A stretch of 64,000 nucleotides of DNA from Fibrobacteraceae bacterium (GTDB lineage: Bacteria > Fibrobacterota > Fibrobacteria > Fibrobacterales > Fibrobacteraceae). The stretch spans positions 1 through 64,000 of the forward strand of contig JAGAKE010000001.1 in assembly GCA_017625775.1 (NCBI GenBank). The letters run 5' to 3'. Shown here in pieces: positions 1-64,000 of this stretch. Within the stretch, counting starts at the first letter, position 1; each line of letters starts with the position of its first letter. Made by a program: the position numbers and the translations under genes. The notes under the pieces were generated by a model that had not been told where the DNA came from, did not search any database, and saw only the letters and a program-made list of their open reading frames with translations.

Positions 1-135
1 AGGAACTGAGGAAATATATTGAATATTACAACAATGACCGGATAAAACTGCGCCTAAAAGGAATGAGCCCGGTGGAGTACCGGACTCATAACTCAATTTT
101 ATCCTAACTTTAAATTGTCCAACTTTTTGGGGTCA
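1..135 (+). mobile_element. Right end of an IS3-family insertion sequence (cut by window edge)
   Basis: The last codons of an IS3/IS150-type orfB transposase are followed by a terminal sequence with the pattern TCCAACTTTTTGGGGTCA, ending at about 135. IS3-family ends typically finish in CA. The left part of the element lies outside the window. The end sits about 60 bases upstream of gatB, so the element may have replaced the native gatB upstream region. Confidence 0.8.
3..107 (+). CDS. IS3-family transposase, C-terminal fragment
   Basis: Reading from base 3, the frame gives a peptide containing the pattern [20 protein letters not shown] and then TAA at 105-107. This is the typical C-terminus of the DDE integrase-type transposase OrfB of IS3/IS150 elements, where YYN-x-RI-x-x-xLKG-x-SPVxYR is conserved. 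The catalytic DDE residues lie upstream, outside the window. The frame is open to the window edge, so whether the full gene is intact cannot be told. Confidence 0.85.
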
Positions 136-144
136 CATCATAGT

Positions 145-170
145 GGGGGGGGGAATACTTTTTCTATATT
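145..170 (+). promoter_or_regulatory. gatB promoter region with a nine-G tract
   Basis: Nine consecutive G residues (145-153) lie just upstream of a TATATT box (165-170) in the context TTTCTATATTTT, about 25 bases before the gatB ATG. No good -35 hexamer is visible, and the G tract occupies the place of the -35/spacer. The inserted IS3 end stops about 10 bases before the G tract. Confidence 0.45.
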
Positions 171-195
171 TTGTGTGAATAATTTTGGAGTCCCT

Positions 196-1653
196 ATGGC
201 TAAATATTTTCCTGTAATTGGTCTTGAAATTCATTGTCAGCTTTCTACTCGTACCAAAATGTTTTGTGGGTGCGAAATAGAAGTGAATACAACAGCGAAT
301 AAACATGTTTGCCCAGTTTGTCTTGGGATGCCGGGTGCAATGCCTGTTCCTAACCGTAAGGCTGTTGAATATGCGATTCGTCTTGGTTTAGCTTTAAACT
401 GTGAAATAGATTTAAATGCGATGTGGACGCGAAAAAATTATTTTTACCCTGATTTGCCAAAGGGGTATCAAATTACCCAGACAGGTGGCCTTCCTGTTTA
501 TGATCACCCAATTTGTAAAAATGGTTGGATTGAAGTAACTCTTGAAGACGGAACGGTAAAGCGTATCGGAATCACTCGTATTCACATGGAAGAAGATGCT
601 GGAAAACTTGTGCATGATATGAGCCCAACCTCTAGTCATTTTGATGCGAATCGTTGTGGAACGCCTCTTTGTGAAATTGTAACAGAACCGGATATTCGTA
701 GTCCAGAAGAAGCGGTTCTTGCTCTTCAAAAAATTAAACAGATTCTTGAATACACTCAGGTTTCAAATGCGAATATGGAAAACGGAAATATGCGTTGTGA
801 TGGAAACATTTCGTTACGCGCTTCTGAAGATGCTCCATTTGGAACTCGTTGTGAAATTAAGAACTTGAATAGTTTCACTAATTTGGAAAAAGCGTTGTAT
901 GCAGAAATTATGCTTCAGACTGTGACTTTAGATGCTGGACGAGAAGTAGAACAATGCACCAAGCGTTTTGACCCAAATGCAAATAAGACGATAGTTATTC
1001 GTTCTAAAGAAGATGCTCACGATTACAAGTATTTCCCAGAGCCTGATATGGTTCGCTTGGTCACTTCTCCAGAATTTGTAGAAAATATTAGAAAGACTTT
1101 GCCCGAACTTCCGGATGCTCGTCGCGAACGTTTTGTGAATGAATATGGTGTGACTGCTTATGATGCCCAAGTTTTAACTATTGAACGAGAAGTGAGCGAA
1201 TGGTTTGATTCGGCTGCGAAAAAATGTAAAACGCCAAAGATTTTAGCGAACTGGGTGATTTCTGAATTGCTTCGTGAAGTTAAGGAATTGGAAGGCGGTC
1301 TTGCTGCTGTAAAAATTACACCAGAGCAACTAGCTACTTTAGTAAACTTAATTGCCGATAATACGATCAGTGGAAAAATTGCAAAGCAGGTTTTTGCAGA
1401 AATGTTTGAAACCGGCGAAGATCCAGAAAAGATTATTAAGGAAAAAGGACTTGTTCAAGTTACAGATGTTTCTGCTATAGAACCGATTGTTCGAGAAGTG
1501 ATTGCTGCAAATGAAAAGCAATTTGCTGAATTTAAAAGTGGAAACGCTCCAAAGATGAAAGGATTCTTTGTGGGGCAAGTGATGAAGAAATCTGGTGGGA
1601 AAGCAAATCCAGGTTTGGTGAACCAAATTTTGGATAAGTTAGCAGCGGAGTAA
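196..1653 (+). CDS. gatB: Aspartyl/glutamyl-tRNA(Asn/Gln) amidotransferase subunit B
   Basis: GatB is the tRNA-binding kinase subunit of GatCAB, which converts Glu-tRNA(Gln) and/or Asp-tRNA(Asn) to the correct amidated form in the cytoplasm. The protein opens with the family signature IGLEIHCQL and has the zinc-site cysteines at about 24, 26, 39 and 42 (FCGC, CPVC). The C-terminal YqeY-like tail domain covers roughly residues 350-485. The length of 485 is normal. I chose ATG 196, preceded by GGAG at 187-190, over an upstream TTG because GatB homologues begin at this point. gatA and gatC are not in the window, so the operon is split. Confidence 0.97.
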   Translation: MAKYFPVIGLEIHCQLSTRTKMFCGCEIEVNTTANKHVCPVCLGMPGAMPVPNRKAVEYAIRLGLALNCEIDLNAMWTRKNYFYPDLPKGYQITQTGGLPVYDHPICKNGWIEVTLEDGTVKRIGITRIHMEEDAGKLVHDMSPTSSHFDANRCGTPLCEIVTEPDIRSPEEAVLALQKIKQILEYTQVSNANMENGNMRCDGNISLRASEDAPFGTRCEIKNLNSFTNLEKALYAEIMLQTVTLDAGREVEQCTKRFDPNANKTIVIRSKEDAHDYKYFPEPDMVRLVTSPEFVENIRKTLPELPDARRERFVNEYGVTAYDAQVLTIEREVSEWFDSAAKKCKTPKILANWVISELLREVKELEGGLAAVKITPEQLATLVNLIADNTISGKIAKQVFAEMFETGEDPEKIIKEKGLVQVTDVSAIEPIVREVIAANEKQFAEFKSGNAPKMKGFFVGQVMKKSGGKANPGLVNQILDKLAAE

Positions 1654-1655
1654 TT

Positions 1656-1970
1656 TTGCGTCAATCCCTTTTCTTTGGCATTTTGTGTTTGTTCTTTTGC
1701 ATTTTGCCTTGTAAGGGATTTTCTGCAGATTCCTATGATTCTCTTTATATTAGCACGTTGAATATGACTGATGCTGAAATAGAAGAAGTTTATGGAAACC
1801 CTGATTCGGTGAAAATTACGGCGCCTACTTTGCAAGAACAAAATGAAGAAAACCCGATTTATGTAAAAAGGGAATACAATCATAGAGAACAGGTAATTGT
1901 TGGTAGTGTCGTGATGCTTTGTGTAGCTCTTGCAATGGTGCTTATGAATAACTATAATCCGACAAGGTGA
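1656..1970 (+). CDS. Small membrane-anchored hypothetical protein
   Basis: This is a 104-residue protein that I do not recognise. It starts with a hydrophobic signal-like segment (about residues 5-24), has a short acidic soluble middle containing an EVYGNPDSV stretch, and ends in a second hydrophobic helix (about 80-98). The only start in frame is TTG, two bases after the gatB stop, with GGAG overlapping the end of gatB, so it is probably translated in the gatB operon. It overlaps the upstream region of the next TPR gene. Function unknown; probably an inner-membrane or periplasmic protein. Confidence 0.6.
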   Translation: MRQSLFFGILCLFFCILPCKGFSADSYDSLYISTLNMTDAEIEEVYGNPDSVKITAPTLQEQNEENPIYVKREYNHREQVIVGSVVMLCVALAMVLMNNYNPTR

Positions 1971-2008
1971 TCTTCTACGAGTGGAATTATTATTTTAGGG
2001 AAATGAGC

Positions 2009-3448
2009 ATGAAAAAAATAAATTGGATTCTAGGCGTTCTTTCTTGTGCAGGATTGCTTTTTGCTAGTGATCCTCGTATAGAACAAGGAAAAATTTTTGC
2101 AAAATCGGGTGAGTACGAAAAGGCAATTGCTGAATTTCGTGCGGTTCTTGCTAGTAATCCTGAAAATGGGTTGGCGGCAGAAGCTTATTTTGCGGCAGCA
2201 GAAGTCTATGTGAAAATGAATAATTATAGCCGAGCTATGGCGAATTACCGTTTGGCTTATCAAAAGCAACCTTCAATGAGCGCTGCTTACGAGGGTGTTG
2301 CCGGGCTTTATGAATTGCTTGGAGATAAAGCGGCAGCTGAAGCGGAAAGAGCAAAAGATCCTAAAAACAAAGTGGCTGAAGAACCTGTAGCTCAAACTCC
2401 TGAAGTTCCTGCGGCCGAACCTTCAAAACCTGCAGAAGAGGCTAAAAAGACTGAAGAAGTAGTGGCTGCCCCGGCGATTGTAGAAGAATCTCCAAAAGAA
2501 ACAAAAGCAGTTACTCCAGCAGTTCAGCCAGAAAAGCCAAAAGAAGAAGTTAAGCCAGAAACTAAAAAAGAATTAGCTGAAGAAAAAAAATCTCCGTTTA
2601 CTTACGATGGACCTGCTTTTACGAAAGGTCGTACTTTATTTGAATCGAAAAAATATGCTGAAGCAGCTTCAATTTGGCGAGAAGTGCTTCGCCAACAACC
2701 AGGAAACCCTGGGGCATATTATTTTGCTGGCGCTGGTCGTTATGAACTTGGGGAATTGGATAAAGCAGAATTCAATTTGAAGCGTTCTTTTGATTACCCG
2801 GAACTTGGTTATAACGCCCATTATTACTTGAGTTTGATTTATAAAAAACAAGGAAAAAAATCTGAAGAAATTGCTGAATTAAAGGAATATATTCGTTTGA
2901 CTTCGAACGCTTCAGCAAAAGAAAAGGCAACAATTCGTTTAAAAGAATTGGAAGGAAAAACTTCTGCGGTTGTTGAAAAACAAGAAGTAAAAAAAGAAGA
3001 AAAACCTGTTGTAGAAGAAAGTGTAAAACAGCCAGAAGAAAAGAAAGTGGTGGAAACTAAAGAAGTTCAAAAAACAGAAGACGTTGTTAAAGCGCCTGCT
3101 CAAACAGAACCTTCAAAAGAAATAGCTGATGAGAAAAAAGTTGCCAAAGAAAAATTACCGCTTAGCATAGAATCTGCCAACGCCTTGTTTAAACAAAATG
3201 ATTTGTCTGAAGCTCTTTCTTATTACAAAGAATTGCTAGAAAATGGCCTTCAAGATGAAGATCGAGCTTTTGTTTTGTTGCAAATGGGAAACATTTACCG
3301 CGAACGCAGAGATTTTCGTTTAGCCGTTTCAAAGTATCGTGAAATTTTAGATAATCATTCAGAATCATTTTGGGCTGTAGAAGCTGAACGTGCTTTAAAA
3401 GATGCCGTTTGGCAAGAAAATCATTTGGCTGAAATTCCAAGAAGGTAA
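2009..3448 (+). CDS. Periplasmic TPR-repeat protein with Glu/Lys/Pro-rich linkers
   Basis: A signal peptide with a hydrophobic core (about 5-18, ending LLFA) precedes three blocks of tetratricopeptide repeats (roughly residues 20-115, 200-310 and 385-470). The blocks are separated by low-complexity linkers made of E, K, P, A and V. TPRs mediate protein-protein contacts; no enzymatic motif is seen. I chose ATG 2009 because AGGG at 1997-2000 is correctly spaced for it. A start at 2003 or further upstream is less well placed. The protein probably spans or scaffolds in the periplasm. Exact role unknown. Confidence 0.75.
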   Translation: MKKINWILGVLSCAGLLFASDPRIEQGKIFAKSGEYEKAIAEFRAVLASNPENGLAAEAYFAAAEVYVKMNNYSRAMANYRLAYQKQPSMSAAYEGVAGLYELLGDKAAAEAERAKDPKNKVAEEPVAQTPEVPAAEPSKPAEEAKKTEEVVAAPAIVEESPKETKAVTPAVQPEKPKEEVKPETKKELAEEKKSPFTYDGPAFTKGRTLFESKKYAEAASIWREVLRQQPGNPGAYYFAGAGRYELGELDKAEFNLKRSFDYPELGYNAHYYLSLIYKKQGKKSEEIAELKEYIRLTSNASAKEKATIRLKELEGKTSAVVEKQEVKKEEKPVVEESVKQPEEKKVVETKEVQKTEDVVKAPAQTEPSKEIADEKKVAKEKLPLSIESANALFKQNDLSEALSYYKELLENGLQDEDRAFVLLQMGNIYRERRDFRLAVSKYREILDNHSESFWAVEAERALKDAVWQENHLAEIPRR

Positions 3449-3469
3449 AAAGTTTAATTAGGAGAAAAT

Positions 3470-4588
3470 ATGCTTACAGATATAAGAATTACAAAGCTTG
3501 CAGAAATGCTGATTCAAAACGCGGTTCAATTAAAAGAAGGTGATAATATTTTAATTGAAACTATTGATACGCCGCCAGCTCTTGCTGTAGAATTAGTTCG
3601 TGCAGTTTATGCCGCAAAAGGAAACCCTTTCTTAAAACATACAGATTCTAGAATACAGCGCGAACGCTTGCTTGGACTTCAAGAAAAAGCAATGCAAGAA
3701 GAAGCTGATTTAGATTTAGAACAAATGAAACACATGCAAGCTTATATTGCAATTCGTGGTTCTGAAAATTCTCTTGAAATGAGTGATGTTCCGGCGGAAA
3801 AAATGGCGGCCTTCCGCAAAATTCGTCGTGAAGTTTTGAACCATCGAGTAAATAAAACTCGCTGGTGTATTTTACGCTGGCCAAATCCTTCAATGGCTCA
3901 AAGTGCTGGAATGAGTACAGAAGCTTTTGAAGATTTTTATTTCAAGGCTTGTCTTGCTGATTACCCTGCAATGTCTAAAGCTGCTGATGCTTTAGTTCAA
4001 CTGATGAATCGTACGGATAAGGTTCGCTTGGTTGCTCAAGATACAGATATTTCGTTTAGTATTCGTGATATTCCAGCGGTTCCGTGCTGTGGAAACATGA
4101 ATATTCCAGATGGCGAAGTTTATACAGCTCCTGTTCGTGATAGTATTAATGGGGTAATTCATTACAATGCTCCAACAGTTTACGAAGGCAAGCGTTTTGA
4201 AAATGTGCGTCTTGTTTTTGAAAACGGAAAAATTGTAGAAGCGACTTCTTCAGATACAGAAGGGTTAAACAAAATTTTAAATACTGATGAAGGAGCTCGT
4301 TATGTTGGAGAATTTGCTGTAGGTTTTAATCCTTTTATTACAAAACCTATGTGCGATATTCTTTTTGATGAAAAAATTGCAGGAAGTATTCATTTTACTC
4401 CAGGTCAGTGTTATGAAGAAGCTCCTAATGGAAACCAATCGGCTATCCATTGGGATATGGTACTTATGATGGCTCCTGAGCATGGCGGCGGAGAAATTTG
4501 GTTTGATGATGTCTTGATTCGTAAAGATGGCATTTTTGTTCTAGATGAATTGCTTCCTTTGAATCCTGATAAATTAGGCAAACTTTAA
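3470..4588 (+). CDS. Aminopeptidase, M29 (thermophilic) family
   Basis: This 372-residue protein matches the M29 metallo-aminopeptidase family, cytoplasmic enzymes that release N-terminal amino acids using two divalent metals. Family landmarks are GDNILIE near the N-terminus, GEFAVGFNP about residue 285, LFDEKIAGSIHF about 305, and SAIHWDMV about 330. The last carries the His and Asp metal ligands. The length is slightly shorter than the usual 400-410. The start ATG has a good AGGAGA site at 3459-3464. No partner gene next to it points to a special pathway, so general peptide turnover is the likely role. Confidence 0.88.
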   Translation: MLTDIRITKLAEMLIQNAVQLKEGDNILIETIDTPPALAVELVRAVYAAKGNPFLKHTDSRIQRERLLGLQEKAMQEEADLDLEQMKHMQAYIAIRGSENSLEMSDVPAEKMAAFRKIRREVLNHRVNKTRWCILRWPNPSMAQSAGMSTEAFEDFYFKACLADYPAMSKAADALVQLMNRTDKVRLVAQDTDISFSIRDIPAVPCCGNMNIPDGEVYTAPVRDSINGVIHYNAPTVYEGKRFENVRLVFENGKIVEATSSDTEGLNKILNTDEGARYVGEFAVGFNPFITKPMCDILFDEKIAGSIHFTPGQCYEEAPNGNQSAIHWDMVLMMAPEHGGGEIWFDDVLIRKDGIFVLDELLPLNPDKLGKL

Positions 4589-4637
4589 TTTGTTGAAGCA
4601 AAAATAGTTTAGGGGCTAAAAGCACTTTGTTAGGAAT

Positions 4638-4643
4638 TATAAT
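4638..4643 (+). promoter_or_regulatory. Likely -10 box for the polymerase/YolD operon
   Basis: TATAAT at 4638-4643 lies 17 bases before the ATG of the Y-family polymerase gene. No convincing -35 hexamer is present at the right distance. No LexA-type palindrome was recognised, though such operons are often damage-inducible. Confidence 0.4.
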
Positions 4644-4660
4644 CTAGCTAGGTTCTTTAA

Positions 4661-6040
4661 ATGTATTTTGCGGCCATTGATCTTAAATCTTTTTTTGCTT
4701 CTGTTGAATGCCTTTTGCGTGGTTTGGACCCGCTAAAAGCTAAGTTGGTGGTTGCCGACGAAAGTCGAACGGATAAGACAATTTGTTTGGCGGTAACGCC
4801 TGCGTTAAAGGCTTATGGAATTTCTGGACGAGCTAGACTTTTTGAAGTGAAACAGAAAGTTCGCGAAATAAAAAAGCAAACGGGGGAACAGGTTGAGTTT
4901 ATAATCGCCAAGCCTCAAATGGCTCGTTATGTAGAGTATTCTGCCAAAGTTTATGAAACTTATCTTAAATATATAAGTGCAGAAGATATTCATTCTTATT
5001 CTATTGATGAATGTTTTTTGGATTTGACAAAGTATCTTAAGTTGTATAAAAAAACGCCGAAAGAACTTGTAAAAACTATGATTCTTGATGTTTTTAAAAC
5101 AACGGGAATTACAGCTACTGGTGGCGTAGGGACTAATCTTTATTTGTGTAAAGTAGCGATGGATGTGATGGCTAAGCATATTTCGGCTGATAAAGATGGT
5201 GTTTGTATTGCAGAACTTGATGAAATGACATATCGAAAAAAGTTTTGGTCTCATCGTCCGTTGACTAATTTTTGGCAAGTAGGGCGAGGTATTGCAGAAC
5301 GGTTAGAAAATTGTCATTTAAATTCTGGTCGTGGAATATATACAATGGGCGATATTGCAAAAGTTGCCCTAAAATGTCCTGAAGAACTTTATAAAATGTT
5401 TGGGATTAATGCGGAAATTTTAATTGATCACGCGTTTGGGTATGAACCTTGCACGATTGCAGATATTAAACGCGCTCGTCCTAAAAGTTCTAGTATGGGG
5501 GAAGGGCAAGTTTTACAGGAGCCATATGCTTTTGAAAAAGCTAGGCTTGTGGTGCGAGAAATTGTGGATACTATTGCACTTAGGTTATTTGAGTATAAAT
5601 TAGTGACAAATTCATTTACATTGACTGTAGGTTATGATCGTGAGAATATAGACCATGGGAATTATCATGGAGAAATTGTTTTTGATGTTTATAACAGAAA
5701 ATTGCCAAAACCAGCGCATGGTAGTGTAAACTTAGGGCTTTTAACGGGTTCTCATTCGGCAATGGTTTCTGCCGTGATGAAGCTTTTTGATAAAATAGTG
5801 AATCCTTCTCTTACGATTCGACGTTTGAATTTAGTGGCTAATCATGTACTGAATGAAAAATTTGAAGAGTTTGATTTGTTTTCAAATTTAGAGAAACAAG
5901 AAAAAGAGCGAAAACGCTTGAAGGCAGAATTACAAATAAAAAAACGTTTCGGAAAAAATGCAATTGTTAAAGGAATGGATTTGCAAGAGGGAGCAACAGC
6001 GCTTTTGCGGAACAAGCAAATAGGAGGGCATCGTGCTTGA
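4661..6040 (+). CDS. Y-family DNA polymerase (DinB/UmuC/UvrX-like)
   Basis: Y-family polymerases copy past damaged bases. The protein starts with the palm motif AAIDLKSFFASVE, carrying catalytic Asp7. It has the invariant SIDE motif at residues 114-117, followed by helix-hairpin-helix and little-finger regions. A FDLFS segment near residue 405 resembles a beta-clamp-binding motif. Its 459 residues and the paired YolD-like gene fit the UvrX/YqjW group of Gram-positive and mobile-element polymerases better than classic DinB. It overlaps the next gene by eight bases. Both metal-binding acidic sites are intact, so it is probably active. Confidence 0.9.
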   Translation: MYFAAIDLKSFFASVECLLRGLDPLKAKLVVADESRTDKTICLAVTPALKAYGISGRARLFEVKQKVREIKKQTGEQVEFIIAKPQMARYVEYSAKVYETYLKYISAEDIHSYSIDECFLDLTKYLKLYKKTPKELVKTMILDVFKTTGITATGGVGTNLYLCKVAMDVMAKHISADKDGVCIAELDEMTYRKKFWSHRPLTNFWQVGRGIAERLENCHLNSGRGIYTMGDIAKVALKCPEELYKMFGINAEILIDHAFGYEPCTIADIKRARPKSSSMGEGQVLQEPYAFEKARLVVREIVDTIALRLFEYKLVTNSFTLTVGYDRENIDHGNYHGEIVFDVYNRKLPKPAHGSVNLGLLTGSHSAMVSAVMKLFDKIVNPSLTIRRLNLVANHVLNEKFEEFDLFSNLEKQEKERKRLKAELQIKKRFGKNAIVKGMDLQEGATALLRNKQIGGHRA

Positions 6041-6473
6041 GTATGAAGATATTCTTGATGTGCATTATCCATTTGAAAATTGGAATTTGTATTTAAAATA
6101 CCCTCGAATGAATTTGGAAGATAGGGCTAAAATTTTTAGCCCATTTGCAGCACTTCGTGGGCATACTCATGCTTTGTCTGAAACGGCTGATTCCATATTT
6201 GAAATTTCTGAAGAAGAGCTTTTAGAAGATTCAAAAAATGAACTGGAAGAAATAATAAATGAAATTATATTTCAACTGCAATGTTCTAAAAAAGTGCAAG
6301 TTCGAGTTTCTTATTTTGTTGAAAATGCTTTATCTGTAGAAAGAAAAGGAGTTTATCAAGAATTAGTAGGATTTGTAAAAAAAGTTGAAATAGAAGAGAA
6401 ATGCCTTTGGATTGAAAATGAAAAAATTAGTTTCAGTAAAATTAGAAGTATTCAAATAGATGAGAACTCTTAA
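6033..6473 (+). CDS. YolD-like protein paired with the Y-family polymerase
   Basis: The 146-residue product carries the YolD-family signature near residues 24-50 (PRMNLEDRAKIFSPFAAL, then a segment containing SETA). YolD-like proteins are commonly encoded directly after Y-family polymerases, as in the Bacillus yqjW-yqjX pair, and are thought to be UmuD-like partners, although the mechanism is unclear. The start is GTG 6033, with a strong AGGAGG at 6022-6027 inside the polymerase gene, indicating coupled expression. The C-terminal half (about 85-146) is rich in beta strands and resembles the WYL-like tails of some YolD proteins; that likeness is tentative. Confidence 0.82.
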   Translation: MLEYEDILDVHYPFENWNLYLKYPRMNLEDRAKIFSPFAALRGHTHALSETADSIFEISEEELLEDSKNELEEIINEIIFQLQCSKKVQVRVSYFVENALSVERKGVYQELVGFVKKVEIEEKCLWIENEKISFSKIRSIQIDENS

Positions 6474-6608
6474 ATGCTTTAAATTTAATTACGTATAAAT
6501 TTAGGTCTGCGATATCGAATAATTCTCCATAATCTTGTAAATTTGAAATTTATTTAATTTATATTGTTACATTTAGAAATGATAGAATTTTAAAATAAAG
6601 AGCCTCTT

Positions 6609-7760
6609 ATGAAACTCAAAACAAAACTTGGAATATTATTAATTAGCATTTCATCAGTAATGCTATATGTTGGTTGCTCAAGTAGCGATTCTTCTACCTC
6701 AGCGCCAGAAGATCTGGTTGCTAATACGTTAGCAGATTTACCAAATTGCACAGAGAAGCGAGAAGGTAAAACGGCTGTTCTTTTGGAAGATAATTCAACA
6801 TATTTATGTACAGAAGGGAAATGGACTTTTGTTTCGGCAGCGATAAATGTCGTTGAAAGTTTAGATGATTTACTAAACTGTACTAGTAAAATAGAAGGCG
6901 ATTCAAGTTATGTAAGCAACGAAAATACCGTGTATTTATGTATAAGTGAATCATGGCGAGAATTAGGAGAATTTGGGACTGTGTCAGATTCATTGCCAAA
7001 TTGCACAGAAAAACGAGAGGGAGAACGCGTCTTTTTGTCAGAAGAACATGTGACATTGATTTGCAATGCGAACAAATGGAAACGTTATGATATTTTTAGT
7101 GCTGTAGAAGAAGAGGAAAATTCTAAACCTAAAAGTAGTTCATCAGAAAATGAATGGGAAGATTATGAACCAGTAAGTAGTTCCTCGGTCAAGGTTTCTT
7201 CGAGCAGTACAAAAGTATCTTCAAGCAGTGAATCAGATGAGAAAGAAACATTCACAGATTCTCGTGATGGTCAAACTTACAAGTATGTTAAGATAGGAGA
7301 TCAAGTATGGATGGCTGAGAATTTGAATTATGAAACAGCTAATTCTTATTGCTATAATGATTCTACCGCAAATTGTAAAAAGTATGGTCGTTTATACACT
7401 TGGGAAACTGCATTGAATGTTTGTCCAAGCGGCTGGCATTTACCAACTGATGAAGAATTTGAAACTTTGAGATCAAATGTTGGTGGAAGTGATGTTGCTG
7501 GTAAAATGCTCAAATCCACAACAGGTTGGTATGATTATGGTAATGGTGTAGATAAGTATGGCTTTAACGTTCTCCCAGCGGGCTTCCGCGACTTCAATGG
7601 CATTTTCTACCTCGCGGGCAAGAGCGCGGATTTCTGGAGTGCTACAGAGGATGGTGAGAGCAGCGCTTACCGCTTGCGCTCGGATTACGACGTCGAGACT
7701 GCGCGCCTGGACTACCTCAATAAGGCCTACGCAACGTCGGTTCGTTGCCTCCGGGATTGA
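6609..7760 (+). CDS. FISUMP-domain lipoprotein, DGR target 1
   Basis: This is a 383-residue secreted protein. A lipoprotein signal ends at Cys23 (YVGC; Tyr at -3 is atypical). Three tandem repeats of about 40 residues follow, each with the pattern LPNCTEKREG...LIC/YLC...W (about 43-75, 85-120, 127-162). Next comes a Ser/Glu-rich linker and a C-terminal FISUMP domain (about 217-382) with a C-type-lectin-like look (WMAENLNY, YGRLYTW, CPSGWHLP, FWSATE, SVRCLRD). Residues 321-382 are a DGR variable repeat matching the template at 62679. The protein probably sits on the cell surface as a ligand-binding receptor. It stands alone with its own AT-rich upstream region. Its last residues were altered by an 83-base insertion. 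Confidence 0.92.
   Translation: MKLKTKLGILLISISSVMLYVGCSSSDSSTSAPEDLVANTLADLPNCTEKREGKTAVLLEDNSTYLCTEGKWTFVSAAINVVESLDDLLNCTSKIEGDSSYVSNENTVYLCISESWRELGEFGTVSDSLPNCTEKREGERVFLSEEHVTLICNANKWKRYDIFSAVEEEENSKPKSSSSENEWEDYEPVSSSSVKVSSSSTKVSSSSESDEKETFTDSRDGQTYKYVKIGDQVWMAENLNYETANSYCYNDSTANCKKYGRLYTWETALNVCPSGWHLPTDEEFETLRSNVGGSDVAGKMLKSTTGWYDYGNGVDKYGFNVLPAGFRDFNGIFYLAGKSADFWSATEDGESSAYRLRSDYDVETARLDYLNKAYATSVRCLRD
7569..7754 (+). repeat. DGR variable repeat VR1
   Basis: Sixty-two codons align without gaps to the template repeat at 62679-62864. By hand count there are 37 differences, of which 32 sit where the template has A. The non-A codon framework is identical, including a block at template codons 22-27 encoding FWSATE. 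The last 18 bases (TCGGTTCGTTGCCTCCGG) are identical in VR1, VR2 and TR and form the likely IMH initiation site. The segment is far richer in G+C than the gene around it. Confidence 0.93.
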
Positions 7761-7839
7761 TGTTTACGCATCTGTCTTTGTTTGCTCGGTCATGTCAACT
7801 CATGCTAGCATGGTTACCGCGGCTTTCGCAGCACTGGGA
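7757..7839 (+). other. 83-base insertion immediately after VR1
   Basis: Comparison with the VR2 locus shows that the sequence right after CCGGGA in VR1 resumes after 83 bases at CTTCAATTAACC. The insertion is flanked by a GGGA direct repeat (7753-7756 and 7836-7839). It supplies the TGA stop at 7758 and contains a perfect 12-base palindrome CATGCTAGCATG (7801-7812). Removing it would restore a C-terminus R-D-F-N-stop, matching the R-G-S-N-stop of target 2. Confidence 0.6.
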
Positions 7840-7889
7840 CTTCAATTAACCTCTTGGAGCGGTCTCTCAAGAGCCGCTGCCTTGCGTAA
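7840..7889 (+). repeat. Conserved post-VR tail with hairpin, copy 1
   Basis: This segment matches the sequence after VR2 (from about 63950 to the window end): CAATTAACC, then a short imperfect hairpin (CTCTTG ... CAAGAG here), then GCCGCTGCCTTGCGTAAG. A hairpin just downstream of the IMH is known to aid target recognition in the Bordetella phage DGR. The stem bases differ between the two copies although a stem can form in both. Confidence 0.65.
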
Positions 7890-7902
7890 GCAGGCGGCCA
7901 GC

Positions 7903-7950
7903 ATTTCCTCTGCCAAGGCAGGGCGCTCGCCTAGCCCAGGCAGAGGAAAT
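7903..7950. repeat. 12-base inverted repeat
   Basis: ATTTCCTCTGCC (7903-7914) and GGCAGAGGAAAT (7939-7950) form a perfect 12-base stem around a GC-rich loop. It lies in the non-coding stretch after FISUMP gene 1 and could act as a terminator-like or mobile palindromic unit. There is no T run. Confidence 0.6.
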
Positions 7951-8042
7951 TGTTATGGCTAACATAGAGAGTGTTGTCATGGCGAGAGGCTTTAAGCCTC
8001 GGGGGCATCTTGGGTTTTTGTCATTACGAGCGTAGAGAGAGG

Positions 8043-8154
8043 TGTCATTGCGAACGCAGTGTAGCGATCTGCTAGCAATGAGATTGCTTCTGTCACTACG
8101 TTCCATCGCGAGTGACAAACAGATTGCTTCACCCTTGCAGGGTTCGCAATGACA
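8043..8154. repeat. REP-like palindromic element
   Basis: TGTCATTGCGAAC (8043-8055) and GTTCGCAATGACA (8142-8154) are perfect inverted repeats. Internal subrepeats resemble AGATTGCTTC and GCGATCTGC. This is the well-known dispersed palindromic type built on GTCATTGCGA / TCGCAATGAC seen in many bacterial genomes. The open frames across 7761-8319 are products of this repeat and have no protein character. Confidence 0.7.
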
Positions 8155-8322
8155 AAGCACGCTTAAACTTAAGTTAAAAAAAACGTCGGCCAAGGAAGGG
8201 GAGGCATGGAGGGGACCGTGCGGCCTTCGCAACTCCGAGTTTGAGTCCTCTCCAAAGAAAAGAATTGTAAAAAAACTATAAGTTATGGCGAATAAAATGA
8301 AGTAATCAATAACAACCAAAAC

Positions 8323-8946
8323 TTATAAAATTTGAATATTTTGAAAAAAACGCAAATAAATAAAAATAATTGTAAAAACAGGAATTAGAAAAACCCAAAA
8401 ATTTTTTAAATATGCACTTCTGTCAACAGAACTCATACTAGAATGATTCAAAAGAGAAAGAATACTATATAGGATAACTAATATTTGCCAGTAATTTAGT
8501 TCTTTGGTAAAAAGAGTAAAAAAAAGAAAATACAATAAAATAGAACCTACGATAGTTGGCGCTGCGGCAATTAAAGAATCTTGAATGGCTCGTAATAAAA
8601 ATGGTCCGCGATTAGAGTAACTTATGTGTCCAAGGCGTTCAGAGTGATTTTCAAAAACGCAAATTTCTTTTAATTTTGCACCTGTTAGTACACAAAAAAG
8701 AGCGTGTGAAAGTTCATGAACAAAAATTCCTGGGAAGGTGAAGTAGTTGCTAAAAAAGATGGCGAACTTTAAACCAAAAATCTTTTTTAAAATAGCAATC
8801 TCAATTTTTTCAAATAAATAAGTCAAAAATCCGAAAAGAATAACTGAAAAAATTAAAAATAAGGTGATTGCAAAAGAAATAACTATAAAATTCCATGGGG
8901 AATCGCCAAGTTGAAGTGTTTTTTCTAAAAGAATTGAAAAATTCAT
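8323..8946 (-). CDS. Integral membrane protein with HELSH motif (M50-like)
   Basis: This 207-residue protein is almost entirely hydrophobic, with about five transmembrane segments. It carries HELSH around residue 74, a match to the zinc-binding HExxH motif, in the context GIFVHELSHALF. This resembles the M50/M50B-like family of membrane metalloproteases or their relatives. A second acidic ligand (NxxPxxxxDG in true site-2 proteases) is not clearly visible; the sequence near residue 165 reads SSVDRSAY instead. It is transcribed divergently from the next gene. The substrate is unknown and it may not be proteolytic. Confidence 0.65.
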   Translation of the reverse strand: MNFSILLEKTLQLGDSPWNFIVISFAITLFLIFSVILFGFLTYLFEKIEIAILKKIFGLKFAIFFSNYFTFPGIFVHELSHALFCVLTGAKLKEICVFENHSERLGHISYSNRGPFLLRAIQDSLIAAAPTIVGSILLYFLFFTLFTKELNYWQILVILYSILSLLNHSSMSSVDRSAYLKNFWVFLIPVFTIIFIYLRFFQNIQIL

Positions 8947-9094
8947 ACAAACTTACCGTTTTAGGAATGAAAAAATAATAGCTATTTATTATGTTGTGCG
9001 TAATTGTCTAAAAAATTATTTCTCGAAAAAAGAACTTTCTTTTTAAAAGTTGTATTATTATTTTAATTTGAAATTTAAAGAGAAGGAGATGATT

Positions 9095-9895
9095 ATGAAA
9101 ACGAAATTTTTTGGAATAACGTTAGCTCTATGTTCGTTTTTTGTTTATGCGCAAACAGCAAATAATTTTATGCAACAATGTGAATCAAAGGCGTCAAAAG
9201 AACCTTGTCTTTGTGTTTATCAAAAATTAGAATTTTCATATAGTGGCAAGGAACTTTTAGTAAAAGATAGCCTATGGCGCTTAGGCGAAATAGATTCTCT
9301 TTATAAAGAAACATTGATTTCCTCAATGAAAGCTTGTGGTATTTTCCCAGAAAAAAATCTAGAACCAGCTGAATGGGTTGCTCTTTTTGCTAGAGCAAAT
9401 GGGGCTTCTAAAAATTCAATTTCACCTATTTCAAAGGGAATGTATTCATCAGAGGAATCTGCAAAATGGCAAAAAATCGCAAGAACCAACAAGTTCAAAA
9501 AAAGTTTTCAATCTGAATGCGTTGATGAATTAGATGATTTTTTTGAAAAGAAAACCGCAGGAAAAATTTGCGCTTGCGCTTATGACCAATTATTAGATGA
9601 TACTTTAATGATTTCACTTGTTCCAAAAGCTGTGGATAAAGAAGGAAAAGCTGATGACTTTGATAAGTGGGGAGCGCCTCTTCTAAAAAATTGTTTGCCT
9701 GAAACTTATACTCAGGAAATGGAAAAAGTTTTTATTAAAGAGTGCAAAGATGACGCCTCAAAACCTTCGTGCAAATGTAGTTATGAATGGGTAAAAGAAA
9801 ATTACACAGTTCATGAATTTATTCAAAAAGAAATGGAAGATGAACCTATTTTTAAGCAAAAACAGAAAGAAACGCTTCTTCGCTGCCAAAAATAG
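9095..9895 (+). CDS. Secreted protein with three cysteine-rich repeats
   Basis: A signal peptide (cleavage after about VYA, residue 15) precedes three copies of a repeat with the pattern C-x(9-17)-C-x-C, at about residues 25-40, 145-170 and 230-250. In each copy C-x-C is followed by a tyrosine and a hydrophobic helix. The spacing suggests disulfide-stabilised helical modules or a metal site. I chose ATG 9095, six bases after AAGGAG (9083-9088), over upstream starts that would spoil the signal peptide. I do not recognise the family. It is flanked by unrelated genes. Confidence 0.65.
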   Translation: MKTKFFGITLALCSFFVYAQTANNFMQQCESKASKEPCLCVYQKLEFSYSGKELLVKDSLWRLGEIDSLYKETLISSMKACGIFPEKNLEPAEWVALFARANGASKNSISPISKGMYSSEESAKWQKIARTNKFKKSFQSECVDELDDFFEKKTAGKICACAYDQLLDDTLMISLVPKAVDKEGKADDFDKWGAPLLKNCLPETYTQEMEKVFIKECKDDASKPSCKCSYEWVKENYTVHEFIQKEMEDEPIFKQKQKETLLRCQK

Positions 9896-9946
9896 GCTAG
9901 AACTTGCATTTAACCTCTGTAAAAAAAAGTTTTTAGTCTAATTTTT

Positions 9947-9975
9947 TTGAAAAAAACAAGATTTTTATATATAAT
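9947..9975 (+). promoter_or_regulatory. Sigma-70-type promoter, probably leaderless
   Basis: TTGAAA (9947-9952), a 17-base spacer and TATAAT (9970-9975) lie just before ATG 9984. The -10 box ends only eight bases upstream of the start codon, so transcription should begin at or within a base or two of the ATG. No Shine-Dalgarno sequence is present. Confidence 0.7.
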
Positions 9976-9983
9976 GATGAATT

Positions 9984-10502
9984 ATGAATAAGAATCTTTA
10001 TCCATGGAATGGAAAAAATCCGAAGTTAGCGGAAAACGTTTATGTGGCTCCGGGAGCTTGTATTATTGGTGATGTAGAAATTGGTGAGCAATCTTCGGTC
10101 TTTTTTAATGCGGTCCTTCGTGGGGATATTGCTTCTATTCGAATAGGGGAAAGAACGAATATTCAAGATAATGCGACCATTCATTTGTCTTCAGATCGAG
10201 GCGTAGTGATTGGCAACGATGTAACGATTGGTCATAACGCGGTTGTTCATGCTTGTACTATAGAAGATGGAGTGACGATTGGTATGGGGGCTATCATTAT
10301 GGATGGCGCTCGTATTCGAAAACATTCTATTGTTGGGGCTGGCTGTGTGGTGACAGCAGAAAAAGATTTTCCTGAAAATTCCTTGATTCTTGGGCTTCCT
10401 GCTCGGTTTGTTAGAGAATTGACATTTGAAGAAATTCAAAACAATTTGAAAAATGCAAAATCTTATGTGGAATTAATTCAAAAGGAAAAGAACAATGTCT
10501 AA
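9984..10502 (+). CDS. Gamma-carbonic-anhydrase-like hexapeptide protein
   Basis: The 172-residue protein is a left-handed beta helix made of hexapeptide repeats. It has the gamma-CA family pattern IGDVEIGEQSSVFFNAVLRGD near the N-terminus and metal-ligand histidines in TIHLS (about 68) and GHNAVVHAC (about 83-91). Relatives (YrdA/PaaY) are trimeric zinc or iron proteins, some with carbonic anhydrase activity and many of unknown substrate. It overlaps the downstream lipid kinase by eight bases, so the two are co-transcribed. A proven catalytic role cannot be read from sequence alone. Confidence 0.85.
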   Translation: MNKNLYPWNGKNPKLAENVYVAPGACIIGDVEIGEQSSVFFNAVLRGDIASIRIGERTNIQDNATIHLSSDRGVVIGNDVTIGHNAVVHACTIEDGVTIGMGAIIMDGARIRKHSIVGAGCVVTAEKDFPENSLILGLPARFVRELTFEEIQNNLKNAKSYVELIQKEKNNV

Positions 10503-11469
10503 GGCACTGAAGTTCTTTTTTCTAATTAATCCAATTAGTGGTGGCGGGCAGGGCAAAAAAATTTTTGAAGTTCTGCCAGAAATTATGCAGTCCATGGGTT
10601 TTTCAGAAAATGAATGGCTTGCTGAATTTACTCAAAAAGAATCTATCAGTGAACAAATCTCAAAAGCTATTTTTAAAACGGAAACTTTGATTGCTGTTGG
10701 TGGTGACGGAACTGTTTCTGCAGTGTTTTCAAATATGATGCATCATCCAGAAAAAGAACAAGTTCGCATAGGTCTAATTCCGCTTGGGACAGGAAACGAT
10801 TTAGCTAGAGTTCTTGGACTTTACAAACCCTATGTAGAAAAAGGTCTGCTTTATTTGCTCAGGCGACTTTTGATGGCTTCTTCTCGTTCTTTTGATATTT
10901 GGCAGGTTAATGGAAAAATGGCTTTGGCTAATTATTTTTCGGCAGGAATTGATGCAAGAATTGCCCATGATTTTAATAAAGATAGAAGTGAAGGAAAAAT
11001 TCGTTCTAATTCAGTAATTTCTAATAAGTTCCATTATGTAAAGCGTTTTTTTGCAGACAGAAATTATTTTTTGAAAAGCGGAAAACTTTTGTGCCATCAA
11101 CAAAATGGAGAAATTGAACAAGTAAATCTTGCAAATTTTCGAACGATAATCATAGGAAATATTCCTAGTTTCGCTTCAGGAACAAATCCATTTTACTGTT
11201 CTAATATGGCTGATGGAATTTTAGAAGTTGTTTGCGCTCCTAATTTATTAGCGTTTCTTGGAGCTATTGCTATTGGTAATATTCCGGTGGTTGGACATAT
11301 TTATAAAAAATATTTTTTGCGTTCTTACAAAGTAACCTCTCTTGAATTAGAAGTTCTCCCTGGTGAATATTTGCAACTTGATGGAGAGGATTTAACAGAA
11401 AGTATTTCTAAAAAAATTCAAATTCAGTATGGCTTTCAAGTTCAAATGCTTGCGTTGGGGGAATCTTGA
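10495..11469 (+). CDS. Diacylglycerol/sphingosine kinase-like lipid kinase
   Basis: This is a 324-residue protein of the DAGK catalytic family, cytoplasmic enzymes that phosphorylate lipid alcohols with ATP. The N-terminal nucleotide loop has NPISGGGQGKK (about 12-22), then VGGDGTVSAV (about 63-72) and PLGTGNDLAR (about 97-106), the three hallmark blocks. A C-terminal beta-sandwich ends near DGEDL (about 298). AAGGAA precedes the start. The gene overlaps lpxD by four bases, suggesting a role in envelope phospholipid turnover (for instance recycling diacylglycerol), but the natural substrate is not known. Confidence 0.88.
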   Translation: MSKALKFFFLINPISGGGQGKKIFEVLPEIMQSMGFSENEWLAEFTQKESISEQISKAIFKTETLIAVGGDGTVSAVFSNMMHHPEKEQVRIGLIPLGTGNDLARVLGLYKPYVEKGLLYLLRRLLMASSRSFDIWQVNGKMALANYFSAGIDARIAHDFNKDRSEGKIRSNSVISNKFHYVKRFFADRNYFLKSGKLLCHQQNGEIEQVNLANFRTIIIGNIPSFASGTNPFYCSNMADGILEVVCAPNLLAFLGAIAIGNIPVVGHIYKKYFLRSYKVTSLELEVLPGEYLQLDGEDLTESISKKIQIQYGFQVQMLALGES

Positions 11470-12428
11470 AACCAGTATTTCTTTCTGAAATTTTATCGTA
11501 CTTTAATTTAACCTGTGATTTTCAAGAAGATTTTTCAGTCTCTGGCGTGAATGTAATTGCGAACGCCTCATCAAATGAAATTTCTTTTTGGAATGAAGCA
11601 GAAGTTTCCTCAAAAGTAAAAGAATCTAAAGCGGGTATTTTATTTGTTCGAAAGGATTTTGTTGGGGATTTTTCAAAAGTAAAATGTTTGCTTTTTGTTG
11701 AAAATCCTTATGCCGCAATGGTTGAGTTTTTGAAAAAATTTTATTTGCCTTTTCTAGAATCGCTTCCAACTTATGTTTCGCCTTTAGCAAGCGTTCATCC
11801 TACAGCTATTATAGAAGGGCAGGTGCTTGATGGAGCAAAAGTTGGGCCTTATTCTATTGTTTCTTCTGGCTCTATTGTAAAAGAAAACGCCGTGCTAGAA
11901 GCTCATGTTACTTTGTATGAAAATGTCGTAATCGGAGAAAATTGCATTTTGCAAGCAGGGGTCGTTATCGGAAGTCGCGGTTTTGGTTTTTACGAAGATT
12001 CTGGCAAACGAAAGGCCGTTCCTCATATAGCAGGAGTTCGTGTAGGGAATAATTGTTCGGTGGGAGCAAATTCTGTAATTGCTGCTGGCTTTCTTTCGCC
12101 AACTATTATTGGAAGCGGCACGCATTTAGATTCTTTTGTTCAAATAGCTCATAATTGCTCGGTCGGAAACTTTGTTTATATGGCCTCTCAATGTGCTTTG
12201 GCAGGTTCAACTATTGTAGAAGATTTTGTGGAAATGGGAGGAGCAGCAAAAGCTTCCGGGCATTTAACGATTGGAAAAGGCGCTCGAGTAGCGGCAAAAG
12301 CCGGAGTGACTAAAGATGTCGCACCAGGAATAATGGTAGGTGGATTTCCTGCTGAAGAAATACAAGCTTGGCGCCGAGGAGTTGCTCTTTTGCGGACGCT
12401 TGTAAAGAAAAGGTCTTCAAATGGTTGA
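11466..12428 (+). CDS. lpxD: UDP-3-O-acylglucosamine N-acyltransferase
   Basis: LpxD adds the N-linked hydroxyacyl chain in the third step of lipid A synthesis. The protein has an N-terminal uridine-binding domain (about 1-100) and a left-handed beta-helix (about 105-300) with repeated hexapeptides. The catalytic His lies in QIAHNCSVG (about residue 226), with GSRGFGFY (about 168-175) as expected for the family. The start is TTG 11466 overlapping the end of the lipid kinase gene, with a purine-rich site just before it. The length of 320 is typical. It is followed directly by lpxC and fabZ. Confidence 0.93.
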   Translation: MKPVFLSEILSYFNLTCDFQEDFSVSGVNVIANASSNEISFWNEAEVSSKVKESKAGILFVRKDFVGDFSKVKCLLFVENPYAAMVEFLKKFYLPFLESLPTYVSPLASVHPTAIIEGQVLDGAKVGPYSIVSSGSIVKENAVLEAHVTLYENVVIGENCILQAGVVIGSRGFGFYEDSGKRKAVPHIAGVRVGNNCSVGANSVIAAGFLSPTIIGSGTHLDSFVQIAHNCSVGNFVYMASQCALAGSTIVEDFVEMGGAAKASGHLTIGKGARVAAKAGVTKDVAPGIMVGGFPAEEIQAWRRGVALLRTLVKKRSSNG

Positions 12429-13272
12429 ATTTAAATCCTGCTCACTTTCTCATAAATCTACATCAGTTCAGGTAGTTCTTCGAAAACCAAGGAATAATGA
12501 ATCTCCTAGTGTTTCTTGGTATGTGGGCAAGTCTTTACTTTTTAGAACATGGAATCCTATAAATTTTTCTTCATTAGAGTGGAGCACCAATCGAACGACC
12601 GTAATTAGAAATCGTGAACTTTCTATTTCAACTCCAGAACATTTAAGTGCGGCTTTACTTTTATGGCATCATCTTTGTGCAGAAGTTTATGTGTCTGAAA
12701 AAACGAGGGAATTGCCTTTGCTAGATGGAAGTGCTAGAAGTTGGATAGAACAGCTGCGCCCGAAATTTTCTTTTGCGACAGAGCTTCTTTTTTATGATGT
12801 TTCAGAATCGTTTGGTTTTGAATTCCCTTATGGATTTTGTGAAGTTACTCCATCAGATACTTTTGAAGTAGAATATTCTCTTGAACAAGAAGGTTATGCG
12901 GATAGTGCTTTTGTTTCTATTTACGCACCGGAAGATATGCTTTCTGTATTGAACGCCAGAACATTTATTTTTGAAAAACAGTACGAACAAGCGAAGGCAA
13001 AAGGAATGCTTTCTGGAGTTTCTGAATCTTCTGGTCTGCTTTTGCAACCACTTGGAAAAACTCATTTAAAAGTCTTGAATGGAGAAAAATTGCGATTCCC
13101 TCAAGAAATAATTTATCATAAAGTGCTAGATTTGGTGGGAGATATAACTCTTTTGGTGCAAGAATTGCCTAAGGTGAAAATTAGAATTCATAATGGCGGT
13201 CATGCTCAACATCATCAAATATTTAAAAGGTTGGTAAAATATGTCCATTCTAGATACCCTTCCAAAATCTGA
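12421..13272 (+). CDS. lpxC: UDP-3-O-acyl-N-acetylglucosamine deacetylase
   Basis: LpxC is the zinc deacetylase committing UDP-GlcNAc acyl derivatives to lipid A. Diagnostic blocks are STPEHLSAA (zinc His), ELPLLDGSA, HKVLDLVGD (zinc His and Asp) and GHAQHH near the C-terminus, where GHxxNH is usual; the Asn is replaced by His here. At 283 residues it is a little shorter than the 300-residue norm. It overlaps lpxD by eight bases and fabZ by about 30. Sequence divergence from proteobacterial LpxC is clear, but all metal ligands appear present. Confidence 0.9.
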   Translation: MVEFKSCSLSHKSTSVQVVLRKPRNNESPSVSWYVGKSLLFRTWNPINFSSLEWSTNRTTVIRNRELSISTPEHLSAALLLWHHLCAEVYVSEKTRELPLLDGSARSWIEQLRPKFSFATELLFYDVSESFGFEFPYGFCEVTPSDTFEVEYSLEQEGYADSAFVSIYAPEDMLSVLNARTFIFEKQYEQAKAKGMLSGVSESSGLLLQPLGKTHLKVLNGEKLRFPQEIIYHKVLDLVGDITLLVQELPKVKIRIHNGGHAQHHQIFKRLVKYVHSRYPSKI

Positions 13273-13723
13273 CAGGCCAGGCGTTCTTCTCGGTGCTGAA
13301 GTCGTTCATGATTTATTACCTCAAAAGGATCCATTTGCTTTTGTGGATGAAGTAAATTCACTTGATGTAGTGGATGGAAAAGATGCTTTAACGGCAACGA
13401 AATATGTGTTAGGAACAGAAGATTACTTCAAAGGCCATTTTCCAACAGAGCCGATTATGCCAGGCGTTCTACAAGTAGAAGCGATGGCTCAGGCCGGTTG
13501 TTTACTAGCCGCTTTAAAATATGAAAAAGAAATTGAAGGAAAGCGCCCAGCATTTATGGGTGTCGATGGTTGTCGCTTTCGTCGCCCAGTGAAACCAGGT
13601 GATGTCTTAACTTTGAAAGTAGTGTTAGAAAAATTTCGCCGCGGAATCATGGTGTTTTCTGGAGAAATTTATTGCGGTGAAGATGCGGTATGTAGCGCCA
13701 CTTTGACGGCGGCTATGGTTTAA
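13241..13723 (+). CDS. fabZ: 3-hydroxyacyl-ACP dehydratase
   Basis: FabZ dehydrates 3-hydroxyacyl-ACP in fatty acid elongation and competes with LpxA/LpxD for the same substrate, which explains its position directly after lpxC. The hot-dog fold signature YFKGHFPTEPIMPGVLQVEA contains the catalytic His and Glu. RFRRPVKPGD is the typical later block. The N-terminus (about 20 residues) is longer than in E. coli FabZ. The gene starts inside the end of lpxC, so translation is coupled. lpxA does not follow and must lie elsewhere. Confidence 0.93.
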   Translation: MSILDTLPKSDRPGVLLGAEVVHDLLPQKDPFAFVDEVNSLDVVDGKDALTATKYVLGTEDYFKGHFPTEPIMPGVLQVEAMAQAGCLLAALKYEKEIEGKRPAFMGVDGCRFRRPVKPGDVLTLKVVLEKFRRGIMVFSGEIYCGEDAVCSATLTAAMV

Positions 13724-13727
13724 TTTT

Positions 13728-14621
13728 ATGCTCCATGTGCTAATTCTTGCGGCTGGGCTTGGAACAAGGTTAAGACCTTTAACCGATTCAATTCCAAAGC
13801 CATTGGTGCCTGTAGTTGATGATTCTATTTTGGCTCATCAGGTGCGTTTTGTTCGTTCTCTAGGTGAATCGATTTTGCATATAAATGCTCATTATTTAGC
13901 TTCACAAATAGAAAAATCAGCGCAAGAACTTGGCTTTTTTAAAGTTTGGCATGAAGAAGAATTATTAGGAACTGGCGGCCCTATTAGGCGTTTAGCTTCA
14001 AATTTAGATGTAGATGAATTGCTTGTTTTGAATGGGGATTGTTACTGTTCAATGGATCTTCTGAGTTTTCTAGAATCAGCAAGAAATTCTTCTTCACCAG
14101 TAGCTTTGCTTGGTCGGGATTTTTCAGCAGTAAATACGCTTTTAATTCGCGATTCCAAATTATGTGGTATTGCGAATCGATTTGCAACTCAAAAGGAAAA
14201 TGCTCGTGCAACTTTTTCAGGGATTTCTTGGTACAGTCGAGAAGCTCTGCGTGAAATTGCAGATTCTGAACGAGATATCAGAGATTTTTGGCAGCGACTT
14301 GTTGAAAAAGGAACGCCTCCTGCCGTATTACCGATGAATGAAAATTCTATTTGGATTGACATGGGAACGCCTGCTGGTTTGTTTTCTGCGGTAAAAGCTA
14401 GGCTCGCTGAACTAGGACAAAAAAATTGGATAGATTCTGAAATAAAATCAAAATATTCTGACATCTCTTTTGGAAATAATGTGGTGGTTCATACAGGCGC
14501 TAAACTTTCTTCAAATATTCAACTAGAAAATGCTTTGATTTTCTCTGGCGCGAACCTAAAAACTTCAGGAATTTATAAAAATTGTATTGTTGGAGAAAAT
14601 TTCTTTTGGAGCCTTGAATGA
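13728..14621 (+). CDS. Sugar-1-phosphate nucleotidyltransferase (MurU-like)
   Basis: The protein begins with the nucleotidyltransferase loop ILAAGLGTRLRPLTDSIPKP and has LLVLNGDCY (metal Asp) near residue 100 and WIDMGTP near residue 210. This architecture matches NTP-transferases such as MurU, which makes UDP-MurNAc from MurNAc-1-phosphate in cell-wall recycling, as well as mannose-1-phosphate guanylyltransferases. A short hexapeptide tail covers about 240-297. The presence of an AmgK-like kinase two genes downstream favours the MurU role; substrate choice cannot be proved from sequence. Confidence 0.78.
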   Translation: MLHVLILAAGLGTRLRPLTDSIPKPLVPVVDDSILAHQVRFVRSLGESILHINAHYLASQIEKSAQELGFFKVWHEEELLGTGGPIRRLASNLDVDELLVLNGDCYCSMDLLSFLESARNSSSPVALLGRDFSAVNTLLIRDSKLCGIANRFATQKENARATFSGISWYSREALREIADSERDIRDFWQRLVEKGTPPAVLPMNENSIWIDMGTPAGLFSAVKARLAELGQKNWIDSEIKSKYSDISFGNNVVVHTGAKLSSNIQLENALIFSGANLKTSGIYKNCIVGENFFWSLE

Positions 14622-15361
14622 ACTCTTTTGTCGTTGTTCTAGTCGAACCAGAACATCCACATAATGTCGGCTTTGTGGCGCGAGCCATGCGTAGCAATGG
14701 CTTGAAAAACCTCAAGATTGTTTACCCAAAAAGAAGTTCTGTGATTTCAGATTCCTACCATACCGCTCATAATTCAGGAGAGGTTTTAGATTCTGCACAA
14801 ATTGTGGGTTCTTTATCGGAAGCTATCAGTGATTGCCATTTTTCGGTAGCATTTAGCCGTCGTGTTTTTAATAGCGTATTACCTCATATAATGTTACCTG
14901 ATTTGCCTTCTTCTTTTCCGTCATTTGGAAATGATTTTAAAACGGCACTTGTTTTTGGTCGCGAATCAAAAGGGCTTTTTGTAGAAGAAGTGAATTTGTG
15001 TGGATTAGTTTGCGAAATTCCTGTAGCTGGTTTGATGAGTTTGAATTTAGCTCAAGCGGTTTCTGTTGTGGCGTATGAATTGTGTCGTTCAGGTTTACTT
15101 TCTAGTAATGGGCGAGCTCATCGTCCTTTGCCTACAGCTGGTGATAGCCTTGCAGAAATTGATCAAATAGAAAAATTCAAGGCTTTTTTGATGGAGCATT
15201 TGGGCGGGCGTTATCGAGATCAAACTTGGATGGAATCATTTGTACATCAATTTTTGCAAAGAGTTCAACCAACTCGAAATGAAATGGGGGCTCTTTTTGG
15301 AGTAGCAAGAAGCCTTTCTGGGCTTTCTGCTCGGCAAGAAAAAACAAATAAAGAAAAGTAA
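14618..15361 (+). CDS. TrmJ-like SPOUT RNA 2'-O-methyltransferase
   Basis: This 247-residue protein belongs to the SpoU/TrmH superfamily. The N-terminal block VVLVEPEHPHNVGFVARAM and the knotted SAM-binding motifs ALVFGRESKGL (about 110) and SLNLAQAVSVVAYEL (about 140) are typical of TrmJ, which methylates position 32 of tRNAs. It overlaps the MurU-like gene by ATGA. The C-terminal extension (about 165-247) is helical, as in TrmJ. Its place between two cell-wall recycling genes looks like simple operon packing. Confidence 0.85.
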   Translation: MNSFVVVLVEPEHPHNVGFVARAMRSNGLKNLKIVYPKRSSVISDSYHTAHNSGEVLDSAQIVGSLSEAISDCHFSVAFSRRVFNSVLPHIMLPDLPSSFPSFGNDFKTALVFGRESKGLFVEEVNLCGLVCEIPVAGLMSLNLAQAVSVVAYELCRSGLLSSNGRAHRPLPTAGDSLAEIDQIEKFKAFLMEHLGGRYRDQTWMESFVHQFLQRVQPTRNEMGALFGVARSLSGLSARQEKTNKEK

Positions 15362-15407
15362 ACGAAAATAAATGTAAACAAGCCGTGTTTTATTTGAAAA
15401 CAGAGTG

Positions 15408-15413
15408 TATATT
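15408..15413 (+). promoter_or_regulatory. -10 box immediately before the AmgK-like start
   Basis: TATATT ends six bases before ATG 15420 and no Shine-Dalgarno sequence is present. This predicts a leaderless transcript for the kinase, independent of the upstream operon. No strong -35 box is visible. Confidence 0.45.
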
Positions 15414-15419
15414 GTGAAT

Positions 15420-16439
15420 ATGTTGCAAACGAGTCAAATTCTTTCCGAAAACGTAAAAAAATACTTGCAGTCTCAAGGTTTTATAGCCGATTCTTCCATA
15501 GAGTCTGCCGGTTCTGCTGGTTCAGGTCGTAAATATTATCGTGTTTTTACGCCAAAAAAATCTTTAATCGTTCAGGTAAATCCTTCTGCAAATGAGGATT
15601 TTCGTAACTACGCAGATATGAGCCGTATTTTACGAGATGCAAAAGTTCCTGTGCCAACTGTTTATTTTCGAGATGATGCTTCTGCTCAACTTGTGATTGA
15701 AGATTTTGGCAAGCGTTCCTTATTCGACGAAGTTTTCCCAATGGAAGGCAGCAAACGCGCCAATGCTTCTATCCTTTACGATATGGTTTTGCAGGTTTTA
15801 ATTGCTATGCAAATAGAATCTGCTTCAGTTTTCAGTTCTTATCCAAATTTAGCTGCTAGAAAATTTGATTATGAATCTTTAAAATGGGAAACAGATTATT
15901 TCACAGAAAATTATCTAAAGAAACATTGTGGGCTTTCTGAAATTCCTGCCTGTGTTTCAGAAGCGTTTGCGACTCTAGCGTGTAATGTTGATCTTCATCC
16001 AAAGGTGTTGATGCATCGGGATTTTCAGTCGCAGAATATTTTAATTGCTGAAAATTCTTCTATTGGTTTCATTGATTTTCAAGGCCTTCGCCGCGGTTCA
16101 CAGTATTATGATTTAGCTTCATTGCTTTTTGACCCTTATGTTATGATGCCAATAGATATGGTTGAAAGTTTCTTTAAAAAATGGGCTAGAGATTTTCCTG
16201 GGAATGCTGGTTATTCAGATGAAGAAATCTGGATTTCATTTTTGGCTGCTGCATTACAGCGTTTAATGCAGGCTCTTGGTGCTTATTGTTTCTTATCTTC
16301 TACCAAGGGGATAGAATCTTTTAGACAATACATTGAGCCTGGTAAAAAGCAATTGCTTAAAGTGTTGCAACTTTATCGAGAATATTCACCTTCTTCTAAA
16401 CGAGATGTAAACGAGTTTCTCTGTTCTCATTTGGAATAA
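15420..16439 (+). CDS. Aminoglycoside-phosphotransferase-fold kinase (AmgK-like)
   Basis: The protein has the APH kinase fold: VLMHRDFQSQNIL (about 195-207) holds the catalytic Brenner motif HxD...N, and FIDFQGLRRG (about 215-224) is the metal-binding motif. In AmgK, which phosphorylates the anomeric carbon of MurNAc/GlcNAc for peptidoglycan recycling, the second motif reads IDFQD, closely like this one. A MurU-like partner lies upstream. The start is uncertain: ATG 15420 is used because a TATATT box ends just before it, while GTG 15414 or 15405 would place the start inside that box. Confidence 0.75.
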   Translation: MLQTSQILSENVKKYLQSQGFIADSSIESAGSAGSGRKYYRVFTPKKSLIVQVNPSANEDFRNYADMSRILRDAKVPVPTVYFRDDASAQLVIEDFGKRSLFDEVFPMEGSKRANASILYDMVLQVLIAMQIESASVFSSYPNLAARKFDYESLKWETDYFTENYLKKHCGLSEIPACVSEAFATLACNVDLHPKVLMHRDFQSQNILIAENSSIGFIDFQGLRRGSQYYDLASLLFDPYVMMPIDMVESFFKKWARDFPGNAGYSDEEIWISFLAAALQRLMQALGAYCFLSSTKGIESFRQYIEPGKKQLLKVLQLYREYSPSSKRDVNEFLCSHLE

Positions 16440-16442
16440 ATT

Positions 16443-16889
16443 ATGCTTTCGCTGTGCCCAAATTTTAAAAAGGAAAATGTATTTCGCTGGGAACACTCAA
16501 TTTCGTTTGATTTAGCTACAGGGTTGCTGTTTGAATCTCTTGTTAGTAATCCTGTTTCTTTTAATCCGTTAATCGTTTGGAATGAAATTCAAATGCGCTC
16601 AAAACAGGGTGTTTATATGGGGAGTGGTTTGTTGCTCCCTCATGCTCGAGTAAAAGAATTGTCAAGTCCGCTTTTGGCTTTTGGTGTTGGAATAAATGGA
16701 GTTACTTCAACAAGTGTTCCATCAAATCAAACGGCTAATTTAGTTTGCTTAGTTCTTTCCCCAGCATCTTCTCCGATGGCTCATACAAAAGTAATTGCTA
16801 GAATCGCATCAAAAGTGATGGATTCTGAATGGCTAACTTCTTTGCTGAATAGTAAGACTACTACAGAAATTTACGAGCACTTAGTTTAA
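16443..16889 (+). CDS. PTS EIIA (PtsN/fructose-type) domain protein
   Basis: A single EIIA-Ntr/fructose-type domain of 148 residues. The phosphorylated His is in LLLPHARV (about residue 62), the expected active-site context for this family. Such stand-alone domains usually regulate transport or stress responses rather than move sugar. It sits three bases after the kinase gene and converges with the symporter gene, with a four-base overlap at the stop codons. No EIIB or EIIC is present in the window, so a regulatory role is inferred. Confidence 0.8.
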   Translation: MLSLCPNFKKENVFRWEHSISFDLATGLLFESLVSNPVSFNPLIVWNEIQMRSKQGVYMGSGLLLPHARVKELSSPLLAFGVGINGVTSTSVPSNQTANLVCLVLSPASSPMAHTKVIARIASKVMDSEWLTSLLNSKTTTEIYEHLV

Positions 16890-18292
16890 TTTTTTTTAGA
16901 AAGAAATTGTTTCGTTTCTTTAATTACAATACCCTGGAGTAAAATAATGGCAACTAGGTTTGGGAAAGCCATTAATCCATTGAATATATCAGCAATAGTC
17001 CACACGGCTTGAACGGTAAGATAAGGCCCAGCAAAAACAGCTACGATATAAAAAAATCTAAATGTTAATTGAGCGGTTCTTTTTTTAGAACCTAATAAAT
17101 ATTCTAGGCATTTTTCTGAATAATAATTCCAACCAAGTATGGTTGTAAAAGCAAAAACAGTAAGGCTTAAAGAAAGGAATATTTCTGAAATAAAATTGGA
17201 AAAAGGAAGACCTTTGCTAAAGGCAAAAAGTGTTACGGCTGCTCCTTCTAATTCTGGTTCTAACCAAGCTCCTGTAGTGATTACAGCAAGTCCAGTCATA
17301 GAACAAACGATAATGGTATCAATGAAGGTTCCTGTCATGCAGACAAGACCTTGCCTCGCAGGTTCTTTTGTTTTAGCAGCAGCGGCGGCAATTGGAGCAG
17401 ACCCTAGTCCGGCTTCATTTGAAAAAATACCGCGTGCAATTCCTTTTTGCATAGCTATCATCAAGGTTCCAAGAGCGCCCCCTTGTAAAGCCCCACCCGT
17501 AAAAGCACTTTCTATAATTAAGCATAAAGCAGGAATAATTTTTTCTGCATTCGTCACTAGCATAATAAGGCAAATTGTCATGTATCCAATCACCATAAAT
17601 GGAACAATGTAAGTAGCTACTTTTGCAATGCGGCGCAACCCTCCAATTAGAACAAGTGCAACTAATAAAGTAATGATTGCTCCTGAAATTACAGTTGTGT
17701 AACTAAAATTTGAACCAGCCAATTGAAAGCAGGTTTTGCTTGGGATAATCACATTCATTGCCGTTGTAATGCTATTGACTTGAGTAAGTGTTCCTATGCC
17801 AAATAAACCGGCACACACTCCAAAAACTGCAAAAAGAATGGCTAACCATTTGAAATTTTTATGATAAAGTTCTTTAAGCCCTGTTTCAATATAATAGAAC
17901 GGTCCTCCAAGAATTTTGCCGTTTGGGAGTACTTTTCTGTATTTTACAGCCAGAAGTCCTTCTGCGTACTTGGTAGCCATTCCTAGGAATGCGGCAAAAA
18001 CCATCCAAAATAAGGCTCCTGGACCACCAAGGCAAATGGCTGTTGCTACTCCAACAATATTTCCTGTTCCAATAGTGGCTGAAAGAGCGGTGCATAAAGC
18101 GGCGAAACTAGAAATTTCTCCTTCTCCTTCTTTTTCATTATAGAATAAGTAGGAAAATGCTTTTTTTAACTGAAATGCTTGTAAAAATTTTAAACGCCAA
18201 GTGAGAATTGCGCCAGTCAAAAGAATGCCTATAATAAGCGGTCCATTCCAAATAGCATCATTGACTACCTGCAATACGGAATTAAATGTCAT
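16886..18292 (-). CDS. Sodium:alanine/glycine symporter (AGCS family)
   Basis: This is a 468-residue inner-membrane protein with about ten helices. AGCS landmarks include LSATIGTGNIVGVATAI (about 70-86), GGPGALFWM with FLGMATKYAE, and GIFSNEAGLGSAPIAAAAA (about 290-308), which form the ion- and substrate-binding regions. Members import alanine or glycine with sodium. The minus-strand start has AAGGA a few bases upstream (18296-18300). It is a single-gene unit between a convergent PTS gene and divergent tolB. Confidence 0.93.
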   Translation of the reverse strand: MTFNSVLQVVNDAIWNGPLIIGILLTGAILTWRLKFLQAFQLKKAFSYLFYNEKEGEGEISSFAALCTALSATIGTGNIVGVATAICLGGPGALFWMVFAAFLGMATKYAEGLLAVKYRKVLPNGKILGGPFYYIETGLKELYHKNFKWLAILFAVFGVCAGLFGIGTLTQVNSITTAMNVIIPSKTCFQLAGSNFSYTTVISGAIITLLVALVLIGGLRRIAKVATYIVPFMVIGYMTICLIMLVTNAEKIIPALCLIIESAFTGGALQGGALGTLMIAMQKGIARGIFSNEAGLGSAPIAAAAAKTKEPARQGLVCMTGTFIDTIIVCSMTGLAVITTGAWLEPELEGAAVTLFAFSKGLPFSNFISEIFLSLSLTVFAFTTILGWNYYSEKCLEYLLGSKKRTAQLTFRFFYIVAVFAGPYLTVQAVWTIADIFNGLMAFPNLVAIILLQGIVIKETKQFLSKKN

Positions 18293-18479
18293 AAAAGTCC
18301 TTTTTTCTCACCTTTAGCATTAAAGCTAATTTGACCATTCGTGAAAATTTTAGTGTGAAATTTAACATTTTAAATAAAAGAAGCTTTCTTCTAACCTGAA
18401 AAATGATAAAAATCACAATATTTTTCTTTTGTAAGTTGTTTATTTTCAATGACTTACGTGCATTTTGAGAATAATTTAG

Positions 18480-18485
18480 TATATT
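18480..18485 (+). promoter_or_regulatory. -10 box immediately before tolB
   Basis: TATATT ends seven bases before the tolB ATG at 18493, with no Shine-Dalgarno sequence between. This predicts a leaderless tolB-pal-cpoB mRNA. Confidence 0.5.
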
Positions 18486-18492
18486 GAAAGAA

Positions 18493-19788
18493 ATGCGTAA
18501 AGTTTTTTTCTCCTTTATCCTCTTTTTTTGCATCTATTCTCCTCTTTGGGCTGCAATAGATACAATCGCTGTAGATGTTGGTATTTCTGTATTTAAGACA
18601 ATGCCATTAGGTGTTGTTCCTTTTGAAGAAAAAAATGGTCCAATTGCGTGGGGAGAAATGCCTCCGCATAAAATTCTTGAAAGTGATGCGAATCTTTCGG
18701 GACGTTTTGAAGTAATTGCTTCACAAAAATTTGATTTGGTGGCTTTCAGTAGAGCTAGAGCGAAATTTTATGTGACTGGAATGGTAGAATCTCTTGAAGA
18801 CGGAATGTTAAAACTTTCTTGTTATCTTTATGCGTCTCAAACAAAGCGACTGGTTTTTGGGGAAAGTTATAAGGTTGCTGTGCAGAACGTGCGTGAAGCG
18901 ATGCACTTATTCTTTGATCAAGTAGTATTTGAATTATGGGGAGAACGCGGCGTGGCCTCAACCAAGTTAGCGTGGGTTCGTAAAATTGATGGGGTAAAAC
19001 AAGTTATTTATGCAGATTACGATGGTTATCGTCGTAGGCAAGCTACAAACGATTCCGCTATAAGCATGATGCCTGTTTGGGCGTTAGGAAATAGAAAACT
19101 CATTTTTGTCAGTTTTCGCAACGAAAAACCGCAATTACATGTGAAGGACCTCGATACGAAACGAGTCCGTCGTATTTATACAAATCATAAGCAATCATTT
19201 AGTCCAGCAGTAAATCCAATTACAGGGGAAATTCTTTTTTCTGTTATTCGAGATGGAAAAACAGATCTTTATTTAGGTGATGCTGAAGGAAAAAATAGTC
19301 GCCGTTTATCTTATTTGAAATCATCTCAAACAAGTCCTGCTTGGAGTCCAAGAGCTACAGAAATTCTCTTTACCAGTGATCGTGGCGGTGGACCACAAAT
19401 TTATGTGATGGGAAAAGATGGAAGCGATGTTCGTCGAATCACATTTATGGGCCGTTATAATGAAAAAGCAGCTTGGTCGCCTACAGGAGATAGAATTGCT
19501 TATACTTCTATGGATAATGGAAAAATGAATATTTATACTTGCGCTTTTGATGGTTCAGATATAGTGCAATTAACCTCTAATGCAGGCAATAACGAACATC
19601 CAACTTGGTCTCCAGACGGTAACTTGATAGCATTTGCTAGTGATAGAAATGGAAGCTATCAAATTTACATTATGCGCCGTGATGGCTCAAACGTAACTCA
19701 AATCACCAAACAGGGAGAAAATACTTCACCAACTTGGTCTTGGTATGATTCTCCGCCCCCCACCTCAAAAAAGGAAGGTAAAAAATGA
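18493..19788 (+). CDS. tolB: Tol-Pal system beta-propeller protein TolB
   Basis: TolB is the periplasmic partner of Pal in the envelope-constricting Tol-Pal machine. A signal peptide (core about 5-20, ending PLWA) is followed by an N-terminal alpha/beta domain (to about 150) and a six-bladed propeller with repeated WSP-xG/R and FTSDRGGGPQIYVM-like blades (about 190-420). ATG 18493 is chosen because it begins the signal peptide. The gene overlaps pal by ATGA and lies in the order tolB-pal-cpoB. tolQRA are not in the window. Confidence 0.95.
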   Translation: MRKVFFSFILFFCIYSPLWAAIDTIAVDVGISVFKTMPLGVVPFEEKNGPIAWGEMPPHKILESDANLSGRFEVIASQKFDLVAFSRARAKFYVTGMVESLEDGMLKLSCYLYASQTKRLVFGESYKVAVQNVREAMHLFFDQVVFELWGERGVASTKLAWVRKIDGVKQVIYADYDGYRRRQATNDSAISMMPVWALGNRKLIFVSFRNEKPQLHVKDLDTKRVRRIYTNHKQSFSPAVNPITGEILFSVIRDGKTDLYLGDAEGKNSRRLSYLKSSQTSPAWSPRATEILFTSDRGGGPQIYVMGKDGSDVRRITFMGRYNEKAAWSPTGDRIAYTSMDNGKMNIYTCAFDGSDIVQLTSNAGNNEHPTWSPDGNLIAFASDRNGSYQIYIMRRDGSNVTQITKQGENTSPTWSWYDSPPPTSKKEGKK

Positions 19789-20363
19789 AAACAATGAATT
19801 GGTTTTTAGCGGGAGCTTGTACTTTTCTCCTATTTACCGCATGCTCAAATCCGCCACCAGCGGAAACTGACCCAGCCCCAAAGGCAAAGAAAACAGCTAT
19901 TCGAGTAGAAAATACTTCTAAGGAAGATTCATTAGCCGCTGCAGAACGCGCCCGCCTTGAAGCTGAACGTCTTGCCGCCGAAAAATTAGAAGCCGATCGT
20001 GCTCGTTTAGAAGAAATGATTAATCAGCTTATGTCTGATGATGTTTATTTTGAATTCGACCGTTTTGAACTTACCGAAAAGGCTAGAGAACTTCTTGCTC
20101 AAGTAGGCGATATGCTCAAAGCTGAGGAACGCTTTATCGTAACTGTCGAAGGCCACACAGATGCTCGTGGTACAGAAGATTACAACATGACGTTAGGTGG
20201 AAAACGCGCGATGAAAGTGAAGGAATTTCTTGTAGCTTACGGCATTTCTTCTGATCGAATGGAAACTGTTAGCTATGGAAAGGAAAAGCCAAAAGTGGAA
20301 GGCGCTTCCGAAGACGCTTATTCACAAAATCGTCGTGCAAATTTCCGTGTAAAAATCAAGTAA
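19785..20363 (+). CDS. pal: Peptidoglycan-associated lipoprotein Pal
   Basis: The 192-residue lipoprotein has a signal ending at a lipobox FTAC (about Cys20), a Pro/Lys linker, a short helical stretch rich in A, E and R (about 45-80), and an OmpA-like peptidoglycan-binding domain (about 85-192). Typical motifs are VYFEFDRFEL, EGHTDARGTEDYN and NRRANFRV, including the residues that bind diaminopimelate. It anchors the outer membrane to the wall and works with TolB directly upstream. Confidence 0.95.
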   Translation: MKTMNWFLAGACTFLLFTACSNPPPAETDPAPKAKKTAIRVENTSKEDSLAAAERARLEAERLAAEKLEADRARLEEMINQLMSDDVYFEFDRFELTEKARELLAQVGDMLKAEERFIVTVEGHTDARGTEDYNMTLGGKRAMKVKEFLVAYGISSDRMETVSYGKEKPKVEGASEDAYSQNRRANFRVKIK

Positions 20364-20379
20364 TTTTTGAGGTTCTTTT

Positions 20380-21396
20380 ATGAAACGGTTGCTTTTGATT
20401 CCGTTACTTTTGTTCTTGGTAACAGGCTGTTCGCATATTACGATGCTTCGTACCGAGGAAATTCAAGAGATTAATGACGATGTTCGTTCTGATTTGAAGA
20501 AGGATATTCGTCAAACCAATCTTCGTTTGGATTCGCTTAGAAAAGCTTATGGTCTTTTGGAAGAAAAGTTAGCGGCTCAGGAGCAATTGTTGAACCGTAT
20601 GAAAGCAGACTTATCTATTTTGTCAAATCGAATGGCCGATGAATCTGTTCGAAATGATACGCGTCAAGAAGAAATTGCTTATCGTTTAGATCTTCTTCTA
20701 GGAAAATCCGATAAAATTTTGGCAAAAAAAGTGGTGGTGAGTGGAGCGCCTGCGGCTCCGGTATCATTAGATAGTATTGAACGTCAAGCGAACTTGCTTT
20801 TAGAAATGGAAACTATGTTTAACACGGCAAGAGCTGATTTTTTACGTGGAGAATATAAAATAGCTTTTGATGGTTTTAAGCAAGTATTTGAACAAATGAA
20901 AACAGGAGAAATGGCCGAGGAATCTTTGTATTGGATGGCTTTATGCTTAACAGAAGCAGGGCAATTAGACAAGGCAAAAGTGATTTTAAATCGTTTGAAT
21001 AATGATTTCCCAGATGGTGCGAAAACTTGTATTACTTTGTTTAAGTTGGCTGGAATGGCTGCCGCAGAAAATGATGTTTCAACGCAAAAGCAATACTTGC
21101 AGGTTTTGTTAGAGAAAAAACAATGTATGGAAACAAATGAGTTTTTGCAAGGCGCTGAAATGTTAGAAGAAATTCTAAATGCAGAAACCACAACACCAGT
21201 TCCTGAAGATTCACTAGCTTCGAAAGAAACGAAGGCCTCTGAAAATAAACTTCCAGAGTCTAAAAAGGAAGAAACAAAAACAGAGGCTTCTGTAGAATCT
21301 AAAACAGAAGAGCCTGTTAAAGCCGAAGGTCAAGAACCTAAGGCAGAATCTGTTCCTGCAAATTCAACAGCAGAAACATCACAAAAAACAAATTAA
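20380..21396 (+). CDS. CpoB/YbgF-like Tol-Pal accessory lipoprotein
   Basis: A lipoprotein signal with lipobox VTGC (about Cys17) is followed by a coiled coil (about 30-100) and a TPR region (about 140-255), the architecture of CpoB/YbgF, which coordinates wall synthesis with Tol-Pal constriction. Its position after tolB-pal supports this. The tail (about 265-338) is an unusually long low-complexity stretch of E, K, S, T and P. E. coli CpoB is not lipidated, so the lipobox is a difference. A terminator follows at 21445. Confidence 0.82.
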   Translation: MKRLLLIPLLLFLVTGCSHITMLRTEEIQEINDDVRSDLKKDIRQTNLRLDSLRKAYGLLEEKLAAQEQLLNRMKADLSILSNRMADESVRNDTRQEEIAYRLDLLLGKSDKILAKKVVVSGAPAAPVSLDSIERQANLLLEMETMFNTARADFLRGEYKIAFDGFKQVFEQMKTGEMAEESLYWMALCLTEAGQLDKAKVILNRLNNDFPDGAKTCITLFKLAGMAAAENDVSTQKQYLQVLLEKKQCMETNEFLQGAEMLEEILNAETTTPVPEDSLASKETKASENKLPESKKEETKTEASVESKTEEPVKAEGQEPKAESVPANSTAETSQKTN

Positions 21397-21444
21397 GAAT
21401 TTTAGCAAACAATATTTATATAAAATATTTAGTTTGTTTGTGAA

Positions 21445-21477
21445 AGAATGCCTCAATAAGGAGGCGTTCTTTTTTTA
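21445..21477. terminator. Bidirectional terminator after the Tol-Pal operon
   Basis: AGAATGCCTC (21445-21454) pairs with GAGGCGTTCT (21461-21470) around a six-base loop, then a run of T follows. It lies between convergent genes and can serve both strands. Confidence 0.85.
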
Positions 21478-22032
21478 TAGTTTAGGAATTCGAACTTGAG
21501 CGCCTGCTCCTGGTTTATCCATTGAAATTCCAGGATTCAAAGATTGTAAAACTGACATGGTATAAAAACGAGGAAGTTTTTTAGCTTCTTTTCCATAAAC
21601 CCGGGCAAGTAATTCTATGACATCTTCATTTTCTTTGGCTGATATGGTTTTGTATAATGCTGAATTATTTGGGTCTGATTGCCATTTAGAAATGGAGTTT
21701 GCAAAACGGTCCATAAAAGATTCTGATTGAATGGCTTTAGATTTAGGTTTTGAGGCTTCTTGTTGAATTGGCTTGCTTGGTTTGGTTTGGGAAACAGCGG
21801 AATTTGTTGGAGAAGCGTTTAAAATGATGTTTGTTTTTTTTTCATTAGCTTGTTTTTTTATAGGTTCTGCGGCTATAATTGAGTCAATGCTTTGGACGTA
21901 TGCGCTGTCGGGCCATTCTTTTAGAAAAATTTTTGAGTTGAGGGCTAATACAGGCGTTCTCTCTTCAGATGAACATGCCGAAAGAATTAATAAAAAAAAT
22001 AAAGGAACAGAAATTTTTAAGCCAATATTCAT
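21475..22032 (-). CDS. Lipoprotein with LysM-like C-terminal domain
   Basis: The signal peptide ends in a lipobox LSAC (about Cys19). A Ser/Lys/Pro linker leads to a C-terminal module (about 130-185) with the pattern of a LysM domain: a conserved leucine-rich helix, then SLNPGI and a final VRIPKL. LysM binds peptidoglycan; here the match is partial, so the call is tentative. Start ATG at 22032 is used because it begins the signal peptide; an upstream in-frame ATG would add a long hydrophobic extension. Confidence 0.65.
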   Translation of the reverse strand: MNIGLKISVPLFFLLILSACSSEERTPVLALNSKIFLKEWPDSAYVQSIDSIIAAEPIKKQANEKKTNIILNASPTNSAVSQTKPSKPIQQEASKPKSKAIQSESFMDRFANSISKWQSDPNNSALYKTISAKENEDVIELLARVYGKEAKKLPRFYTMSVLQSLNPGISMDKPGAGAQVRIPKL

Positions 22033-22115
22033 GCTACAAAAATAAAAAAAGAAGATGAGATGGCTTAATTTTTGAAAAAAAAGCTTCATAAATAGATAAA
22101 AAAGCGTCGGACCGC

Positions 22116-22166
22116 GTGTCGCAGTTGCCAAAAAAGTCAAATTCATCTAAATTTGGCACACGACAC
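22116..22166 (+). promoter_or_regulatory. Candidate L31 leader hairpin upstream of rpmE
   Basis: GTGTCG (22116-22121) pairs with CGACAC (22161-22166), and TGCCAAA (22126-22132) pairs with TTTGGCA (22152-22158). This makes a two-part stem with a small asymmetric internal loop and a terminal loop of about 19 bases. It ends 23 bases before the rpmE start. Autoregulatory L31 leaders are known in other phyla; this one is a structural candidate only. Confidence 0.5.
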
Positions 22167-22189
22167 TATCTATTAAAATAGGAAACACT

Positions 22190-22483
22190 ATGAAACAAGG
22201 AATTCATCCGAATTATCAACCGGTTGTGTTCGTCGATGCGAATACGGGTAAAGAATATATCACCCGCTCCACGAAGTCTTCTGCCGAAAAGAAGGTTATC
22301 GATGGGGTCGAACACAGTGTAATTACACTTGAAATCACTGCTGATACTCATCCGTTCTGGACTGGTAAGCAGCATCGTGTGGATACGGCTGGCCGTATCG
22401 ATCGCTTCAACAAGCGTTTCGGTAGCAACATCGCTACAGCCAAGCGTAAAACTCGTAAGCCATCAACGGCAGACGCTGAATAA
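22190..22483 (+). CDS. rpmE2: Ribosomal protein L31, type B
   Basis: This 97-residue large-subunit ribosomal protein begins MKQGIHPNY, has HPFWTGKQ in the middle and GRIDRFNKRF towards the C-terminus, all typical of bL31. It lacks the zinc CxxC pairs of type A L31 and has the insertion of type B (zinc-independent) forms. The gene uses more G/C-ending codons than its neighbours, as expected of a highly expressed gene. AGGA precedes the start. A candidate leader hairpin lies upstream and a terminator directly downstream. Confidence 0.93.
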   Translation: MKQGIHPNYQPVVFVDANTGKEYITRSTKSSAEKKVIDGVEHSVITLEITADTHPFWTGKQHRVDTAGRIDRFNKRFGSNIATAKRKTRKPSTADAE

Positions 22484-22490
22484 TTGAACC

Positions 22491-22524
22491 ATTCCTCCTC
22501 TTAGTAGGGGAGGAATATTTTTTT
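22491..22524 (+). terminator. rpmE terminator
   Basis: ATTCCTCC (22491-22498) pairs with GGAGGAAT (22509-22516) and is followed by a T run to 22524. Confidence 0.85.
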
Positions 22525-22535
22525 AAGGACGTTGT

Positions 22536-23372
22536 ATGAAAAAATTCACTCTTTGTGCTGCCGCATTAGCATTGGCTTTTGTTGGCTGTGAAAAAACAGG
22601 AACAATTGAAGGTGTTGTTCTTGATCCATTTACTGGAAAAGCTGTTGAAATGCCTACTGTATGGATGGATTCTACTATTTTCGGTACTCAGAATCCTAAG
22701 TATGCTCACAAGGCCATTTTAAAAGAAGGTAAGTTTAAATTTGAAAAAGTTCCTGTTGGTGATTATTTAATCAAGGCACGTCGCAACAAGTATGTGCTTA
22801 CTCAACAGAAATTCTCTACTACAGAAGCAAATCCAAATACCAACATTACGCTTTATTCTTATAGCGATCAAGTAGATCCAGGTCTTTACACTGCAAGTGC
22901 AGAAGGGCCGGTAAAAATTTCTAATGAATGGGTAATCTGGTCTGCTTCTTGTGCTGAATCTGTAGCAGCTTACCGCGAAAACTTCCCACAAGATATGGAC
23001 GCGGGTAAAGTTCCTAATCAAAACAAGAAGAAAAAATCAAAAGTGAAAATGATTCCTCTTCCAGCTCCTCGTGTAGTAGATGCTAATTTGGACGTTTTCT
23101 ATCGCAATGCTAGCTCAGTAACAACTCCGCTTGTAGCTATGTCTTATCCTGCAGTTGTTGGCAATGTTGCTGATCACGCTGATTGTAAAGGCTTTGACGC
23201 TTCTGAAAAGAAAGGCGTTTTTGCAGACAAAGATAAGGGAATGGCTTTGAATGTGGCTTACAAAGCGGAAGGACTTTTTGAAATTACAGGTTCTTTGCCA
23301 AAGGGTAAGCAGATTATTCAATTCTCTCAAGATGGTAAGGCTCTCCAGACTTACTACTTTGAAGTGAAGTAA
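22536..23372 (+). CDS. Lipoprotein with carboxypeptidase-regulatory-like domain
   Basis: A lipobox FVGC (about Cys18) ends the signal peptide. Residues 20-105 form a beta-sandwich of the carboxypeptidase-regulatory-like type (GTIEGVVLDPFTGKAV ... VPVGDYLIKARR). The remaining 170 residues are unrecognised, with two cysteines (about 136 and 214) and a basic KKKKSK segment around 168. It is probably a surface or periplasmic lipoprotein. It follows the rpmE terminator and has its own terminator. Confidence 0.7.
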   Translation: MKKFTLCAAALALAFVGCEKTGTIEGVVLDPFTGKAVEMPTVWMDSTIFGTQNPKYAHKAILKEGKFKFEKVPVGDYLIKARRNKYVLTQQKFSTTEANPNTNITLYSYSDQVDPGLYTASAEGPVKISNEWVIWSASCAESVAAYRENFPQDMDAGKVPNQNKKKKSKVKMIPLPAPRVVDANLDVFYRNASSVTTPLVAMSYPAVVGNVADHADCKGFDASEKKGVFADKDKGMALNVAYKAEGLFEITGSLPKGKQIIQFSQDGKALQTYYFEVK

Positions 23373-23393
23373 TATTTTATTCCAGAAATTAGA

Positions 23394-23424
23394 GCACAAC
23401 CAATTTTGGTTGCGCTTTTTTTTT
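23394..23424 (+). terminator. Rho-independent terminator
   Basis: GCACAACCAA (23394-23403) pairs, with one mismatch, to TTGGTTGCGC (23406-23415) and is followed by nine T residues. Confidence 0.85.
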
Positions 23425-23428
23425 GAAA

Positions 23429-23452
23429 TCGCCTCGCTGAAAAGCGAGGCGA
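23429..23452. promoter_or_regulatory. Perfect 10-base hairpin with GAAA tetraloop
   Basis: TCGCCTCGCT (23429-23438), loop GAAA, AGCGAGGCGA (23443-23452). It lies between a terminator and the promoter of the next gene and has no T run on either side. It could be a DNA-level operator or a processing site. Confidence 0.5.
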
Positions 23453-23475
23453 AATTTAAGAGAACATTTTTTTAT

Positions 23476-23481
23476 TATATT
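23476..23481 (+). promoter_or_regulatory. -10 box immediately before the receiver-like gene
   Basis: TATATT ends six bases before ATG 23488, with no Shine-Dalgarno sequence. Leaderless start predicted. Confidence 0.5.
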
Positions 23482-23487
23482 TGTTTT

Positions 23488-23910
23488 ATGGATAAAGAAA
23501 ACGAAATGATTCAAGAAATTGAAACCACTCAAGCTGTGGTTGAACCTGTTGTTCAAGATTATACTTCACGCAAAATTCTTCTATGGGAAGACGACGAATC
23601 TAGGCGCCAATCTGCATTAGAATTTTTGTCTGATTTACTTACCGGTGCTGAAATTCAGACTGTTGCTTCAGAAAATGAAGCTTTAGAAGCTCTAGATCTT
23701 GATGATTGGGATACTTTTGTTGTTGATTTTATGAACGAAGGCGTTTCGGATAGTGAATTTGTAAAAAGAGCGAATAATTATCCAGCAGCGATTGTCGTGG
23801 CGATTTCTTTAGGATTTTTGGAATTAGAAGAAAGAGATCCTTTAAAACAAGAACAAATTCGTCGCTTGTTTGATATAGAAAAAGCAACTGCTCCGATTCG
23901 AGCATCTTAA
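23488..23910 (+). CDS. Stand-alone receiver-like (CheY-fold) protein
   Basis: A 140-residue protein. After a polar N-terminal tail (about 1-27) comes KILLWEDDESRR, which carries the acidic pair of response-regulator receivers. TFVVDFMNEG (about residue 75) is in the position of the phosphorylated Asp. The usual Thr/Ser and Lys switch residues are not obvious; AIVVAISLGF replaces the typical VxxLTA. No output domain or histidine kinase is adjacent. It may be a degenerate receiver acting as an adaptor. The start is ATG 23488, not the earlier open frame through the hairpins. Confidence 0.65.
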   Translation: MDKENEMIQEIETTQAVVEPVVQDYTSRKILLWEDDESRRQSALEFLSDLLTGAEIQTVASENEALEALDLDDWDTFVVDFMNEGVSDSEFVKRANNYPAAIVVAISLGFLELEERDPLKQEQIRRLFDIEKATAPIRAS

Positions 23911-23928
23911 TTTTTTTATTAAAAAACA

Positions 23929-23965
23929 TAACATAATAGCCCGGTTTCACCGGGCTATTATGTTA
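23929..23965. terminator. Bidirectional terminator (16-base perfect stem)
   Basis: TAACATAATAGCCCGG (23929-23944) pairs perfectly with CCGGGCTATTATGTTA (23950-23965) around loop TTTCA, between convergent genes. Confidence 0.85.
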
Positions 23966-23980
23966 AACAACAAAAATGTT

Positions 23981-25186
23981 TTAGATTGTTTCTACAGAAA
24001 GAACATCTGCGGAGTAATCTACTCCTTCTACATCAAAGCCATTCGTTGCTAAAAAGTCATGTCGGTATCCTTCAAGATCTGCGATTTCTGCAAAATTTTC
24101 TTGAGTGATTTGAGCCATTCTTTCGTTTACAACAGATTGTACTTTTGGATCCATTTCCCAATCATCAATACGAATTAAATTATTTTCGTCAGTTGGAACC
24201 TTTGAACCCGTGTAAAGGCGTTCTGCGAAGAGGCGTTCCATTTGTTCAATACAACCTTCGTGAGACCCCTGTTCTTTCATTACTTTAAAGAGTACAGAAA
24301 GGTATAAAGGAATAATTGGAATCACGGCACTAGAACGTGTAACTAAGCCTTTATTTACAGAAACATAAGCTTCACCATTTAGAGCATTTTTAAGCTTTTC
24401 GTTGAGTTCTTCAGCTGTTTTTTCTAAGTGTTTTTTTGCGCCGCCAATAGTGCCGTCGCGATAAATAGCGTGAGAAAGAGAAGGACCAATATAGGAATAA
24501 GCTACGGTTTTGCAACCTTCTGCAAGAACGCCCGCTTCAAGAAGTTTGGAAACCCAGAGCGCCCAGTCTTCGCCTCCCATCACTTTAACAGTATTTGCAG
24601 CTTCTTCTTCGTTTGCTGGTTCTGCACTGATTGTGCTTAAAGTGCCTGTCATAACATCAATAGTGTCACCAGAAAATGTGGTGCCAAGAGGTTTTAAAAC
24701 ACTGCGATACATAGTACCGTTATCTGGGTCAACGCGAACAGCACTTGCTACGCTGTAAACGATAAGGTCTATTTTTTCACCTAAATCTTTAACTGCTTTA
24801 ATGACATTGTCACGCATTTCATGTGAAAAGGCGTCACCATTGAATGTGATGCTTTTTAAGCCCGCTTTAGCGGCTTCTTTATCGAAAGCCATATTGTTGT
24901 AAAAACCTGGTGTTCCTGGTTTTTGTCGTGGAGTGTCGCTGCCTTCTTTTTCAAAAGAGACTCCAATGGTTGTTGCTCCAAATTCAAAGGCGGCTGCAAT
25001 ACGGCTAGCTAAACCATAACCAGTAGAACAACCTAAAACAAGAACATTTTTGGGAGCTTGCGGAAAATTTTTTCGTTCTTCTTTACGCTTGAGAACGTAA
25101 TCTATTTGGCGTTTTACATCTGCTGCACAACCAGCTGGGTGTGCGTTAATGCACATGTTGCTTCTAATCATTGGTTGAATAATCAT
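23981..25186 (-). CDS. fabV: Trans-2-enoyl-ACP/CoA reductase FabV
   Basis: FabV reduces the enoyl intermediate in the last step of fatty acid elongation and is insensitive to triclosan. The 401-residue length, the NAD-binding segment NVLVLGCSTGYGLASRIAAAF (about 47-67) and the active-site block with YIGP followed by IY-x-x-GTIGGAKK (about 232-252) are diagnostic. A clear AAGGAG lies before the start. It follows fabF and an acyl-CoA ligase on the same strand, so the three form a fatty-acid operon reading towards the terminator at 23929. Confidence 0.95.
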   Translation of the reverse strand: MIIQPMIRSNMCINAHPAGCAADVKRQIDYVLKRKEERKNFPQAPKNVLVLGCSTGYGLASRIAAAFEFGATTIGVSFEKEGSDTPRQKPGTPGFYNNMAFDKEAAKAGLKSITFNGDAFSHEMRDNVIKAVKDLGEKIDLIVYSVASAVRVDPDNGTMYRSVLKPLGTTFSGDTIDVMTGTLSTISAEPANEEEAANTVKVMGGEDWALWVSKLLEAGVLAEGCKTVAYSYIGPSLSHAIYRDGTIGGAKKHLEKTAEELNEKLKNALNGEAYVSVNKGLVTRSSAVIPIIPLYLSVLFKVMKEQGSHEGCIEQMERLFAERLYTGSKVPTDENNLIRIDDWEMDPKVQSVVNERMAQITQENFAEIADLEGYRHDFLATNGFDVEGVDYSADVLSVETI

Positions 25187-25199
25187 GGAATGCTCCTTT

Positions 25200-26453
25200 T
25201 TAGTCTTTAAATTTTTTCATGACGAGGGCGCCGTTATGACCGCCAAATCCTAGTGACATAGAAACGAAACTATCCATATTCGCTTCTAAAGGTTTTGGAA
25301 GATAATCTAAATCACAACCCTGTTCGAAATCAGGATTTTCAAGATTCAATGTAGGTGGGTAGAAATTATCTAACATTCCTTTAATGCTTACAATCGCTTC
25401 TACAGCACCAGCTGCACCGATGCAGTGACCAGTCATACTTTTGGTTGAAGACACTTTTAATTTTTTAGAGTGTTCTCCAAATGCAATTTTTAACATTCTA
25501 GTTTCAGCAGCATCGTTTAATTTGGTCGAAGTGCCGTGAGCATTGTAGTAATCAATGTCTTCTGGGCGCATATTGGCATCTTCAAGGGCGCGTTGTATCG
25601 CTGCGGCACCGCCGAGTCCATCTGGGTGAGGGCTTGTAATGTGATAAGCGTCGCTAGAAGCTCCGTATCCAGCAAATTCTGCGTAAATTCTTGCTCCGCG
25701 AGCTTTGGCATGTTCTAGTTCTTCTAAAACAAGTATGCCAGCTCCTTCACCCATTATGAAACCTTCTCTATCTTTATCAAACGGACGACAAGCGGCTTTA
25801 GGATTGTCGTTAAAGGAATGAGCTAGAGCATGCATGCCGTGGAAACTGCTGATGCTAAAGCCTGTAATAGAAGATTCAGCCCCGCCAGCAAGGCATACAT
25901 CCATTCGGCCAGCACGGATTAAGTCAAGGGCCGCTCCAAGGGCATCTGTCCCAGAAGCACAAGCGGTAGCTAGTGTCCAAGAAGGGCCTGTAATTCCAAG
26001 TTTCATGCTTACATTAGCGGCTCCTTCGTTAGCAATAAACATAGGAACAGCTAAAGGTGGTACGCGATGAGGACCATTGTTGAAATATTTGTCATAGGCA
26101 TTTTCAATAACATCAAAACCGCTTAATCCGTTGCCCACCATAATTCCGGTGCGTTCAGCAGCAAGAGTTTCTTTTGAAAGACCGGCATCACGAATGGCTT
26201 CATAAGAAGCTGAAAGTAAAAATTGAGTAAAACGAGCCATGCGGCGAGCTTCTCGACTTTCGATACCATGTTCTTCTGGCAAGAAATTTTTGACTTCCGC
26301 GGCAATTTGAACAGGGTAGTCTGAAGCATCAAAAAGAGAAATTCGGTCAATGCCTGATTCTCCTTTTCGAATTGCATTCCATGTCTCATGGACGGAATTT
26401 CCAAGAGGCGTAACAGCCCCCATGCCGGTAACAACTATTCTACGTTTGCTCAT
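25200..26453 (-). CDS. fabF: Beta-ketoacyl-ACP synthase II
   Basis: FabF condenses malonyl-ACP with acyl-ACP. The catalytic triad is visible: Cys in TACASGTDALG (about 165), His in HGTSTKLND (about 305) and His in GHCIGAAGAVEA (about 342), and the C-terminus has the GFGGHNG motif. The length of 417 is normal. The ATG overlaps the stop codon of the upstream ligase gene, and fabV follows after 13 bases. A complete elongation set would also need fabG and acpP, which are elsewhere. Confidence 0.95.
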   Translation of the reverse strand: MSKRRIVVTGMGAVTPLGNSVHETWNAIRKGESGIDRISLFDASDYPVQIAAEVKNFLPEEHGIESREARRMARFTQFLLSASYEAIRDAGLSKETLAAERTGIMVGNGLSGFDVIENAYDKYFNNGPHRVPPLAVPMFIANEGAANVSMKLGITGPSWTLATACASGTDALGAALDLIRAGRMDVCLAGGAESSITGFSISSFHGMHALAHSFNDNPKAACRPFDKDREGFIMGEGAGILVLEELEHAKARGARIYAEFAGYGASSDAYHITSPHPDGLGGAAAIQRALEDANMRPEDIDYYNAHGTSTKLNDAAETRMLKIAFGEHSKKLKVSSTKSMTGHCIGAAGAVEAIVSIKGMLDNFYPPTLNLENPDFEQGCDLDYLPKPLEANMDSFVSMSLGFGGHNGALVMKKFKD

Positions 26454-28144
26454 TAGGATTCCTTTTCCTCTGATTGATTCGTGGTTCCTGTTTTATTATC
26501 AGTTTCTCGAATGGTGGCACGACGAATCTTTCCACTAATTGTTTTTGGTAGTTCGGAAACAAATTCAATAATGCGTGGGCTTTTGTATGAAGCGGCAACT
26601 TGTTTTGTGTATTTTTGAATGTCTGCTGCCAATTCCTTTGTCGCTTCAAAACCTTTTGATAAAACGATGGTTGCTTTCACAACCTGATTTCTCATGCGAT
26701 CATTGACGCCAGTTACAGCACATTCTAAAACAGCTGGGTGTTGTTGAAGGGTGCTTTCTACTTCAAACGGACTAACTCTGTAGCCAGATGTTTTAATTAA
26801 ATCGTCAGTTCTGCCTACGAACCAGAAGTAGCCGTCTTCATCTTTCCAAGCGGTATCGCCTGTATGATAGAGATCAGTAGAAAAAACATTTTCTGTCATT
26901 TTCTGATCGCGGTAATAACCAGCAAATAAGCCAAATGGGCGTCCATTATTTAAGTGAATTACAATTTCACCAACCTCGTTAGGTTTACAAGGGTTGCCGT
27001 TTGAATCAATAATATCAATATCGTAACCAGGAGCAGGCTTTCCCATTGAGCCAGGACGCGGAGCCATCCAAGGGAAATTTCCAATAGCAAGCGTACATTC
27101 TGTTTGACCGTAACCTTCTTTCATAGAAAGCCCTGTTTTGGCTAAGAACTTATTGAATATATCTGCATTCAACGCTTCACCAGCAGTGGTGCAATATTTT
27201 AAAGAAGATAGGTCGTAAAGTGAAAAATCCTGTTGTAACAAATAACGATATACGGTTGGTGGCGCACAGAAAGAAGTGATTTTGTATTTAGACATCACCT
27301 CGAGCATTTTGCCGGGAACAAAACCGAGCATGTCATACGTAAATACAGCGCTTCCTGCAATCCATTGACCGTAAATTTTGCCCCACATCGCTTTTGCCCA
27401 GCCAGTTTCTGCAATCGTCAGATGTCGTCCATTTTCTTGAACGTTTTGCCAATATTTGGCGGTAACAATATGGCCGAGTGGGTAAGTAAAATTATGCTGT
27501 ACCATTTTAGGATAGCTAGAAGTTCCTGAAGTGAAGTAGAGCAACATAATGTCTTCATTACAAGTTCTATAAATTCCCTCAGGGCGTTCAAATTCATCGT
27601 CGGCATCTGGGTAGGCATTGTAAAAAGTTTTCCAACCTTTTCTTTGTTTTCCAATTGTGACTAAGTGCTTTACAGAAGGAGATGCAGGCATAGCTGCCTC
27701 GATTTGTTCTTGTAAAAGAGCGTCATCGTAGGTAACAATGGCTTTAATGCTTGCGGCGTTTGTGCGGTATTCAATATCTTTAGTGAGGAGCATGTTTGTA
27801 GCAGGAACCGCAATTGCTCCAATTCGATGTAAAGCTAAAAGGAAAAACCAAAATTCATAGCGGCGTCTCAAAATGAGCATTACCGCGTCTCCTTTTTTGA
27901 TGCCGAGCATGCGTAGGTAGTTAGCGGTTTTGTTTGAAGCTATTTTGAGGTCGTGAAAGGTAAATATTTTTTCTTCAGAATCGTCTATCCAAACAAGAGC
28001 TTCTTTATCTTTGTCGGTATCGGCGTAGCGATCTACTACATCATAAGCAAAATTAAAATCGTCTGGAATATGAATGACAAACTTATTTTTCAGTTCTTCG
28101 TAAGAAGAATAGGTTGTCTGATCTATAAATTCATCCAATAGCAT
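26453..28144 (-). CDS. AMP-binding acyl-CoA synthetase (medium-chain type)
   Basis: This 563-residue adenylate-forming enzyme activates a carboxylic acid with ATP and CoA. Motifs are YFTSGTSSYPKMVQH (P-loop, about 207-221), GYGQTE (about 342), YHTGDTAWKDEDGYFWFVGR (about 420-439) and the catalytic Lys in PKTISGKIRR near the C-terminus. The overall pattern is that of the AcsM/benzoate-CoA-ligase-like branch, suggesting a medium- or branched-chain acid. AAGGTG precedes the start. The operon with fabF and fabV suggests it feeds exogenous acids into lipid synthesis; the substrate is inferred. Confidence 0.88.
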   Translation of the reverse strand: MLLDEFIDQTTYSSYEELKNKFVIHIPDDFNFAYDVVDRYADTDKDKEALVWIDDSEEKIFTFHDLKIASNKTANYLRMLGIKKGDAVMLILRRRYEFWFFLLALHRIGAIAVPATNMLLTKDIEYRTNAASIKAIVTYDDALLQEQIEAAMPASPSVKHLVTIGKQRKGWKTFYNAYPDADDEFERPEGIYRTCNEDIMLLYFTSGTSSYPKMVQHNFTYPLGHIVTAKYWQNVQENGRHLTIAETGWAKAMWGKIYGQWIAGSAVFTYDMLGFVPGKMLEVMSKYKITSFCAPPTVYRYLLQQDFSLYDLSSLKYCTTAGEALNADIFNKFLAKTGLSMKEGYGQTECTLAIGNFPWMAPRPGSMGKPAPGYDIDIIDSNGNPCKPNEVGEIVIHLNNGRPFGLFAGYYRDQKMTENVFSTDLYHTGDTAWKDEDGYFWFVGRTDDLIKTSGYRVSPFEVESTLQQHPAVLECAVTGVNDRMRNQVVKATIVLSKGFEATKELAADIQKYTKQVAASYKSPRIIEFVSELPKTISGKIRRATIRETDNKTGTTNQSEEKES

Positions 28145-28492
28145 ATAAAAAGCACCTTGCGATTAAAAAAACAACACCAATATAGTATAATGAGAAAAAA
28201 AACGACGTCCAAATTGGTTAGAAAAGTGAATTTTGGGTGAAAAAACAAGCATTATAGAATGCCTTTTCAAAAAGAAAGCTAGTCATTTTCACCGTAAAAT
28301 TTTCAAAAAAAATAGAAGCTTCTTGCAAGGCGTTCTTTAAAGTTTTGCTTATGAAGAAAAATGATTGTGATGTTAGATTCAGTTTTTTAGGGATAGAATA
28401 TCTGTAAAAAGTATCTTTAATTAAGAGCGGGAGAGGATTTGCTTTTGTAAAAAGAAAATAGAATAAGGGAAATTAATTTATATGTAATTGTT
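28145..28492. other. Intergenic region upstream of the fatty-acid operon
   Basis: About 350 bases of AT-rich DNA with no convincing gene. On the minus strand a TATACT/TATATT-like pair of -10 boxes (around 28180-28190) lies about 35 bases before the ligase start and probably drives the operon. Nothing else was recognised. Confidence 0.5.
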
Positions 28493-28532
28493 ATAAAAAA
28501 AAGAATGCCTCTTATGAGACATTCTTTTTTGG
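28493..28532 (-). terminator. fusA terminator
   Basis: AAGAATG-CCTC (28501-28511) pairs with GAG-ACATTCTT (28516-28526) with one mismatch around a TTAT loop. A-runs and T-runs flank both sides; on the minus strand it ends in a T run after fusA. Confidence 0.8.
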
Positions 28533-28543
28533 CGGTTGCTAAA

Positions 28544-30652
28544 TTAGCGTTGAGCGCCCTTAGCCTTGTCGCCGTATTTCTTGATGAGTTCTTCTTGGAT
28601 ATTGCGCGGTACTGGGAGGTACTTTGCAAATTCCATTGTGAATTCAGCCTTACCTTGAGTCATAGAACGGAGATCCGTTGCATAACCGAACATTTCGGAA
28701 AGAGGAACTTCTGCAATGATAGTGGTCATGCCAAGTTCTTCTGTAGTTCCAGAAATGCTACCACGGCGCTGTGAAAGGTTTCCTACAACAGCACCTTGGA
28801 ATTCAGTAGGAGTTTGAACTTCAACCTTCATGATAGGTTCAAGAATTTGAGCACCGGCTTTTTCGAAAGCCTGGCGGAATGCCATACGAGCACAAATCTG
28901 GAAAGCCATATCAGAGGAGTCCACATCGTGGTATTGACCATCGGTAACTTCCATTTCAATACCAACAACTGGGAAGCCAATCAAAGAACCTGCTTCCATA
29001 CAGCTCTGGAAACCCTTGTCGCAAGAAGGAATGTATTCTTTTGGAATACGGCCACCAACAACAGAGTTGATGAAGTTGTAAACCTTTTCAGAATCGCCTT
29101 CAACCGGCATTGGACGCATTACACCAACAACCTTAGCGAACTGACCGGAACCACCAGTCTGTTTCTTATGAGTGTAGTCAAAGTTGGCATCACGAGTAAT
29201 CGTTTCGCGGTAAGCCACCTGTGGAGCGCCTGTTTGAACGTCCACTTTATATTCACGACGCATACGTTCAATGTAAACGTCAAGGTGAAGTTCGCCCATA
29301 CCCTTGATAATGGTCTGTCCGCTTTCTTTATCAACTTCAACTTGGAAGGTTGGGTCTTCTTTAGTGAAGCGGTTGAGAGCCTTAGAAAGGTTGTTCAAAT
29401 CATCACGATTCTTAGCTTCGATAACAAGTTCGATAACTGGGTTAGGAACGTGCATAGAAGTCATGTTGTAGTGTAAAGAACCGTCGGTAAAGGTTGTACC
29501 AGAAGCACAATCAATACCAAAGAGTGCTACGATATCACCAGCGCCAGCTTCGTTAATATCTTGCATTTCGTCGGCGTGCATACGAACCAAGCGGCCTACG
29601 CTTACCTTTTTACCAGTTGCCATATTGTAGATGGAATCACCTTTCTTGATAGAACCTTGGTAAACGCGAATGTAAGTCAACTGGCCATAGCGGTCGTTGG
29701 TGAGTTTAAAGGCGTAACATACAAGCTTAGCGTCATCTTCAGATTTGAGGATAACTTCAGCTTCGTTGTCATCAATGTTCAAAGCCTTGTTTTCTACTTC
29801 AGTTGGGTTCGGGAGGTAATCAGCAACACCGTCAAGGAGCTTTTGAACACCGATGTTCTTGTGAGCAGAACCCATAAATACTGGAGTAATTTCTAGGCTG
29901 ATAGTTGCCTTGCGGATGGTTTCCTTGATAAGAGCTTTATCAATATCAAGATATTCGCCTTCCATGGCTTTTTCCATGATTTCATCGCTGTAGTCAGCGC
30001 AGCAGTCGATGAGTTTTTCACGGTATTCCATAGCGAGATCCATCAATTCGGCTGGAATTTCAGCTTCACGAACTTCGTCACCGTTGTTGCCTTCAAAGTA
30101 GTAGCCCTTCATTTCTACGAGGTCCACAACACCTTTCAACTGATCTTCAAGACCGATTGGAACTTGCATTACGCAAGGTTTGTGGTTGAGCTTTTCCTTG
30201 AGCATTACAGCAACGCGGAGTGGGTTTGCACCAGAACGGTCGCACTTGTTTACGAAAGCGACACGTGGTACGCGATAACGGCGCATTTGGCGGTCAACCG
30301 TAATAGACTGAGACTGAACACCTTCAACGCTTGTCAAAACGAGAATAGCTCCGTCTAGCACGCGAAGAGAACGTTCTACTTCAACAGTAAAGTCAACGTG
30401 CCCCGGAGTATCGATGATGTTAATGGAAGTGTCTTTCCAGTTAGCGTATGTTGCTGCAGACTGAATGGTGATACCGCGTTCGCGTTCAAGTTCCATGGAG
30501 TCCATTGTAGCACCGACGCCATCTTTTCCGCGAACGTCGTGAATGGCGTGAATGCGCTTTGTGAAATAGAGAATGCGTTCGGTAAGAGTAGTCTTGCCCG
30601 AGTCAATGTGGGCAGAGATACCGATATTTCTGTGTTTTTCGATGTTTTTCAT
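28544..30652 (-). CDS. fusA: Elongation factor G, mitochondrial/spd EF-G1 type
   Basis: This 702-residue GTPase drives ribosomal translocation. G motifs are [10 protein letters not shown] (about 14-23), DTPGHVDF (about 82-89) and NKCDRSGA (about 136-143), and domains II-V follow. The switch region containing [20 protein letters not shown] is typical of the EF-G1 branch shared by mitochondria, spirochaetes, planctomycetes and delta-proteobacteria, where a second EF-G2 does ribosome recycling. The gene is outside the str operon and uses codons richer in G/C than its neighbours, as expected for high expression. No EF-G2 lies in the window. Confidence 0.93.
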
Positions 30653-30799
30653 GTTTTTTCCACAATGGAGTTGATGTTTGTTGTTATGTTGCGCCCAAAG
30701 TTAGAAAAAAAAATCGCTCTCTCAAGGGGCAGATATTAAAACGCCTTGTTTAAAATTCCAAATTTTAGATTCTTTACGTTTAAAAAGGATGTTTTTTAA

Positions 30800-30833
30800 A
30801 GAAAAACGCCCTTGAATGAATCTAGGGCGTTAA
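30800..30833 (-). terminator. Terminator of the sigma/anti-sigma operon
   Basis: AACGCCCT (30805-30812) pairs with AGGGCGTT (30824-30831). Reading the minus strand, the stem is followed by TTTTTCTTT, so it terminates the minus-strand operon ending at 30858. Confidence 0.8.
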
Positions 30834-30857
30834 TCGTATAGCGTGAATATCAGGTGA

Positions 30858-31445
30858 TTATTTCTGTGAATTTACTTCTGACGTCTGTGTATTTTCTGTT
30901 TTGTTTTTTTCTTCTAGGCGTTTTTTGTGTTTTTCAAAACGATTTTTATGAATTTCTTTCATTTTTAACTTTTGTTCTGAAGTGAGAATTTTTGATAAAG
31001 CCATTTTTCCAGAAATACGCTGATTTAGAGCTTTTTCTTGCATTTCAAGAATCTTAATTTTGGCGTTTTGAATAAGAACTGAATCAATAATGTCTGCATC
31101 TAGTACTTGTCGAAGTTCTTTTTCTGCATTTCTAGTGTCTTTTTTGATTTGAGAAAATGCACTATCTTGTTCTTTTCTTAAACCATTCATGGCTAAACGT
31201 TGTTCGCTAGAAAGTTGCAAAAGGCTATCTAATTCTTGAGAGAAAAATTTTCCTTTCTTTTTGTGTGGAGGAAATTTTTTGAAATTTTTATCAGGGAAAT
31301 TTTCTTTACCCTTTACTTGTTGTTGCTGGAATTGTGCTTTGTTTTCTGAGTTTAAAGAACAATTCGGTGAATTATAAAGAGCGCCTAGGAAAAAACCTAT
31401 GGCACAAGAAAGCAAGATGATGCTTGCGAAGAGTATTTTTTTCAT
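30858..31445 (-). CDS. Membrane-anchored Spy/CpxP-like (LTxxQ) protein
   Basis: A 195-residue protein with one N-terminal hydrophobic helix (about 4-24) and a helical periplasmic domain holding two LTxxQ-like motifs: LSSEQRLAM (about 78) and LTSEQKLKM (about 150). These motifs mark the Spy/CpxP/ZraP/CnrX superfamily. The signal helix has no clear cleavage site, so it may stay anchored, as in the metal sensor CnrX. The C-terminus is a charged Lys/Glu tail. Overlap-level spacing with the anti-sigma gene (one base) shows they are co-expressed. Confidence 0.75.
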   Translation of the reverse strand: MKKILFASIILLSCAIGFFLGALYNSPNCSLNSENKAQFQQQQVKGKENFPDKNFKKFPPHKKKGKFFSQELDSLLQLSSEQRLAMNGLRKEQDSAFSQIKKDTRNAEKELRQVLDADIIDSVLIQNAKIKILEMQEKALNQRISGKMALSKILTSEQKLKMKEIHKNRFEKHKKRLEEKNKTENTQTSEVNSQK

Positions 31446-31760
31446 TTAGTTATCCTCCGTTAAAAGGTAAGAAATTGAAAGTGAAGAATCTAAAGTTTCA
31501 AGTTGCAAAACAAATGATTCTTCTTCCCATTCAAAAGGATTTTCTGCATATTCTGCAGGTGAAATATTTTCAGTAAAAAGTTTGGGTAGAGTCAGTCCAC
31601 CAACAATAAAAAGGAAGCTAGCTGCCAGAGCAATTCGCGTGTATCGAGTAAAGGAAATTAACCTTTTTTGTTGGCAATCTAGCCTATAAAGAACTTTAGC
31701 AAAAGAATCTTTTTTGGGAGTAATTCTTTCTAATGAAGAAAAATCAATTTTATCTTGCAT
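31446..31760 (-). CDS. Putative anti-sigma factor (single transmembrane helix)
   Basis: A 104-residue protein with a cytoplasmic N-terminus (about 1-40), one membrane helix (about 45-62, ALAASFLFIVGGLTLP) and a short acidic periplasmic tail. Its place immediately after an ECF sigma gene, with its start overlapping the sigma stop, and its topology fit an anti-sigma factor. It lacks a recognisable zinc-binding HxxxCxxC motif. I use ATG 31760, preceded by AAGGAG, instead of the longer upstream frame that overlaps the sigma gene. Confidence 0.65.
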   Translation of the reverse strand: MQDKIDFSSLERITPKKDSFAKVLYRLDCQQKRLISFTRYTRIALAASFLFIVGGLTLPKLFTENISPAEYAENPFEWEEESFVLQLETLDSSLSISYLLTEDN

Positions 31761-32295
31761 ATTCACCACTCCTTTGAATGAAGTTTCTAATAAAAGCTCT
31801 AGCTCTCGAAAGCCTTGCTTTGATAGTGCCCGAGGGCATTGAAAAAATATCAACCAATTCCTCTATGCTTAGATCTTCGGCATCTTTTAACCAGATCATA
31901 CTTCTTGTGTCTGCCGGAAGAGCGTTTAAGGCATCATTTAAAATTCCGGGTTTTAATTCTTCTTTTTCTTCTTTTGTCCCAATGGATTGTTCTTGAATGT
32001 AATCAAAGTTTATTTCTTCTAATTCAGCATGACGTTTTGCTTTTCGAATTTTCATTAGGCATGCGTTAATAGTCATTCGGTAAAGCCAAGAAGAAATTGC
32101 GGCTTCACCACGAAAATTTTGAATGGCCGTAGGAACAGATACAAAAACATCCATTAGAATATCTTCTGCCTCATCTCTATTTTTTAGCATACGATAGGCT
32201 AAGTTTAAAAGTTTCTGGCTTTCTGCATGCCAAAGAGCAGCGAGCGTTTCACGACTCATTTGCTTTGGTTTGTTAAGTAGCCATTTTTGATCCAT
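31750..32295 (-). CDS. ECF-type RNA polymerase sigma factor
   Basis: This 181-residue protein has region 2 (about 25-95; AYRMLKNRDEAEDILMDVFV and SSWLYRMTINACL) and region 4 (about 120-175; LPADTRSMIWLKDAEDLSI with a helix-turn-helix ending GTIKARLSRAR). It lacks regions 1 and 3, as in the extracytoplasmic-function group. It heads an operon with an anti-sigma candidate and a Spy/CnrX-like periplasmic protein, so it probably answers envelope or metal stress. A TATACAT sequence lies about ten bases before the ATG on the minus strand. Confidence 0.9.
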   Translation of the reverse strand: MDQKWLLNKPKQMSRETLAALWHAESQKLLNLAYRMLKNRDEAEDILMDVFVSVPTAIQNFRGEAAISSWLYRMTINACLMKIRKAKRHAELEEINFDYIQEQSIGTKEEKEELKPGILNDALNALPADTRSMIWLKDAEDLSIEELVDIFSMPSGTIKARLSRARAFIRNFIQRSGEYAR

Positions 32296-32423
32296 CGCTT
32301 TTTAGATGTATAAAAACAGGAGGTGGTTGCAAAGAAAATAATGAAAAACGGGAGGAATACATTTTTAAAATAGGAGAATTTATGGTGAAACTTAAAATTT
32401 TGTGTCATTTCTAGCAAAATCAT

Positions 32424-32453
32424 TTGATGAAGGTGGTCTATTTTTTGTATAAT
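32424..32453 (+). promoter_or_regulatory. Sigma-70-type promoter, probably leaderless
   Basis: TTGATG (32424-32429), an 18-base spacer and TATAAT (32448-32453) end eight bases before ATG 32462, with no Shine-Dalgarno sequence. It drives the operon beginning with the nucleotidyltransferase gene. Confidence 0.65.
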
Positions 32454-32461
32454 TCTGCATT

Positions 32462-33445
32462 ATGAAAGTAATTTTGCCTGTAGCTGGTGCTGGTACGCGC
32501 CTTCGTCCTTTTACGCTTACTCGTCCAAAGTGTCTTCTTCCTATTGCTGGGAAAACTTTACTTGAACATATTTTTGATTCCTTTAACGGGCTTGAAGTTT
32601 CTCAAAAAATTTTAGTGGTAGGGGTTTTGTCTGAAAAAATTTATGAGTATTCAGAAAAAAAATCTTGGAAAGATGTTGGGTTTGTAGAGCAGAATAATCC
32701 AGAGGGGTTGGGACAGGCTATTGCTCTTTGTGATTCTTTTCTGAAAGATGATGAACCTGTTTTGATTATTCTTGGAGATACATTATTCAAAACAGATCTT
32801 TCTTTTTTAGCTCATGCAGAAACAAACGTGTTGTTTACTCGAGTAGTCGAAGACCCGCGTCGATTTGGCGTAGTCGTGAAAGACGAAACAGGTAAAGTAA
32901 CAAAACTTGTAGAAAAGCCAAAGGAATTTGTTTCTGATGAAGCTTTAGTGGGTATTTATTACATTCGTGATACTGCCGCATTGCGCCAATCTTTGAAATA
33001 TTTGCTAGAAAATAACATTCGTACTCGCGGTGAATTCCAATTGACGGATGCGCTGCAAAAAATGGTTGAAGATGGCTCTGAATTTAGAACGGCTCTTTTA
33101 GATAGTTGGCTAGATTGTGGTACTCCAGAAATGCTATTGGAAACGAACGGAACGCTTCTTGCAGAAAAACATGCAAAAGTGCCGTTTGAAGGCAAAAGTT
33201 CAACTATTATTCCGCCTTGTTTTATTGGCGAAAATGTTGAAATTGTAGATTCTGTAATAGGTCCAAATGTTTCTTTAGAAAACGGATGTCGCGTTATTTC
33301 TTCAAAAGTTACGAACGCTTTGGTGGGCGAAAATTCTGTAATTGAAAATTCTGAAATTCGTGATTCTGCTCTTGGAGAATCGGTTGTTTTGAATGGTGTT
33401 TCCGGAACGGTTTTCTTAGGTGATTATTCTCGGGTAGAAAAATGA
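32462..33445 (+). CDS. NDP-sugar pyrophosphorylase (RmlA/GlmU-like)
   Basis: A 327-residue two-domain enzyme. An N-terminal nucleotidyltransferase domain opens with LPVAGAGTRLRPFTLTRPKC, has LIILGDTLF (metal Asp) near 100, VEKPKEF near 155 and WLDCGTPE near 220. A C-terminal left-handed beta-helix runs from about 245 to 327. It resembles long-form glucose-1-phosphate thymidylyltransferases and GlmU-like proteins. It makes an activated sugar for envelope polymers; the exact sugar is not evident. It overlaps maf by four bases. Confidence 0.82.
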   Translation: MKVILPVAGAGTRLRPFTLTRPKCLLPIAGKTLLEHIFDSFNGLEVSQKILVVGVLSEKIYEYSEKKSWKDVGFVEQNNPEGLGQAIALCDSFLKDDEPVLIILGDTLFKTDLSFLAHAETNVLFTRVVEDPRRFGVVVKDETGKVTKLVEKPKEFVSDEALVGIYYIRDTAALRQSLKYLLENNIRTRGEFQLTDALQKMVEDGSEFRTALLDSWLDCGTPEMLLETNGTLLAEKHAKVPFEGKSSTIIPPCFIGENVEIVDSVIGPNVSLENGCRVISSKVTNALVGENSVIENSEIRDSALGESVVLNGVSGTVFLGDYSRVEK

Positions 33446-34011
33446 AACGCTTGATTCTAGCTAGCGCATCTCCAAGAAGAAAAGAAATACTGACTCAGCT
33501 CGGAATTTCTTTTGAAGTGCGGAGTGCCGCTATTTCTGAAGAATTGTCAGGACCTTTTCAAGAAGAGTATCCTAGAATTCTCGCCGAAAGAAAAGCACTT
33601 TATGTTTCAAAACAAGAACCTGATTTTCCTGTGTTAGGCTTTGACACATTAGTCTTTTTTAATGGTGAAGTTTTAGGCAAACCACGAGATGAGGTTGAAG
33701 CTTTAGCGACGCTAGAAAAATTGAATGGAAATGCTCATGTAGTTATTTCTGGAGTTTCGCTTGCTTATCAAGGGAAATTAATTAGTTCTGCGGCAGAACG
33801 AACAGAAGTTTTCTTTCGTCAATTATCTAAAGAAATGCTAGAAAAGTATGTAGCCTCTAAAGAACCATTAGATAAAGCAGGGGCTTATGGAATACAAGGA
33901 TTGGGTGCGGGTTTGGTGCGGTGTATTTCTGGTTGCTACTATAATGTAGTCGGCCTTCCAGTTGCAAAAACTTTAGAAATGCTTGAAGCATTTGAGGAAA
34001 AATATGACTGA
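33442..34011 (+). CDS. maf: Maf-family nucleoside triphosphate pyrophosphatase
   Basis: The 189-residue protein starts with LILASASPRRKEIL, the strongly conserved Maf signature, and has LGFDTLVFFNG (about 67) and DKAGAYGIQG (about 148). Maf proteins hydrolyse non-canonical or canonical NTPs (dTTP/UTP type here, tentatively) and are linked to cell-division arrest and housecleaning. It is embedded between the nucleotidyltransferase and the RodZ-like gene, overlapping both. Confidence 0.92.
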   Translation: MKRLILASASPRRKEILTQLGISFEVRSAAISEELSGPFQEEYPRILAERKALYVSKQEPDFPVLGFDTLVFFNGEVLGKPRDEVEALATLEKLNGNAHVVISGVSLAYQGKLISSAAERTEVFFRQLSKEMLEKYVASKEPLDKAGAYGIQGLGAGLVRCISGCYYNVVGLPVAKTLEMLEAFEEKYD

Positions 34012-34987
34012 ACCATTGGAAAAACTTCCTGAAGAACGTTTAGGAGATTTTTTAGTTCGAGCTCGTGAAGCAAGAGGGCTTTCGCGAGAAGAATTGTCTG
34101 AAGACACACATGTGTCAAAACCTTACTTGGAATGGATGGAAACTGGTGATTGGAAAAAGTTTCCGGTTGATGCTTATTTACGTAGTTACTTAAATTCTGT
34201 TTCTGTTCGTTTGGCTTTAGATCCTAAGAAAGTTCTTGAATGGTATGCGAAAGAACGAGGAATGGTGTCTAAGGAAAACTTTGTTGCTCCACCAATGAGT
34301 AACGAGCAGTTTGCAGTATCTCAAGAAAAAGGGAAGTCAAAAGCTCGCCCAATTATTGTGGGTGTGATTTTGGTGGCTATTTTATTTGCACTACTTTATG
34401 TAATGAATTTGCCTAAAAATGATTCTACTCTTCCGGTAGAAAAGGAACCTTCTCAAGAGCCTATTATATCAGAAGACACAGCGGAAACGCCGGCTCCAAT
34501 TTTAGAAGGAGCAGAATCAATTTCTTTGGATTCTGTGTTGAAAGAAGATTCTATTGCGGCTTTAAAAGCTCGTCAGTTGGTAGATTCTGTGGCTAAAGAA
34601 AAAGAATTGCCTGCTTCTGCGACCTTATTCCTTTCTTCTGGTTCTAAAGCATCAGAAGATTCTCTTCAACAAGAAACTAAAAAAGAAAAAGTTGGTGCAA
34701 ATTCAACGAAAACAACGATTGAATTTATGGCTTCTGGTAATGAAGAAACATGGATTGGAATAAAGAAGCAAGCAGAAGGAGAAAATTTCCTTCGTCAAGG
34801 AAAACTTTCTTTGGCAGGGGCTCGCTTTGCTTATTCTGGAACTGATACGCTTTATGTGATTATTGGAAATCCAGTGGCGATTGCTTCGATGTCTTTGAAT
34901 GGAGAAAAAACATCATTGCCTTCCGGGGTTTCAGGCCGTTCTCTTCGTTTCCGTGTTTTAGGCAAAGAAATTTTTAGGGGATTCTAA
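34004..34987 (+). CDS. RodZ-like HTH membrane protein
   Basis: A cytoplasmic helix-turn-helix of the HTH_25 type (about 12-85; LGDFLVRAREARGLSREEL ... YLRSYL) leads to a single membrane helix (about 115-135). A periplasmic Ser/Glu/Pro-rich linker and a C-terminal DUF4115-like beta domain (about 245-327) follow. This is the layout of RodZ, which links MreB to the cell-wall elongation machine. Start ATG 34004 is chosen for its GAGG site and for overlap with the maf stop; the longer frame lacks a site. Confidence 0.8.
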   Translation: MTEPLEKLPEERLGDFLVRAREARGLSREELSEDTHVSKPYLEWMETGDWKKFPVDAYLRSYLNSVSVRLALDPKKVLEWYAKERGMVSKENFVAPPMSNEQFAVSQEKGKSKARPIIVGVILVAILFALLYVMNLPKNDSTLPVEKEPSQEPIISEDTAETPAPILEGAESISLDSVLKEDSIAALKARQLVDSVAKEKELPASATLFLSSGSKASEDSLQQETKKEKVGANSTKTTIEFMASGNEETWIGIKKQAEGENFLRQGKLSLAGARFAYSGTDTLYVIIGNPVAIASMSLNGEKTSLPSGVSGRSLRFRVLGKEIFRGF

Positions 34988-34989
34988 TA

Positions 34990-35574
34990 ATGCGTACTTC
35001 AAAAATTGTTCGTCACACAAGCGAAACAAAAATCAGTTTAGAATTGAACCTGGACGAAGCAACTCGCGGTTCTATTTCAACGGGTTCCGGCTTTTTAGAT
35101 CACATGCTTGATTTATTTCAAGTACATGGCGGCTTTACCTTGAATTTAAAGTGTGATGGCGACACACATGTAGATATGCATCACAGTGTCGAAGATATCG
35201 CGATTGTTTTAGGACAGGCGTTACTTGAAGCGATTGGCGACAAGAAAGGGATCGAACGATACGGATTTTATTTTGTTCCGATGGACGAAGCGTTAGCACG
35301 AGTTTGTTTGGATTTTTCTAATCGAATTGGCTTTGTGTGGAATGTGGCTTTGCCTTCTGCTCAGGCAGGTGGTATTGAAGCAAGTTTGTTTGAACATTTC
35401 TTCAAAAGTTTGGCAGAAAATGCTCGCATGAATTTGCATGTTGAATTGTTTTATGGTGAAGATGCTCATCATTGTTTAGAAGCAATTTTTAAAGCCTTTG
35501 CTCGTGCCGTAGGAATGGCTATTTCTCCTTCCCGTCGAGTAAGTGGAGTGCCTAGTTCTAAAGGGGTTTTGTAA
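34990..35574 (+). CDS. hisB: Imidazoleglycerol-phosphate dehydratase
   Basis: HisB carries out the sixth step of histidine synthesis. The protein is monofunctional at 194 residues. The manganese-binding histidine motifs are present: FLDHMLDLF, DMHHSVEDIAI (about 62-72), LFEHFFKSLAE (about 135) and DAHHCLEAIFKAFARA (about 157). It sits three bases after the RodZ-like gene and apart from other his genes, so the pathway is scattered in this genome. Confidence 0.96.
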   Translation: MRTSKIVRHTSETKISLELNLDEATRGSISTGSGFLDHMLDLFQVHGGFTLNLKCDGDTHVDMHHSVEDIAIVLGQALLEAIGDKKGIERYGFYFVPMDEALARVCLDFSNRIGFVWNVALPSAQAGGIEASLFEHFFKSLAENARMNLHVELFYGEDAHHCLEAIFKAFARAVGMAISPSRRVSGVPSSKGVL

Positions 35575-35595
35575 ACTCAAAGCCTGAATTTTAGT

Positions 35596-36240
35596 GTGAT
35601 AGATTTTTCCTCAAAGAAATTTATTTTATTCGATTTAGATGGAACGTTATTTAATACGTTACCGGATTTGGCTGTTTCCATAAATGTTATGCTTCAACAA
35701 TTGAATTTGTCACCTCTTTCTTTTGAACAAGTTAAGGGATTTATTGGAAACGGGTCTAGGAATTTAGTGCGTCGTTGTTTAATGAATTCAGGCGAGGACC
35801 CTGAAAAAGCACATGCTTTATTTTATGAGTATTATAGACAACATTGCGCAGAAAAAACGGTGCCTTATCCAGGAGTAATGGATTTCTTAAATAAAAATTT
35901 TAGAGCAGCTGTTTTAACGAATAAACCGATTGTTCCAACTCGTCGAATTCTTTCACATTTTGGTTTATTAGGAAGATTTGAATTTGTTTTAGGAGGTGAT
36001 TCTACTTTAGAAAGAAAACCTTCTCCTGCAGGTATTGAATACATTTTAAACTCTGCAAAAGTTGAAAAAAAAGAAGCATTAATGATAGGAGACGATTTGC
36101 CTGATTTATTTGCTTCAAAAGCAGCAGGGATAGATTCTGTAATGCTGCTTAAGGGTTTTGGAAAAGCAGAAGAAATTTTGTCTCATTTTCCGGAAAATTC
36201 GGTAGAACATTTTCCAGAATTGCTAAATTTATTTTCATGA
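35596..36240 (+). CDS. HAD-family hydrolase, phosphoglycolate phosphatase-like
   Basis: A 214-residue HAD phosphatase. Motif I is LFDLDGTLFNT (nucleophile Asp about 13), motif II is AVLTNKP (about 108), motif III is the Lys in RKPSP (about 137), and motif IV is MIGDDLPDLFASKAAG. The helical cap between I and II resembles Gph, which removes phosphoglycolate. The GTG start is the best available but has no clear ribosome site, so the N-terminus could begin a little later. It overlaps miaB by ATGA. Confidence 0.85.
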   Translation: MIDFSSKKFILFDLDGTLFNTLPDLAVSINVMLQQLNLSPLSFEQVKGFIGNGSRNLVRRCLMNSGEDPEKAHALFYEYYRQHCAEKTVPYPGVMDFLNKNFRAAVLTNKPIVPTRRILSHFGLLGRFEFVLGGDSTLERKPSPAGIEYILNSAKVEKKEALMIGDDLPDLFASKAAGIDSVMLLKGFGKAEEILSHFPENSVEHFPELLNLFS

Positions 36241-37547
36241 AATATCATTTGGCTACATACGGCTGCCAGATGAATGAGTATGATTCAGCAATGATTGCTC
36301 AAATGCTCATGCGTCATGGAGCCACTCCTGTATTAGAACCCGACAAAGCTGACGTTATTATTGTAAATACTTGCTCTGTTCGAGAAAAAGCAGAAGATAC
36401 TGCTATTGCACGTATTTTTCAATTTAAACCTTTGAAACAAGCAAACCCGGATTTGAAAATTATCATTGTTGGGTGTATGGCCAAAAATAAGGGCGAAGAA
36501 CTTTTAAAACGCTTGAAGTTTGTGAATTATGTAGTGGGGCCAGATCAATATCGTAAGATTCCAGAACTTCTTTTTTCACCAAGTAGAAAAAGACTTTGCC
36601 TTTTAGATTTTGATTCTCAAGAAAATTATGTGGGTGAAAGTGCAAATTTGTTAACGCCGTTTAGTACGCATATCACTATTCAGCGAGGTTGCAATAAACG
36701 TTGTAGCTATTGCATTGTTCCTTATGTTCGCGGTCCAGAAAAATATCGTTGTGCAGAAGATATTTTGCGTGAAGTTTCTGAAGCGGCAAGAGCAGGAGTC
36801 TCTGAAGTAATGCTTCTTGGGCAGACCGTGAACGCCTATCGAGATGGAAATGAAAATTTTGCAAGCTTGTTAAATCGCGTTTCTGAAATAGAAGGAATAA
36901 AAAGGATTCGCTTTACTAGCCCTCATCCAAGGCATTACACTCGTGATTTGTTAGAAGTTCTAACTCAGAATTCAAAAATTTGTCATCATGCGCATATTCC
37001 GCTTCAAAGTGGGAGTAACGCTATTCTAAAAAAAATGCGTCGCCAGCATGATATGGAAACCTATTACGGCATTATTGATTATTTACGTTCTGCCGATCCG
37101 CTTTATCATATTTCGACAGATATTATTTGTGGCTTTGTTGGGGAAACAGAAACTGATTTCGAACAAACTTTAGAAGCTGTTCAGAAAGTTCAATTTGATA
37201 CTGCTTTTATGTTTGTTTATAGTCCAAGACGCGGGACAGAATCGTTTTTGGAAACAGAAATTCTTTCTGAAAATGAAAAAAAAGAACGCCATACTAGATT
37301 AACTGAAATTCAAAATGCAATTACCTTGAAACGTAATCAGTTGATGCTTGGTCGTAAGGAAACATTGCTTGTGGAGCGTGCTTCATCAAGAGATGCAGAA
37401 GAAATGATGGGTAAAACAGACAATTTCAAAAAGGTGATTTTCAAACCCGAAGGAATTGTAAAACCAGGTGATTATGTGCGTTGTAAAATAGACGATATTC
37501 GTGGTTGGACTTTGCGGGGAACATTGGTAGAAAATGAACAAGAATAG
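36237..37547 (+). CDS. miaB: tRNA-2-methylthio-N6-dimethylallyladenosine synthase
   Basis: MiaB is a radical-SAM enzyme that adds a methylthio group to i6A37 of tRNAs. Three N-terminal cluster cysteines are in YGCQMNEYDS, NTCSVRE and VGCMAKN. The radical-SAM cluster is in GCNKRCSYCIVP (CxxxCxxC, about 155-165), and a C-terminal TRAM domain covers about 375-436. The length of 436 is typical. It overlaps the next gene by 14 bases. Confidence 0.95.
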   Translation: MKYHLATYGCQMNEYDSAMIAQMLMRHGATPVLEPDKADVIIVNTCSVREKAEDTAIARIFQFKPLKQANPDLKIIIVGCMAKNKGEELLKRLKFVNYVVGPDQYRKIPELLFSPSRKRLCLLDFDSQENYVGESANLLTPFSTHITIQRGCNKRCSYCIVPYVRGPEKYRCAEDILREVSEAARAGVSEVMLLGQTVNAYRDGNENFASLLNRVSEIEGIKRIRFTSPHPRHYTRDLLEVLTQNSKICHHAHIPLQSGSNAILKKMRRQHDMETYYGIIDYLRSADPLYHISTDIICGFVGETETDFEQTLEAVQKVQFDTAFMFVYSPRRGTESFLETEILSENEKKERHTRLTEIQNAITLKRNQLMLGRKETLLVERASSRDAEEMMGKTDNFKKVIFKPEGIVKPGDYVRCKIDDIRGWTLRGTLVENEQE

Positions 37548-38397
37548 TTTTTGGCTTGCTATTTTTTTGTCGGTAGTTTCTCTTTTTTCTTACACGCTTT
37601 CAGATGCAGAACGGGCATACGTGGCAAAAAATTGGCCTGTTGCTAATGCGGCTTATGCAGAGGTTTGTCCAATGCTTTCAGGCAGCGAACAAATTGCTTG
37701 TTCTTATTGGCAAATTTTGGCTTTGAGTCAAACAGGAAAGTCTAGAGAATTTCAATCAGCAGGAAAAATGTTAGATAGTTTGCTTTCTGCCATTTCGCCT
37801 AGGGATACACTCTATTCTGACTTAGTCATGACTAGGGCTCAATTTGAAATTTATTTGAAAAAATATGCAAAGGCAAGAGAAACCTTGATGCATGCCATAG
37901 AAGTTTCTTCAGAAATGAAGAAGCCGATTTTACAACAAATTTGTGTTTTGCTTGAAAAGTCTGATCCATGTGAAGAAACGAAAGCGCTTTGTTTGGCTTT
38001 ACAAGATTCAGCAAAATTAGATTCAATAAAAGTTTTAAAGGATTCGGTTCCTAAAGCGAAAATAGATTCTACAACAAAGATAGAAGTGATAAAGGATTCT
38101 TCTAAAACTTCAACAAATGTAGAGGTTAGTGTTCAAAGTGAAAATGTTGTGTCTTTAGAAGCAAACATTTATGTTTTGCAATTAGGTGCTTTTTCAAAAA
38201 AAGAAAATGCTTTAGCTTTGGTAGAAGCTCTGGCTAGTCGCCATATTCAAACAGAAATTGTTGAGCGAACTTCTTCAGAAAGAACTTTGTTTTTGGTTTG
38301 GACTAAAGAGTCTTTTTCTATTGAAGAAGCAAAAAAATATGGTGAAAGGGTTTTCATTCCCTTGAAAATGGAATATTCTGCTGTAAAAAAAGATTGA
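37534..38397 (+). CDS. Secreted SPOR-domain protein
   Basis: A signal peptide (about 1-20) is followed by a helical TPR-like region with several cysteines (about 45, 56, 136, 144, 150), a Lys/Asp/Ser linker, and a C-terminal SPOR domain (about 205-285; YVLQLGAFSKKENALALVEAL ... VFIP). SPOR binds denuded glycans at division sites. It lies at the end of the operon that runs from 32462. Related proteins help in cell separation; the N-terminal part is not recognised. Confidence 0.78.
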   Translation: MNKNSFWLAIFLSVVSLFSYTLSDAERAYVAKNWPVANAAYAEVCPMLSGSEQIACSYWQILALSQTGKSREFQSAGKMLDSLLSAISPRDTLYSDLVMTRAQFEIYLKKYAKARETLMHAIEVSSEMKKPILQQICVLLEKSDPCEETKALCLALQDSAKLDSIKVLKDSVPKAKIDSTTKIEVIKDSSKTSTNVEVSVQSENVVSLEANIYVLQLGAFSKKENALALVEALASRHIQTEIVERTSSERTLFLVWTKESFSIEEAKKYGERVFIPLKMEYSAVKKD

Positions 38398-38444
38398 AAA
38401 AGCAAAAAAAACAATAATTCTCTTTCCAAAAAAGAAAACTTTTC

Positions 38445-38450
38445 TATATT
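38445..38450 (+). promoter_or_regulatory. tRNA-Leu promoter -10 box
   Basis: TATATT in the context TTTTCTATATTTT lies about 16 bases upstream of the tRNA 5' end. The same extended context occurs before gatB and, in part, before prfC. Confidence 0.45.
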
Positions 38451-38466
38451 TTACCGCACTTCCCCA

Positions 38467-38550
38467 GCCGGGGTGGTGAAATTGGTAGACGCGCCGGACT
38501 CAAAATCCGGTAGAGGTGACTCTGTGAGGGTTCGATTCCCTCCCCCGGCA
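38467..38550 (+). tRNA. tRNA-Leu (anticodon CAA)
   Basis: The 84-base gene forms a full cloverleaf. The acceptor stem is GCCGGGG/CCCCGGC with discriminator A, and the anticodon stem CCGGA/TCCGG encloses loop CTCAAAA, giving anticodon CAA (reads UUG). There is a long variable arm of the class II type and a T arm GAGGG-TTCGATT-CCCTC. The 3' CCA is not encoded. It lies between two protein genes with its own promoter. Confidence 0.96.
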
Positions 38551-38574
38551 TAATTTTCAAATACGAGGTCTATC

Positions 38575-39345
38575 ATGTCGATTTCGTTTAGGCTTCTTCC
38601 CATATTAGCTTTTGTTGCAACTTTTGCTTTTGCTCAAGACGATTTTGGGTCTTCTTTTGATAATAACACCTCTTATTCTTCTGAAGAGTATTCTGATTCT
38701 CAAGAAAATTCCTTTTCTAGCACAGAGTTTGGTGATTCTGAAGAATCAGAAGTTCCTGCAACTGTGGGGGAAGCTACAGCAACTGCAGACGAATGGGAAG
38801 GTTTTAAATACGAAGAAATGGGATTAACTCAATGGGAATTCCAAGAAGCAAAGTCTGCTGGAATTTCTCGTGAAAAATTAACTCAATTAGTTGAAATGGG
38901 CGTTCGCCCTTCTGAATATTTACAACAGCCGTGGGTGCGTTTAGGCGTTTCTGAAGAAGAATGGATGCAACAACGGACTCAAGGTTTGGAAGATTCAGAC
39001 ATCGATCGTTCTTATCGTAATCGTTCTGGCGATCAAAGCTATGCCTATCTTTCTTTGCTAGTTCCTAGTCTTTACCAATGGCGTTCTGGTGAAACGATTA
39101 AAGCGGTTTGGATGGACGCTTTGTGGGTTGGTGGTGTAGGCACTCTTGCTTATTTGGCTGCCACTGAAGACACGAATGTTTGGATGTATGCCTTGATTCC
39201 TGTAATAGGAGCTCATGTGTGGTCGTTTGTTGATGCTTTCTTCGGCACTCAATGGGACAATAATCCAGATGCAAACCGCTTTAGCTTTGGAATTACTCCG
39301 ACAAAAGACCAAGGCGTAGCTAGCATGTTCTTGATGCGGTTCTAA
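38575..39345 (+). CDS. Secreted acidic protein with C-terminal membrane helices
   Basis: A 256-residue protein with a signal peptide (cut after about FAFA, residue 20), an acidic Ser/Glu/Asp-rich stretch (about 21-80) and a region of repeated short helices ([33 protein letters not shown]; about 85-145). Two or three hydrophobic segments (about 170-225) follow. I do not recognise a family. The hydrophobic segments with GxxG patterns resemble those of small envelope proteins whose genes end in a glycine-rich hairpin. It precedes panD by one base. Confidence 0.6.
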
Positions 39346-39346
39346 A

Positions 39347-39697
39347 ATGAATGTAGAACTCATGAAATGCAAAATTCATCGGGCGGTAGTGACCGATGCA
39401 AATTTGAACTACGAGGGCTCTATTACTATTGATAAAAGCTTGATGGATGCTGCTGGGCTTTTCCCCTTTGAAAAAGTAAGCATTCTTGATATTGCTAATG
39501 GAGCTCGATTTGATACTTATGTAATTGAAGGGGAACGTGATTCGGGGACCATTTGTTTAAATGGAGCGGCCGCTCGTTTAGTTCAACGGGGCGATTTGGT
39601 AATTATTGTTGCTTATGCTTCTATGACTCCAGAAGAAGCCAAAAATTGGAATCCAACAGTGATTCGAGTGGATTCAAAAAATAGAATCTTGAAATAA
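39347..39697 (+). CDS. panD: Aspartate 1-decarboxylase proenzyme
   Basis: PanD makes beta-alanine for pantothenate and CoA. The self-cleavage site Gly-Ser is in YEGSITID (about 27-34), where Ser becomes the pyruvoyl cofactor. The substrate-contact block [12 protein letters not shown] and the later [21 protein letters not shown] are typical. The start could be ATG 39347 or 39362 (MKCKIHRA); the longer form matches most homologues, which carry a few residues before KIHRA. Confidence 0.95.
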
Positions 39698-39722
39698 AGT
39701 ATCTCTTTTCTTTAAAATCCAT

Positions 39723-39728
39723 TATATT
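39723..39728 (+). promoter_or_regulatory. -10 box immediately before ATG 39736
   Basis: TATATT ends seven bases before the start codon; no Shine-Dalgarno sequence. Leaderless transcript predicted. Confidence 0.45.
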
Positions 39729-39735
39729 ACAACAG

Positions 39736-40242
39736 ATGCGCTTAAAAAATTGCCTTTTGTGTTTGTTGGTGTGTTCTGCTTTTTTATCTGCGGAAGCAGA
39801 AAAAAATTCTATTCCCTGGCGCGAAAATGGTTTTGATCCCACAAAGCTATTAAAAAAAGAATCGTATTTACCTGAAAATTTTTCAATCAATCATTTATTT
39901 TCCATGGGAATCGTTGGATTTTCTGATGGAACCTCTCGTAGCGGAGGGACTTATTTGGGTCTTTTGCGTTATGACATTTCTCCTTCACTTACGCTTTCGG
40001 CCGCCATTGGTTTTTCCATGATGTTTCATTCTACTTTGCTTGAAAATCATCCTGAGCCATTTCAAGAAAAAACAATGCAACCCGTTCTTCGCATTCCTTA
40101 TGTTGCCTTAGATTATAGAATTTCGGACGAGGCGAATTTTCGCTTGCAAATAGGAGATGGAAGTTCTTGGTGTGAAAATTATATGGCTCATTGTCGCTAT
40201 TCACATCGGCGAACTTTAAGAAGGCCTGTAATAGAGCGATAA
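39736..40242 (+). CDS. Secreted/outer-membrane-like hypothetical protein
   Basis: A 168-residue protein with a signal peptide (cut after about AEA, residue 21) and alternating hydrophobic beta-strand-like segments (about 50-135; YLGLLRYDISPSLTLSAAIGF). These are suggestive of a small outer-membrane beta structure. The last 25 residues are rich in Arg, His and Cys. I do not recognise the family. A GAGG ribosome site for the following gene starts 10 bases after its stop, so the two may be co-transcribed. Confidence 0.55.
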   Translation: MRLKNCLLCLLVCSAFLSAEAEKNSIPWRENGFDPTKLLKKESYLPENFSINHLFSMGIVGFSDGTSRSGGTYLGLLRYDISPSLTLSAAIGFSMMFHSTLLENHPEPFQEKTMQPVLRIPYVALDYRISDEANFRLQIGDGSSWCENYMAHCRYSHRRTLRRPVIER

Positions 40243-40261
40243 ATATTATTATTTTTGAGGT

Positions 40262-40657
40262 ATGAGTCGTTTTCTCTGCTATGTGAGCCTTGCGTTTCTT
40301 CTTTTAGGAGTTTCTTCTTGTGAAAAAGAAGAAGTTCAGAAAGTGGAACAAAAACGTTCCTATCCTGGGGATGTGCAAGTGCTGAATAGTTGTGGAATTA
40401 AAGGAGCTGCTTCTAGCATGCGCAATTATTTGCGTTCGCAGGGTTTTGATGTGGTGGCCATATCAAATGACCGCCTTCAGAATTATGAAGAAACAATTTT
40501 AGTGATTCATACACCTGGGTGGGAAGGAGAAGAAGCTCTTGCGAAGGCTTTAAAAACAAAAAATGTTTTGCATGTGCAAAACAAACGAGCCTATGTGGAA
40601 GCCTCTGTGTATATAGGCAGGGATTTAGAAAAAATAATTCAACAGGATGATTTATGA
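40262..40657 (+). CDS. Lipoprotein with LytR C-terminal-like domain
   Basis: A lipobox VSSC (about Cys20) ends the signal. Residues 38-128 match the LytR_C domain pattern: VQVLNSCGIKGAASSMRNYL and then LRSQGFDVV, ending in VYIGRDLEKI. This domain occurs at the end of LytR-CpsA-Psr proteins and alone in secreted proteins; its function is not settled. It overlaps rsfS by four bases, an arrangement also seen where LytR_C genes accompany rsfS/nadD. Confidence 0.75.
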   Translation: MSRFLCYVSLAFLLLGVSSCEKEEVQKVEQKRSYPGDVQVLNSCGIKGAASSMRNYLRSQGFDVVAISNDRLQNYEETILVIHTPGWEGEEALAKALKTKNVLHVQNKRAYVEASVYIGRDLEKIIQQDDL

Positions 40658-41073
40658 CAGAAACAAACAAACAACAATTGCCAGAAACAGTATGCCTAGC
40701 CGCTTCAATTCTTTTTCAGTTGCGTGCTGAAAAAGTGGAATTGATGGATTTGCGTGGCATTAAAGACGTAACAGATTATTTTTTAGTTGGGACTTGTGAA
40801 AGTGAAGCCCAAATGCAGGCCATTTTGAATGAACTTACAAAGGAATTCAAGGCGAAAAAATTCTCTTCGTTAGGTGTTGAATATAAAAGTGGCGTTCGCT
40901 GGGCGATTTTTGATGCTGGCTTAGATTTGATGGTCCATTTATTTGAAGAAACAAAGCGTGAAGAAATTTCTTTAGAACGTTTGTATAGCGATGGAACGAT
41001 TACATTGCTAAATGAAAGTGACTTTGTAAATTCCATTTCTTCTGACATGGCGGATTCTGATGAACTCATTTGA
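40654..41073 (+). CDS. rsfS: Ribosomal silencing factor
   Basis: RsfS binds ribosomal protein L14 (uL14) and blocks subunit joining in starvation. The 139-residue protein has the family blocks DVTDYFLVGTCES (about 38-50), YKSGVRWAIFDAGLDLMVHLF (about 74-94) and YSDG near the end. The start overlaps the upstream lipoprotein stop, and its end overlaps argS by 14 bases. Confidence 0.94.
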   Translation: MTETNKQQLPETVCLAASILFQLRAEKVELMDLRGIKDVTDYFLVGTCESEAQMQAILNELTKEFKAKKFSSLGVEYKSGVRWAIFDAGLDLMVHLFEETKREEISLERLYSDGTITLLNESDFVNSISSDMADSDELI

Positions 41074-42775
41074 ACAAGAAATTGCAAATTCTTTAGAAGC
41101 AACAGGCTTTATTCAGGCAAGCGAGGTGCTGAAACTAATAACGGTTCCTCAAGATACGGCTCATGGCAACTTCAGTATGCCGTGCTTTGTTTTAGCCAAA
41201 ACGCTGCGTAAGGCTCCAAAAATCATCGCTGAAGAATTAGCTGAAAAAATTACGCTTCCGTTTGGGTTGTCTAAGGTTGAAGCTGTAAATGGCTATTTGA
41301 ATTTTTTCATTGATAGAGAATATTTATCCAAAAATGTACTTGAAGAAATTGAGCAGCGTGGACTTTCTTATGGACATGCCGCTACGAATGGTAAAACGGT
41401 TTGCATCGATTTCAGTTCACCAAATATCGGTAAAGAATTAGCTTTCCATCATTTGCGTTCTACAATGATTGGTAATAGCCTTTCTCGAATTTATAAAGCA
41501 AGCGGTTATCGAGTTGAACGAATCAATCACTTAGGTGATTGGGGGACAGCTTTTGGCAAATTAATTGTGATGTATTTGCGTGAAAATTTGCCGGTAGATG
41601 ATGCTACTTTAGAAGCTTTAACAGTAAAAGAATTGAATGTTCTTTATGCTTCTTTTTCTAAAGCAAGTAAGGAAGAACCTCAACTTGAAGATGAAGCAAG
41701 AGCTGCCTTTACCAAATTAGAAGAAGGTGATGCTTTTTATAGAAAACTTTGGCTTGCATTTAGAGCTGCTACACTAAAAGAATTGATGCGTATTTACGAA
41801 ATGATGGGCGTTTCTTTCGACCATTATACGGGCGAATCATTCTTTGAAGACAAAATTCCTTCGGTTCTTGATGAATTACGCGAAAAGAATCTTTTGGAAA
41901 AAAGCCAAGAGCGTGATGTAGTGATGCTTGACGAATTTGATTTGCCTCCATGTTTGATTCGAAAAAGCGATGGCTCTACATTGTATGCAACCCGCGATTT
42001 AGCAGCTGCACTTTATCGCAAAAAAGAATACGATTTTGATCGTTGTCTTTATGTTGTAGATTTAGGTCAATCTTTACACTTTAAGCAGGTATTTCACACT
42101 TTGAAAAAAATGGGATATTCATGGTATGAAAATATGGTGCATATTCCATTTGGAGTTATTCTGCAACAAAGTGAAGATGGTAAATGGGAAAAAGGAAAAA
42201 CTCGCACAGGAACAGCTAGCCTTTTGCGAGACGTAATTGAAGCTGCTGAACAAAAGATTTTGGCTTATATCAATGAAAAGAATCCTGATTTGCCAGAAAA
42301 AGAACTAATCGCCCGGCAGATAGGTATTAGTGCTTTAACATTTAATGATTTGAAAAATCGCCGTTTGATGGATGTTAAATTTGATTGGGATTCTGCTTTA
42401 AGTTTTGATGGTGCTACAGGGCCTTATGTTCAGAATGCTCATGTTCGTCTTTGCAGTATTATGCGAAAAGCAGGCTATTCTGTTAAGTTGTCTGAAGTGA
42501 ATTTTTCAGAATTAACAGATGATTCCGCTTACGAACTCATTAAACTTTTGGCTCGAAAAGGTGAAAAAATTCTCAGCGCTTGTGAAATGGAAGAACCGAG
42601 TGTTTTAGCTCAATACGCTCTTGAACTTTCCGAGGCCGCTCATCGTTTTATTCATAACGATCGAGTTCTTGGAAGTGCTGAAGAAAAGTCTAGGCTTTAT
42701 TTGGTTCAAAGCGCTCAGTGCGTGATGGAAAATGTGCTAGACTTGTTAGGTTTATTCCCGATTCGTCAAATGTAG
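41060..42775 (+). CDS. argS: Arginyl-tRNA synthetase
   Basis: ArgRS charges tRNA-Arg. The 571-residue class I enzyme has an N-terminal Add-1 domain (about 1-100), the catalytic fold with INHLGDWGTAFGKLI (about 155-169), and a C-terminal anticodon-binding helical domain ending HNDRVLG ... LDLLGLFPI. The HIGH region is unusual: in FSSPNIGKELAFHHLRST the usual HxGH is replaced by AFHH. The KMSKS loop is reduced to GKTRTG. These may be normal for this lineage. Confidence 0.93.
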   Translation: MNSFEQEIANSLEATGFIQASEVLKLITVPQDTAHGNFSMPCFVLAKTLRKAPKIIAEELAEKITLPFGLSKVEAVNGYLNFFIDREYLSKNVLEEIEQRGLSYGHAATNGKTVCIDFSSPNIGKELAFHHLRSTMIGNSLSRIYKASGYRVERINHLGDWGTAFGKLIVMYLRENLPVDDATLEALTVKELNVLYASFSKASKEEPQLEDEARAAFTKLEEGDAFYRKLWLAFRAATLKELMRIYEMMGVSFDHYTGESFFEDKIPSVLDELREKNLLEKSQERDVVMLDEFDLPPCLIRKSDGSTLYATRDLAAALYRKKEYDFDRCLYVVDLGQSLHFKQVFHTLKKMGYSWYENMVHIPFGVILQQSEDGKWEKGKTRTGTASLLRDVIEAAEQKILAYINEKNPDLPEKELIARQIGISALTFNDLKNRRLMDVKFDWDSALSFDGATGPYVQNAHVRLCSIMRKAGYSVKLSEVNFSELTDDSAYELIKLLARKGEKILSACEMEEPSVLAQYALELSEAAHRFIHNDRVLGSAEEKSRLYLVQSAQCVMENVLDLLGLFPIRQM

Positions 42776-42797
42776 TGAATTCGAATAAATTAATTTT

Positions 42798-42831
42798 AAG
42801 TCCTATTGTTTTTTCAATAGGACTTTTTTAT
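42798..42831. terminator. argS terminator
   Basis: AAGTCCTATTG (42798-42808) pairs with CAATAGGACTT (42815-42825), followed by a T run. It lies between convergent genes and ends against the stop codon of the next gene. Confidence 0.85.
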
Positions 42832-43244
42832 TGAATATGAACATGCTTGCGGAAAAATTGTTGCATTTCAGATATTTTCCCTAAAAATGCGTGTTGAGAA
42901 AATTTGAATACAACAAAAGAAGTGATTAGTCCAATTGTGCCAAAAGCAGCAATCCACGGGAAAATATAGCCTTTTGAACAATGAATGGGTACGGGAAGTG
43001 AATTGTGATAGCGGTATGGTTTGGAACTTAAAAGAATGGTGTTTCCACAAAAGTCACAGGTGTAAGCACGAAATTTAAGTTTTGCTTTTGGGCAAAACGG
43101 AATTCGTCCTATTTTTTCCATGAGGTAATCTTTAAAAAATAAGTTTCTGTTAGATAAGTGCCAGTCGCTGTGATTACATAGTGGGCAATTGCAGAAATAC
43201 CGTTTTTGAGCGGTTTGTGTTTCGTTTGTTGGATTTGACATCAT
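42828..43244 (-). CDS. Membrane protein with two CxxC zinc-ribbon-like pairs
   Basis: A 138-residue protein with cysteine pairs in FCNCPLC (about 18-23) and YTCDFC (about 62-66), likely a zinc ribbon, followed by a single membrane helix (about 93-112) and a basic tail. No family is recognised. GAGG precedes the tandem ATG-ATG; either may be the start. It is alone on the minus strand, convergent with argS and divergent from prfC. Confidence 0.6.
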   Translation of the reverse strand: MMSNPTNETQTAQKRYFCNCPLCNHSDWHLSNRNLFFKDYLMEKIGRIPFCPKAKLKFRAYTCDFCGNTILLSSKPYRYHNSLPVPIHCSKGYIFPWIAAFGTIGLITSFVVFKFSQHAFLGKISEMQQFFRKHVHIQ

Positions 43245-43337
43245 AAACCTCGTTGTTTGAATTTTATCCTAAAATATTTATGGGAGAATATTCATAAAAG
43301 TCTTGTTTTTAAAAAAAATGGAATTAAGCATTCTTTC

Positions 43338-43343
43338 TATATT
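43338..43343 (+). promoter_or_regulatory. prfC -10 box
   Basis: TATATT in the context TTTCTATATTTG lies 22 bases before the GTG start of prfC. No clear -35 box. Confidence 0.4.
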
Positions 43344-43365
43344 TGTTCAAAACTTGGAGTTTAGT

Positions 43366-44931
43366 GTGAAATCAGAAATTCAGAAACGCAGAACATTTGC
43401 GATTGTTAGCCACCCAGATGCAGGAAAAACCACTATTACAGAAAAATTCTTGTGGTATGGAAATGTGATTCGTGAAGCAGGGCATGTTCGTGCAAAATCA
43501 AATCGCAGTTATACCGTTAGTGATTGGATGAAAATTGAGCAGCAACGCGGAATTTCTGTTTCTAGTTCAGTATTGAATTTTCCTTTTGAAGGTTGCATGT
43601 TCAACTTGGTAGATACTCCGGGTCACCAAGATTTCTGTGAAGATACTTATCGTGCTTTAACCGCTGTAGATGCAGCACTTGTTTTGATTGATAGCGTAAA
43701 CGGTGTGGAACGCCAAACGATTAAATTGATGGATGTTTGTCGCATGCGTCACACTCCAATTATTACGTTTATCAATAAAATGGATTTGGACGGGCGTCCT
43801 GTTCTTGATTTATTAGATGAAATTGAAAGTATTTTAAAAATAAAAGTCGCTCCTTTCACCTTACCAATAGGTGTTGGAAAATTATTTAAGGGCGTTTATA
43901 GCATTGCAGAAAACACATTCCATACTTTTAATAAAGAAGAGGGTGGTCAAGAAATTATTCAAATGTCTGGCCCAGACGATGAACGTCTTGTAGAACTTTG
44001 TGGCGAAAATTGGGTAGCACAATTCCGTGAAGAATACGATATGGTTACAGGCGCTATGGATCCATTTGATCACGAAAAATTTTTGAAGGGTGAAATGTGT
44101 CCGGTATTTTTCGGTAGTGCTGTAAATAATTTTGGTGTGCGTCAATTGTTGAATGCTTTTGCAAAACTAGCGCCTCCGCCAATGGTTCGCTTAACTGATA
44201 AACGAGAAGTAAATCCTGAAGAAGAAAAATTCAGTGCGTTTGTTTTTAAAATTCAAGCGAATATGGATCCAAAACATCGCGATAGAACGGCTTTTTTGAG
44301 AATTTGTTCTGGAAGTTTTACTCGCGGAGAAAAAGTTTATCATTGTCGCTCTAACCGAGAAATTCGCTTAGCGGCGCCAACTGCATTTTTGGCGAAGGAC
44401 AAGGAAGTTATTGATCATGCTTATGCAGGTGATATTGTCGGCATAAACGATCCAGGTCTTTTCCGCATTGGAGATACTTTAACCGACGGCGAAAAGATGA
44501 ACTTTACTGGAATTCCTGATTTTGCGCCAGAATTTTTTGCTCGCGTTACACTTTTGAATCCATTGAAATCAAAGCAAATGGCAAAAGGTTTGGCTGAACT
44601 TTCTGAAGAAGGTGCTACACAACTTTACGAACCTTTAAAATCTCCAATTCCTGTGATTGGAGTAGTTGGTGAATTGCAGTTTGACGTTTTGAAATATCGT
44701 TTATCTGCTGAATATGGGGCTGATGTGGCTTTAGATAAAATTCCTGCTTATGGAATCCGTTGGATTTCTGGCCCGGAAAAAGATTTGGCTACTTTTTCTT
44801 CCGAGTATGCTATGGATTGTATGCTTGATAAAGAACGTCGTTTAGTTTGTTTGTTCCCTAATGAATATCGTTTGAATTTGGCACTGAAAAATTACGAAAC
44901 TCTAAAATTTGATCAAACTTCACAGGTTTAA
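43366..44931 (+). CDS. prfC: Peptide chain release factor 3
   Basis: RF3 is a GTPase that removes RF1/RF2 from the ribosome. G motifs are SHPDAGKTTI (about 15), DTPGHQDF (about 81) and NKMDLDG (about 136), and the protein ends LFPNEYRLNLALKNY ... in the usual way. The start is taken as GTG 43366, six bases after GGAG (43356-43359), because homologues begin about ten residues before KRRTFAIVSH; the longer frame would add 21 residues with no counterpart. This gives 521 residues, a normal length. Confidence 0.94.
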   Translation: MKSEIQKRRTFAIVSHPDAGKTTITEKFLWYGNVIREAGHVRAKSNRSYTVSDWMKIEQQRGISVSSSVLNFPFEGCMFNLVDTPGHQDFCEDTYRALTAVDAALVLIDSVNGVERQTIKLMDVCRMRHTPIITFINKMDLDGRPVLDLLDEIESILKIKVAPFTLPIGVGKLFKGVYSIAENTFHTFNKEEGGQEIIQMSGPDDERLVELCGENWVAQFREEYDMVTGAMDPFDHEKFLKGEMCPVFFGSAVNNFGVRQLLNAFAKLAPPPMVRLTDKREVNPEEEKFSAFVFKIQANMDPKHRDRTAFLRICSGSFTRGEKVYHCRSNREIRLAAPTAFLAKDKEVIDHAYAGDIVGINDPGLFRIGDTLTDGEKMNFTGIPDFAPEFFARVTLLNPLKSKQMAKGLAELSEEGATQLYEPLKSPIPVIGVVGELQFDVLKYRLSAEYGADVALDKIPAYGIRWISGPEKDLATFSSEYAMDCMLDKERRLVCLFPNEYRLNLALKNYETLKFDQTSQV

Positions 44932-44932
44932 A

Positions 44933-45778
44933 ATGAAAAAAATTTTATTTCTTTTTTTTGCAAGCGTTGCTTTTGCAGGCAAAGTAGAAATTGCATCTAT
45001 TGAAACGGGAAATTCGGGTATTGATGCTCAAACTATTGAAATGCTTGTACGCTCGGCAGTGGTTCAATCAGGCGATACCCCTGTAGAATCTTCAGATAGA
45101 AAATTACGAGTGAATTTAATGCCTTTAGGAAGTTCTATTATTGTAGTGGCAGAAACAAGTGAAGATGGTTCTGTAGAAAATTCAGTAAAATTAAAAGCTC
45201 AAAATCCAGAGGAGCTAGATATTGTAATTGAACGAACCGTATCAGCTGCTTTGTCTGGTAAATCTCCTAAAGAAAATGAGGAAGTCACAAATATTACTCA
45301 AGAAGAAGAGAATGAACTTCAAGCGAGAAAGGGAACAAAGAGATATAGACACTTAAGTCTTGGTCCAATGTTCTGGCATAATATGCACGGTTCGCACTTA
45401 TTAGGTTTTGCTATAAATTATGGCCATATATGGGAAGTTTCTCCGCATGCTGCAATTACACTTCAAGATTATAACGCATTCTCTTTTGGAGAAGAATTAG
45501 TCACTCATCTTACTGTTTTGATTGGAGGGCGTTATTATTTCACTCCAAGAAGAATTTCGCCTTATTTTGGAATTGGACTTGGAATAGGAACTAATCTTTC
45601 GACCTGTGATGATATGGCAACCTTCGGATTTGCTGGGGGAGCTTCTTTAGGTATTGTATTTTTCCGCACTTCAGAAACTCAATTAGAAATAGGTGCAGAA
45701 TATGACATTGTATTAGACGGTTTTGGAACAACTCATGCAGCTAGCAAGGCGGAAGCATTTATAGGATTAAATTTCTAG
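44933..45778 (+). CDS. Outer-membrane beta-barrel-like protein
   Basis: A signal peptide (about 1-15, ending FAGK) leads to a periplasmic alpha/beta domain (about 16-100) followed by a C-terminal region (about 140-281) of amphipathic strands (GRYYFTPRRISPYFGIGLGIG ... AFIGLNF). It ends with an aromatic residue, as in outer-membrane barrels. I start it at ATG 44933, two bases after the prfC stop. Homology to a named family is not recognised. The MBOAT gene follows three bases later. Confidence 0.65.
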   Translation: MKKILFLFFASVAFAGKVEIASIETGNSGIDAQTIEMLVRSAVVQSGDTPVESSDRKLRVNLMPLGSSIIVVAETSEDGSVENSVKLKAQNPEELDIVIERTVSAALSGKSPKENEEVTNITQEEENELQARKGTKRYRHLSLGPMFWHNMHGSHLLGFAINYGHIWEVSPHAAITLQDYNAFSFGEELVTHLTVLIGGRYYFTPRRISPYFGIGLGIGTNLSTCDDMATFGFAGGASLGIVFFRTSETQLEIGAEYDIVLDGFGTTHAASKAEAFIGLNF

Positions 45779-45781
45779 TCT

Positions 45782-47161
45782 ATGTTTTTTCATTCCTGGT
45801 TGTTTATTCTTTTTGGAATCGCGGTAGTAGGCTTATTTTATTCTTTGCCAAGAGGTTTGCCTCGCCGCCTTTTGATTTTACTATCAGGACTTTATTTTTA
45901 CGCTTGTTTTCGTCCAGAGTATTTGATTTTAATGCTTGCTGTTGTATTTGTAGATTATACAATGGCACGTTTGATGCAAAGTTCTGAAACAGAAAAATTT
46001 CGGAAATTGTGTTTAGCTTTCAGTTTGTTTTTTGATTTAGGTATATTATTTTTATTTAAATATTTAGGCTTTTTTGAAGAAACTTGGAACGCAATTTTCT
46101 CTTCGATTTCAGGAAAAATCCACTTACCCTCATTATTGCTTCCAATGGGTATTTCCTTTTACACATTTCAAAGTCTTAGTTATGTGATAGATGTTTATCG
46201 AAAAAAGATCTCTGCGGAAAAAAGTTTTTTGCAATATTCGTTATATGTAACGTTTTTTCCTCAACTAGTGGCCGGGCCAATTGAAAATGCAAAGCACCTT
46301 TTGCCGCAAGTTCGGTTTGAAGAAAAATCATTTGCAATAGAAAATTTTCGTGAAGGAACTTTTCGGATTTTACAAGGCTTTTTTAAAAAGGCGATTCTTG
46401 CTGATACTTTAGCAACTATTGCAGATCCTGTTTTTTTAAATCCTCAGAATGCTTCTTCATTAATGATTCTTGTGTCTGCTATAGCTTTTGCTTTTCAAAT
46501 TTATTTTGATTTTTCCGGCTACTCAGATATTGCTATAGGAACAGCTCGGTTGTTCGGTGTGCGTTTAATGGAAAATTTCAAAACGCCTTATTTAGCCCTC
46601 AATTTTTATGATTTTTGGAAACGCTGGCATATTTCATTGACGTCTTGGTTGCGAGAATACGTTTATTTTTCGTTGGGAGGCTCTCGTTGTAGTTCTTTAC
46701 GACATGTGTTGAATGTTATGGCTGTATTTTTAGTGAGCGGCTTGTGGCATGGAGCTGCTTGGACGTTTGTTCTGTGGGGAATTTTACATGGGTTAATTTA
46801 TTTGTATGATCAACACTTTAATCAAAAAGAGAATTTTAAAATTTGGAGATGTGTTCGCACATTTACCTTAGTGACATTTCTTTTCACTTTGTTTCGTGCA
46901 CCAAGTTTTTCATTATGGCTTCAATATTGGAAATCTTTTTTCACGCATATTTTTTCCGCAGAAGGTGTGCTTATAAAATGGAGCGATTTATTACCATCTA
47001 TGGTTTATATTCCTGTTCTATTCGGCTTTATAATTCTTCTTTTTCAATTTTTATATTCGAATAAAAATGTCCCGATTCTATTGAAGTATTTGTTGTATTT
47101 ATTGCCTTTAATTTTCTTTGGTCGTTTTTCTGGCCAGGGGTTCATTTATTTTCAGTTTTAA
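45782..47161 (+). CDS. MBOAT O-acyltransferase (AlgI-like)
   Basis: A 459-residue polytopic inner-membrane protein with about ten helices. The family motifs are FPQLVAGPIENA (about 160), DFWKRWHISLTSWLREYVY (about 279-297) and SGLWHGAAWTFVLWGILHG (about 319-337); the last contains the catalytic His. AlgI-type enzymes pass acetyl groups across the membrane for polysaccharide O-acetylation. The next gene is an AlgJ/AlgX-like partner, which fits this role. Confidence 0.92.
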   Translation: MFFHSWLFILFGIAVVGLFYSLPRGLPRRLLILLSGLYFYACFRPEYLILMLAVVFVDYTMARLMQSSETEKFRKLCLAFSLFFDLGILFLFKYLGFFEETWNAIFSSISGKIHLPSLLLPMGISFYTFQSLSYVIDVYRKKISAEKSFLQYSLYVTFFPQLVAGPIENAKHLLPQVRFEEKSFAIENFREGTFRILQGFFKKAILADTLATIADPVFLNPQNASSLMILVSAIAFAFQIYFDFSGYSDIAIGTARLFGVRLMENFKTPYLALNFYDFWKRWHISLTSWLREYVYFSLGGSRCSSLRHVLNVMAVFLVSGLWHGAAWTFVLWGILHGLIYLYDQHFNQKENFKIWRCVRTFTLVTFLFTLFRAPSFSLWLQYWKSFFTHIFSAEGVLIKWSDLLPSMVYIPVLFGFIILLFQFLYSNKNVPILLKYLLYLLPLIFFGRFSGQGFIYFQF

Positions 47162-47170
47162 CGAGGCAAG

Positions 47171-48202
47171 ATGAATAAGCAAGAAAAAATATTTTTATGG
47201 TGCGTTCGCCTTGCAGGAATTTTTGCCGCTTTATTACTGGTGGTTTTCCTTTTAGGACTTTACCCAGTGATGCTTTCTCCGAAAGGTGATTTGTTTCGTT
47301 TGACTTCGGTAAAAGAATTTGACGAACCATTTTTAAAACCATATCGAATCAATGAATCCGTAGTTTCCGCTAGTCCAGACGCCTCTTTGGTATGGTGGAT
47401 TGGAGATTCTTTTTCGGTGGTGCAATTTGGACATAAACCATTTCCAGAACAATTTTCTGAAAAATATAAAGTTCCTGTTTTCTTTTCGCATTTTAATAAT
47501 TTTAAAGCACAAGGAATTCAGGTTTTAGAACAACTTAAAGCTCTTCCTCAAGAAAAAAGACCAAAAGTTTTGCTAATAGAATGTGTTGAAAGAAATTTGC
47601 CAGAACTTGCTTCTTTTTTAAATATAGAAGGAGCGGCCTGGCGTTCTTTTGTTCCGCCTGTTTTAAATTTACTCCGAGATCGTTTATTTATTTCAGCGAC
47701 ATCATCAGTTGATTTTACTTGGCGAAGATTCTTGCCGGTATCGTATGTAAGAACTTTTTTAGATACTTATCGTTATAAATGGTATGGAGATAGTCACCCA
47801 TTAGCCATTCCGCATAAAGAAAATGGTTTGTCTTATTTAGAATTTGCAGATGATGATTTTAAAAATTATGAATCAGCTTCAATTGGTAATATGGTTCAAG
47901 TTTTTTCTTCTTTTTCAAAAGCGGCAAAAGAGTTGGGCGTGAATGTTTTGTGGGTGATTCCACCAAATCGCAATTATTTTTTCCAGTATAAAAATAAAGA
48001 AGACTTTTTTGCCCGTTCTTTGTTTCAAGAAATGCAAAAGGCAAACCTGAATTATATAGATCTTCACACGCCACTTTTCAAAGCAAGAGATGCAGGAGAA
48101 TCCCTTTATTGGAAAACTGATTCTCATTGGAACGAAAAAGCGGTAAAAATTTCTGTAGAAGCGTTAGAAAAAGTCGTTCAAAAATATTTCACTCCAGAAT
48201 AA
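47171..48202 (+). CDS. AlgJ/AlgX-like SGNH acetyltransferase partner
   Basis: This 343-residue protein is anchored by one N-terminal helix (about 12-33). The periplasmic domain has WWIGDSFS (about 76; catalytic Ser of the SGNH fold) and a KTDSHWNEKAV block (about 317; Asp and His of the triad). This matches AlgJ/AlgX/DHHW-type proteins that finish the O-acetylation started by an MBOAT protein. Together with the preceding gene it probably acetylates a surface or wall glycan. No alginate genes are nearby. Confidence 0.82.
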   Translation: MNKQEKIFLWCVRLAGIFAALLLVVFLLGLYPVMLSPKGDLFRLTSVKEFDEPFLKPYRINESVVSASPDASLVWWIGDSFSVVQFGHKPFPEQFSEKYKVPVFFSHFNNFKAQGIQVLEQLKALPQEKRPKVLLIECVERNLPELASFLNIEGAAWRSFVPPVLNLLRDRLFISATSSVDFTWRRFLPVSYVRTFLDTYRYKWYGDSHPLAIPHKENGLSYLEFADDDFKNYESASIGNMVQVFSSFSKAAKELGVNVLWVIPPNRNYFFQYKNKEDFFARSLFQEMQKANLNYIDLHTPLFKARDAGESLYWKTDSHWNEKAVKISVEALEKVVQKYFTPE

Positions 48203-48216
48203 ACTAATTTTAAAGC

Positions 48217-49011
48217 ATGAAACCTTATCTTGATTTACTTTCAGACCTTTTAGAAAATGGCGTAAAACGCGGAGATCGTACTGGAACAGGAACTCTTTCT
48301 GTATTTGGTCGCCAAAATCGTTATGATCTTTCTGCTGGTTTCCCTTGTTTAACTACAAAAAAACTTCATTTGCGTTCTATTATTCATGAACTTTTGTGGT
48401 TTTTAAAAGGTGATACCAATATTCGTTATTTGCATGAAAATAAAGTAACCATTTGGGATGAATGGGCCGATGAAAATGGTGAGTTAGGGCCTGTGTATGG
48501 TCATCAATGGCGTAGTTGGCCAACTCCAGATGGCGGTCATATTGATCAGATAGCGAATCTAGTTCATTCTTTAAAGAACAATCCAGAATCTCGTCGTCAT
48601 TTGGTTTGCGCCTGGAATGTTGCAGAGGTGGATAAAATGGCTTTGCCTCCTTGCCATTGCTTGTTCCAATTCTATGTAGCTGAAGGTAAACTTTCTTGTC
48701 AGCTTTATCAACGTAGTGCAGATTCTTTTTTAGGCGTTCCATTTAACATTGCTTCTTATGCTCTTTTAACGATGATGCTTGCTCAAGTTACCAATTTACA
48801 AGTAGGTGAATTTGTTCATACTTTTGGTGATTTACACTTGTATCTGAATCATATTGATCAAGCAAAAGAGCAACTCTCGCGAACACCACGTGCTTTGCCA
48901 AATATGAAAATTAATCCAGACGTCAAAGATATTTTTGATTTCAAATTTGAAGATTTTGAACTTGAAAATTATGATCCTTACCCAACGATTAAGGCTCCAA
49001 TTGCGGTTTAA
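48217..49011 (+). CDS. thyA: Thymidylate synthase
   Basis: ThyA methylates dUMP to dTMP using methylenetetrahydrofolate. The 264-residue protein has the substrate-binding [32 protein letters not shown] and the catalytic Cys in [12 protein letters not shown] (about 146), then [20 protein letters not shown]. The size is that of the E. coli enzyme. It is followed two bases later by folA, the usual pair that regenerates dihydrofolate. Confidence 0.97.
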
Positions 49012-49013
49012 AT

Positions 49014-49514
49014 ATGTTGGTTTCATGTATTGTGGCTGTTTCAGAAAATGGAGTGATTGGCAAAAATGGAACTTTGCCTTGGCGACTTTCTTCAGATTTA
49101 AAACGCTTTAAAGAAATTACAATCGGGCACCACATTATTCTTGGTAGAAAAAACTATGAAGATATTGGGCGCCCGCTCCCGAATCGAATTAATTTAGTCC
49201 TTTCTCGAAAGGAAAATTTGAAAATTGAAGGCTGCGAGGTTTTTTCGTCACTTGAAAATGCGATAAATTTTGCCAAAGAATCTGGTGAAACTGAGTGTTT
49301 TATTATCGGCGGGGCTGAAATTTACAAAGCGGCGATGCCTTATTGTTCTCGTCTTTATTTGACAAAAGTAAAAGCTGAAATTGATGGAGATGTTTTTATG
49401 CCTTCGCTCGGAGAGGGGTGGACTTTAGAAAGAGAAACTTCATTTCCGGCAGATGAGAAAAATCAGTATTCTACGGTATTTCAAATTTTTGAAAGAAGTT
49501 TAAAAAACGGTTGA
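49014..49514 (+). CDS. folA: Dihydrofolate reductase
   Basis: FolA reduces dihydrofolate produced by ThyA. The 166-residue protein has IVAVSENGVIGKNGTLPWRL (active site Trp and substrate loop), HHIILGRKNYEDIGRPLPNR (NADPH site) and FIIGGAEIY (about 96-104). The usual active-site acid (Asp27 of E. coli) falls at the SSDLKRFK segment. It ends four bases from the convergent xseA gene. Confidence 0.95.
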   Translation: MLVSCIVAVSENGVIGKNGTLPWRLSSDLKRFKEITIGHHIILGRKNYEDIGRPLPNRINLVLSRKENLKIEGCEVFSSLENAINFAKESGETECFIIGGAEIYKAAMPYCSRLYLTKVKAEIDGDVFMPSLGEGWTLERETSFPADEKNQYSTVFQIFERSLKNG

Positions 49515-49518
49515 ATGT

Positions 49519-50841
49519 TTAAGTAGGCGTTTCTGTTTTTTCTTGAACAACAGAATGAATCGTTCCTTGAGCAAATTGTGTAATTATAGAATCGCCTGGA
49601 TTGAGCAAACTAAAGTCTTTTACAATTTTCCTGTTAGAATTTAAAGTGAGGGTGTAACCTTTTTTAAGAATGGTTTTTGGATCCATTGCTTTTAAATGGA
49701 TTTCTTGTAATTCAAAATGCTTTTTTGATAACTCAAGAATTTTTCGGCAACCATTTTTTAAACCCTCTTGATTTCGTAATAATTGCAAACGAGAATCTTG
49801 GAATATTTTAGAAGGCTCTTTTTTTAATTCTTTTATGTGACGTTCAATTTGTTCTTGTTCTTGAATGAATAATCGAGAAATTCTACGTTCTAAATTTTCT
49901 CGCAAAAAACGTAAGTGTTCTTGTTCTGCAGGAATTCTTAAGTGAATACGACCAGCTATTTCTAAGGCTAAATCTTTGATTCTTTGCCAAGCTTCAGATA
50001 GTTTATCGATTAGGAATTTTGCGCAATCAGTTGGCGTAATGAAATTTTGCCAAGCCACTTGATCTAAAAGGCATTTGTCTATTTCATGTCCGATTCCTGT
50101 TAATACTGGAATCGGGTAATTAGCGACAGCTCGGCATAAAACTTCACTATCAAAATAGTTTAAATCAGTTTTTGAACCGCCTCCTCTTACAATGCAGACA
50201 ACATCGAGGTTGGTGTTTTGACGAAGTTGACCTAAAGCAGAAAGAATTGTGGATTCGGTTTCATTCCCTTGCATTTTAGCGTGAATTGTTGTGATTTTAA
50301 ATGCAAAGCCTGATTCATTTAATTTAGTACTGAAATCATGAAAGGCCGCAGAGCCTTCACCAGTGATTAATCCGATGTGTAAAGGAGCTTCGCTAAAAGG
50401 GATAGATTTGTTTTTAAATAAAAGATTTTCTTCGCGTAAGCGTTGAAGAATCGCTTCGCGGGTTAAGGCTAATTCTCCAATGGTATAACTGGGGTCAATA
50501 TCTATGACTCTGCCTTGAAATTTCCCATAGGGAACGTAAAAATCGCCTTTAACGAACAACTTAACTTTTAGCTCTGTTTTTAATTCAAAAGGTTTTGAAA
50601 GAGCCGAAAGTTTAAGTTTGATTTTATTGAAATCAAAACGAAAAAGATATAGAGGAAGTGTGGCTTGAGGTTTTACATCGCCTTCGATAAATTCGGCAAT
50701 GCTTAAATAAACCATTTTATCTCGTTCTTGAATTTGGGTAATAACGCCATGAACCCATGTGTCTTTCACACGAGTATCAATGAGATTTTTTACTGCAGTC
50801 AAGTATTTACTGACAGAATAAGAACGAATGGTTTCTTGCAT
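49519..50841 (-). CDS. xseA: Exodeoxyribonuclease VII large subunit
   Basis: XseA, with the small subunit XseB, degrades single-stranded DNA. The protein begins with an OB-fold (about 8-105; YSVSKYLTAVKNLI ... HGVITQI) followed by the catalytic domain with GLITGEGSAAFHDF (about 160), VVCIVRGGGSKTDLNYFDSE (about 212-231) and TGIGHEIDKCLLD (about 245). A coiled coil covers about 280-370. ATG 50841 is chosen because homologues begin just before YSV. xseB is 8.4 kb away at 59249. Confidence 0.94.
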   Translation of the reverse strand: MQETIRSYSVSKYLTAVKNLIDTRVKDTWVHGVITQIQERDKMVYLSIAEFIEGDVKPQATLPLYLFRFDFNKIKLKLSALSKPFELKTELKVKLFVKGDFYVPYGKFQGRVIDIDPSYTIGELALTREAILQRLREENLLFKNKSIPFSEAPLHIGLITGEGSAAFHDFSTKLNESGFAFKITTIHAKMQGNETESTILSALGQLRQNTNLDVVCIVRGGGSKTDLNYFDSEVLCRAVANYPIPVLTGIGHEIDKCLLDQVAWQNFITPTDCAKFLIDKLSEAWQRIKDLALEIAGRIHLRIPAEQEHLRFLRENLERRISRLFIQEQEQIERHIKELKKEPSKIFQDSRLQLLRNQEGLKNGCRKILELSKKHFELQEIHLKAMDPKTILKKGYTLTLNSNRKIVKDFSLLNPGDSIITQFAQGTIHSVVQEKTETPT

Positions 50842-51021
50842 AATTAAAAAAGTATATAGAAAATTTAGTGAAAAAACAGCGGTTTGCTTTTTGAAAAATC
50901 TGGTTATAGACAAATTCTCAAAAAAAAATTAGGGAAAGGAAACTAGGCTATTTTTTATTGAGTAATAAAATGCTATTTTCAATGGAGTAAAATTGTTTCA
51001 CAATCTGTAAAAGAGGTTGAA

Positions 51022-51411
51022 ATGAAAAAGTTTTTTGTTTTATTTTCCCTGAGCGCCTTGCTTTATATGGGCTGCTCTTCGGGTAATCCAGCTTTATATA
51101 CATTGCAAATGCAATCGGAATTAGCAGGTTCAGAAGCGAAAAAGGCTAAAATTTCAGAGAGATCCGTAGTTCATGCTTCAGCAGCTCTTGATTCTTCAAA
51201 AAAATCTGAAAAGATTGGTGATGATCAGCTGGCCTTAATTCAAGCAGAATTAAGTAATCTTCGTTATCGTGTTATTTTTGCTGAAGCCAAAAAGAAAAAA
51301 GCTTTGAATGATAGCGCCAGCGTAACACAAGCGTTAGCTCAAGACAAAAAACGCCTTGAAGAATATCAAACTATTTTAGCTAAAGAAAAATCAAAGGAGG
51401 CCGGAAAATGA
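51022..51411 (+). CDS. Small lipoprotein of DUF4398 type
   Basis: A 129-residue lipoprotein (lipobox YMGC, about Cys18; Tyr at -3) that is otherwise a helical, Ala/Lys-rich coiled-coil segment. The pattern (A-x-x-A-x-x-A with a DDQLALIQAELSNLRY block) resembles DUF4398 proteins, commonly found upstream of OmpA-domain genes. It overlaps the OmpA-type gene by ATGA, and they probably act together in wall anchoring. Confidence 0.72.
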   Translation: MKKFFVLFSLSALLYMGCSSGNPALYTLQMQSELAGSEAKKAKISERSVVHASAALDSSKKSEKIGDDQLALIQAELSNLRYRVIFAEAKKKKALNDSASVTQALAQDKKRLEEYQTILAKEKSKEAGK

Positions 51412-52550
51412 AAAAGTTGAGTATTTTCGTTGGAATACTTTGTCTTTCTTTAGTTTCAATGACTTTTGCAGCGACTCCTGCTGCTCAAACTAAAAAAGAA
51501 GTAAAGAAACAAACAGAAAAGCAAACTCCTGCAAAGAAACAAAATAAAAATGGGAAATATGCGAGTCGTTGTAATGAAATGCTAAAAAAAGAAAAGGCAA
51601 AAATTCCAGTGACTTCGTATTTAGCTAATGTGACTTGGGCAGAAGCAGAAGCAAGAGCCAAACAATTAGAAAATTTTGAACATGAATTACCAAAGTCTGA
51701 TTTGTTGCCGTATTTTTCTGAGGCGTGCTCTTTATACGTAGAACTTTTAAAACTTTATGCAGAAACTGACCGAATTGAGCAAGCAACAGATGCAAATTGG
51801 TTAGAACGCGAAAAAGTTATGAAAGAAATAGAGAAAACTCAAAATGCAATTGTAAATGCTAGGCAAGATAGTTTGTCTTCTTTGCACGCGGATTTAACGG
51901 AAGCTCAAAATCAAGCCGAGGAAACTAGAGAAGAAATGAAAGAACGGGAAGCTCATGCTAACGCTAAACAAGATTCTCTGATGAGAGCCTCTAAAGAAAG
52001 AGAAGCAATTCTTTTAGCTGAAGCAAGCGCCCGCGAAGATTCTTTGCGTAGAGCTTCTAAAGAACGCGAATCTGAATTAGAAAAAGCTCTCGCTGAAGAA
52101 CGAGCAAAAGCAGAAGCCAGGCAGAAAGAAGCAAAATCTAAGTTGAATGAATTACAATCAAAATTGATTCAAGTAACTCAAGATGCTCGCGGAATTATTC
52201 TTTCAATGTCAGACATTTTATTTGATGTAGATAAAGCTACTTTGAAACAAGATTTGAAAACGAGTCTTGCTAAAGTTGCTGGCATTCTTTCTGTGTATCA
52301 GGAATTGAATGTAGTTGTTGAAGGGCATACAGATAACACTGGTTCAGAAAAACATAATATGAAACTCTCTGAACAACGAGCGAAGAATGTGCTTGATTTC
52401 TTGGTTAGTCAGGGAATTGAATCTTCTCGATTAACTTCTGTTGGTTACGGCATGACACGCCCTGTTGGTGACAATAAAACTAAAGAGGGACGTCAAAAAA
52501 ATCGGCGCGTAGATTTGGTGATTCAAGATAAAGTTTTGCAGGGAAAGTAA
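51408..52550 (+). CDS. OmpA-family peptidoglycan-binding protein
   Basis: A signal peptide (cut after about TFAA, residue 22) precedes a long helical region (about 60-255) with repeated RQDSL and RASKERE segments, likely a coiled coil. A C-terminal OmpA-like domain follows (about 262-378; ILFDVDKATLK, EGHTDNTGSEKHN, KNRRVDLVI). The domain binds peptidoglycan diaminopimelate. With the small lipoprotein upstream it forms an envelope module. Its stop overlaps the antitoxin-like gene. Confidence 0.85.
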   Translation: MKKLSIFVGILCLSLVSMTFAATPAAQTKKEVKKQTEKQTPAKKQNKNGKYASRCNEMLKKEKAKIPVTSYLANVTWAEAEARAKQLENFEHELPKSDLLPYFSEACSLYVELLKLYAETDRIEQATDANWLEREKVMKEIEKTQNAIVNARQDSLSSLHADLTEAQNQAEETREEMKEREAHANAKQDSLMRASKEREAILLAEASAREDSLRRASKERESELEKALAEERAKAEARQKEAKSKLNELQSKLIQVTQDARGIILSMSDILFDVDKATLKQDLKTSLAKVAGILSVYQELNVVVEGHTDNTGSEKHNMKLSEQRAKNVLDFLVSQGIESSRLTSVGYGMTRPVGDNKTKEGRQKNRRVDLVIQDKVLQGK

Positions 52551-52738
52551 TGGCTAAGAAAATTTCAGCAATGGAAACTCGAAGGAATTTCGGGGAAATT
52601 TTAGATCAAGTTCACTTGACCGGTGAGGAGTTCGTGATTGAACGAGCTGGAAAATCTTTGGCACGGTTAGTGCCTGTGAGTCAAGATGTTTCAGGAAAAT
52701 TAGATTTTCGAGATATTTTGAAACTTCCGAGTATTTAA
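52550..52738 (+). CDS. Orphan Phd/YefM-type antitoxin
   Basis: A 62-residue protein with the Phd/YefM DNA-binding N-terminus (ISAMETRRNFGEILDQVHLTG, then FVIERAGKSLARLVP). These are the antitoxins of type II toxin-antitoxin systems. No toxin gene (RelE, Doc or PIN domain) follows; a terminator is 12 bases downstream. The TAATG overlap with the OmpA gene suggests translation coupling, so it may have been co-opted as a regulator. Confidence 0.8.
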   Translation: MAKKISAMETRRNFGEILDQVHLTGEEFVIERAGKSLARLVPVSQDVSGKLDFRDILKLPSI

Positions 52739-52750
52739 TTTGGAATTGAA

Positions 52751-52786
52751 AAAAAGGCTATTTCGCTTTAGCGAAATAGCCTTTTT
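52751..52786. terminator. Strong bidirectional terminator
   Basis: AAAAAGGCTATTTCGCT (52751-52767) pairs perfectly with AGCGAAATAGCCTTTTT (52770-52786) around a two-base loop, between convergent genes. Confidence 0.9.
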
Positions 52787-52805
52787 GAAACGAATGTGTT
52801 ATGGC

Positions 52806-53522
52806 TTATTTTTCTTGCTCGGCGTTTTTTGTTTTCTTTTGTCTAAATGCTTGAGAAATTAAGTATAGAATGAAAAGAACGCCAAGCCCAGCGAGCCCAA
52901 GGGAAATTTCGTGACTGTATTTTTCAATAAGGTCTTTTTGTCCATGAGCAAAGTAGCCAAGTAAAATCAATACAATATTCCAAACTCCAGCACCAATAGT
53001 TGTGTACAAAGTAAATGGGAGTAGTTTCATTTGAGCAAGCCCTGCCGGAATAGAAATCAGTTGTCGAATGCCTGGAATGAGACGCCCAACTAAAGTGGAA
53101 ACAGCTCCATGATCAATGAAGAAATCTTCTGCTTTTTTTACTTTACTAGAGTCAAGAAGGCACATTCTTCCAAGGCGCGAATCAGCGAATTTGTAAATGA
53201 TTGGACGCCCGAGTTTTTTGGCAAGAAAGTAGTTGATATAAGCACCGATTAAAGCTCCAAAAGTGGCTGTAATAAATATAAGGATAATGTTAAGGCCTGA
53301 CCCGGGTTGCAAAGCCTTGTAAGCGGCAGGAGGAACCACTAATTCAGAAGGAAATGGAATGAATGAACTTTCTATAGACATTAAGAGAGCAACGGTAGCA
53401 TAATTTAGATGCTCGTTATACCATCCAATTACTTTTTCGTAAATGCTTGGTGCGGTAGCTGGTTCTGCAGCGCATACAGAAATGGCTGATAAAAGAATAA
53501 AAGAAATGATTGTTTTTTTCAT
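52806..53522 (-). CDS. DedA-family membrane protein
   Basis: This protein has a cleavable-looking signal segment (about 1-18) and several membrane helices. The DedA hallmarks are ESSFIPFPSELVVPPAA (about 50), GALIGAYINYFLAKKLG (about 88) and VGRLIPGIRQLISIPAGLAQM (about 145-165). DedA proteins are now regarded as flippases of the undecaprenyl-phosphate or phospholipid type. The start is ATG 53522; the longer frame begins inside the upstream gene. Confidence 0.85.
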   Translation of the reverse strand: MKKTIISFILLSAISVCAAEPATAPSIYEKVIGWYNEHLNYATVALLMSIESSFIPFPSELVVPPAAYKALQPGSGLNIILIFITATFGALIGAYINYFLAKKLGRPIIYKFADSRLGRMCLLDSSKVKKAEDFFIDHGAVSTLVGRLIPGIRQLISIPAGLAQMKLLPFTLYTTIGAGVWNIVLILLGYFAHGQKDLIEKYSHEISLGLAGLGVLFILYLISQAFRQKKTKNAEQEK

Positions 53523-53535
53523 AAGGTTAAATGTA

Positions 53536-55092
53536 TTAAAAAGAAATGGTGATGCCAGCCGCCAAAAGCCCAACTGCAATAGCAAACGAGGTAATACTTA
53601 CATAAGCTCTTTCGTCACTTCGATCGGCATAGTCTTTGTTTTTTTTCTTTTGCTTTTCGTAATTTGTTCCCTCCGCAATGTGAGGTTCTTTTAATTCATC
53701 TCGGATTTCTTTTGCTTTGTCATAATCCTTTGCAGAAAGATACGCGAAAATCCCGCCAATCACCGCAGGAACAACAGAGGTTCCTATTAAAGTGATTCCT
53801 ATTTTTTGATGAAGTCGTTCTTTAAATTGTTCTTGTTGAGCTTGAATTTCATTGGGTATTGTTAAAGGAGTTAAAGTTACTTCTACTTTATTTTTTTCAG
53901 TAGGCATTATGTAGAACTGGATGGTGGTGTCTCTAAACCCTTCTTTGGTAAGAAAGAGCGTGCTTGGCCCCAAAGAGTTTTTGTTTAAAATTTTTGGAGT
54001 ATTTCCGAGTCTGGCCGTAAAACTAGTGATGGTGTCGTTAGGGTAAATTTCAGCACCTTCTGGGTGAGTAATGATTTGAATTTTAGGTTGAATCCGTTGA
54101 AGTTTCATCAGAATCTTTGTGGTGTCGTTTTCTAAAATTTTCGTACGGACTTGTTCTGCCCATAAGTGTTCATCAACATCCCAATAAGCATAAAGTTCAA
54201 CAAATCCAGTGTCTGTGGTGGCGTATGTACATGGCGTTTTACAAATGGCGTTCCCTTTTGCTTTTGTTAAAATGGCTCCGTCTGGTTCTGATTCGACGTA
54301 AACATAATTAAAGGCTGGTTTTACAAAAACGGTATCTTGTGTTTGAATCTTTTTTTTGTTGCGTTTTAAAAGTGTTTGTAGAGCATCTTGTAAAAGACTT
54401 CCTTCTAATATTGAACTGAAAGGGCTTCTGCTTGGAATGGAAAAGCTGAATTCTTCTGGTTCTTGATCTTCGGAAAAGTAAGACCATTCTAAACGAAGAG
54501 AATCATTGCTTGCAGGAATAATATTTCCAAACAGAGTTCCTTTTGCTTTAGATTTTCTTGTGATTGGCAATACGCAGGAAACTTCAAAACAGTTATCGAA
54601 AATAGAATCAGTAGCATATATCGGAGACAGGCGTTCTTCTTCTAATAGCGCAAAAAGAGTATTTTGAATATTTTCAGTTAATGCTGAATCAATCGGGCGT
54701 CTATTCAATGGAACGATAACTATTTTGTCTTTGAAAAAAGAAGTGGAATCGGTAGTTGTTAGAGTAGAATCGTTTAATGCAGGAATAGAATCAGAAACCT
54801 TTAAAGCAGAATCTGTATGCGTCAAGAAGAGAGAATCATTTGGGTTTTCTAAGGAAAGAGTGTCGCCAGATTGAGCAGAAATTATATGTAAGAAAGAAGT
54901 CTTAGGAAGTCGCACAATAGTGTATTTATTTTTTATGTAGCCTCCAAGTAAAACAGTATCGGCTGAGAAGCCAGCAAATTCTGCTTTTTGCCGAATTCCT
55001 GATTTAAGTTCTACGAAAACGGATTCGCCGTTTTCTGGCAGGCGAGCGTGTAAATATGATAAGAAAAGGAGTAATAAAAATATGAATTTCAT
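53536..55092 (-). CDS. PEGA-like domain protein with C-terminal membrane helices
   Basis: A 518-residue secreted protein with a signal peptide (about 1-15). A Ser/Asp/Thr-rich region (about 75-120) is followed by two PEGA-like beta domains around 268-335 (VYVESEPDGAILTKAKGNAI) and 340-410 (IQIITHPEGAEIYPND). Two hydrophobic segments (about 435-455 and 500-517) flank a Lys-rich coiled stretch. PEGA modules occur in surface proteins of gliding or fibre-degrading bacteria. It ends the five-gene minus-strand operon. Confidence 0.72.
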   Translation of the reverse strand: MKFIFLLLLFLSYLHARLPENGESVFVELKSGIRQKAEFAGFSADTVLLGGYIKNKYTIVRLPKTSFLHIISAQSGDTLSLENPNDSLFLTHTDSALKVSDSIPALNDSTLTTTDSTSFFKDKIVIVPLNRRPIDSALTENIQNTLFALLEEERLSPIYATDSIFDNCFEVSCVLPITRKSKAKGTLFGNIIPASNDSLRLEWSYFSEDQEPEEFSFSIPSRSPFSSILEGSLLQDALQTLLKRNKKKIQTQDTVFVKPAFNYVYVESEPDGAILTKAKGNAICKTPCTYATTDTGFVELYAYWDVDEHLWAEQVRTKILENDTTKILMKLQRIQPKIQIITHPEGAEIYPNDTITSFTARLGNTPKILNKNSLGPSTLFLTKEGFRDTTIQFYIMPTEKNKVEVTLTPLTIPNEIQAQQEQFKERLHQKIGITLIGTSVVPAVIGGIFAYLSAKDYDKAKEIRDELKEPHIAEGTNYEKQKKKNKDYADRSDERAYVSITSFAIAVGLLAAGITISF

Positions 55093-55098
55093 AAAGCC

Positions 55099-55710
55099 TC
55101 AAAATTGTAGATAAAATCCAATTCCTAAAAGGGCAAGCCCAACACTGGAAAGCCAATAAGTTGCCGTTTGATAATTTTCTGATTTATCTTGGTGCTTTTT
55201 AAAATCTTGTTTTAAAGAATTTGTTTTTTCTGAGAAAATTTTATGCTCATTTAGTTTTTCTTCTATTTTCTCTGCTTCACGATTTTCAAGATGATTTTTT
55301 AAAAGAGTGAATCCGGCTATTCCAAAAGGAAGAATGCTTCCAAACATCATTCCTTTGCCAATGGTTCTTTGTTTTCGTTTTTTTAGTTGGCGTTCTTGGT
55401 AATGAATTTCTTCTGGGTCAGATTCTTTGTCTAAAATAACCATTAAATAAGAATCTTGAAATTCAGGAATTTTAACTTGAATGGTAGAATCTTTAAAATA
55501 AGGCTGAAAAAAAGTGAGCGAAATATATTCTTGAGACAAAGGAACATGAATTTTTGCAGGCGTTGTGAAATCGGGATTTTTTGAAATATCTGGCTGAACG
55601 CTATTTAGAAAAATTTCTGTATTAGAAGGCCATGCGGAAATGTGCAAGGTTTTAATTGGTTCTGCGTGAATGTAAAAGGTGAATATTAATAATAACACTA
55701 GGAGTTTCAT
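55099..55710 (-). CDS. Secreted protein with two C-terminal membrane helices
   Basis: A 203-residue protein with a signal peptide (about 1-15), a PEGA-like beta segment (about 22-100; ISAWPSNTEIFLNSVQPDI), a basic stretch (about 105-115), and two hydrophobic segments (about 120-135 and 185-202) separated by a charged coiled coil. This is the same tail design as the next gene in the operon, which suggests the two interact or arose by duplication. Function unknown. It overlaps the upstream lipoprotein gene by four bases. Confidence 0.65.
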   Translation of the reverse strand: MKLLVLLLIFTFYIHAEPIKTLHISAWPSNTEIFLNSVQPDISKNPDFTTPAKIHVPLSQEYISLTFFQPYFKDSTIQVKIPEFQDSYLMVILDKESDPEEIHYQERQLKKRKQRTIGKGMMFGSILPFGIAGFTLLKNHLENREAEKIEEKLNEHKIFSEKTNSLKQDFKKHQDKSENYQTATYWLSSVGLALLGIGFYLQF

Positions 55711-57020
55711 TTGTTTTCTCCTGCGTTAAATGGTCCAGAAATGAAAATGCTTGAATCCGTATATTTTGCTTTCCAGTATTTAGAAGGACTTTTGTTTTTG
55801 GCATTATCTTCTAAATGAATTTGGAAATTACAAGTAGATTCACAATCAAATGAAAATGAAATCAAGTTTTTTGAAAAAACGTACGGAATAGTATCTTTCA
55901 TGTCTAACAAAATAACTGCGGAACGTAGAGCGTTTAAACCACTTCCATTTTCAGCGGCAAAAAATTTTATAGAGTCATTTTTGTTGAAAGTGTTTTTTAA
56001 AGGAATGACTTCTGGCGCCACTTTATCTTTTAAAATCAATGTATCTGTTGTCGTGATGACATTGGGAGATAATTTAACCTCAAGAGAATCTGCTTGGTAA
56101 TCGGTTCTGTAATTTTCTGTTGCTAAAAATTTATAAGAAGAATCGTTTTGTAATCCTTTAATGATAAAAGTAGTGTCTTGAGAAAAAGAAAACGAATAAA
56201 TTAAAGAATCTTTTTGGAAAACTTTTAAAATTCCTTCTTTGTGATACCTTTTAGAATGATCGTATTTTATGGGAACTACAAAGGAAGAAGAACCGGGAGA
56301 AGCTAACCTAAAATATTGTGGTTCAGAATAAGCAACCTCCGGGGTATTAGAGTAAGTGGTAAAGCGAACGCCCCAAAAATAAATAGGTGCATTTGAAGAG
56401 GAATCTGTAAAATTAGAAGCTGCTATTCGTAAGCCTTCGGAGCATGAAACTTCTCTTGGTTTTGAAAGCCATAGCTCTTTTGAATTAGAATTAAAGAAAA
56501 TTTCACACTTGGCGTTTTCCCAAGAATCAAAACCAGCAATTTCCCATTGAAATAGTAAGGTGTCTTTGGTTTGAATGTTGTTAGTTCCATTTTCTGGCAT
56601 TAGTGCTTTCACTTTTGCAGTAGAATTAACAAAAACGTTGATGCACTGTTGTAAAGTATCGCCAAGTAAATCAATTGAAAAATGACAAAGAGTGTCTGTT
56701 GAAGATTTATTCCATGTGACGCGAATAGTTTCTTCATTTAGCATGAAACCTTTGAAGAGCCAGTAACGAGTAAAGAAGTATTCGCCTAGTTCGTTTGTAG
56801 GAATGATTTTATTTTCGGTAAAGGCTGCAGCTCGGACAAATAATGTTTCTGCAGGAACAGTGAAAATTGAATCAACTGGTCGAAGATGAGATGGGTCCTT
56901 TTCCTTTGAGGAAACTAAGAAAAATTTATTTGTGATTTTTTTTGTATCTGACGATTGAAAAATGGCGTTATCACCACAAGCGACTAATAAAAAAAGAAGT
57001 AAGAAAAGGAGTGCTTTCAT
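55707..57020 (-). CDS. Lipoprotein with Ig-like/beta-rich domains
   Basis: The 437-residue lipoprotein has a lipobox LVAC (about Cys15) and is almost entirely beta-rich, with an FN3-like block (about 135-260; MPENGTNNIQTKDTLLFQWE) and DTIPYVFSKN-type repeats in the C-terminal half. Many segments resemble DTLxxxW and DNAKN, typical of multi-domain surface lipoproteins of Fibrobacterota. It overlaps both neighbours by ATGA, so the five genes are one transcription unit. Confidence 0.68.
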   Translation of the reverse strand: MKALLFLLLFLLVACGDNAIFQSSDTKKITNKFFLVSSKEKDPSHLRPVDSIFTVPAETLFVRAAAFTENKIIPTNELGEYFFTRYWLFKGFMLNEETIRVTWNKSSTDTLCHFSIDLLGDTLQQCINVFVNSTAKVKALMPENGTNNIQTKDTLLFQWEIAGFDSWENAKCEIFFNSNSKELWLSKPREVSCSEGLRIAASNFTDSSSNAPIYFWGVRFTTYSNTPEVAYSEPQYFRLASPGSSSFVVPIKYDHSKRYHKEGILKVFQKDSLIYSFSFSQDTTFIIKGLQNDSSYKFLATENYRTDYQADSLEVKLSPNVITTTDTLILKDKVAPEVIPLKNTFNKNDSIKFFAAENGSGLNALRSAVILLDMKDTIPYVFSKNLISFSFDCESTCNFQIHLEDNAKNKSPSKYWKAKYTDSSIFISGPFNAGENK

Positions 57021-58483
57021 TCTATTACCTCTAACTGAAACTGATTAAGAATTTCTAATCCATTTTCATAAATAGATTTTGCTTTTATGGTGTAAAAACC
57101 AGTTTCAAACAAAGCACCAAATAAATAAACAGATGAATCTTCTGTAGTTTGAATAATTTTCCAAGAGTCGTTCTGTGGAGAAGTCCAAACAATTTCTTTT
57201 AAAGGAAGATGATAAGGATTACTTTCTTGAAAATGTATTTTCAAAGTGTCGCTTTGTGCGATGGTGGTGTCTTGTAGTTTGTTTGCCCAAGCGGATTCTG
57301 GACAAATTAAGAACTCTTGTTCAGTTTTGTTTTTACAGACGTCTTCTGCTGTTAAAAATAAAAATCGGCAAATGGGTAAATTGTATTTAGGAAGAGTTAC
57401 GTACAAAGTATCATTTGAAAATTTAGGAGTGATATTTTCTTGATCTAACAATATTTTGAACGAGCTATCGTTTAGTGGAAATCCGTGATTTTCTATTAGA
57501 AATGTAAATGTAGAAGCGTATGGCAAGGTGTCTTTCAAAAGTAATGGAAAGGTTGGTGGTTGGCTGTCGTCTAAATGAATTCTTAATTTATCTAGAAAAT
57601 CACCTTTTTTTAAAGTAACTGAAATGCTTTCTGTTTTGTAATCGGCATAAGAGGGGAGCTTCGCTGAAAGTTTGTAATTGCCCGGTGGAATTTCTTTAGA
57701 ATCAAAGAATCCGTTTTGAAGTGAAAGAACCTGACTAGAGTCTTTTGATTCTAGTGTAAGAATAATCTGTGATAAAAGGGTGTCTGGGAAAATGCTGATT
57801 TCTCCACGAAAACGAGCTTTGTTTGATTTTGTTCCTGTAGAAAAAGTTGAAATAAGAGTGTTCCCTTGAATTCCTTTTGAATCAAATACGGAAAGTTCCC
57901 ATCGATAACATTCAAGTGCTTGTAAATCAAAAGGGAGCTTAAAAAATGTTTCGTTTAGTGACGTGTCTATTATTAAATTTTCATCTTGAAAAAGCTTGAA
58001 TTGATAAAATAGTTCGTCTTTATCGTCATCTGAAGCAAGCCAAGAAAAAATCAAAGAATCCGGTGGTGAACGCGAAGAATTATTTTCCGGAAGAAAGGAA
58101 TTTGAATCTAAAACAGGTGGCGTAGAAACATGAATTTGTATTGAATCAGAAAGAGAATCTCCGTGAAAATCTATGACGAAAAAGTGATATGTAAAATCGC
58201 CAGGAAAATTAGGTTTGACTTGTATCTGGAATTCTTTATAGAAGGCGTTTTCTGGAGTTTTCCAAAAGAATTTTTGAATGTGATTTTTTCGTTCTGGGAA
58301 AATATTTCCAATGAGAAGAATGGAATCGTTAAGAGTAATTGTCGTATCTTTAATTTGTGTAGAATCTTGACCTAAAATAAAAGCACTGATAGCGATTTCT
58401 TCGCTTTCTTTTTGAGATACAACGGCTTCCGAATCAATGCAAGAACACAAAAAAGCACAAAGGACTAAAAGTAAAATTTTCAT
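57017..58483 (-). CDS. Lipoprotein with tandem beta-sandwich domains
   Basis: A 488-residue lipoprotein (lipobox LCSC, about Cys15). Successive beta domains are suggested by repeated phrases: SLSDSIQIHVSTPPVLD, LPENNSSRSPPDSLIFSW and DDKDELFYQFKLF. There are PKD- or cadherin-like acidic motifs at about 150-160 (WLASDDDKDELFY). These resemble the corresponding region of the next lipoprotein, so the genes are paralogous. Likely a surface-anchored assembly component. Confidence 0.68.
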   Translation of the reverse strand: MKILLLVLCAFLCSCIDSEAVVSQKESEEIAISAFILGQDSTQIKDTTITLNDSILLIGNIFPERKNHIQKFFWKTPENAFYKEFQIQVKPNFPGDFTYHFFVIDFHGDSLSDSIQIHVSTPPVLDSNSFLPENNSSRSPPDSLIFSWLASDDDKDELFYQFKLFQDENLIIDTSLNETFFKLPFDLQALECYRWELSVFDSKGIQGNTLISTFSTGTKSNKARFRGEISIFPDTLLSQIILTLESKDSSQVLSLQNGFFDSKEIPPGNYKLSAKLPSYADYKTESISVTLKKGDFLDKLRIHLDDSQPPTFPLLLKDTLPYASTFTFLIENHGFPLNDSSFKILLDQENITPKFSNDTLYVTLPKYNLPICRFLFLTAEDVCKNKTEQEFLICPESAWANKLQDTTIAQSDTLKIHFQESNPYHLPLKEIVWTSPQNDSWKIIQTTEDSSVYLFGALFETGFYTIKAKSIYENGLEILNQFQLEVIE

Positions 58484-59205
58484 GGCAGACTCTCCTTCAC
58501 ATAAAAAGTTCTCCAGTTCGAAGTATCTGCGGTTAAGTATGAATCTTTAACGATAATTCTAATTTTATGTTTGCCTTCGGAAAAGTTTGCTAGGTGAATG
58601 TAATTCCACATGCCGGCAGGGTAAATTCCATTTTCGTTTTCAAGATAAAATAGAAGAGTGTCGTTGTCTGGGTCAACGGCGTTCCAAGAAAATAATATGG
58701 GTGTTTTTTCATCTCCATACAAAGTATCTCCTTCTAGAGGAGTGAGAATGGATTTTATTTCTGGAGGAGAATTGATAATCACTTCAAAAGCAATTCCGAA
58801 AGAGTTTCCTGCTTCATCTTTTAAAGTGAGCGAATCTGGGTAGATTTCTGATTCGCTAGAATGAGAAAATATTTTTTCAGTGCTAAGTAAAGAATCGTTT
58901 TTAGTCCAAAAATATTGCAAAGAATCTTCAAAATTTTTTGGTGTGATTTTAGCAAAAAGAAAAAACTTTTGATGTTCAGGCACTTGTAGAGAATTAACGG
59001 TATCGCCTTTTTCTGAGATTAATTGTACCTTCGCATCGTATAGATAAATTCTATTTTCAAGGTCGTTTGGAACATTTGGACAAGCGCATAGGAGTAGCCC
59101 AAAAACAAATAGACAAAATGCATTCATCAAATAAAAAATAGCCCGCTGTTTTCTAACAGCTAAAAAAGGCAAAATCGGAATAATGTCTCGAGCGTTTTTT
59201 TTCAT
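58480..59205 (-). CDS. Lipoprotein heading the surface operon
   Basis: A lipoprotein with lipobox LCAC (about Cys42 in the long form), then beta-rich segments with a cadherin/PKD-like block (AVDPDNDTLLFYLENENG, about 195) like that of the downstream protein. The long form (ATG 59205) has an unusually long cytoplasmic N-region (RKQR before the hydrophobic core); ATG 59127 is an alternative with a short signal and no positive charge. It lies divergent from xseB, separated by about 40 bases. Confidence 0.6.
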   Translation of the reverse strand: MKKNARDIIPILPFLAVRKQRAIFYLMNAFCLFVFGLLLCACPNVPNDLENRIYLYDAKVQLISEKGDTVNSLQVPEHQKFFLFAKITPKNFEDSLQYFWTKNDSLLSTEKIFSHSSESEIYPDSLTLKDEAGNSFGIAFEVIINSPPEIKSILTPLEGDTLYGDEKTPILFSWNAVDPDNDTLLFYLENENGIYPAGMWNYIHLANFSEGKHKIRIIVKDSYLTADTSNWRTFYVKESLP

Positions 59206-59213
59206 AAAAATTT

Positions 59214-59241
59214 TTGATTGTTTTTTAAATCTAGCTATATT
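59214..59241 (+). promoter_or_regulatory. xseB promoter, probably leaderless
   Basis: TTGATT (59214-59219), a 16-base spacer and TATATT (59236-59241) end seven bases before the xseB ATG; no Shine-Dalgarno sequence. Confidence 0.65.
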
Positions 59242-59248
59242 CTAAGAC

Positions 59249-59467
59249 ATGAGCGAGAGTAATTTAGAATACAAAAACGCAATGTCTCGATTGGAAGAAA
59301 TTTTGAAGAAAATTGACCAATCGGAAATGGAAATCGATGAACTAGCGGCACAAGTAGAAGAGGCTACGGTTCTTTTACGTCATTGTCGTAAGATTTTAAC
59401 TGAAACAGAAGCAAAAGTTACACAATCCTTAAGTACATTGGACGGAGAATTAGACAAAGATGTCTAG
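59249..59467 (+). CDS. xseB: Exodeoxyribonuclease VII small subunit
   Basis: The 72-residue helical protein matches XseB: YKNAMSRLEEILKKIDQSE at the N-terminus and LAAQVEEATVLLRHCRKIL in the middle form the helical hairpin that binds XseA's coiled coil. The start is leaderless in appearance. The gene overlaps the ABC ATPase gene by eight bases. It is separated from xseA by 8.4 kb on the opposite strand. Confidence 0.93.
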   Translation: MSESNLEYKNAMSRLEEILKKIDQSEMEIDELAAQVEEATVLLRHCRKILTETEAKVTQSLSTLDGELDKDV

Positions 59468-60410
59468 TGTGCTAGAACTTCAGGACGTTTGTGTTCGTTA
59501 TCCGCAACGAGGAGGCTTATTTTCAAGAACCGTTTCTTATCTTGAAGCGGTTTCAAATGTTTCACTTACTTTAGATAAATCAGAAATTTTGGCAATCGTA
59601 GGGGAATCTGGGTGTGGAAAATCAACTCTTGCGCAAGCTTTAGTTGGCTTGCAGCCGATAGCATCAGGAAATTATTTGCTAGAAGGAACCCCTGTTCTTC
59701 TTCAGTCGAAGAATGCTTGGAAAATGGTTCGTGAACAAGTGCAAATGGTTTTCCAGGATCCGTATTCTAGTTTAAATCCGCGACACAAAATTATTGACAT
59801 TCTTTCTTTTCCGCTCCGTTATCGAAAAACTCCAGAAGTTAATGCTGAAAAGAAAATTTTAGAAGTTCTTGAAGCGGTGGGCTTACCTAAAAATTCTTTA
59901 GAAAAATATCCTCATGAGTTTTCAGGAGGTCAGCGTCAGCGATTAGGAATCGCCCGTGCTTTGATGACTAGTCCAAAGGTTCTTGTTTGCGACGAAGTTA
60001 CAAGTGCTTTAGATGTTTCTGTTCAGGCTCAGGTTTTAAAATTATTAGATACTCTTCGCCGAGAATTTCAATTATCGATAATCTTCATTTCTCATGACAT
60101 GCAGGTTGTTCAAACTCTTGCCAATCGTGTAATGGTTATGTATCTAGGAAAATCGTTAGAGGAAGGTGGCGTAAATGATGTGCTACAGAATCCGCTTCAC
60201 CCTTATACGCAAGGTTTGATTCAAAGTGTGCCGACTTTAAACTTTGGTTGCCCTCCAAAAATTCTTTCAGGGGAAGCATCGAAACCTTCTGGTGCTGGTT
60301 GTGTATTTGTTTCGCGTTGCTCTAAAGCTTGTTCTGAATGTTTTGAAATAGAACCATCGCTTAATGGTTCTCAGAGAAAAGTTCGTTGTTTGTTGCGTAA
60401 TGAAAAATAA
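59460..60410 (+). CDS. Oligopeptide-type ABC transporter ATP-binding protein
   Basis: A 316-residue ATPase of the OppF/DppF type that powers peptide or nickel import. Walker A is GESGCGKST (about 48), the signature is FSGGQRQRLGIARAL (about 157-171), Walker B is VLVCDEVTSALDVS (about 176-189) and the H-loop is IFISHDMQ (about 209). The C-terminal extension with PLHPYTQGLI and four cysteines (CVFVSRCSKACSEC) is typical and often binds an iron-sulfur cluster. The permease and binding-protein genes are not adjacent. Confidence 0.92.
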   Translation: MSSVLELQDVCVRYPQRGGLFSRTVSYLEAVSNVSLTLDKSEILAIVGESGCGKSTLAQALVGLQPIASGNYLLEGTPVLLQSKNAWKMVREQVQMVFQDPYSSLNPRHKIIDILSFPLRYRKTPEVNAEKKILEVLEAVGLPKNSLEKYPHEFSGGQRQRLGIARALMTSPKVLVCDEVTSALDVSVQAQVLKLLDTLRREFQLSIIFISHDMQVVQTLANRVMVMYLGKSLEEGGVNDVLQNPLHPYTQGLIQSVPTLNFGCPPKILSGEASKPSGAGCVFVSRCSKACSECFEIEPSLNGSQRKVRCLLRNEK

Positions 60411-61557
60411 GGTATTCACTTTAGAAATTGAAAAATCGGCTCAAGGTGGAGATGGCTTTGCTCATTTGCCAGATGGTCGAGCTTGTTTTGTGCAAGGCGC
60501 TCTGCCTTCAGAAAAAGTAATTGCAAAAATAACAGAGAGCAAAAGAGATTACACTAAAGCAGAAACGCTAGAAGTGCTTGTGCCACATTCATTGCGAGTT
60601 GCTCCTCGTTGCCCATATTATGGGCAGTGTGGCGGTTGTTCTTTACAACATGCAGATTTTTCTTTGCAAAAATCAATGGCAGAAGAATCTATTCGAGATA
60701 CATTTCGCCGTTTTGCTCGTGAAGAATTGCCTGAAAATTTTGTGATTCATTCTGGAAATTCCTGGGAGTATAGAAATCGAATTCGCGTGCAGAAAAATAG
60801 AGAAAATGTTTGGGGTTTTCGTGCAAAGAAATCGCATCAAATTCTTCCTGTGGCACCAACTTGCCCAATTCTTGTGCCTAAGTTACGTGAGTTTTTAAAA
60901 TCTCCCGAAGCTTTAGCGATTCAAGCTCAAGAACTTCAAGTGTTCGAAAATGGAAATGGTGAAATTTCTTATTACTACAATGGAATGTCAAACCAAGAAT
61001 TTTCTGAAAAATCAGAAAGCGTTGTAGAAATTGCTGGCAAAAAAATTCATTCTGACGCGTCTGTTTTTTTTCAATCAAATTTAGGACTCTTACCTATATT
61101 AGTAAAGCGTGTTCTTGAAGAAGCTGGCGAGGGTTCTCTCTTGGTTGATTTGTTTAGCGGTGTTGGTTTTTTCGCTACCATACTAGAGGATTCATTTGAA
61201 AAAATTATTGCTGTAGAACGAGATTCTGGTTGTTTACGCCATGCGATGAAAAATCTTAAGAATTCAGCAGAATTCATAACAACCCCTGCAGAAGATTGGC
61301 TTCAAGAAAATATGGTGTCAAAAAATGCCACTTTAATTGTGGATCCGCCGAGAACAGGCCTTCCGCAAAGTGCTGTAGAAGTTTTATTAAAAAGCTCGCT
61401 ACTTCGGCTAATTTATGTGTCTTGCAATCCAGTAACTCTTGCACGAGATTTAAAACTATTCAAATCAGGTGGATTTTCTTTAGATTCGCTTGAAGGCTTT
61501 GCTTTTTATCCGCAAACGCCTCACTTAGAAATGCTGGCTGTTCTTTCTCGAAAGTAA
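60400..61557 (+). CDS. 23S rRNA (uracil-5)-methyltransferase RlmD/RlmC-like
   Basis: A SAM-dependent RNA m5U methyltransferase. The N-terminal TRAM domain (about 1-60) is followed by an iron-sulfur cluster site CPYYGQCGGCSLQH (about 69-82). Methyltransferase motifs are VDLFSGVGFFA (about 249), DPPRTGLP (about 314) and the catalytic Cys in SCNPVTLARDL (about 340). ATG 60400 overlaps the ABC gene by 11 bases. RlmC and RlmD cannot be told apart with certainty here. Confidence 0.9.
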   Translation: MKNKVFTLEIEKSAQGGDGFAHLPDGRACFVQGALPSEKVIAKITESKRDYTKAETLEVLVPHSLRVAPRCPYYGQCGGCSLQHADFSLQKSMAEESIRDTFRRFAREELPENFVIHSGNSWEYRNRIRVQKNRENVWGFRAKKSHQILPVAPTCPILVPKLREFLKSPEALAIQAQELQVFENGNGEISYYYNGMSNQEFSEKSESVVEIAGKKIHSDASVFFQSNLGLLPILVKRVLEEAGEGSLLVDLFSGVGFFATILEDSFEKIIAVERDSGCLRHAMKNLKNSAEFITTPAEDWLQENMVSKNATLIVDPPRTGLPQSAVEVLLKSSLLRLIYVSCNPVTLARDLKLFKSGGFSLDSLEGFAFYPQTPHLEMLAVLSRK

Positions 61558-61818
61558 ACTAGAACAAAAAAACATTATTTAGAACGAGTGGAACGCCAGG
61601 TCTGTCGTGGCATTTTCCAAAAAGTTGTTGCAAAACAAGGTTTTGCGTATAAAAATGAGCAAAAATCCTTGTAAATTTCAAATTTACTTGACATTGTTTT
61701 TTTTTTTACATTCGGAAATGTGTAAGAATTTTAACAAGTCAATGGGTATGAAAACAAGCAATTTACAAAGACAATTTTTAACGGACTAATGTCTTACAAA
61801 AGAGGAATAACGAAATAG
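61558..61818 (+). other. Upstream region of the DGR cassette
   Basis: About 260 AT-rich bases. They contain a hairpin GCAAAAC...GTTTTGC (61630-61646), the palindrome described at 61671-61687 with a TTGACA, a run of 11 T, and two very short frames that abut the first DGR gene (stop-start overlaps at 61786-61791 and 61816-61821). No protein gene is supported. The ribosome site of the next gene (AGAGGA at 61801) is poorly spaced. Confidence 0.5.
61671..61693 (+). promoter_or_regulatory. Palindromic operator candidate abutting a -35 box
   Basis: GTAAATTTCAAATTTAC (61671-61687) is a perfect palindrome around a central C, directly followed by TTGACA (61688-61693). The -10 box is unclear because of a poly-T spacer. 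The arrangement suggests a dimeric repressor site controlling the DGR cassette. Confidence 0.4.
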
Positions 61819-62568
61819 ATGACTAGTGTTGAATTATACAAACTAGAAAAACAAAATACTTCTAGCATTCATCTGTTTTTAGCGGGTATGTTTTGGCATG
61901 CTTGGGAATTTTCTGCCTATCAATTTACAAGGTATTTTTCTCCTTATAAAATTCATTGGAAATTTGTAAAAAAAGTGGGAACCGAAATGGTTTATCTTGG
62001 GTTCCCTAAAAATGGATTAACGAAGGTTAAAGAAATTATTTTAGAGAAAAATTTCTTTATAAAACAAATAGATGAAAAACATTATGAAATTAATGGTTTT
62101 ATACCTTACAACGGCTTTGAATCCTGGAAGAAAGATATTGTAAACAATACAGAAAAATCAGAAAGTAATACATGTAAACTAATGTTTTTAGCTTATAAGG
62201 ATTTTTACGAAGCAACAAAATATATATACGAACGTACTAGTATAGTATCTAAAAACTTGAAATTTGGTTTAGCAGATAAATTACGTGAAAATTTTCTTGA
62301 GATTTTAGAACATTTACATGGTGTGGTTTGTGAAATAGAAACATTTAATACGCAATTGTTCCAAGAATTGTTTTGTAAAATTCAAATTAAATTAAGATTA
62401 CTTTTAGATTTAAAACAATTATCAATAAAACAATGGTTTTATATAAGTGGTTTGTTAGAAACAATAAAAAATAATTTAGGGCTAGAATCTGCTTATTTAC
62501 GAATGAGTAGAGAATGCCTATTGGAGTCCGGCAGCTTGCCCTCCACAGAAACCGCAGAGGAAGTATGA
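61819..62568 (+). CDS. MutS-like (MSL)/Avd fusion accessory protein of a DGR
   Basis: A 249-residue protein in two parts. Residues 16-92 resemble the MutS mismatch-recognition domain I pattern (HLFLAGMFWHAWEFSAYQF ... VYLGFPKNGLTKVKEI), as in the MSL accessory proteins of DGRs. Residues 122-225 match the Avd four-helix bundle: LADKLRENFLEILEHLHGVV, then KIQIKLRLLLDLKQLSIKQ and SGLLETIKNNLG. Avd binds the DGR RNA and reverse transcriptase. The template repeat lies 110 bases downstream, which confirms the context. The fusion is unusual; the MSL part is the less certain call. Confidence 0.8.
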   Translation: MTSVELYKLEKQNTSSIHLFLAGMFWHAWEFSAYQFTRYFSPYKIHWKFVKKVGTEMVYLGFPKNGLTKVKEIILEKNFFIKQIDEKHYEINGFIPYNGFESWKKDIVNNTEKSESNTCKLMFLAYKDFYEATKYIYERTSIVSKNLKFGLADKLRENFLEILEHLHGVVCEIETFNTQLFQELFCKIQIKLRLLLDLKQLSIKQWFYISGLLETIKNNLGLESAYLRMSRECLLESGSLPSTETAEEV

Positions 62569-62582
62569 AGGGTAAAAAAACA

Positions 62583-62638
62583 GAAAAAGAAATTCATTTT
62601 TCAGAAAAAATATTCTTTGAAAAAAGCCTTTCTTTTTC
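62583..62638 (+). repeat. Inverted repeat in the DGR RNA upstream of TR
   Basis: GAAAAAGAAA (62583-62592) and TTTCTTTTTC (62629-62638) are a perfect 10-base inverted pair between the Avd-like gene and the template repeat. They may fold the leader of the template RNA. Confidence 0.45.
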
Positions 62639-62678
62639 ATTTACGCAAAGCTGTATTCAACCAATGGCGAGTCACTTT

Positions 62679-62870
62679 GTTCTCCCAGCGTGCTACCGCA
62701 ACAACAATGGCAATTTCAACAACGCGGGCAAGAACGCGAATTTCTGGAGTGCTACAGAGAATGGTGAGAACAACGTTTACAACTTGAACTTGAATTACAA
62801 CAACGAGAATGCGAACCTGAACAGCAACAATAAGGACAAAGCAAACTCGGTTCGTTGCCTCCGGGACTCC
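62679..62870 (+). repeat. DGR template repeat (TR)
   Basis: A 192-base segment aligning without gaps to VR1 and VR2. If read in the VR frame, 22 of its first 62 codons are AAC or AAT, so most variable positions are adenine doublets, the standard design that gives wide amino-acid diversity when A is mutated. It is probably non-coding: an ORF through it (62514-62930) has no protein character outside the repeat. At three sites (template codons 5, 33 and 49) both VRs carry the same non-A-derived base, so TR has drifted since copying. Confidence 0.93.
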
Positions 62871-62913
62871 GAACTTTTTAATCAAATAATATTAGGTATA
62901 AGTAAGAAAAAAT

Positions 62914-63335
62914 GGAAATATATACCTTAATGATTTAGATCATTATATTAAACGAGAATTAAAAATTCGTAGTTATGTCGTTATGTAGATGACATGGTTT
63001 TGGTTCATAAAAATAAGGATGTGCTTCTGGAAAGTATTCCCAAAATACGAAGATTTTTAAAAGAAAAATTAAATTTAGAGCTTCATCCTAAAAAGATTTC
63101 ATTGCAGCCGGCGTATAATGGATTTCTTTTTTTAGGAGCGTATGTTTTGCCATATAGAATGTATCCAAGTAGAAGAATTGTCAAAAACTTTAAGGAAAGT
63201 ATGCGTGGTAATTATTTACTAAAAAAACAAAAGGAATTAGAAAAAAGTTATTTAGGATTATTTTCCCATTTTGATGCTTATAAACTTAGTCAAAAGATTA
63301 TATTTAAACACGAGATACAAGGAGAAACCTTATGA
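62914..63335 (+). pseudogene. Degraded DGR reverse transcriptase
   Basis: Starting from about 62917 the frame reads NIYLNDLDHYIKRELKIRSYV, then a one-base loss at about 62979-62980 (GTC-CGT became GTCGT) shifts into RYVDD (62979-62993), MVLVHKNKDVLLE, LKEKLNLELHPKK and FLFLGAYVLPYR, the thumb and C-terminal part of a group II-like DGR reverse transcriptase. Motifs before YVDD, including the first catalytic Asp, are missing; only about 45 bases separate TR from the remnant. The protein would normally be about 350-400 residues. The C-terminus, overlapping target 2 by four bases, is intact. Confidence 0.85.
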
Positions 63336-63958
63336 AAAGTAAGCTACTCACAATAATTTCGATGTCATTGCTATTCACTGGAATGTCTTTTGCAGGGCAG
63401 CAAAAGGGAACGATGAAAGACCCACGCGATGGTCAAACCTACAAAACAGTGAAAATAGGCAAACAGGTTTGGATGGCGGAGAATTTGAACTATGATATTA
63501 AACATAGTTATTGCTATGATGAAGCCCCTGAAAATTGTCAAAAGTATGGCCGATTATACACTTGGGCTGCGGCAAATTATGTTTGCCCAAGTGGCTGGCA
63601 TTTACCAACTAAAGAAGAATTTGAAACTTTGATGTCAAATGTTGGTGGAAAAGAGACTGCAGGTAAAATGTTAAAATCAAAACAAGGGTGGGATCCATAC
63701 GAACATGAATTTGAGCATGCTTTGCAAAATGGTAATGGAATAGATAAATATGGTTTTAATGTTCTCCCAGCGGGCCTCCGCTACAGCTTTGGCAATTTCG
63801 GCGACGCGGGCAAGGACGCGAGTTTCTGGAGTGCTACAGAGTATGGTGAGAACTACGCTTACTACTTGTACCTGTATTACGACGGCGAGAATGCGTACCT
63901 GGGCCACAGCTCTAAGGACTTCGCTTACTCGGTTCGTTGCCTCCGGGGCTCCAATTAA
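63332..63958 (+). CDS. FISUMP-domain secreted protein, DGR target 2
   Basis: A 208-residue protein. The signal peptide (cleavage after about FAG, residue 22) is type I without a lipobox. The FISUMP domain follows directly (about 28-207) with DGQTYKTVKIG, WMAENLNYD, YGRLYTWAAAN, CPSGWHLPT, FWSATEYGE and SVRCLRGSN. Residues 144-207 are the variable repeat VR2. AAGGAG precedes the ATG by seven bases, and the start overlaps the reverse-transcriptase remnant. Compared with target 1 it lacks the N-terminal repeats and linker. Probably a secreted or periplasmic binding protein. Confidence 0.92.
   Translation: MKSKLLTIISMSLLFTGMSFAGQQKGTMKDPRDGQTYKTVKIGKQVWMAENLNYDIKHSYCYDEAPENCQKYGRLYTWAAANYVCPSGWHLPTKEEFETLMSNVGGKETAGKMLKSKQGWDPYEHEFEHALQNGNGIDKYGFNVLPAGLRYSFGNFGDAGKDASFWSATEYGENYAYYLYLYYDGENAYLGHSSKDFAYSVRCLRGSN
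63761..63952 (+). repeat. DGR variable repeat VR2
   Basis: Aligns without gaps to TR. Over codons 1-62, 30 of 35 differences fall on template adenines by hand count; all five exceptions are at codons 5, 6, 33, 38 and 49. The terminal 18 bases are identical to TR and VR1. Asn-poor and Tyr/Gly/Asp-rich replacements at the Asn positions are typical DGR outcomes. Confidence 0.93.
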
Positions 63959-64000
63959 CCCCTGGGAGCGTAGCTCCCGTGGGCCGCTGCCTTGCGTAAG
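63950..64000 (+). repeat. Conserved post-VR tail with hairpin, copy 2
   Basis: TCCAATTAACC, a perfect hairpin GGGAGC-GTA-GCTCCC, then GGGCCGCTGCCTTGCGTAAG to the window edge. The same arrangement follows VR1 at 7840-7889 apart from the 83-base insertion. Confidence 0.65.

What the first reader, a model, noticed from the sequence alone, without database searches (positions are those of the whole stretch)
61819..64000. Diversity-generating retroelement cassette driving FISUMP receptors
An Avd-type accessory gene, an adenine-rich template repeat, a reverse-transcriptase remnant with YVDD, and a FISUMP target ending in a variable repeat lie in order. Seen directly: the gap-free TR/VR alignment and motif strings. 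Known: DGRs (e.g. Bordetella phage bvg/brt) copy TR into VR with A-specific errors, and C-type-lectin-like folds are common targets. Inference: FISUMP proteins in this lineage are hypervariable binders.
Basis: partly seen in the sequence, partly recalled or inferred. Interest (0 to 1): 0.93.

Follow-up and report, generated by a model that had tools for sequence, protein, structure and literature searches.

The report
Gene-rewriting cassette with MutS-fused helper
A bacterium, likely of the Fibrobacter family, carries a gene-rewriting cassette (a diversity-generating retroelement) whose template differs from five FISUMP genes mainly at the template's adenines; these genes likely encode exported, lectin-like binders, a part of the cassette's helper protein is predicted to be a MutS-like DNA-binding domain, and the copying enzyme is broken in this genome assembly.

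Summary
At 61819-63978 lie an Avd-type gene, an adenine-rich template repeat (TR), a reverse-transcriptase (RT) remnant with YVDD, and a FISUMP gene ending in a variable repeat (VR). The TR matches five VRs in the genome, a second one in this window (7569-7756); 159 of 197 mismatches fall on TR adenines. In 12 related FISUMP proteins all 22 Asn (AAY) codons of the TR are hypervariable while columns outside the VR are nearly constant. The FISUMP model is C-type-lectin-like. A 16-base hairpin sequence occurs four times in the assembly, each time 10 or 97 bases after a VR.

Two things go beyond the finding. The RT is broken here: most of it before the YVDD region is missing and the frame changes; no other RT was found in this 71% complete assembly. 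The Avd protein has an N-terminal domain resembling MutS domain I, moderate evidence, conserved in its relatives. FISUMP targets and a separate MutS-like accessory (MSL) are already in print; the one-protein fusion appeared in no paper I could search, but the key survey is not held. New variant of a known kind.

The parts
61819..62568 (+). Avd-type accessory gene, 249 aa, two domains
   Evidence: NF033474 on aa 127-221; model
61819..62148 (+). N-terminal domain of the accessory protein (aa 1-110), MutS domain I-like
62167..62505 (+). C-terminal Avd four-helix bundle (aa 117-229)
62678..62870 (+). Template repeat (TR), 65 A of 193, 22 AAY codons in the target's frame
62868..62924 (+). RT remnant, first piece (frame as C-terminal piece)
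   Evidence: tblastn with P0088
62914..62976 (+). RT remnant, middle piece in another frame
   Evidence: tblastn with P0086, P0088, P0089 and two relatives' RTs
62979..63335 (+). RT remnant, C-terminal piece with YVDD
   Evidence: PF00078 match 62952-63137
63332..63958 (+). FISUMP target gene, 208 aa, signal-peptide-like start
   Evidence: TIGR02145 E 1.9e-60; start read by eye
63760..63952 (+). Variable repeat (VR) of the adjacent target
   Evidence: 31 of 36 mismatches at TR A
63963..63978 (+). Hairpin-forming 16-mer 10 bases after the VR
   Evidence: 4 copies in the assembly, all after VRs, reversed control 0; DNA fold z -2.05, 9 of 200 shuffles fold as well
6609..7760 (+). Second FISUMP target gene of the same TR, 383 aa, lipobox-like start
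   Evidence: start read by eye
7569..7756 (+). VR of the second target
   Evidence: 32 of 37 mismatches at TR A

Best explanation
This is a diversity-generating retroelement whose adenine-rich template differs from the variable repeats of five FISUMP genes mainly at template adenines, so those genes were likely rewritten by error-prone reverse transcription; its accessory protein joins an Avd bundle to a predicted MutS domain I, and its reverse transcriptase is broken in this assembly. Steps: (1) TR RNA would be copied by an RT-Avd complex with errors at A (inferred from known DGRs, the substitution pattern here, and long RT ORFs in relatives). (2) The cDNA would replace the 3' end of FISUMP genes marked by a hairpin after the VR (inferred). 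(3) The MutS_I-like domain of Avd would contact target or heteroduplex DNA in that step (predicted from fold only). (4) The product is a C-type-lectin-like domain with 22 exchangeable Asn-codon positions on a likely exported protein (fold predicted, export read by eye, binding untested). (5) Here, deletions in the RT have likely frozen the repertoire, while kin with complete RTs could continue (inferred).
For: 159 of 197 mismatches in five VRs at TR adenines, found by a DNA search without any A filter. Hypervariation in 12 related proteins at 22 of 22 AAY codons, 4-8 residues each, mean 6.05, against 1.42 outside the VR. Avd profile and fold. C-type-lectin-like target. Hairpin sequence only after VRs. 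Same layout with A-biased TR/VR pairs in 16 of 20 regions of relatives, RT ORFs of 350 aa or more in most of them. RT pieces in two frames, no other RT in the assembly.
Confidence: 0.85

Rival explanations
1. The DGR still works in this strain: the RT comes from an unassembled part of the genome, or the broken RT is an assembly artefact.
For: Assembly 71% complete, 55 contigs. P0089, 363 aa, shares the last 118 residues at 94%. Synteny with G001 breaks at the cassette.
Against: Other assemblies of the lineage also hold broken forms: P0086 (50 members) runs from Avd into RT without TR, P0088 (36 members) starts inside the RT. No second RT by profile or by P0089.
Confidence: 0.3
2. The N-terminal part of Avd is not a DNA-binding MutS domain: it is an alpha/beta domain that resembles MutS domain I by chance or by distant descent and works as an RNA-binding or RT-contacting part.
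For: Weak sequence scores. The Glu of the Phe-X-Glu mismatch motif is replaced, by Gln in 81 of 85 sequences. Avd is part of an RNA-protein complex in the solved DGR (8ub7 title).
Against: Pfam, profile comparison and two structure aligners all point to MutS. The invariant Phe25 and the GFP motif line up with MutS. MSL with PF01624 is a recognised DGR accessory (PMC10053308, passage).
Confidence: 0.3
3. The TR and VRs are just diverged FISUMP paralogues, with no retroelement action.
For: FISUMP genes are numerous: 21 matches in the genome.
Against: Adenine bias in all five VRs, p 3e-10 or smaller; variation confined to A-bearing codons; Avd and RT beside the TR here and in relatives.
Confidence: 0.02

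Closest known systems
Bordetella phage BPP-1 DGR (Brt, Avd, Mtd)
   Same: TR/VR pair with A-biased differences, Avd-type bundle, hairpin after the VR, C-type-lectin-like target (PMC3240598 passages)
   Different: Five dispersed chromosomal targets, extra N-terminal domain on Avd, RT broken here
DGRs with Fib_succ_major targets in human-gut metagenomes and Bacteroides phages (PMC4159848, PMC8143477; passages)
   Same: FISUMP (Fib_succ_major) domain as target
   Different: Host group, the MutS_I-Avd fusion, the number of targets per TR
MSL, MutS-like DGR accessory protein (PF01624), as cited in PMC10053308 (passage)
   Same: MutS domain I in a DGR accessory
   Different: Listed there as a protein of its own; here part of Avd. 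The primary survey is not held, so a reported fusion is not excluded
Legionella Lcl C-terminal domain (8q4e)
   Different: 19% identity over the aligned part; DGR link not tested for it here

Membership tests
Diversity-generating retroelement | TR and VR that differ mainly at TR adenines | tested here: met
   159 of 197 mismatches in five VRs
Diversity-generating retroelement | Intact DGR-type reverse transcriptase | tested here: not met
   Only a remnant in two frames; no other RT in the assembly. I therefore file the locus as a DGR by descent, broken here, not as a working DGR
Diversity-generating retroelement | Avd-type accessory protein | tested here: met
   NF033474 E 1.1e-4, below cut-off, in the window; 18 of 19 members at E up to 0.1; Avd fold
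Diversity-generating retroelement | Hairpin or cruciform after the VR | tested here: met
   Same 16-mer after four of five VRs, nowhere else in the assembly; for the fifth only an imperfect repeat seen by eye
Diversity-generating retroelement | Mutagenic retrohoming observed | not testable with these tools
   No experiment; cross-protein variation is indirect
FISUMP (TIGR02145 / PF09603) | Profile match above curated cut-off | tested here: met
   204.5 bits against 41.65; 111.8 against 33.9
C-type-lectin-fold DGR target | C-type-lectin fold with the VR at its C-terminal end | tested here: met
MutS domain I (PF01624) | Profile match above curated cut-off | tested here: not met
   Best 19.2 bits against 20.6 in a relative; window protein no match
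MutS domain I (PF01624) | Fold of the MutS mismatch-binding domain | tested here: inconclusive
MutS domain I (PF01624) | Phe-X-Glu mismatch motif | tested here: not met
   Phe in 85 of 85 sequences of A2, but Gln (81), His (2), Arg or Lys (1 each) in place of Glu. Hence MutS_I-like, not a MutS_I member

The most novel reading that the evidence does not exclude
DGRs of the Fibrobacter phylum carry their own mismatch-handling arm: a MutS domain I without ATPase and with Phe-X-Gln in place of Phe-X-Glu is built into Avd, grips the adenine-mutated heteroduplex at the target and keeps the host's mismatch repair from undoing the new mutations.
Probability: 0.22. Interest if true: 0.8.

Novelty: new variant of a known kind. 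Interest (0 to 1): 0.52.

Why it matters
How mutated DGR cDNA finds its target and escapes mismatch repair is, as far as I know (recalled), open. A repair-protein-like domain fused to the DGR accessory makes that testable by removing one domain. The lineage also offers a natural comparison: kin with complete-looking RTs, and strains in which deletions have likely frozen a set of five variable, likely exported proteins.

Tried and rejected
Second RT in the genome: none found. Avd in annotated phages: no match for the window protein or for the G012 relative. Inverted repeats after VR versus after TR in 18 of the 19 pairs from relatives: found on both sides, so not informative there; the same simple test missed a repeat for two of the window genome's VRs. 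Sequence search of solved structures: none for FISUMP; for the Avd profile the best was a proteasome subunit, E 0.023, judged chance, with a four-helix protein 2gsc next. Foldseek alone gave no FISUMP match below E 0.38. Plain paralogue divergence was considered and dropped. In one search the C48 alignment failed because that locus lies on the other strand; redone. Paper searches: FISUMP with DGR, no paper; Fib_succ_major with DGR, papers found; MutS-like with DGR, none; MSL with DGR, one; MutS, Avd and DGR, one, on MutS deletion in E. coli; a broad search for a MutS-Avd fusion listed 12 of 3,701 papers, none with the term accessory variability determinant.

Left out before counts: one search uses 12 of 120 listed proteins (P0207-P0217 and P0219; P0218 left out for its other architecture), which mix alleles with paralogues; columns with fewer than 10 residues were dropped. 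Pairs of relatives were pre-filtered for at least 70% of mismatches at A (or T on the minus strand), so their 474 of 509 is biased upward. A2 holds the window protein, P0001-P0075 of 87 hits (the 12 lowest-ranked hits left out) and 9 relatives. A4 holds 17 of 30 fetched MutS loci. A5 holds the window protein and 57 of 120 listed hits. One search was given 10 of the 19 members of A1.

Full report
Setting. The window is contig C32:1-64000 of a 1.98-Mb, 55-contig assembly, 71% complete; the contig is 158 kb. A genome of the same family, G011, has a 19,088-base contig with a matching locus; Fibrobacter intestinalis ATCC 43854, contig NZ_FUWU01000058.1, has the same length and a match. I infer that the window comes from the Fibrobacter family.

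Observation. FISUMP: TIGR02145, 204.5 bits; Avd: NF033474 on aa 127-221, E 1.1e-4, below its curated cut-off. RT: PF00078 match with one stop inside. By plain DNA similarity the TR finds five other places in the genome: C32:63760 (adjacent), C32:7569 (in this window), C48, C54 and C13. Mismatches at TR adenines: 31 of 36, 32 of 37, 31 of 40, 31 of 38 and 34 of 46; A is 65 of 193 TR bases; hypergeometric p from 4e-13 to 3e-10; 48-52% of the template adenines are changed in each VR. The other 38 mismatches include one T to G change near the 5' end shared by all five VRs, so the present TR is not the exact last parent, or that site lies outside the copied tract.

Variation across related proteins. 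Twelve FISUMP proteins from the database search were aligned with the TR translation. Outside the VR, 138 columns have a mean of 1.42 different residues. In the VR, the 22 AAC or AAT codons of the TR have 4-8 residues each (mean 6.05), and the 27 codons without A at base 1 or 2 have a mean of 1.44. The proteins mix alleles and paralogues, which I cannot separate; the contrast does not depend on that. It is the clearest sign that a template of this kind wrote these genes.

Hairpin. The 16-mer with a 6-bp inverted repeat after the adjacent VR occurs four times in the assembly: 10 bases after the VRs on C32 (63760), C54 and C13, and 97 bases after the C48 VR; the reversed control pattern occurs zero times (distances). 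After the fifth VR (7569-7756) I see by eye only a different, imperfect repeat. As single-stranded DNA the adjacent hairpin folds somewhat better than shuffles (z -2.05, 9 of 200 as good). [quoted passage not shown]

The RT is broken. Compared with RTs of the lineage and of two relatives, the window holds three pieces: 62868-62924, 62914-62976 and 62979-63335, the middle one in another frame. Most of the protein before the YVDD region is absent. PF00078 and P0089 find nothing else in the assembly. The lineage has other broken forms: P0086 runs from the Avd C-terminal half straight into RT (50 members), and P0088 begins inside the RT (36 members; whether its start is real is not known). P0089, 363 aa, looks complete and shares the last 118 residues at 94%, but stands on one 2,170-base contig. 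I read this as recent loss in parts of the lineage. An assembly fault is possible: in the same-genus genome G001 the genes left and right of the cassette lie on two contigs, no DGR is beside the methyltransferase, and G001 and G002 have no Avd or RT match.

Distribution. Of 100 genomes, the window's own included, 17 match the Avd and 18 the RT tail; 14 match both (overlap counted by hand). 16 of 20 fetched regions have an A-biased TR/VR pair. In 18 of 19 pairs the VR lies in an ORF similar to the window's FISUMP protein, the exception being at a contig end (by hand). The accessory type also occurs in 11 loci of IMG/VR contigs; one, L174, has tail- and baseplate-like ORFs beside it (names by eye). 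So the element likely serves prophages as well as cells.

Known and new. Fib_succ_major domains as DGR targets were reported in 2014 (9 proteins, PMC4159848, passages) and in Bacteroides phages (PMC8143477, passage). MSL with PF01624 is a known accessory (PMC10053308, passage); its primary source, which I recall as Wu and others 2018, is not held, so I cannot exclude that the fusion is described there. A metagenome survey notes that its method misses remote targets such as the four here (PMC8144416, passages). I rate this a new variant of a known kind.

Noticed in passing
L174:4397-8160 (IMG/VR contig): The same Avd type with an RT ORF and a FISUMP ORF beside tail- and baseplate-like ORFs (names by eye), so this DGR type likely also serves prophages.
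   Followed up: partly
P0094, P0101 and similar; L089:7850-9313: Some RT ORFs in relatives read in frame through the TR, so databases list proteins with both a FISUMP and an RT domain; these may be read-throughs, not real fusions.
   Followed up: no
window 61557-64897: Synteny with the same-genus genome G001 breaks at the cassette: the left genes are on G001:C20, the right ones on G001:C1.
   Followed up: partly
P0086 and P0210: Both have the same longest-contig length, 35,019, so the Avd-into-RT form likely also sits near a FISUMP target.
   Followed up: no
P0088 and P0089: Their sequences are nearly identical from just before YVDD to the end but diverge before it, as if RTs recombine near that motif; P0089 stands on a short contig, so a chimera is possible.
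   Followed up: no
window 7757-7860; C48 after its VR: In these two targets about 95 bases of similar sequence separate the VR end from the hairpin region, as if a segment had been inserted.
   Followed up: partly
L091:8109-9488: One FISUMP ORF holds two VRs of the same TR, at 8111-8305 and 8665-8863 on the minus strand.
   Followed up: no
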